DNA of 22,831 nucleotides from a virus: IMG/VR virus record IMGVR_UViG_3300043468_001861, positions 1 to 22,831 of that record. The stretch is one strand, 5' to 3'. The notes below the pieces were generated by a model. It made no database searches, was not told the DNA's origin, and saw nothing but the letters and a program-made list of their open reading frames with translations. The position numbers and the translations under genes were made by a program. This document shows, one piece after another, positions 1 through 22,831 of this stretch (position 1 is its first letter; each line of letters begins with the position of its first letter).

Positions 1-117
1 CCCCGGCGGCCTCTACGCGCAGGGCTTCGCGCATCTCCCCGCCGAGCTATTTACGCTCGTCGAAGTCCTCCCCATGTCCGAAGTCCTGCCACTACTCCCG
101 CAACCCGAAGAAATCTA
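1..117 (+). CDS. C-terminal end of an unidentified phage protein (partial)
   Basis: Frame 1 is open from the first base to a TAA at 115-117, giving 38 residues that end in LLPQPEEI. The start lies outside the window. I do not recognise the family. It runs in the same direction as the late genes, 15 bases before the next ATG, so it is probably the preceding gene of the same operon. Codon use (C-ending wobble positions) matches the genes to its right. The fragment is too short to assign a function. Confidence 0.55.
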
Positions 118-132
118 AACCCACCACAAACC

Positions 133-1014
133 ATGCTCGAACAAGTATCCACCTCCGTAAAGTTCTTGGCGTTTTTCACAGCGTCGAAACAAGGCAAAAC
201 TGGCCTCACCGTCGCCGTTGACATCTACAATCCAAGCGGCACCCAGATCGTGACCGCAGGCAGCGCCACCGCCCTCGGCGGCGGGCTGTATAGCTACACG
301 CTCTCGACCGACAATTCCTCGGAGGGCGAATACGCCGCCATCTTCAAAACCACCGACTCCACCGTGGACGCCCAGCACATACCAAGCCTCTGGGTCCTCG
401 GCCGCGCCGGAGTCGAAAACCTCGACGCAACAACCAGCTCCCGCCTCGCTTCGGCGTCTTACACAGCGCCAGCAAACTCTGACATCACCGCGATTAAGAG
501 CAAAACCGACAACCTCCCAAGCGATCCAGCAGACCAAAGCCTCGTCGAGTCCGCCATCTCCGCCCTCTCGATCCCGAGCGTGGTGCAGATCCGCACCGAG
601 ATGGATTCTAACAGCACCAAGCTGGCAAACCTCGACGCCACGGTGAGCAGCCGCCTCGCGCCATCGGGCACGCTTGCCACCGTCACCACCCTCACCAACG
701 CCCCTACCGTCCCAACCGCAGCCGCCATCGCCACACAGGTGAGAACTGAGCTTTCGGTTGAGCTTGGGCGGGTGGACCAAGCCATCAGTTCGCGCCTTGC
801 AGGCAGCGCCTACACAGCGCCAGCAAACAGCGACATCGCCGCAGTGAAAGCAAAAACGGACCTGCTCCCCGCCTCGCCAGCAGCGACCGGAGACATTCCG
901 ACCGCCGACATCACCGCGATCAAAGGCAAAACGGATCTGCTCGAGACAACCCGTTTGGCGCAGTGCAGCACCGTCGCCACCACCGGAGCCCAGCTCGCCG
1001 CCGCCCTCAGCTAA
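133..1014 (+). CDS. Repeat-containing phage fibre-like structural protein
   Basis: This 293-residue protein has an N-terminal beta-rich part (about residues 1-95). After it come degenerate copies of a motif of the type LDATxSSRLA, then YTAPANSDI, then AIKxKTDxLP. Related stretches start near residues 97, 170 and 215, with a last partial copy near 257. Two copies share an identical 18-base DNA segment at 460-477 and 811-828. Such Ser-Arg-Leu and Lys-Thr-Asp-Leu-Pro repeats are common in phage head or tail fibre proteins, which are surface trimers that bind host or capsid. No enzymatic motif is visible. The ATG at 133 lacks a clear Shine-Dalgarno but follows the previous stop by 15 bases. The TAA overlaps the next ATG by one base, suggesting coupled translation with the lysis genes. 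Fibre is inferred from repeat architecture; the exact virion position is unknown. Confidence 0.7.
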   Translation: MLEQVSTSVKFLAFFTASKQGKTGLTVAVDIYNPSGTQIVTAGSATALGGGLYSYTLSTDNSSEGEYAAIFKTTDSTVDAQHIPSLWVLGRAGVENLDATTSSRLASASYTAPANSDITAIKSKTDNLPSDPADQSLVESAISALSIPSVVQIRTEMDSNSTKLANLDATVSSRLAPSGTLATVTTLTNAPTVPTAAAIATQVRTELSVELGRVDQAISSRLAGSAYTAPANSDIAAVKAKTDLLPASPAATGDIPTADITAIKGKTDLLETTRLAQCSTVATTGAQLAAALS

Positions 1015-1193
1015 TGGACACGCAACAAGCCACAGCCTCCTTCACCGGCCTCCTCGCTACGGCGACGGGGCTCGGGGTGTCGATGCTCCCCGAGATCGAG
1101 GCGTGGCTCCGAATTGTTTCGCTGCTCATCGGCTGCGCGGTCGGCCTCGCCTCGCTCTACGCCATCCTTAAACGAAAGCACCCCCATGAATAA
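1014..1193 (+). CDS. Small holin-like membrane protein (59 aa)
   Basis: The protein is 59 residues long. It has a moderately hydrophobic stretch at about residues 8-24 and a clear transmembrane segment at about 33-54 (LRIVSLLIGCAVGLASLYAI), then a basic tail (KRKHPHE). One or two membrane spans with a short charged C terminus is the usual plan of small phage holins, which form the inner-membrane lesion at lysis. The ATG at 1014 overlaps the upstream TAA by one base and is the first in-frame ATG that avoids overlapping the fibre gene. The stop overlaps the start of the next small membrane gene. The next genes (another membrane peptide, a lipoprotein and a putative peptidoglycan enzyme) support a lysis role. 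Holin is an inference from size, topology and position. Confidence 0.6.
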   Translation: MDTQQATASFTGLLATATGLGVSMLPEIEAWLRIVSLLIGCAVGLASLYAILKRKHPHE

Positions 1194-1353
1194 ATTCCTC
1201 TCGCACCTCAAACAGCCCTCCACCTTTCGCGGCCTCGCCGTCCTCGGCGGCCTCGCTGGATTAAGCCTTTCGCCCCAGCATTGGGAAGCCATCGGCAGCG
1301 CCGTGGCGGCCATCATTGCCGCCATCGAGATATTCCGCGACGAGCGCAAATGA
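1186..1353 (+). CDS. Second small membrane protein of the lysis module (55 aa)
   Basis: The protein is 55 residues long, with a basic N terminus (MNKFLSHLKQ), a weak hydrophobic stretch at about 15-29 and a stronger one at about 34-50 (WEAIGSAVAAIIAAIEIF), and a charged end (RDERK). It resembles small phage holins or antiholins in size and in its Ala/Gly-rich helices. The ATG at 1186 overlaps the end of the preceding gene by 8 bases. Its TGA overlaps the ATG of the lipoprotein gene (ATGA at 1350). Two adjacent tiny membrane proteins could form a holin/antiholin pair, but the sequence does not show which is which. Family recognition is absent; the call depends on topology and context. Confidence 0.55.
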   Translation: MNKFLSHLKQPSTFRGLAVLGGLAGLSLSPQHWEAIGSAVAAIIAAIEIFRDERK

Positions 1354-1514
1354 GCACCCCGGCCAAGGTCTCCGCGACGGCCCTGTTGATCGGATACATT
1401 TTTGTGACGATCTCGTTCCTTACCGGCTGCACCACGCTCGGCGTCTCGCTCGAAACCGACTACGGCAGGTTCACCTACCAACTCCCCAAAATCCCCGCGC
1501 TCAAGGATAAATAA
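1350..1514 (+). CDS. Small lipoprotein, possible outer-membrane spanin (54 aa)
   Basis: The 54-residue product has a hydrophobic signal (about residues 8-25) ending in a lipobox LTGC, so Cys26 would be lipidated, leaving a mature peptide of about 29 residues. Rz1-type outer spanins are short lipoproteins encoded in lysis cassettes of phages of Gram-negative hosts. This gene fits that size and place, between holin-like genes and the candidate endolysin. The mature part is not strongly proline-rich, and no inner-membrane spanin partner with a coiled coil is visible, so the spanin role is tentative. The start at 1350 forms an ATGA overlap with the upstream stop. The lipoprotein nature is well supported; the function is inferred. 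Confidence 0.55.
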   Translation: MSTPAKVSATALLIGYIFVTISFLTGCTTLGVSLETDYGRFTYQLPKIPALKDK

Positions 1515-1542
1515 CCACAGAGGACACAGAGAGCACAGAGGG
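1513..1542 (+). repeat. Dispersed CACAGAGG-type repeat, copy 1
   Basis: The sequence AACCACAGAGGACACAGAGA followed by GCACAGAGGG lies in the short gap after the lipoprotein gene. A near-identical copy (two differences over about 30 bases) occurs at 21522-21552. From memory, repeats of this type are dispersed in many GC-rich bacterial genomes and give HRGHREH peptides when translated. It is followed by an AT-rich stretch with two copies of TTAATTCTTA. No hairpin is evident. Confidence 0.75.
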
Positions 1543-1580
1543 AAAACTTCAAACTTAATTCTTAATTCTTAAAACTTCTG

Positions 1581-2129
1581 ATGCTCCCCCCGATCCGCCC
1601 TCAACAAGCCAAGTCGAAGACGCAAGCCCTGCTCACCAAGGCCCGCGTTGCCGATGAGGTCGCGCTGGTGGGCATCCGAGGCTACTACCGCGACAGCATG
1701 GGAGTGCCAGGCGAGAACGACCGTGGCATTTATGACGATGCGATCTTTCTCGTTTCGCCCAACGCCTACGCCACCTTCAATGCCAACACCGATCCCTCGG
1801 TGCGCCGCAAAGGAATCGCCGTCCTCAAGCCTGGAGTCCACCGCTACCGCAAAGGCAAGCACGGCCTCAGCAAGCCCGGCGGCGGCTACCCCGCCCTGCG
1901 CCCCGCCACGCCTGGCGAACAACTCCCCGTGACCCGCGACGGCGAAGGCGACAGCATGGGAACCGCCATCAACCTGCACAAAGGAGGATACAACACTACG
2001 AGTTCGCTCGGCTGTCAGACGATCCACCCCACCCAATGGAGCGCGTTCGTCGCCCTCGTCTACGCCGAAATGGACCGCGCCGGTCAGAAGACAATCCCTT
2101 ACCTGCTCGTCGAGGAGGGCAACGCATGA
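1581..2129 (+). CDS. Putative phage endolysin, L,D-transpeptidase-like
   Basis: The protein is 182 residues. Near its C terminus it has His133 in INLHKGG followed by SSLGCQTI (Ser142, Cys145). This resembles the catalytic HxG...SxGC motif of YkuD-type L,D-transpeptidases, whose fold some phages appear to use for cutting or remodelling peptidoglycan. The middle part (FLVSPNAYATFNANTDPS, about 56-73) is beta-rich and hydrophilic. There is no signal peptide, so export would depend on the holins encoded just upstream. The position directly after two holin-like genes and a lipoprotein supports an endolysin. The start at 1581 follows an AT-rich spacer of about 40 bases. Other possibilities are a structural peptidoglycan-binding enzyme or a peptidase with an unrelated Cys-His site. 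Confidence 0.55.
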   Translation: MLPPIRPQQAKSKTQALLTKARVADEVALVGIRGYYRDSMGVPGENDRGIYDDAIFLVSPNAYATFNANTDPSVRRKGIAVLKPGVHRYRKGKHGLSKPGGGYPALRPATPGEQLPVTRDGEGDSMGTAINLHKGGYNTTSSLGCQTIHPTQWSAFVALVYAEMDRAGQKTIPYLLVEEGNA

Positions 2130-2374
2130 GCCGCATTCGCAAACCCAAAACCTCCCCACCCAAAGACCGCGAGGCCATCATGCTCCAGGTGCGCTCGTTG
2201 CTTGCCGAGCATTTCGATGTCGGCATTGCCGTGGTGAGTTGGGAGGACGAAGGCACGACCTACTACATGGACATAAAGTATGGCAACGACTACGCAGCAA
2301 AATCTCTCTGCCGCGAAGCCGAAGACATGCTCTGGCCCTACGAGCCAGACGAAGACGAGGAGGACGAAGAATGA
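2126..2374 (+). CDS. Small acidic phage protein of unknown function (82 aa)
   Basis: The protein is 82 residues. It has a basic N terminus (SRIRKPKTSPPKDR), a predicted mixed alpha/beta middle (VRSLLAEHFDVGIAVVSWEDEG, then TYYMDIKYGN) and a very acidic tail of nine Asp/Glu in the last eleven residues (PDEDEEDEE). I do not recognise a family. The start at 2126 makes an ATGA overlap with the putative endolysin stop, and the stop makes an ATGA overlap with the metallophosphoesterase gene, so it is firmly inside a coupled operon. The charge polarity could suit a protein-protein or nucleic-acid-binding role, but that is speculation. Confidence 0.6.
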   Translation: MSRIRKPKTSPPKDREAIMLQVRSLLAEHFDVGIAVVSWEDEGTTYYMDIKYGNDYAAKSLCREAEDMLWPYEPDEDEEDEE

Positions 2375-3357
2375 AAACCAACAAACTGCAAAACATCGTT
2401 CACGCCAGCCAAGTCACCGCCGCGCAGAACGAAGCCGCCCAAGCCCGCTCGCAGCTCGAAGCCGAGCGCCGCGCCCATTCCGAGACCGTCAAAGCTCTGG
2501 AGCGCTCTCGTTTTGCCAAGGCTCCCAAGAAGATCACTCCCACCACCTCCAAAGCCGGAACCGGCGACATCGTGGAAGTCATCTTCAGTGATGTCCACGG
2601 CAACAAACACGACCCCGCCGCCATGGCCGCGCTCCTCGGCGATCTCAAAACCCTCAAGCCCGACCGCCTCATCATCGGGGGCGATTTTATTGACTGCGGC
2701 GGCTTCCTTGCCGAACACCACACCCTCGGCTATGTCGCCGAGACCGAGGATTCCTACGAGGACGACATCGCCGTCGCCAACAGCCTCCTCGACCAAATCC
2801 TCGCCGCCGCCTCGCCCTCCGAATGCCACTACATCGAAGGCAACCACGAATGGCGCGTCGAGCGGTGGGCGCTCACCCAACGCCTCGCCCACCACAAGGA
2901 CACCGACCTCCTCCGCCGCACCTTCTGCCCCGAGCATGTCCTCCGGCTCAAAGACCGAGGCATCCACTACTACCACCAAGGCAAAACCCACGGCGACTGC
3001 GACACGCCTGGCTGGGTCAAAATCGACAAAGCCTTCTTCGTTCACAAAATCAGCAACGCCCGCGACGCCGCCGGGCAAGCCATGGCCAAAGCCGCTGCGA
3101 ACATTGTCTTCTTCGATACCCACCGCGCCGCCTACAAGCCCATGCACCTCCCAGGCGTCGGCCTCATTTCCGCATGGAACCCCGGCTGCCTGTGCAAACG
3201 CCAGCCCCTCTACGCCAACACCCGCCCCACCGAGTGGACGCACGGCTACCTCGTCCGCTTCATCAGCAAAAAGACCGGCAACTTCCAGATGGTGAATGTC
3301 ACCATCAACGAAGGCACCAGCTACGCCAGCCTCCTCCTCAAACCCAAGTCCGCATGA
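2371..3357 (+). CDS. Calcineurin-like metallophosphoesterase
   Basis: The protein is 328 residues. An N-terminal helical, coiled-coil-like stretch (about 15-48, rich in Gln/Glu/Ala/Arg) precedes the catalytic domain. The metallophosphoesterase motifs are in order: FSDVHGN (Asp74, His76), GGDFID (Asp105), GNHEWR (Asn158, His159), His225 in FFVHKI, and DTHRA (Asp249, His251). These ligate two metals and cleave phosphomono- or diesters. Phages carry such enzymes within structural or replication modules, and their substrates are usually unknown. The ATG at 2371 overlaps the upstream TGA, and an upstream in-frame extension would overlap the previous gene wholly and is rejected. The fold is sure; the substrate (nucleic acid, nucleotide or phosphoprotein) cannot be read from sequence. 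Confidence 0.9.
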   Translation: MKTNKLQNIVHASQVTAAQNEAAQARSQLEAERRAHSETVKALERSRFAKAPKKITPTTSKAGTGDIVEVIFSDVHGNKHDPAAMAALLGDLKTLKPDRLIIGGDFIDCGGFLAEHHTLGYVAETEDSYEDDIAVANSLLDQILAAASPSECHYIEGNHEWRVERWALTQRLAHHKDTDLLRRTFCPEHVLRLKDRGIHYYHQGKTHGDCDTPGWVKIDKAFFVHKISNARDAAGQAMAKAAANIVFFDTHRAAYKPMHLPGVGLISAWNPGCLCKRQPLYANTRPTEWTHGYLVRFISKKTGNFQMVNVTINEGTSYASLLLKPKSA

Positions 3358-3800
3358 ACAAACTCGCCGCCATCGCCCTCAAGCACAAAGCCCTCAAATA
3401 CGGCATCCCTCCGAACCAAGGCTGGCTCACCCGCCAGCAAGCCGCCCGCCAACTCGGCTGCCCCGAGCGCAATGTCCACGACCTCCTGCGCGACGCCATC
3501 GAAGCCCGCGACATCGAGACCAAAAAGTTCAGCGATTGGGACGCCGCCACCATGCGCCCCGTGCAAGTCACCTGCTACCGCATCATCGAGCCCGGCACCC
3601 CCAAGCCCGCCAAATCCTCGCCCCAAGCCCTCGCAGGCATTCCGGCCCATTTGCTCGACCGGGTGCAAGCCGTCCTCGCCCGCCATCGCGGCAAGACCCC
3701 CAGCCAACTTGCAGACCTGATGCGATTCAAAGGCGAGCCGCGCATCAGCGCCAAAGCCATCCGCAGCCTCCTTGACAAGCCCCCGCAGAATAGAAGGTAG
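3354..3800 (+). CDS. Small HTH-like phage protein (148 aa)
   Basis: The protein is 148 residues. Residues about 24-47 (WLTRQQAARQLGCPERNVHD and following) have the pattern of a helix-turn-helix: LTRQQAARQLG, then a turn, then a second helix. A second helical segment near the C terminus (about 91-140, AHLLDRVQAVLARHRGKTPS onward) could be another DNA-binding or winged-helix unit. I cannot name a family. The ATG at 3354 overlaps the metallophosphoesterase stop (ATGA). Its TAG ends directly against the ATG of the large tail gene at 3801. A late-gene regulator or a DNA-packaging-related protein are both possible. Confidence 0.6.
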   Translation: MNKLAAIALKHKALKYGIPPNQGWLTRQQAARQLGCPERNVHDLLRDAIEARDIETKKFSDWDAATMRPVQVTCYRIIEPGTPKPAKSSPQALAGIPAHLLDRVQAVLARHRGKTPSQLADLMRFKGEPRISAKAIRSLLDKPPQNRR

Positions 3801-5879
3801 ATGCCCGACGACCAAACCATAGTCGAAGGCGATGCCGGATTCCTCGGCATGGCCAGCCGCCTCAACCCGCTGCAACTCCAGCCGGGGATGGTGCAGTATT
3901 GCGAAAACATGCGCCTCGACCGTGGCGTCGCCCAGACCAGAAAAGGCGCGAAGCGGGTGGCGGAGAACATCAATCCCTCGACGGATGTTTTGTTGTTGAA
4001 TTTTACGCTCGGGACAAACCGCTCGATTGCCACGCTGACTCAAGTCGGCGGGCTGGCGACGGCGAGCTTTTCCGCACCGCATAACCTCTCCAATTTAAGC
4101 TGGGTCAATATCAGCGGCGCATCCGGCAGCGAATACAATGGCGATTTTCAAATCTCTGTGACCTCGCCAACAGATTTCACCTATTCCGTAGTCTCTGGTG
4201 CTCCCGGCCTCGCAGGCGGATCGCCTATCGCCAACAATGGCCCTGTCGTTAAAACAACCTATGGCGGCGACATCATCCAGAGTGGCATCTACTCCTCTCC
4301 AAGATTTGACAATGCACGGGAATATATCGTGCTGGCCGCGCCTTCGGAGGCTTATCTGTGGCGGCACGACGCGGCCACGGTGGAGTCGGTGGCCTACCCT
4401 CTTGGCGACACGATGGAGAACGGGGATGATGTCGAGATCGTGCAGGCTTTTGATAAGCTCTACCTGCTACGCACCAGGCCGTCGGACTTAGCGCATCGAG
4501 TGCAATCCATCACCAACACCAGTGGCACCGCTCTGGTGACGATGGATTCCGCGCATGGCTACAAGACGGGCGAGGTGGTGCGGATCAGCGAATCGGAAAC
4601 CCTCGGATTCAATGGCGATTGGGAAGTAACCAAAGTAAGCGACACCGAGTTCAGCTACACGCTGCCGGTCTCGGTGACTGATCCCGCTGCCGTCGGAAGG
4701 ATCTTTGCCCGCCGGGTCTTGCCTGCTTTGGTCTGGGACGGGGATTTGGATAATAATTTTGAGCGCGTGGAGCAAGGGGCGCATCCACTGGGAGTGACCT
4801 ACTCACGCCTGCCGAGCACCAGCATAGCGACCTTCCACAACAATCAACTCGTCATTGCCCGAAACCGCGACGAGGTGCTGGTGAGCGATGTCTTTGACGC
4901 CGAGACCTACGACGCGGTGGCCAAGGCGTTTCGCGCCAACGCAGGCTCGAATGACTACATCGTCGGTCTGCACCCGTTCAGCGAATCTCAGATTCTCGTT
5001 TTTTGCCGCAAGAGCATCTGGCTGGCCACGGCGGTCATTGGTGCGGATGGCGTCTCGATTGATCCTGCTGCCTCCAGCCTGCAACTCCTGACAAATGAGA
5101 TCGGTTGCAGCGCGAAAAGAACCATCACGACAGCCGGAACAGCGGTGCTTTTCTTGAGCGACCGTGGAGTTTACCGGCTGGATAGCCAGTTCGATCTCAA
5201 GCTGCGGGGGAACACCATGCCACTGAGCGATCCGATCAGCGACCTCGTGGCGACCATCAATAACAACAGCGTCGAGACGAGCAATGCGGTGTATTTTGAC
5301 AACCGCTATTTTTTGGCCGTCCCAACCGGGGAAAGTGCGATCCCGAATGCGGTCTTTGTTTTCAACATGCTGAACGCCCAGTGGGAGACGAAGGATGTTT
5401 TCCCATTCGGCGTGGATCGGTTGCTGGTGAGCGACTACGGCACGCAGCGCCGTCTTTTTGCCAGCTCGCGCTACGGCAGCCTCTACCTGATCGATGAAAA
5501 CGAAGATGGCAATGATGATGGAGCTTTTGGCAGCAGCCAGACTCCCGTCGCGGCCTCGCTCCTAACTCGCCGCTATGGGTGGGGAAACCTCAACGCCAAG
5601 CGCCTGCTGCGCGTCAAAGCCAGCACGGTCCTGCCCGCTGGAAGCGCCTACTCGCTCGATGCGGTGACGACGGATTACGACAATGACTTTGAAATCGCCG
5701 CCCTCAGCAATGCGACGGGCAGCCAAGAGGACTACACCCTCAAAACGCCGCTGCGCTGTAAAGCCACGGCTTTAGACCTCCGCTACCGCACCACCGCAGG
5801 CCGCCCGATCCTTCGACAAATCACCGCCGAGGCCGCTCTCACTGGCCCTGCCAGCTCCGAAACCCGCACCCTTAACTAA
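3801..5879 (+). CDS. Large phage tail/virion structural protein (692 aa)
   Basis: The protein is 692 residues. The N terminus has the pattern GFLGMASRLNPLQLQPG then YCENMRLDRGVAQTRKGAKR. I associate this pattern with large phage tail proteins that begin with a beta-propeller-like domain. Two beta-sandwich modules are embedded: one near residues 75-135 (HNLSNLSWVNISG ... NGDFQI) and one near 230-295 (HGYKTGEVVRISE ... FNGDWEV). Related modules recur in the next gene. The middle to C-terminal part has propeller-like strands (VLFLSDRGVYRLDSQFDL, YFDNRYFLAVP, WETKDVFPFGVDRLLV). It starts immediately after the previous stop and is followed by a probable fibre protein two bases downstream of its TAA. 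This size and order suits a podovirus-like tail component or tail hub. The virion assignment is solid; the exact part is inferred. Confidence 0.75.
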   Translation: MPDDQTIVEGDAGFLGMASRLNPLQLQPGMVQYCENMRLDRGVAQTRKGAKRVAENINPSTDVLLLNFTLGTNRSIATLTQVGGLATASFSAPHNLSNLSWVNISGASGSEYNGDFQISVTSPTDFTYSVVSGAPGLAGGSPIANNGPVVKTTYGGDIIQSGIYSSPRFDNAREYIVLAAPSEAYLWRHDAATVESVAYPLGDTMENGDDVEIVQAFDKLYLLRTRPSDLAHRVQSITNTSGTALVTMDSAHGYKTGEVVRISESETLGFNGDWEVTKVSDTEFSYTLPVSVTDPAAVGRIFARRVLPALVWDGDLDNNFERVEQGAHPLGVTYSRLPSTSIATFHNNQLVIARNRDEVLVSDVFDAETYDAVAKAFRANAGSNDYIVGLHPFSESQILVFCRKSIWLATAVIGADGVSIDPAASSLQLLTNEIGCSAKRTITTAGTAVLFLSDRGVYRLDSQFDLKLRGNTMPLSDPISDLVATINNNSVETSNAVYFDNRYFLAVPTGESAIPNAVFVFNMLNAQWETKDVFPFGVDRLLVSDYGTQRRLFASSRYGSLYLIDENEDGNDDGAFGSSQTPVAASLLTRRYGWGNLNAKRLLRVKASTVLPAGSAYSLDAVTTDYDNDFEIAALSNATGSQEDYTLKTPLRCKATALDLRYRTTAGRPILRQITAEAALTGPASSETRTLN

Positions 5880-5881
5880 TC

Positions 5882-7339
5882 ATGGCAACACTTACCCCAG
5901 GCTATACTTTTACATCCGGCGAAGTCGTGACCCCGGCCAAGCTCAACAGCGCGGCGTCTCCGACACTCGCTCCCGCAACCATCACAAACGCCGACATCTC
6001 GCCGACTGCGGCGATAGCAGACACAAAGTTGGCCACTATTTCTACGCCCGGTAAAATCTCTGGAGCGGCAATAAGTGGGGACATCGCTACTAGCAATGTC
6101 ACGGCGACCGGCAATGTCACGGCGACCGGCAATGTCACGGCGACCGGCAATGTCACGGCGACCGGCAATGTCACGGCGGCCAAAGTGGTGGGGAGATTGG
6201 CGGATGGGACGCTGAATGTTGTTTCGTCGGTAGTGACTATGACCTCGGCAAATCCTGGCGTCGTCACATGGACCGGGCACACTCTGCAAAATGGCGACAT
6301 CGTAGAGCTATCGACCACAGGCGCTTTGCCAACGGCTATTGCTGCCGGAACGGAATACTATGTGGTCAATGTCGCCGCGAACACATTTCAAATTTCCGCG
6401 ACCTCTGGGGGCACGGCTATCAACACCACCGCAGGCGCTCAATCGGGCGTGCATACAGCCCGCTTTGGCCGTGGATCCATGCAAAATGGATTCGTCACCA
6501 CCAACAAAATCGCCGACGGCTCGATCACGGCCTCCAAGCTGGCAGGGAATGTCGATCAGTTGGCAACAGCCTGGGTGCTTTTCGACGGCGACATTACCGA
6601 CTCTGTAGTGGCCGGTGCTGTCTTTACCCGCCTCACGGCTACTAAAATCCAAGTCACCCGCGAAGCTACGCCAGGCCATGGCCTCAAGAATGGAAACTGG
6701 ATTACATTTAACAACCTTACCGGGTTTTACGCTTTCTTGAACGGAACATGGGAGGTGCAGAACGCTACCTCAACGACTTTTGAGTTCAATTTGACAAGCG
6801 CTACGACGCCTTCAGCGGCGGTCACAATTACAACCGCCAACCCCGCAGTAATCACTTGGCCGGGCCATGCTTTGGCGGCTGGTCAGAAAGTTGTTTTTTC
6901 CACCACAGGAACGCTGCCCTCCGGTATCACGGCAGACGCAGAATATTATGTCAAAACGCCCACTGGATCAAATTTTAATATTTCTTCGACGCTCAATGGT
7001 GCAGCCATTGCCACCACTGCCGCAGGCACCGGCACGCAAACCGCCACTCTCATCGGCGTCATGACATCGCAGATTTTCAGCCCCGTCGCCATTAAACGCA
7101 AATATAACATCGGCAAAGTTGGCCGCCTTGACCTCGGCAAATACCGAGTCTTTTTTGAGGTAAAGCCGCTGACCGTCGATTACATCTCACTAGGATCTGC
7201 CGCAGACGCAACTGGCGATGCGGTAGGACTCGTTGGGGCTACGGCGCAGACTCTCGACTACGCCGATATCGTCACAACAAATTATGTTGGGACCAACGCA
7301 AACTACGACGGAATCCGCTTAGTCGTCTTCGGAGGCTAA
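5882..7339 (+). CDS. Tail fibre-like protein with repeat modules (485 aa)
   Basis: The protein is 485 residues. It begins with a typical tail-fibre-like segment (FTSGEVVTPAKLNSAASPTL), followed by NADISPTAAIADTKLATIS, a sequence style common in phage fibres. A run of the hexapeptide NVTATG follows at residues 72-95, encoded by a perfect 18-base tandem repeat. Then comes a duplicated beta module (about residues 117-195 and 314-392: NPGVVTWTGHTLQNGD against NPAVITWPGHALAAGQ, both with a conserved EYYV). Between them lies a module related to those of the upstream 692-residue protein (HGLKNGNWITFNN). The C-terminal 90 residues may be a receptor-binding tip. The ATG is two bases after the upstream TAA. 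The fibre role is inferred from repeats and position. Confidence 0.75.
   Translation: MATLTPGYTFTSGEVVTPAKLNSAASPTLAPATITNADISPTAAIADTKLATISTPGKISGAAISGDIATSNVTATGNVTATGNVTATGNVTATGNVTAAKVVGRLADGTLNVVSSVVTMTSANPGVVTWTGHTLQNGDIVELSTTGALPTAIAAGTEYYVVNVAANTFQISATSGGTAINTTAGAQSGVHTARFGRGSMQNGFVTTNKIADGSITASKLAGNVDQLATAWVLFDGDITDSVVAGAVFTRLTATKIQVTREATPGHGLKNGNWITFNNLTGFYAFLNGTWEVQNATSTTFEFNLTSATTPSAAVTITTANPAVITWPGHALAAGQKVVFSTTGTLPSGITADAEYYVKTPTGSNFNISSTLNGAAIATTAAGTGTQTATLIGVMTSQIFSPVAIKRKYNIGKVGRLDLGKYRVFFEVKPLTVDYISLGSAADATGDAVGLVGATAQTLDYADIVTTNYVGTNANYDGIRLVVFGG
6095..6179 (+). repeat. 18-bp tandem repeat in the fibre gene
   Basis: There are four perfect copies of AATGTCACGGCGACCGGC starting at 6095, 6113, 6131 and 6149, followed by a partial copy from 6167 that keeps the first 12 bases. 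Each unit adds the in-frame hexapeptide NVTATG. Perfect identity suggests recent expansion by slippage or recombination, so copy number may vary without breaking the frame. Confidence 0.95.
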
Positions 7340-7343
7340 TGCA

Positions 7344-7739
7344 ATGCTCCCCTGGGAACGCGCCCGCAATTGGCATGACGAACACACCACCGAACCCTTC
7401 GAGTCCCTCCTCGCCTGGCACATGGCCCACGGCCTCGTTTTCAACACACCGCAAGTCTTCCTCCTCGCCCACGAAGTCCACTACGATCCCACCACCAACA
7501 CCATGACCTACGACCTCCCCCCCAACGCCTGGTTCGTCGAGCTCGCCGCCTCCGTCGGCCACACGAACCCCGTCCGCGAATTCATGCGCGTCGCCACACA
7601 CCCCCAAGAGTGGGCCATCTGGCACCGCCGCAACTCCTTCGAGCCCCACGCCTACCTCTGGCACAAACTCGCCCGCCGCGTCGGCCTTGGAGGGACGACC
7701 TCCGTGTCGTCCGTAGCTCACGAAAGGGGGGTAGAGTAA
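7344..7739 (+). CDS. Conserved-looking phage protein of unknown function (131 aa)
   Basis: The protein is 131 residues and rich in Trp, His and Pro. Segments such as FESLLAWHMAHGLVFNTPQV and REFMRVATHPQEWAIWHRR suggest a compact alpha/beta fold. I do not recognise the family. It lies between the fibre-like gene (five bases upstream) and a putative internal virion protein whose ATG overlaps its TAA (TAATG at 7737-7741), so it belongs to the late operon. The last 15 or so residues (LGGTTSVSSVAHERGVE) are encoded by a DNA segment with a perfect palindrome (7693-7712) that looks like a dispersed repeat captured into the reading frame. The original C terminus may therefore have been shorter. Confidence 0.6.
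   Translation: MLPWERARNWHDEHTTEPFESLLAWHMAHGLVFNTPQVFLLAHEVHYDPTTNTMTYDLPPNAWFVELAASVGHTNPVREFMRVATHPQEWAIWHRRNSFEPHAYLWHKLARRVGLGGTTSVSSVAHERGVE
7693..7712. repeat. REP-like palindrome GGACGAC-N6-GTCGTCC
   Basis: A perfect 7-bp inverted repeat around a 6-base loop (CTCCGT) sits inside the 3' end of the 131-residue gene. From memory, dispersed sequences containing this core occur in verrucomicrobial genomes. It could fold as a hairpin in the late mRNA just before the next gene. There is no U-run, so it is not an intrinsic terminator. Confidence 0.6.
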
Positions 7740-8761
7740 TGGGTGGCAAAGGACCTAAAAAACCAAAGATGCAGCCGGTGCCCGAGGCCGCCGAGCCGCT
7801 GGACTATGATAAAATGTTCAAGGCAGCGCGGGAGAACTCGCGCCTCATCAGTCAGGACCAGATCGACCAACTCAAATCGGCCTATCCCGAGTTTGAAAAG
7901 CTCCAACTCGGCACGATTGATAAAGTCTCAGCCAACCTCAACAACGAATCCTACCGCGAGGCCAAGTCCGGACTGGATGCGGTAGACCCCCGCAACAACG
8001 CAATCTCGAGGCAACTTAACGCCTCCGCCCTAGCCGATCTTCAACTCGGACGCGCTTTAAGCCCCGAGCAAGAACGCGCCGCCACCCAAGCTGCCCGGGC
8101 CGGAATGTCCGCCCGTGGCCTCGGCGTCGGCAACGCTGCCCTTGCCGCCGAAGTGCTCAACCGTGACGCCTACGCCAGCCAGCGCGAAGCGCAACGCCGC
8201 ACATTTGCAGGCGCTGTCATGGCCGACACGAATCAGACCGCCCTCAATGTCGCCAACCAGCGAATGAACTACGACCCCTACCAGAGGGCCTTTGCCCCCG
8301 GAGCCTCCTTCGGGCAAGGGCTGAGTGGCCAAGTGGGCGGAATGGTCGGCCAAGCCTACGGAACAGCTCTTAATACAGTTACAAACACAAATTCATTTAA
8401 CGCCAACATGCTTGAATCCCGCCGCAACACGGTGCAAAACAACAACGCCGCCCTCCAAAGCGCCTACATGGGAGCCAAGGCCAGCGAAAATGCCGCTAAC
8501 ATGGGCCTCCAGGGAGCCGCCATGGGAGCCAGCGCCGTCGTCGGAGCCGCCGCCGCCGCTTGCTGGATCGCCCGCGCCGCTTTCGGCACGGCCACCGCCC
8601 GGTGGAAGGACTACCGCCGCGCCATGCTCCGCCATGCCAGCGACCGCACCATCCGACTCTACTGCCAGCACGGCCAAGCCATCGCCGCCGCAATCACCAC
8701 CCCCCTCCGCCGCCTCGCCGCCCGCCTCACACTCCGCACACTTGAATGGTCCTGGAACTAA
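7739..8761 (+). CDS. Probable internal virion protein (340 aa)
   Basis: The protein is 340 residues. The N terminus is short and basic (MGGKGPKKPKMQ). Long Gln/Asn/Ala-rich helices follow (about 20-260, for example NSRLISQDQIDQLKSAYPEF and RNNAISRQLNASALADLQLG), then a Gly/Ala-rich hydrophobic stretch (about 250-275, GLQGAAMGASAVVGAAAAAC). A basic tail begins at Cys275: CWIARAAFGTATARWKDYRR. A Cys-Trp-Ile-Ala-Arg...Phe-Gly...Arg-Trp tail of this kind recurs at the ends of phage proteins in my experience, with unknown role. Helical Asn/Gln-rich proteins next to tail genes are often ejected or internal virion proteins. The start at 7739 overlaps the upstream stop. The last 16 bases overlap the YcaO gene, coupling virion and modification genes. 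Confidence 0.65.
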   Translation: MGGKGPKKPKMQPVPEAAEPLDYDKMFKAARENSRLISQDQIDQLKSAYPEFEKLQLGTIDKVSANLNNESYREAKSGLDAVDPRNNAISRQLNASALADLQLGRALSPEQERAATQAARAGMSARGLGVGNAALAAEVLNRDAYASQREAQRRTFAGAVMADTNQTALNVANQRMNYDPYQRAFAPGASFGQGLSGQVGGMVGQAYGTALNTVTNTNSFNANMLESRRNTVQNNNAALQSAYMGAKASENAANMGLQGAAMGASAVVGAAAAACWIARAAFGTATARWKDYRRAMLRHASDRTIRLYCQHGQAIAAAITTPLRRLAARLTLRTLEWSWN

Positions 8762-9918
8762 CAGAGAAAATCCGGCTCGAAGGAGCCCAACGCGCCTGCA
8801 CGCCAGAAGAAACTTTGGATCGTATGCGCCCGCATTTCCACACCGCAGGCATTACCCGCCTCGCCGAGATCACCGGGCTCGACCGCATCGGCATTTGTGT
8901 GGCTCAGTGCATGCGGCCCGACGCCATCGTTCTGGCCGTGGATTCCGGTAAAGGAGCCACCATCGAAGCCGCCAAATGCTCGGCCATGATGGAGGGCTTC
9001 GAGCGCCATGTCGGTGAAACCAGCCGCCCGCCCCACACCCTGGCCTCTGCCGCCCAACTCGGCGACCTCGCCGAGACCCGCTTGCCCATGATCAAAGGCG
9101 CGGTCTTCCACCCCTATGCCGTCATGCCCTGGACCGAGGTTTTGGGTCTGCGCAGCGGAGCGCCCCGCATGGTGCCCACCGACGCCGTGCGACTCATCGC
9201 CCGCCCCGATCCCGCTCCGCTGACCAGCCTGCCATTTGCCTACACCAGCAACGGCCTTTCCTCTGGCAACACTTACGCCGAGGCCGTCGCCGGGGGGCTC
9301 TACGAGTGCATAGAGCGCGACTGCACCGGCATCGCCCAGCGCCGCTTGCAGGATTTTCCACGCGTCGATCTCGACACCATCACCGACCCCACCGTCGCCC
9401 GCCTCGTCCGCACCCTGCGCGAGGCCGATGTCACCCCGGTCCTCATCGATGTCACCAGCGACATCGGCGTGCCCGCCTACATTTGCTACCTCATCGACTG
9501 CGACAAAGGATTTGGCGTCAACAAAGGCTACGCCGCCCACCTCGACCCCGCCATCGCTCAAGCCCGCGCCATCACCGAGACCATCCAAGCCCGCGCCGTC
9601 TGGATCGCTGGGAGCCGAGACGATTTCTTCCACCACCTCCACGAGAAGGTCAAATCCACCGACTCCGCTGCGGTCCTCGCCCGCCTCTACAAGTCCGCCA
9701 CCATCAGCGCCAACGCCCACCACGACCGCTCCGGCGAGACCTTTGAGGAGGACATCGACACCCTCCTCTCGATGCTCGAAGCCGCCGACATCCCCGAGCC
9801 GCTGGTTTACGAATTTGAACACCCCTATCCCTGCTCGGTCGTGCGAGTCATCGTGCCGACCCTCGAAGGCTACACCTTCGACTACGCCCAACCCGGCCCC
9901 CGCGCTCTTTCCAAATGA
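8746..9918 (+). CDS. ycaO: YcaO-family cyclodehydratase, TfuA-associated (putative thioamidase)
   Basis: The protein is 390 residues, about the usual length for stand-alone YcaO. The ATP/Mg-binding signatures are in order: SGKGATIEAAKCSAMMEGFE then Arg87 (Glu83, Glu86); SNGLSSGNTYAEAVAGGLYE then CIERD (Glu187, Glu190, Arg191); and RAITETIQARAVWIAGSRDD (Glu278, Gln281, Arg291). YcaO enzymes phosphorylate a peptide backbone amide with ATP. Those paired with TfuA install sulfur to give a thioamide. TfuA lies three genes downstream, with a sulfur carrier between, which favours thioamidation over azoline formation. The proline-rich tail of azoline synthetases is absent; this one ends GPRALSK. The ATG at 8746 lies inside the end of the virion gene, and the stop makes an ATGA overlap with the next ORF. 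Base and codon use match the neighbouring phage genes. The substrate is unknown. Ribosomal S12 methylthiotransferase accessory factor is only the family's historical label. Confidence 0.93.
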   Translation: MVLELTEKIRLEGAQRACTPEETLDRMRPHFHTAGITRLAEITGLDRIGICVAQCMRPDAIVLAVDSGKGATIEAAKCSAMMEGFERHVGETSRPPHTLASAAQLGDLAETRLPMIKGAVFHPYAVMPWTEVLGLRSGAPRMVPTDAVRLIARPDPAPLTSLPFAYTSNGLSSGNTYAEAVAGGLYECIERDCTGIAQRRLQDFPRVDLDTITDPTVARLVRTLREADVTPVLIDVTSDIGVPAYICYLIDCDKGFGVNKGYAAHLDPAIAQARAITETIQARAVWIAGSRDDFFHHLHEKVKSTDSAAVLARLYKSATISANAHHDRSGETFEEDIDTLLSMLEAADIPEPLVYEFEHPYPCSVVRVIVPTLEGYTFDYAQPGPRALSK

Positions 9919-10133
9919 CACCACAGCTCATCGCCTACCCGCCCACCCACGAAACGACTTACCATTACCGCATCGACGGCATTGAGCATTTGTCGCCGTG
10001 CGATGTGCGAATTTTGTTTCGAGACGGGAAATTTATCCGCACGGCCCTGCCTTTTCCCGAACCCTACGACTTAGAGCATTGGAAAATCCTCGGTCTGGTC
10101 GCCCAAGAAATCGAAAAATTCGCATCCAAATGA
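9915..10133 (+). CDS. Unknown 72-aa protein of the thioamidation cassette
   Basis: The protein is 72 residues, probably a small beta-beta-alpha unit. It has beta-like stretches (TTYHYRIDGIEHL; CDVRILFRDGKFIRTALPF), then an amphipathic helix (DLEHWKILGLVAQEIEKFAS). It has one Cys and no signal peptide or membrane segment. I recognise no family. Its ATG overlaps the YcaO stop and its TGA overlaps the sulfur-carrier start (ATGA at 9915 and 10130), so it is translated with the cassette. It could be a substrate-docking factor, a subunit that pairs with YcaO or TfuA, or the modification target. The sequence does not decide between these, and it lacks the leader/core look of a typical RiPP precursor. 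Confidence 0.7.
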   Translation: MTPQLIAYPPTHETTYHYRIDGIEHLSPCDVRILFRDGKFIRTALPFPEPYDLEHWKILGLVAQEIEKFASK

Positions 10134-10396
10134 CACTCAAAGTTGCTGACTTCCACACCCGCTTCACCGACGGCCTCCGCGAGATCATTTCCCCTGCGAA
10201 ATCCATGGAGGAACTCATGGATCACTTGGCAAAAATTTTCCCAGCCTACCACGCCGCCGTTTACTCCGACGGCAAAATCCCACGCTTTTACATAGTTTTC
10301 CGCAACGACGACGACATCCGCTACCTCGATGGCATGAAGACCTCCCTCTCCGAAAACGATACCGTCACCATCATGACCGCATTCGCCGGAGGCTAA
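10130..10396 (+). CDS. MoaD/ThiS-like sulfur-carrier protein
   Basis: The protein is 88 residues with the ubiquitin-like sulfur-carrier pattern. An N-terminal strand comes first, then a helix (SMEELMDHLAKIFPAYHAAV, about 25-44) and strands (RFYIVFRND). The IRYLDGMKTSLSENDTVTIM segment (63-82) closely follows the MoaD/CysO consensus, and a free C-terminal Gly87-Gly88 ends AFAGG. In this family the terminal Gly is adenylated by an E1-like enzyme and converted to a thiocarboxylate that donates sulfide. Encoded between YcaO and TfuA, it is the expected sulfur donor for thioamidation. The ATG at 10130 overlaps the previous TGA, and TfuA starts three bases after its TAA. It could instead serve molybdopterin or cysteine synthesis, but no such genes are nearby. 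No charging enzyme is in the window. Confidence 0.88.
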   Translation: MTLKVADFHTRFTDGLREIISPAKSMEELMDHLAKIFPAYHAAVYSDGKIPRFYIVFRNDDDIRYLDGMKTSLSENDTVTIMTAFAGG

Positions 10397-10399
10397 CCC

Positions 10400-11419
10400 A
10401 TGAAAATCTTTTTCGGCCCCACACGCCCCAGCAACATCCCCGCCGATACCGACCTCCGGCCCCCGGCGCAGCAAGGCGACATCGCCGCCGCCGCGCTCGA
10501 AGGGCCAGACACCCTCATTCTCCTCGACGGATTCTTTCACCAAAGCCTCGCGCCGTGGCATAAGGAAATCCTCTTCGCCATCGAGCAGGGTTGCCGCGTC
10601 ATTGGCGCAGGCAGCCTCGGAGCCCTCCGCGCTGTCGAGTGCGCCCGCTACGGAGCCGAGCCCGTCGGCCTCATCGCCGAATGGTATGCCGACGGCACCT
10701 GCACCGACGACGCCGATGTCGCCGTCGCCCACGGCCCCGCCAGCGAGGACTACAAAAGCTACACCATCCCCTTGGTGAACATCCGCGCCACGCTCGACGC
10801 CCTCTCCGCCGATGGGTTCCTCCCCACCGCCGAAGCCCGCAAGCACCTCGCTACCATCTCCCGCATCTACTACCCCGAGCGCACCTGGTCCGCCATTGAG
10901 GCCGTGCTACCGGCATTGGATTTCCAAGCACTCAAGCACAACCTCATCGATCAAAAAGCCAAAGACGCCGAAGCCGCCATCCGGCACGCCCAGCAAGCCC
11001 CGCCGCCCGCCACCCGCGATCTCCCCCGGCACATCCACACCGCCTATTTCACCGCCCTCCTCGCCAACGACCTCCCCTCCGCATCCGGCCAACGCCAGCA
11101 CCACCTCGCCAGCGAGACCGACCGCACCCTCGCCACCGACCGCCACCTCGTCGCCGAACTCGCCCAACTCCTCGGCATCGTCACCACCCCCGAGGACATC
11201 TTCGCCGCCAGCACCCGCATGTGGCACCGACTCGGCATCACCGATTCCGCCGCCGCCCAATCCTGGCTCAACGCCAATGCCTGGACGGACCAGCAATGGT
11301 TCGCCCACGCCCAGCGCGAAGCCCTCCGCCAAGCCGCCCGCGATTGGCACAACGCCACCGGAGCCTGCCTCGACACCGTCCCCCTCACCCTCGCCCACAA
11401 CCTCCTCAACCCCGCCTAA
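10400..11419 (+). CDS. tfuA: TfuA-like protein (ThiS-thiocarboxylate hydrolase partner of YcaO)
   Basis: The protein is 339 residues. The N-terminal TfuA domain is clear: FFGPTRPSNIPA, PPAQQGDIAAAALEGPDTLI, LDGFFHQSLAPWHKEIL (Asp43, Lys55), GAGSLGALRAVECARYGAEP (Ser72), then YADGTCTDDADVAVAHGP. Characterised TfuA proteins hydrolyse thiocarboxylated ThiS with a Ser-Lys pair and help YcaO bind its substrate. Ser72 and Lys55 are my candidates for that pair. The remaining 200 residues (about 140-339) are helical and Ala/His-rich and may dock the partner or substrate. The gene starts three bases after the sulfur-carrier stop and is followed three bases later by a virion-type gene; both junctions read TAACCCATG. 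Wobble use is like the rest of the late operon, so any transfer is not recent by this measure. Confidence 0.92.
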   Translation: MKIFFGPTRPSNIPADTDLRPPAQQGDIAAAALEGPDTLILLDGFFHQSLAPWHKEILFAIEQGCRVIGAGSLGALRAVECARYGAEPVGLIAEWYADGTCTDDADVAVAHGPASEDYKSYTIPLVNIRATLDALSADGFLPTAEARKHLATISRIYYPERTWSAIEAVLPALDFQALKHNLIDQKAKDAEAAIRHAQQAPPPATRDLPRHIHTAYFTALLANDLPSASGQRQHHLASETDRTLATDRHLVAELAQLLGIVTTPEDIFAASTRMWHRLGITDSAAAQSWLNANAWTDQQWFAHAQREALRQAARDWHNATGACLDTVPLTLAHNLLNPA

Positions 11420-11422
11420 CCC

Positions 11423-11944
11423 ATGCAATACGCCCCCGCCGTCACCGACCGCTCCGCCGAGATTTACGCCCAAGGAGCCAACAACGCCACGAACATCCGA
11501 GCCCAAGGCCAAGCCAACTTCCAAAACTCCCTCACCTCGTCCTTCAACACCGCCATGGGGATGGTGAATAGCAATATTCAAAAATCCGAAGAAAACCGCA
11601 TCGCCTCGGACGGCGCCAACGCCAAGTTCGACATGCTTAAGGATTACAAAAAAACCGACGGGCAGCCCCTTTTCACTCAAGAAACCATCGATAAATTCGA
11701 CACCATGCCGCTTGGCAAACGGCAAGGCATGGTCTCAACGGCTGAATCTGTCATGGATCACGACCTCAAGCGCTGGATGTATCAGACCCAATACAACGCC
11801 CAAGCCAACCGCGTGAACGCTAACATGCTCGCCCAGCAACCTGCTCCGAATCAGCAGCCCTACACCGGAGTGCCAGCAGCCGCCCCCACAGCCCAGCCGC
11901 AGGCCAATCCCGCCGGCGGGATCAACATGAACTTCGTCAAATAA
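11423..11944 (+). CDS. Probable small internal virion protein (173 aa)
   Basis: The protein is 173 residues. The first 60 or so are Asn/Gln/Ala-rich helix (AEIYAQGANNATNIRAQGQA, then FQNSLTSSFNTAMGMVNSNI), a middle charged helical region follows (about 70-130), and the C terminus is Pro/Ala/Gln-rich and low-complexity (QQPAPNQQPYTGVPAAAPTA). The helical Asn/Gln style resembles the 340-residue protein upstream of the cassette. The two may be functionally related internal virion proteins that became separated by the YcaO-TfuA genes. The ATG follows the TfuA stop by three bases. There is no enzymatic motif. It is a candidate neighbour substrate for thioamidation, on position alone. Confidence 0.6.
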   Translation: MQYAPAVTDRSAEIYAQGANNATNIRAQGQANFQNSLTSSFNTAMGMVNSNIQKSEENRIASDGANAKFDMLKDYKKTDGQPLFTQETIDKFDTMPLGKRQGMVSTAESVMDHDLKRWMYQTQYNAQANRVNANMLAQQPAPNQQPYTGVPAAAPTAQPQANPAGGINMNFVK

Positions 11945-11947
11945 CAT

Positions 11948-12814
11948 ATGGACGACCCCCTCCCCTCCGACCTAGACGCCTTCGCCCAGAACTACAATAT
12001 GCCCGGCGCCGTGCCTCCCCCGCCGGCCAAGGCATCCAAAGGCAACAGCTTTGACTTTGGCAGCATCGTCGTGCAATCCGCCGAGGATTTCGCCCGGTTG
12101 CCAGAGTCCCAAAAGCAACTCCTGCGGAACATGAAGCAGGGCATCCAATACACCCCGCAAGCCGCAGCCGAATTCGTCGAGACCTTCAACACCCGCGTCA
12201 TGGAGCAGTCCACGCCAAAAGCCCAAGCCGAGGCGTCCGCAGCTCAGTTATCGGCCCGCAAAACCCAACTCGATATCGGCAAGCTCGAGCAGGAGGCCAT
12301 CGCCAAGGCCAAAGAGCAGGCCGAGCTCAACACGCGCAAGCAGCTCGTCCTCGAAAAAATCGACAAATACACAACCCCAACAGGCCCAAACTCAACGCTT
12401 TTAACAGACCTTGTGGGCAAGTGGGACGGCACAGCCGGCGCTGCGATGGATTCTGCTGGCTGGGATGACCAACGAGCCGCCCAACGAGCCGATCTCGAGC
12501 GCCTCGTCAACAACGATGTCCTAGAGCTCACCAAATTCCTCAAGCCCGTTTCCCAGGACGAATTGAAATTCCTCAAAAGCATGAGCCCCCGCCTGCACCA
12601 GAACGACACCATCTGGAGGGAATATCTCCTCGACGCCAAGTCCCGCATCGAAGGCATGGGTGGATCCACTTCCGCCCCGCAAACAGCCGCTCCTCAAGCC
12701 GCCCCCGCACAACCCCAACAACCCGCCACCCAAAACATTCGCAAAACTCCAGCAGGCGACCTCATCCAACTTCCCAATGGCAAATACTATCCCGCTCAAT
12801 TCTACCGCCCTTGA
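11948..12814 (+). CDS. Probable virion protein with coiled-coil centre (288 aa)
   Basis: The protein is 288 residues. A Pro/Gly-rich start (about 1-35) is followed by helical segments. A long charged stretch at about 85-140 (KAQAEASAAQLSARKTQLDI, EQEAIAKAKEQAELNTRKQL) has coiled-coil character. The tail from about 235 is Ala/Pro/Gln-rich, ending in a short structured piece (GDLIQLPNGKYYPAQFYRP). No family is recognised. The ATG is three bases after the previous TAA. The 3' end overlaps the proposed start of the giant gene by 38 bases. It fits a small internal or connector protein set preceding a giant ejection protein, as in podovirus-like phages. Confidence 0.6.
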   Translation: MDDPLPSDLDAFAQNYNMPGAVPPPPAKASKGNSFDFGSIVVQSAEDFARLPESQKQLLRNMKQGIQYTPQAAAEFVETFNTRVMEQSTPKAQAEASAAQLSARKTQLDIGKLEQEAIAKAKEQAELNTRKQLVLEKIDKYTTPTGPNSTLLTDLVGKWDGTAGAAMDSAGWDDQRAAQRADLERLVNNDVLELTKFLKPVSQDELKFLKSMSPRLHQNDTIWREYLLDAKSRIEGMGGSTSAPQTAAPQAAPAQPQQPATQNIRKTPAGDLIQLPNGKYYPAQFYRP

Positions 12815-15800
12815 GGACAGGGAATATTCCCAAGATGAAGTAGATGCCATGGCAGCCGCCGAGCTGCCGGTGCAGGACGCCCCCATTCCCCCGAACGCCT
12901 CTACGGCAATCGCCGCAAGCGGAGCGCCTGAACAGACAGGCTCACCCGAACTGATCACCGGGGAGGGGGCTCTTTCTGCCCGTGGACCCGCCATGGGCCC
13001 CGTCGCACAGCTTGAAGATCGTGAATACACGGCCGAAGAAATCGACCTACTTGAGCAAGCCAACCAACCCAAAGGATATACTCAAGACGAGGTGGACAAA
13101 ATGGTCGTCGCCGCCCTTGAAGACCCAAACTACATCCCCACACGCGACGAGTATTTCGACCAAAAGGCCACCAAGGAGCGCCTCAAGGCCCAAGGCAAAA
13201 TCCCCGGCAATGGCGAGCTCGCCGCAAAAGCCGTCGGAGGCTTGTTTGTCAGCGCCTTTGATGCCTTCAACTCCACGCTCTTCTCGCCCGTAGAGACTCT
13301 CGCCAAATCCCCCGCCACGCTCCAGACCGGCATCGGCCGCGCTGCCCTTGGTGCCATGCAGCTCGGAGGCTGGGCCAAGCAGGCTCTGGAAGGCCAGCCT
13401 AAATATCTCAACGAGGCCACGGGAGAGTTTCTTTTTGCCGAGGCGCAAAACCCAATGATCCTCGCCGGGTTCCAAGAGCGATATCCAAATCAACCGATCC
13501 GCCCGACCAACGAGGAGGATCTTAAGGACTACGAATTTCAAAATCACATCAAAGAAAAAGGCATCGACGCTGAGTATCAAGCCCTCGGGCAAAAGACCGC
13601 CCCAACTGAGTTGCTCACCCGCGTGCTTACCGGCCGCAATCAGCAAGAGACGCCCATCGAGTCGCAGGCGCAGGTGCTTGAGATCGCCACCGACCCGACC
13701 AACCTCATCCCCTTCGGCGCCGGTGCAAAAACCCTCGGCCTCTCCCGAGGCATGAAGATCGTCAGTGCCAAGACCGCCAGCGGCATCGAAAAACTCGCAG
13801 GCGGCCTTGTCAAAGGTAACGACATCCTCGCCGAGCGTTTCGCCAGAGTCGTCACCGAAAAGACCGGCGTCAGCCCGCAAAACATCTCTGCCGCTGCAAA
13901 CGCCATGACCTTTGGCCGGAATGTCGGCATCGGCGGCGGTATCGCCATGGGTGCCACAGCCCTCGGAGCCCCGCCAGAAGTCAGCGCCACCATTGCCGGG
14001 TTCTACCCCGCCTACAAAGCAGGGCTCGGCGTGCTCCGCAAGATCGAGACCGGAGCCGGAGCCAGCAAGATCATCCTCCGCGAATCCGCCGACGCCACCA
14101 ATGGCCTGGACCAAGCCGCCCGAGCCGCCGTGTTGGCGAACCCCGCCGTGCCTTCCATTTTCAAAGAAGTCCTCGAGCGCCCAAGTCAGTTCGTGAGCAT
14201 CGAGTCCACGCCCGCCCGCCTCGCTGCAAATCAAGCCCTCTCGCCGCAGATGCGTGCCTTTATGGGCAAGCTCTCAAATCCCGCCATCGTCCAAGCGGTG
14301 CGTGGATCCAGCGCCCTCGCCACAGGTGCCGCAAAAGGTGCCGCAGCAAATGTTCCTTTCGCCCTCCTTGCAGCCAATGCCGGTCAGGACGAAGACGCCG
14401 CCGCCATGCTCGCCATGGGCGGAACCTTCGGCGCCCTGGGCGGAGGAGTGGACCGCTTCACCGGCCTCCAGCAACGCCGCCAACAAGCCGCCCTCAGCGA
14501 TGTGTCCCGCATGCTCGTCGATATCGAACTCAACGGCGGAGATGTCGGAAAAATGATGGCCACGCAGACGCCTGACAACCTCGTCAGGCTCGCCGCCATG
14601 CAGGGCACCTTCCGCAACGGTCTCGACTTCGTTCCCCTCAGCGCCGAGGAATACGCCAAAAATGTAGACGCCCAAGGCGGATCCGGAACCGCCGGCATGT
14701 TTGTGCAGGCCCCACTCGGCGAACGCGCCAAGGTCTTCATCAACCTCGACGCCCGCCGTGGAGGAGTCGAGCCCCACGAATTCGGCCACGCCCTCCTCGC
14801 CAGCGGAGCTCTCGATGGACAGCAAAAATACGCCGCCCGCGCCTGGGTCGATAAAACCTACGGCCCCGAAGGTGTCCAAGCCCGCGCCGCCGAATACGCC
14901 AGCAACATCATCCGAGGCAAAAACGCCAGCGCCTTCCCCGACGGCAACTTCGAGATCAGCCCCGGCACACTCACCGCCGAGATGGAGAACCTCAGCCAAG
15001 GCGGCCTCGCCCGAGGCGACATGGACGGCCTCGACTGGGCCCGCGACGAAATATTTGCTGAAACATTTGCCAAGGCCAGCAACACCATGGATTTCGCCGC
15101 CATCCGCCGAGGAGCCCCCGCCGGAGGCAACATGCTCACCTTCGCCGAGAGCGTCCTCGGAGCCCAAGCCCGCTCCCTCAGCGCCAGCGGTGTGCGCATC
15201 GACCCCCAGACCGGCCAAGCTCTCGACACCCCCGGCAGCCTCTTCAAAGAGAACCCAATCCTCGCCACCGACAAGGCCCTCCTCAACCAGCTCGGCACCT
15301 ACATCAACAACTACCGCCAGTGGGCCAACGACCCCACCCACGAAAAGCCCCGCCCAAACCGCATCGCCCCCAGCGGCCGCGCCAGCGACATCGCCAATAA
15401 CCCCCAGGTCACATTCTACGACCGAGGTGACGGCGTGAAGGCTACCACCTTTGCCACGCAAGACCCCGCCACCGGCCAAGCCATCCTCCGCGACCAGCGC
15501 GACCTCAACAAAGAACACGCCAAGGTCAAAGAGCAGATCCGAAACATCGTCGGCTCTAAACTCATTCCAGACTCCAACCCCGTCCTCGGCCCCAAGAAGA
15601 CCGCAGATGGCCGCGTCACCGTGCGAGGCCGAGTCCTCCCGCCCAGCTTCGATTTCCTTAATGGCTTCATGCCCCACATCCGCGCCTTCGCCCGTCAGTT
15701 CGAGGCCCTCGGAGCCGCTGGCGAGAGCATGCAGGTCCGCTACCACGCCATCGGCAGCGGAGACACCGGCGCCTTCCGAGTCAACCGCCTCGGCAACCTC

Positions 15801-18344
15801 GAAGCCATCACCCGCGAAGTCATCCCATGGGGATGGGAACTCACCAAAGCCGGAAACCTCAACGCCACCGTGCTCGACCTCTCGCAATTCCGCAACCGCG
15901 CCATGCGAGGCATCGCCGAGCGCAACCCCGCCCTTGCCCCCTTCGATTACGACATGGGCAAGATCGAAGCCGACCTCAAGACCTACATGGAGAACCACCG
16001 GCAGGAACTCCCCGGCAACACCAAGATCGGCGACGAGAAGCGAGACGCCATCAACGCCATCCTCGGCATCGCCACCACCAAAAACCGCGAGCGCAACGCC
16101 CTTTCCGGCAGCTTCGGCCCCGGCAGCGCCATCAAACAATTCCGCCTTGACCGCGTAGACGCCGCCGTAGGCACCGGCCGCACCGGCTTCCACTTCGACT
16201 ACGACCGCGCCAACCGCAACTTCATGCCCGACAAGCCAGCCCCCATGCCGGACTTGTCGAGGGATTTGCCAGGGCAGGCCACGCCGGATGCGGCAGGACC
16301 TACAGATGCTCCCGTAGAACAAGGATTCAAAGTTCCCGAGATTTACAAAGTCATCCCCGGTCCAAACGGCAAATCTCGCGTCATCAATGCCGAAGGGAAA
16401 AAAGTCACAGATTATCCGACTCTTGAAAAAGCAATGGCCCGCGCTACGGAGGAAAACAATTTGCTCGCTCCGATGTCTGATCTCAAAAAATTATTCAAAA
16501 GCCGAGAAGACAGGCAGGCCATCACAGATGCTCAGAAACGCATTACTGAAGTTGCAAAAAACAACCCAGAAGCAACCAGGCTGGAAATCCAACGAGATGA
16601 AACCGGCCTGCCTAAAATCGACCTATTGGAAGATTCAGATGGGAATCCAATTTTAGATGAAAAAGGCAATCAAGTGCGTGGCGTGGTATTTGCAAAAAAA
16701 GAATACGAGCTACGCAAGGCGCCCGGCCTTAGCAAGGATGACAACACCGCAGTAAAACAAGGCGTGGCGCTTCTCCTTCCAGAAGCCAAAAGAGTTTTAG
16801 GCATTCCAGCCATTGCCGCCGGGAACGGATGGTATGGACGCATGCGAGATTTCTTGCAGCGTTCTTTCGGCGCAAACATCGAAGTGTTTGGGCAACTCCT
16901 CGGGGCCACATCCGCTCGCACTCCTGTAGATACCAATTTCAAACAGGCGCTTGAAGCCGTGAAACTGGTTGCTCTTGGAAAATACGACGACTTGTTGCAG
17001 CGCTTCGACGCGCATGTCATGGCAATCAAAGCAAAGGCAGACTCAGGTCAACTGAAGACAGAATGGCTTGCGAAAAACCCAAGCAAGCGCGAGTCGATGT
17101 TTGTTCTCAATGATGAGTATCGAAAGGCAATCAATACCTTCAAAGATGTCCCTCTTCGTGAAAACGGAGCAAAATACAACGCAAACTCTCAAAAGGTTCT
17201 GCATGCTCTATACGGCATCTGGCTAAGTCAGACCAAGGGCCCAAAGACTCCAAACTTCGCAGGCAACCTCACTGGGCGGACATTGCGAGCCACCATCGAT
17301 GTGTGGGCAGCACGCAACCTTCGCCGCCTGCTCTACTCGAACAAAATCAAAAAGTGGCGCATCCTGCCAGAGCAGGAGTCCGGTGTGAAATACACCGTGG
17401 ACAAAGACGGAAACTATGGCGGCGACTTTGAATTCGGCCAGCGCATTTACGACGAGGTAGCACGCCAGCTCAATATGAACCCGGACGACCTGCAAGCCGT
17501 CATGTGGTTTGCCGAAAAAGATGTTTGGGAAACGAACGGTTGGACGAACACCGTGGGCGCCGAGAAAAGCTCGTTTGATAAAGAAGCCGGCAAGCTCAAC
17601 CTGGACCGATACCAGATCGGCCTCACCACATTCACAAGCGCCGAAAATTTTGATCCCAAGGTGCAAGAAGCCGAGCGCATCAGCTTCCGAAACGCAGTCA
17701 GAAAAGTTCCCAACCTCGCCGTCTCCCGCATCACCGAATCCAGCGGCCTCTACGGGGGCACGCTGGAGCCGACTTTCGATGTCGAATTCAGCGTCCAGCG
17801 CGATGCCAAGATCGATTCGCAAAACTACCTTGAGCCAACCATCCGAGAAGCCCTCGCCATCGCAGACCGACGCGGGCAGATCGATGTGCTCACCTCGCTC
17901 GTTGTCGATGCGGACCATCCGAACGCACGGCCCATGGTCGAGGTTGGTTTCAAATCACCGGCCAAGCCCGCCGAGATCGACGCCGTCGTCGAAGCATTCA
18001 AAGCAAACGGCATCGACGGCTTCACTATAGCAAAAAACGAACGCGGCGATGTGCTCGGGCTCCGCTCTCAGTATGTGCCAGAAATCTCTGCCCGCTATGA
18101 CACGCTGGACCATTTGGATCCTGCAAAATTTGTGCAGAATGCACTTGCATGGACCAACAGCTCACGAACAGCGCTTGCTCAAATTCAAAACATCGACAAT
18201 GTTAGTTACAGAAAGGAAGGACATGTCTCCTCTGCAATCTATGGAAAAGAAGAATACCGAACCGTCAACCCCGTTGACCTACGCCGAAGCAATGCGGCAG
18301 ATCAATTGGGGCGCCGGAGATCGATCCTTAGCCCCGGATCCTAA
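12777..18344 (+). CDS. Giant polyvalent-type phage protein with zincin motif (1,855 aa)
   Basis: The protein is 1,855 residues. The N terminus has three copies of a short motif: LEDREYSQDEVDAM, LEDREYTAEEIDLL and GYTQDEVDKM. The first lies near residue 12, which supports the ATG at 12777 over a later one at 12848. A helical and membrane-active-looking region (about 150-620) contains Gly/Ala-rich stretches (GIGGGIAMGATALGAPPEVS). A zincin-like motif HEFGH lies at 667-671, with candidate third ligand Glu758 or Glu762 in RDEIFAETFAK. Later segments (about 1180-1780) contain regions such as GPKTPNFAGNLTGRTLRATI then DVWAARNLRR, typical in my recollection of large polyvalent phage or plasmid proteins injected with DNA. 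There is no tape-measure-like coiled coil. An ejected multi-domain protein that acts in the new host is the likely role. The sequence around 16320-17250 is more AT-rich than the rest, hinting at domain acquisition. Confidence 0.8.
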   Translation: MANTIPLNSTALEDREYSQDEVDAMAAAELPVQDAPIPPNASTAIAASGAPEQTGSPELITGEGALSARGPAMGPVAQLEDREYTAEEIDLLEQANQPKGYTQDEVDKMVVAALEDPNYIPTRDEYFDQKATKERLKAQGKIPGNGELAAKAVGGLFVSAFDAFNSTLFSPVETLAKSPATLQTGIGRAALGAMQLGGWAKQALEGQPKYLNEATGEFLFAEAQNPMILAGFQERYPNQPIRPTNEEDLKDYEFQNHIKEKGIDAEYQALGQKTAPTELLTRVLTGRNQQETPIESQAQVLEIATDPTNLIPFGAGAKTLGLSRGMKIVSAKTASGIEKLAGGLVKGNDILAERFARVVTEKTGVSPQNISAAANAMTFGRNVGIGGGIAMGATALGAPPEVSATIAGFYPAYKAGLGVLRKIETGAGASKIILRESADATNGLDQAARAAVLANPAVPSIFKEVLERPSQFVSIESTPARLAANQALSPQMRAFMGKLSNPAIVQAVRGSSALATGAAKGAAANVPFALLAANAGQDEDAAAMLAMGGTFGALGGGVDRFTGLQQRRQQAALSDVSRMLVDIELNGGDVGKMMATQTPDNLVRLAAMQGTFRNGLDFVPLSAEEYAKNVDAQGGSGTAGMFVQAPLGERAKVFINLDARRGGVEPHEFGHALLASGALDGQQKYAARAWVDKTYGPEGVQARAAEYASNIIRGKNASAFPDGNFEISPGTLTAEMENLSQGGLARGDMDGLDWARDEIFAETFAKASNTMDFAAIRRGAPAGGNMLTFAESVLGAQARSLSASGVRIDPQTGQALDTPGSLFKENPILATDKALLNQLGTYINNYRQWANDPTHEKPRPNRIAPSGRASDIANNPQVTFYDRGDGVKATTFATQDPATGQAILRDQRDLNKEHAKVKEQIRNIVGSKLIPDSNPVLGPKKTADGRVTVRGRVLPPSFDFLNGFMPHIRAFARQFEALGAAGESMQVRYHAIGSGDTGAFRVNRLGNLEAITREVIPWGWELTKAGNLNATVLDLSQFRNRAMRGIAERNPALAPFDYDMGKIEADLKTYMENHRQELPGNTKIGDEKRDAINAILGIATTKNRERNALSGSFGPGSAIKQFRLDRVDAAVGTGRTGFHFDYDRANRNFMPDKPAPMPDLSRDLPGQATPDAAGPTDAPVEQGFKVPEIYKVIPGPNGKSRVINAEGKKVTDYPTLEKAMARATEENNLLAPMSDLKKLFKSREDRQAITDAQKRITEVAKNNPEATRLEIQRDETGLPKIDLLEDSDGNPILDEKGNQVRGVVFAKKEYELRKAPGLSKDDNTAVKQGVALLLPEAKRVLGIPAIAAGNGWYGRMRDFLQRSFGANIEVFGQLLGATSARTPVDTNFKQALEAVKLVALGKYDDLLQRFDAHVMAIKAKADSGQLKTEWLAKNPSKRESMFVLNDEYRKAINTFKDVPLRENGAKYNANSQKVLHALYGIWLSQTKGPKTPNFAGNLTGRTLRATIDVWAARNLRRLLYSNKIKKWRILPEQESGVKYTVDKDGNYGGDFEFGQRIYDEVARQLNMNPDDLQAVMWFAEKDVWETNGWTNTVGAEKSSFDKEAGKLNLDRYQIGLTTFTSAENFDPKVQEAERISFRNAVRKVPNLAVSRITESSGLYGGTLEPTFDVEFSVQRDAKIDSQNYLEPTIREALAIADRRGQIDVLTSLVVDADHPNARPMVEVGFKSPAKPAEIDAVVEAFKANGIDGFTIAKNERGDVLGLRSQYVPEISARYDTLDHLDPAKFVQNALAWTNSSRTALAQIQNIDNVSYRKEGHVSSAIYGKEEYRTVNPVDLRRSNAADQLGRRRSILSPGS
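18214..18220 (+). promoter_or_regulatory. Strong Shine-Dalgarno deciding an overlapping start
   Basis: AGGAAGG lies just before the ATG at 18223, with its AGGA core five bases away. Most late genes here lack such a site, so it supports initiation at 18223, inside the 3' end of the giant gene in another frame. Confidence 0.55.
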
Positions 18345-18444
18345 GACCGACCGCGTCTTTATCACCACCACAGGCACCACCGATCCAAATTGGGAGCCTG
18401 GTGAGGAAGATTGGAAACGCCTCGCGGAGCTTTTTCGCGGGTAG
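18223..18444 (+). CDS. Small unknown protein overlapping the giant gene end (73 aa)
   Basis: The protein is 73 residues, in a different frame from the giant gene and overlapping its last 122 bases. It then extends 100 bases beyond that stop to a TAG at 18442-18444. The start is set by the AGGAAGG site. The sequence is hydrophilic, with segments TPLTYAEAMRQINWGAGDRS and DPNWEPGEEDWKRLAELFRG. No family is recognised. It is the last gene before the terminator at 18464, so it closes the late transcription unit. The non-overlapping part keeps a sensible composition (Trp, acidic and Leu residues), which argues for real coding. A frameshifted extension of the giant protein is the alternative. Confidence 0.55.
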   Translation: MSPLQSMEKKNTEPSTPLTYAEAMRQINWGAGDRSLAPDPKTDRVFITTTGTTDPNWEPGEEDWKRLAELFRG

Positions 18445-18463
18445 AAACATTTTAACCCAACCC

Positions 18464-18496
18464 AACGCCCCGAGCCAAAAGCCGGGGCGTTTTTTT
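18464..18496 (+). terminator. Intrinsic terminator of the late operon
   Basis: There is a perfect 9-bp stem (AACGCCCCG pairing with CGGGGCGTT) with an AGCCAAAAGC loop, followed by seven T residues. It sits 20 bases after the last rightward late gene and at the 3' end of the leftward integrase gene. The T-run is on the + strand side only, so it stops rightward transcription. Confidence 0.92.
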
Positions 18497-19499
18497 ATAA
18501 CCCCCAAAACCTCTGCGCCTCCGCCTGCCGGACGGCTCGCGCATAGGTTTTGTTCACCATCTGCGGCGACGAGTGCCCGAGGAAAAACGCCGTCTTCCCC
18601 GCATCCTGCCACCTTGCCAAGTGCATCGAGGCCGCTGTGTGGCGCAGGCAATTTTGCGGCCACTCCTCCCACTTCATTTTCTCTGCCAGCGCCGTCCGCC
18701 CGCGCTTGATGAAATCCTCCTCCAAGCAGTCCCAATCCGCCGGCAGATGCCGCCGCAGGGCAGGCAGAATCGGCACATAGCGCTTCCGAGGCACCGGATC
18801 CGTGGACTTGATCTGCGGCACCAAAATCTCCGCCTCCTCCACATGCTCCGGCTTCGCCCGCCACACCTCGCTCGTCCGCATCCCCCCAAAAACTCCCAGC
18901 ACCAACCACGCCCGCAGCCGATTCTTGGATGCTGTCAAATCCAACAACCGCTCCACATTTTTCGGCGTGAGCAAATGGTGCGTGGTCGTCCGCGCAGGCA
19001 CATCAATCTTCAGCACCGGATTCCGCTCCGCCAAATCGTAACGCACCGCCCAGTTCCAAACCAGCCGCAGGTAATCAAAGCCCTGCTTCGCCGTCGTTCC
19101 GGTCCACTCTGGGCGGGTAAGGAACCTGTCGATGTGCCCCGGCTTGATATCGCACAGATCCATCGGCCCATGCTCCGCCACAAATTTCCCCCACCACCAA
19201 AGCAACAGCCGCTTGTGATTTCCCTCCTTCAGCTTCGGCATGCGAACCAGATTAAACTCCCGCCAAACCTGCGCCACGGTCATCCCCGCCGCCTGCTCAA
19301 AAGCCTCCGTCCCTCGGGCCTGTAGCTTCGTCAAAAGAGCATCCCGGTGCAGCGACGCCTCCAAGCGAGTCTGAAAAAAAGTCCGTTTCTCAATGCCATT
19401 GATTCGGGAAAAAACCACATGCTTGGCCGCCCCCCGCACCGTGGCCTCCCGAAGAGTGATCAAGGGCGTGTTGCGTCCTGTTGCGTCCGTTGCGTCCAT
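18495..19499 (-). CDS. int: Tyrosine recombinase (phage integrase)
   Basis: The protein is 334 residues. A core-binding domain spans about 70-165 (MTVAQVWREFNLVRMPKLKE ... HIDRFLTR). The catalytic domain has Arg208 in GGMRTSE, box II as NCLRHTAAS (Arg286, His287), His309 in LGHSSP and the nucleophile Tyr319 in NKTYARAV. It catalyses site-specific recombination between attP and attB. Box II shows Asn283 where many integrases have His. The Asn is unusual but the rest of the site is intact. The gene is leftward and converges on the late operon. Its ATG at 19499 lies about 105 bases from a tRNA-Thr 3'-half attachment site. The first codons (MDATDAT) are made of TTGCGTCC-type repeats that may be integrase arm sites, so binding there could autoregulate it. 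Confidence 0.93.
   Translation of the reverse strand: MDATDATGRNTPLITLREATVRGAAKHVVFSRINGIEKRTFFQTRLEASLHRDALLTKLQARGTEAFEQAAGMTVAQVWREFNLVRMPKLKEGNHKRLLLWWWGKFVAEHGPMDLCDIKPGHIDRFLTRPEWTGTTAKQGFDYLRLVWNWAVRYDLAERNPVLKIDVPARTTTHHLLTPKNVERLLDLTASKNRLRAWLVLGVFGGMRTSEVWRAKPEHVEEAEILVPQIKSTDPVPRKRYVPILPALRRHLPADWDCLEEDFIKRGRTALAEKMKWEEWPQNCLRHTAASMHLARWQDAGKTAFFLGHSSPQMVNKTYARAVRQAEAQRFWGL
19471..19497. repeat. TTGCGTCC repeats, candidate integrase arm sites
   Basis: Three copies of TTGCGTCC start at 19471, 19481 and 19490, covering the first codons of the integrase gene. Related copies lie on the other side of the attachment site (TTGCGCCC at 19688, TTGCGTC at 19699). Same-direction copies flanking a core site are the layout expected of arm-type binding sites. 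This is inferred, not proven. Confidence 0.5.
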
Positions 19500-19554
19500 T
19501 TACCCATTTTCAGCCATTTCCACGAATTTTCAAACATATTGACGAAGAAAGCAG

Positions 19555-19597
19555 AAAAGCCCGCCGAACCAGTATCCATGGGGCTCAGCGGGCTTTT
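19555..19597. terminator. Hairpin AAAAGCCCGC/GCGGGCTTTT next to the att site
   Basis: A perfect 10-bp inverted repeat surrounds a 23-base loop, with T-runs possible on both strands. On the minus strand it lies just past the tRNA-Thr 3' end, where a tRNA terminator would be, so it may be the terminator of the host tRNA gene carried along with the attachment site. Confidence 0.65.
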
Positions 19598-19603
19598 AGA
19601 AGG

Positions 19604-19650
19604 GGAGCCGATGACGAGACTCGAACTCGTGACCTATCGATTACGAATCG
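19604..19650 (-). other. attP: Attachment site: 3' half of tRNA-Thr(CGT)
   Basis: On the minus strand the segment reads, in order, an anticodon loop TTCGTAA (anticodon CGT), the 3' anticodon stem TCGAT, variable AGGTC, T arm ACGAG-TTCGAGT-CTCGT with a perfect stem, acceptor strand CATCGGC, and discriminator T followed by CC. There is no 5' half: no D arm and no GCCGATG acceptor partner is found upstream, and the 5' anticodon stem only partly pairs. A tRNA 3' end beside an integrase gene is the classic core of a tRNA-targeting integration site. Phage-like genes on both sides suggest attP rather than an attL or attR junction. Confidence 0.82.
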
Positions 19651-19711
19651 CAGATGGAGGATTGGTTTTCATTGTTTTGCGAGGGCGTTGCGCCCATGTT
19701 GCGTCAAGGGC

Positions 19712-20113
19712 TTAGTTTTGGCTGAGGGTGGGAAGGGCTTGGCGCATGTAGTGCTGGGCGTGCGGATGGAGGTAGGCGACTTGCTGGGGCGGAGTGGCGA
19801 TGGTGTGGAAATGCTGCTCTTGCACGGTGCCGTCGAGCCATCGGGCTCGGAGGATTTGGACATACAGGCCGTTGGCGGGCCAGCTGTCGCGGTAGCAGCG
19901 CTTGAGCTCGAGGGTGCAGGGGGTGACGCCGACGACATCGCCGTTGAGATCGATCATGGCGCCGCTGGGTGCGCTGTGGATGGTGACGGTGCGGTCAGTG
20001 AATTTGGCTTCCCACTCGCGTTTGCTGGCTTCGGGGTCGATGGTGCTCTTGGGCGTGGCGCAGGCAGTGAGGAACATGGCCGCGAGGGCGAGGAGGTGGA
20101 GTGATGTTTTCAT
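19712..20113 (-). CDS. PEGA-domain lipoprotein
   Basis: The protein is 133 residues. The signal sequence MKTSLHLLALAAMFLTAC ends in lipobox LTAC, so Cys18 would be lipidated. A PEGA-like segment follows (VTIHSAPSGAMIDLNGDVVG then VTPCTLELKR, about residues 47-76). PEGA domains are small surface beta folds found on cell-envelope proteins. The start at 20113 puts the signal at the N terminus, whereas a longer start at 20185 would bury it and overlap the next gene. The position between the attachment site and a regulator is typical of lysogenic conversion (moron) genes, where it could act on the host envelope, for example in superinfection exclusion. That role is inference. Confidence 0.75.
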   Translation of the reverse strand: MKTSLHLLALAAMFLTACATPKSTIDPEASKREWEAKFTDRTVTIHSAPSGAMIDLNGDVVGVTPCTLELKRCYRDSWPANGLYVQILRARWLDGTVQEQHFHTIATPPQQVAYLHPHAQHYMRQALPTLSQN

Positions 20114-20117
20114 TTGG

Positions 20118-20468
20118 TCAGGTCGTGGATTTGCGCCGTCCACCCTTCTGGTAGCGTGCGGTCTTGGGAGTTGAGGATCCACCACCGGAGGTCTCGGTAG
20201 AGGGACGGATCAATTTGCCCTGGGGCGTGGCGTTTCCCGGCTCGTTCATCATCCAGTGGGGGCTGTCGGGCATGGCTTGGCCCATTTTGGATTTGCGGTC
20301 TTCTTCCATCATGGTGCGGATGGCTTTCTGAACCATCTTGGAAAAATCGGTGGGGCAGTAGGCGTTTTCTGGCTTGGCGTTGTGCTCTTCGACCATTTTT
20401 TTCAAATAGTCGTGGAGCTCTTTTGGCATCGAAATATTCACTTTCGAGGCGCCGGTTTTCGTTTTCAT
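20118..20468 (-). CDS. Ribbon-helix-helix-type regulator (116 aa)
   Basis: The protein is 116 residues. The N-terminal part (SKVNISMPKELHDYLKKMVE, then CPTDFSKMVQKAIRTMMEE) fits a ribbon-helix-helix fold: a strand KVNISMP, a helix, a loop and a second helix. Such proteins dimerise and bind operators through the strand. The C-terminal 50 residues are Pro/Gly/Ser- and Lys-rich and look disordered. The start at 20468 was chosen because the fold begins soon after it. An upstream in-frame ATG at 20504 would put the coding sequence through the AGTAGCACC repeats. It is transcribed divergently from another RHH gene at 20628 and is a probable repressor or maintenance regulator. Confidence 0.65.
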   Translation of the reverse strand: MKTKTGASKVNISMPKELHDYLKKMVEEHNAKPENAYCPTDFSKMVQKAIRTMMEEDRKSKMGQAMPDSPHWMMNEPGNATPQGKLIRPSTETSGGGSSTPKTARYQKGGRRKSTT

Positions 20469-20474
20469 ATTCCC

Positions 20475-20627
20475 ACTAGTAGCACCAAATACTACCGAGT
20501 GCAAAAATAATTTTTGACTCGCCGAGCTAGTGTTTATGGGCGTGTCAAGTGTTTTTTTCGTATGGGGTGATCACCCCATTTATTTTTTTTCTTTACCGAG
20601 TAGCACCAGTTTTATTCAGTAGCACTC
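20475..20627. promoter_or_regulatory. Divergent control region with repeated operator-like motifs
   Basis: This AT-rich gap separates two divergent RHH genes. AGTAGCAC occurs at 20478, 20599 and 20618, and TACCGAGT at 20493 and 20594, next to both starts. A TTGACA-like box (minus strand, 20543-20548) and a TTGACT (plus strand, 20514-20519) are candidate -35 elements, but I see no good -10 partners. The repeats are probable binding sites for one or both RHH proteins. Confidence 0.6.
20562..20579. promoter_or_regulatory. Perfect 18-bp palindrome, candidate operator
   Basis: ATGGGGTGATCACCCCAT is fully self-complementary around GATC. It lies in the middle of the divergent control region. A symmetric dimer-binding site is the simplest reading. 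A T-rich tract follows on the + strand, so a hairpin terminator is an alternative, but no rightward gene ends here. Confidence 0.6.
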
Positions 20628-20801
20628 ATGCAAGGTGCATATGTAAAAATCTCGGTGAGCATGCCGGACGAAATCTACGGCTTTCTCAAAACGAAAAGCA
20701 AAGCGGGCGGGACTCCTATTAGTCGGCTGGTGGCTCAAGCGGTGAGCCGCATGGCGGTGCTGGAGACCAAAGCCAAAACCAAAGGGGGGGCAAGGAAATG
20801 A
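20628..20801 (+). CDS. Arc/MetJ-like ribbon-helix-helix protein (57 aa)
   Basis: The protein is 57 residues. The strand VKISVSMP is followed by helix DEIYGFLKTKSKAGG and helix ISRLVAQAVSRMAVL, the canonical plan of a small RHH repressor of the Arc/Mnt type. The tail is basic (KAKTKGGARK). The ATG at 20628 comes one base after the third AGTAGCAC repeat (20618-20625), so the protein or its divergent partner could block its own expression. Its TGA overlaps the ATG of the excisionase-like gene (ATGA at 20798). Its place at the head of the rightward early operon suits an early-gene repressor or lysis-lysogeny regulator. Confidence 0.72.
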   Translation: MQGAYVKISVSMPDEIYGFLKTKSKAGGTPISRLVAQAVSRMAVLETKAKTKGGARK

Positions 20802-20986
20802 AATCTGCGGGGGAGATCGCAAGTGCTTTGGGTGTGGCAAAGGAGACGATTGAGTCGTGGGCTCGGGACTCAAAGATTCCGGCGTTTAAGGTGGGGCGGA
20901 GCTGGAAATTTATCGAGGCGGATGTGCTGAAGGCTCTGCGGCTGTCGGGGAATGACCTGTCTCGTGCGATGGGGAGGGCGGCCTGA
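20798..20986 (+). CDS. Excisionase/MerR-type HTH protein (62 aa)
   Basis: The protein is 62 residues and single-domain. SAGEIASALGVAKETIESWA then IPAFKVGRSWKFIEADV is the pattern of the helix-turn-helix family 17 (excisionase or MerR-like): a helix-turn-helix followed by a small wing ending in a strand with Trp-Lys-Phe. Phage excisionases of this type bend attachment-site DNA to favour excision; others regulate transcription. The gene follows an RHH regulator and lies about 1.1 kb from the attachment site, which fits an excisionase or a regulator. The TGA and next ATG overlap by one base (TGATG). Confidence 0.75.
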   Translation: MKSAGEIASALGVAKETIESWARDSKIPAFKVGRSWKFIEADVLKALRLSGNDLSRAMGRAA

Positions 20987-21126
20987 TGAAACTCTGGCAC
21001 TGCCTGGCGAATGGGATCTTCGGGCCTTTTGGGGACTACATCTTGGCGGCGACCCCTGCGGAGGCGCGGCTGAAATTTTACAGGGAACACAAGTGCACAC
21101 CCACTCGGGTGGTGCTGGAGAGATAA
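20986..21126 (+). CDS. Small unknown early protein (46 aa)
   Basis: The protein is 46 residues, MKLWHCLANGIFGPFGDYIL then AATPAEARLKFYREHKCTPT and a basic end. No family is recognised. It starts by one-base overlap with the HTH gene and ends five bases before the next ATG, consistent with a tightly packed early operon. Codon use is G-rich like its neighbours. Confidence 0.5.
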   Translation: MKLWHCLANGIFGPFGDYILAATPAEARLKFYREHKCTPTRVVLER

Positions 21127-21131
21127 TTTTT

Positions 21132-21254
21132 ATGGAACACGAAGCAATAGTGCGTCAGTTGCAGTTCGCGTGGGAATTTGCCCTCGCTGTCGGCCCAGCC
21201 GTTGTGCTGGGGGTCGCAACCTACTGGGTCACCACATGGGGGGAGGCACGATGA
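21132..21254 (+). CDS. Small membrane protein (40 aa)
   Basis: The protein is 40 residues with a single transmembrane segment (FALAVGPAVVLGVATYWVTT, about 16-35) and a short charged N terminus. Its function is unknown. The ATG at 21132 follows the previous stop by five bases, and its TGA forms an ATGA overlap with the next gene. Tiny early membrane proteins are common in phages and sometimes act on host envelope functions. Confidence 0.5.
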   Translation: MEHEAIVRQLQFAWEFALAVGPAVVLGVATYWVTTWGEAR

Positions 21255-21514
21255 GCGCTTTCTGGGTGATCGATAAGGAGTCTTACGGCGAGAACATCGG
21301 AACGAAAACGGTTTTCGGGCCGTTTGAGACGAAAAAAAACGCCGAGAGTTTCATTGCCAACGATTTTGAAGGTTGGTGGAAGTCCACTGACCTGCCGCTC
21401 ATGGACCGAGATGAGAATTCGAGCGGGACTTACTTCATTCTGGAGCAAAAGGCCGAGGTGAGGCCGGTGGCCAAGATGACACTCAAAACCGTGCTGGTGG
21501 AGGAGTCTAAATGA
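21251..21514 (+). CDS. Unknown early protein (87 aa)
   Basis: The protein is 87 residues, beginning MSAFWVIDKESYGENIGTKT, then FGPFETKKNAESFIANDFEG. The strand-rich N terminus followed by FGPFxTxxxAxxF resembles small phage proteins where this segment forms a beta-hairpin and helix, but I cannot name a family. It overlaps the preceding and following genes by four bases each (ATGA). It is coded in the G-rich style of the early region. Confidence 0.6.
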   Translation: MSAFWVIDKESYGENIGTKTVFGPFETKKNAESFIANDFEGWWKSTDLPLMDRDENSSGTYFILEQKAEVRPVAKMTLKTVLVEESK

Positions 21515-21738
21515 GCGGGATTAACCACAGAGGACACAGAGAACACGGAGGGTGGACTCCCGTTGTGGAGGAGCTGCCGGATGAGGAGACGAGTGTGATC
21601 GTGGCTACGGATGATGGGCATGTGGATGCCGGTTTCTTGCTCGAGGGCAAATGGCGCTGGCTGGATGCGGGGCTCATCAAGGTGGGTGTGTCGCATTGGA
21701 TGGATTTCCCAGAACCGCCGCAGGAGGTCTCGAAATGA
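21511..21738 (+). CDS. DUF551-like protein with a repeat-derived N terminus
   Basis: The protein is 75 residues. Residues 15-70 match the DUF551 pattern: GGWTPVVEELPDEETSVIVA, then a Gly-rich middle, KWRWLD, and VSHWMDFPEPP. DUF551 proteins are small and common in phages; their function is unknown. Residues 4-12 (INHRGHREH) come from the dispersed CACAGAGG-type repeat (21522-21552) that lies in frame right after the start. The repeat has been absorbed into the coding region without breaking it. The four-base overlaps at both ends keep it in the operon. Confidence 0.72.
   Translation: MSGINHRGHREHGGWTPVVEELPDEETSVIVATDDGHVDAGFLLEGKWRWLDAGLIKVGVSHWMDFPEPPQEVSK
21522..21552 (+). repeat. Dispersed CACAGAGG-type repeat, copy 2
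   Basis: TAACCACAGAGGACACAGAG followed by AACACGGAGGG is nearly identical to 1513-1542. It lies inside the start of the DUF551-like gene and supplies part of its N terminus. Confidence 0.8.
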
Positions 21739-21902
21739 GTGGCTGGGCGGCGATCTCGATGGCGGTGCTCACGCTGGGCAGTTGCTGGGCCAGCTATTGC
21801 CTCGGGCAACGGGACATTCTGATTCGGCTCCGCAAGCTGCGGGAGAAGGAAGACCGCTGGCGTGAGTGGGATGCGAACAACTTGGAGGATTTTGAGGATT
21901 AA
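21735..21902 (+). CDS. Small membrane-anchored protein (55 aa)
   Basis: The protein is 55 residues. The N-terminal hydrophobic segment is WAAISMAVLTLGSCWASYCL (about 4-23). The rest is a charged helix (LIRLRKLREKEDRWREWDAN), ending in acidic residues. A type of membrane anchor plus cytoplasmic coiled helix is likely. The family is unknown. It starts with an ATGA overlap with the DUF551-like gene and ends five bases before the ATPase gene. Confidence 0.55.
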   Translation: MSGWAAISMAVLTLGSCWASYCLGQRDILIRLRKLREKEDRWREWDANNLEDFED

Positions 21903-21907
21903 ACTTA

Positions 21908-22831
21908 TGAAACTGAACATAGTAACAGGAAAACTACAGCGGGCCCAGCGGGTCTGCTTTTATGGGGTGGAGAGCGTTGGGAAGACTACGCTGGCCGCCA
22001 AAATGCCGCAGCCGGTCTTTCTCGATGTGGAGAAGGGGACGGCGCACCTGGATGTGCCTCGGCAGGAGATCGGGTCTTGGGCGGAGCTGCTGGAGGTGGT
22101 GCGGGAGCTGGCCTCGGGGAGCTATGGATACAAGACGGTGGTGCTGGATTCCATCGACTGGGCGGAGCGCCTGTGTATCGAGGACTTGAAGGCGGAGAAG
22201 AAGATCAAGTCGCTGGAGGAGATTCCGTATGGCAAGGGCTTTACGATGGCCTCGGAGCGGATGGCTCGTTTCCTCAACGATCTGGATCGGCTCATTGATG
22301 CGGGGATTCATGTGGTGCTGATCGGTCACGCTCAGGTGAAGCGGGTGGAGCCGCCGGATCAGGTGCAAGCCTATGATCGCTATGAGCTAAAGCTCATCAA
22401 GCAGACGGGGCCGCTGGTGAAAGAATGGGTGGACCACCTTTTCTTTCTTAATTTCAAGACTCGCATTGTCGAGAGCGAGTCGGGCAAGGCCAAGGGCCGC
22501 GGTGGCAAGGAGCGGGTGCTCTTTACGACGCATGCGGCGGCTTACGATGCGAAGACTCGCTCGGAGCTGGCGGATGAGTTGCCGCTCGAATACTCGAGCA
22601 TTTCCTCCCTTTTCGGGGGGGTGAAGGCTCCGGTGGTGGCTGCGGCTGCGGCTTATGCGGCGGCGGAACCTCTGGAGACTTTTCTCGAGCCGCATGCGGA
22701 GGTCGTGAATGCCTGGTTGCTCGCTAAGGGCAAAATCTCGGAGGGCCAGACTTGGCGGGACATGCCGCCGGCGCTTCGGGACCAAGTCTCGGCGAGGCCG
22801 GAGGATTTCCTCAAGGCGGTAACGAAGGCGG
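21908..22831 (+). CDS. Sak4/AAA_24-type P-loop ATPase (partial at 3' end)
   Basis: The frame is open for 308 codons to the window end. Walker A is GVESVGKTTL (about 20-29). Walker B-like TVVLDSIDW lies near residue 80, followed by IPYGKGF (about 107-113) and the AGIHVVLIGHAQVK segment (about 137-150). This is the layout of phage RecA-like ATPases of the AAA_24 or Sak4 group, which support single-strand annealing and recombination during replication. The last 75 residues or so are Ala-rich with short helices. The ATG at 21908 follows the previous stop by five bases. It marks the start of the recombination or replication module, which continues beyond the window. Confidence 0.85.

Follow-up and report, generated by a model that had tools for sequence, protein, structure and literature searches.

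A half tRNA-Thr(CGT) gene beside a tyrosine integrase is the probable attP site of a temperate tailed phage of Spartobacteria-type Verrucomicrobia

The window analysed here is the whole of IMG/VR virus record IMGVR_UViG_3300043468_001861, a stretch of 22,831 nucleotides. Its minus strand carries at 19604-19650 the sequence CGATTCGTAATCGATAGGTCACGAGTTCGAGTCTCGTCATCGGCTCC, which is the 3' part of a tRNA-Thr(CGT) from the anticodon stem to the acceptor end; the 5' part of the tRNA is absent there. ARAGORN reported no complete tRNA in the whole 22.8-kb window, and an Rfam scan of the half tRNA yielded no match, as expected for a fragment. An intrinsic terminator with a 16-bp stem and U tails on both strands follows on the same strand (19555-19597), lying between the half tRNA and a minus-strand gene for a tyrosine integrase of 334 aa (18495-19499; Pfam PF00589, 7.3e-7; PHROG integrase, 4.2e-25), which starts 104 bp downstream of the tRNA end. 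The opposite side holds a PEGA lipoprotein gene, ribbon-helix-helix genes, a small HTH_17 protein that is a candidate excisionase, or directionality factor (20798-20986, plus strand; PF12728, 1.5e-9; PHROG excisionase, 5.3e-6), and a Sak4-like recombination ATPase of the AAA_24 type, an early phage gene beyond the site (21862-22830, plus strand; PF13479, 2.3e-49; PHROG Sak4-like, 1.5e-47). The original prediction had described phage genes on either side of the site, which these Pfam and PHROG matches and relatives aligned across the site bear out.

We found that a 41-bp stretch of the half tRNA has an exact match in only 2 of the 84,980 species genomes of the GTDB species set, a Verrucomicrobia bacterium MAG (L002) and an uncultured Spartobacteria MAG (L003). 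Both matches are the 3' part of an intact tRNA-Thr(CGT), and therefore the similarity is not due to chance. On the minus strand, 19604-19650 agrees at every position with the final 47 nt of these two genes, so that the earlier claim of a tRNA-Thr(CGT) lacking its 5' half and lying next to an integrase holds, and the intact host gene with the same 3' sequence is at hand in both MAGs. Identity with L003 extends over 52 bp (19599-19650) and stops abruptly at the anticodon stem; with L005, a locus described below, it spans 49 bp (19602-19650). In all phages the identity with the host site attB begins with CGATTCG or GATTCG, just outside the anticodon loop, and ends at or just beyond the tRNA end. 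The attP core thus corresponds to 19599-19650 (minus strand), and 19604-19650, proposed earlier as the core, was about right. It is present as a single copy in the window, and likewise once in each phage record examined. Within it, the anticodon loop TTCGTAA (19641-19647, minus strand; anticodon CGT) has the anticodon-stem inverted repeat on both sides and is the putative 7-bp overlap region. Strand exchange most likely takes place across this loop, with exact cleavage positions that we infer from the sequence.

Seventeen IMG/VR loci encode relatives of the integrase, at 96-97% and 67-68% identity, and in every one the same half tRNA lies upstream of the integrase. A search of the INPHARED phage collection gave no match. 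Around the core lie five minus-strand [A/G]CGCAAC repeats, the only ones on that strand in 22.8 kb, which are putative arm-type sites and keep near-fixed distances in phages with integrases down to 68% identical. Counted from GATTCG of the core, the two P-arm sites stand at -55 (ACGCAACA, 19697-19704) and -44 (GCGCAACG, 19686-19693), the same positions as in 18 of 18 attP records and in the attR of L005. The three P'-arm sites stand at +110 (ACGCAACG, 19488-19495), +119 (ACGCAACA, 19479-19486) and +129 (ACGCAACA, 19469-19476), and all three lie over the initial codons of the integrase gene (MDATDATGRN). This set of five positions is that of the 97% group as a whole. In the 68% group the P' sites are found at +112, +121 and +131, with one record shifted by 1 bp so that its first site falls at +113, and the -55 site reads GCGCAAT in three records. 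The integrase is predicted to bind these repeats, and with P' sites lying over its start codon it may regulate its own gene.

The phage-side records contain five variants of the core, and each of them keeps all five T-stem pairs (ACGAG/CTCGT, ACGGG/CCCGT or GCGGG/CCCGT, the last with one G-T pair). Since a phage half tRNA cannot work alone, this compensatory pattern is consistent with selection acting on the tRNA that integration restores, and it suggests that the phage-carried half is kept functional for the host. The acceptor strand of the window, CATCGGC, pairs fully with GCCGATG, which among 13 hosts is present only in L002 and L003; the other 11 have GCCGACG, and phages with the matching CGTCGGC exist. 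This points to the L002/L003 lineage as host of the window phage. The attP site would in this way tie uncultivated phages to their hosts, here Spartobacteria with a CATCGGC-type tRNA-Thr, at fine resolution. To our knowledge, few temperate phages of Verrucomicrobia have been studied, and the records compared here form a clean natural series of att sites in that phylum.

The terminator hairpin at 19555-19597 has a predicted energy of -27.7 kcal/mol (z -4.0 against shuffles), and its symmetry may allow it to act in both directions. It is kept in the close phage relatives L015-L019, and a weaker hairpin lies at the same place in the group with 68%-identical integrases. Nothing like it follows the tRNA in the host DNA at attB (L002 and L003). 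Its presence in close phages and absence from the host site mark the terminator as phage P'-arm DNA outside the shared core; the attachment site had been described before as tRNA 3' half plus terminator, of which the terminator is real and its place within the site is not. Nor is there support for the terminator having been captured from a host: among 213 genomes of the order, a pattern search for a host tRNA with this terminator behind it returned one weakly similar case (G019).

Two related phage records show how the window fits into a whole genome. In the 41,415-bp record G030, window positions 18499-21205 are aligned at 93.6% identity, unbroken across the site; this record has a 127-bp exact end repeat, and its terminase and major head genes lie outside the region shared with the window. 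A second record, G032, runs past the right end of the window and comes round to its left end, with ends that overlap by 1.24 kb at 89%. These alignments and end overlaps indicate that the phage map of about 41 kb is circular or circularly permuted with the site inside it, and that the site is thus attP. The window itself represents about 55% of such a genome, and no end overlap was found in it. The linear virion DNA of a temperate phage also contains an intact attP, so that the circularity of the window molecule does not follow from the site; the suggestion that the window is the circular attP form of the phage goes too far, a circular map being shown for the relative G030 and not for this record.

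Among relatives we found all four junction types, attB, attP, attL and attR, including both ends of one related prophage. In the genome that carries this prophage (G026), contig C94 represents attL: an intact tRNA-Thr(CGT) is followed by the gene of an integrase that shares 60% identity with that of the window, and next by a homologue of the window's giant virion gene. Contig C4 represents attR, with host-type genes, one of which resembles an SMC protein, a bare core fragment and then phage-like genes (PIN domain, DnaB helicase). The arm repeats of the G026 integrase are other than [A/G]CGCAAC. Phage DNA thus lies on both sides of the core in the free form, and in the lysogen G026, whose phage is related to that of the window and not identical with it, a whole tRNA is found at attL and a fragment at attR. 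Locus L005 (genome G002) is an attR that belongs to a different phage, whose ORFs on inspection include sheath-type tail genes. Next to its core (8422-8470) comes the host methyltransferase gene found behind the tRNA in L003, and its P-arm repeat pair has the same spacing as in the window. As this phage ends in the same core, the docking site is common to unrelated phages, and the shared P-arm spacing suggests that the integration module has been exchanged between them. A lysogen of the window's own phage was not found among 26 host-family genomes, whose best integrases are 60-67% identical.

Taken together, the site is very probably the attP of a temperate tailed phage of about 41 kb that integrates at tRNA-Thr(CGT) of Spartobacteria-type Verrucomicrobia. 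The attP reading of the original prediction is strongly supported by the host tRNA, by the single core copy and the lack of an attL/attR pair in the window, and by the phage DNA that runs through the site in relatives. The alternative that survives best, improbable as it is, places the site in chromosomal DNA, as the middle junction of two tandem prophages at one tRNA gene. Tandem arrays at tRNA genes are known (PMC4383910), and their middle junction is identical in sequence to attP, from which sequence alone does not separate it. However, 17 related phage records have the same free-form arrangement, and a 41.3-kb relative has overlapping ends, for which free phage genomes are the simpler explanation. 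We consider it very unlikely that the contig is the edge of an integrated prophage (attL or attR) in which 19604-19650 borders on host DNA at one side. A half tRNA is indeed a hallmark of attR, and the right flank opens with a small PEGA lipoprotein gene that is not a classic phage gene. Yet that flank also carries the excisionase-like and Sak4-like genes, and the alignments refute a prophage edge, as the right flank is 87-97% identical to other phage records past the site. Moreover, in real attR sites (L005, L046) the core is immediately followed by host genes, which is not so in the window. The missing ARAGORN call might speak for a decayed remnant of a tRNA, or for a chance likeness to one, that plays no part in integration. 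Such a reading is scarcely credible in view of the exact match of 41-52 bp with a tRNA gene of the host, the strict placement beside an integrase and arm sites in 18 records, and the compensatory T-stem changes.

With the site as attP, integration can be pictured as follows. The tyrosine integrase would bind the two P and three P' arm-type sites together with core sites formed by the anticodon stem, and would swap strands with that part of the host's tRNA-Thr(CGT) gene which has the identical sequence, most likely across the anticodon loop. The host 5' half and the phage-borne 3' half would then make a complete tRNA-Thr at attL, followed by the phage terminator and the integrase gene, while the original host 3' half would be moved to attR. 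The phage terminator may insulate the integrase gene from the tRNA promoter. In the L002 and L003 hosts a methyltransferase gene lies 8 bp after the tRNA-Thr with no terminator between them. Integration would probably separate this gene from the tRNA promoter and place it behind phage DNA, as seen at the attR of L005. It is possible, though we hold it to be rather doubtful, that lysogeny switches the expression of the host methyltransferase gene, with the phage terminator ending the tRNA transcript at attL. The small predicted lipoprotein with a PEGA domain is encoded next to the P arm (19712-20185, minus strand). In a lysogen its gene would adjoin attR, a typical place for a cargo gene expressed during lysogeny.

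Attachment sites of tyrosine integrases in the anticodon loop of tRNA genes were reportedly described by Williams in 2002. They are a recognised class (PMC4383910, site 'A' in Islander; reviewed in PMC8371274), with which the window shares an attP that carries a 3' tRNA fragment from the anticodon stem, a tRNA restored on integration and arm-type repeats around the core. It has a tRNA-gene fragment with the very sequence of attB in the host tRNA gene, an adjacent tyrosine integrase gene recognised by PF00589 and the PHROG integrase family, and putative arm-type sites on both sides, two P and three P', in 18 records. Only sequence details differ from the class, namely tRNA-Thr(CGT) in Spartobacteria, the [A/G]CGCAAC repeat and a strong terminator after the tRNA end. 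Layouts in which the tRNA is followed by the integrase in this orientation are often negatively autoregulated, as is intS of KplE1 at argW with its 'STI' layout (PMC2951348). As in KplE1, the tRNA, the att core with its arm sites and the integrase gene point in one direction, and P' sites lie over the putative control region of int; the STI order and the P' sites over the start codon match what would be expected of an autoregulated integrase. In contrast to KplE1, the P' sites of the window reach into the opening codons of int itself, with a terminator between tRNA and int. In the tRNA-dependent lysogeny of mycobacteriophages, integration does not restore the tRNA, and one supplied by the phage is needed (PMC10865867). 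The window resembles these phages in its tyrosine integrase and in an attB inside a tRNA gene, but its core of about 50 bp rebuilds the tRNA. The window is not assigned to this type of lysogeny, as the core (49-52 bp) restores the tRNA and no tRNA gene is present in the part of the genome, about 55%, that the window covers. The site is therefore an ordinary, well-preserved case of a known arrangement, and it is the comparative detail that is unusual.

More unusual than the attP site is a YcaO-ThiS-TfuA cassette (8746-11419), which sits among virion genes. It consists of YcaO (8746-9918), a 72-aa ORF (9915-10133), a ThiS-like sulfur carrier (10133-10396) and TfuA (10400-11419). The nearest NCBIfam models include proteins of McrA-glycine thioamidation, with scores below their cut-offs, and the cassette possibly represents a phage-encoded backbone thioamidation system. 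YcaO occurs in 56 IMG/VR loci (48-99% identity). TfuA comes directly after it in every locus that is long enough to show this, and ThiS is confined to the close group; INPHARED contains only one match, at 25% identity. A search of the literature on phage YcaO-TfuA found nothing. The region around the cassette (7800-11900) is variable cargo, as the close relatives G030 and G032 are without YcaO and G001 has it. A 31-bp repeat of the CACAGAGGGCACAGAG type is found near both window ends (1512-1542 and 21522-21552, 93.5% identical to each other), and a similar copy is present in G001; it looks like an interspersed repeat. Finally, a very large virion-associated ORF of 1894 aa (12660-18344) lies just upstream of the integrase and is conserved in relatives and in the G026 prophage.
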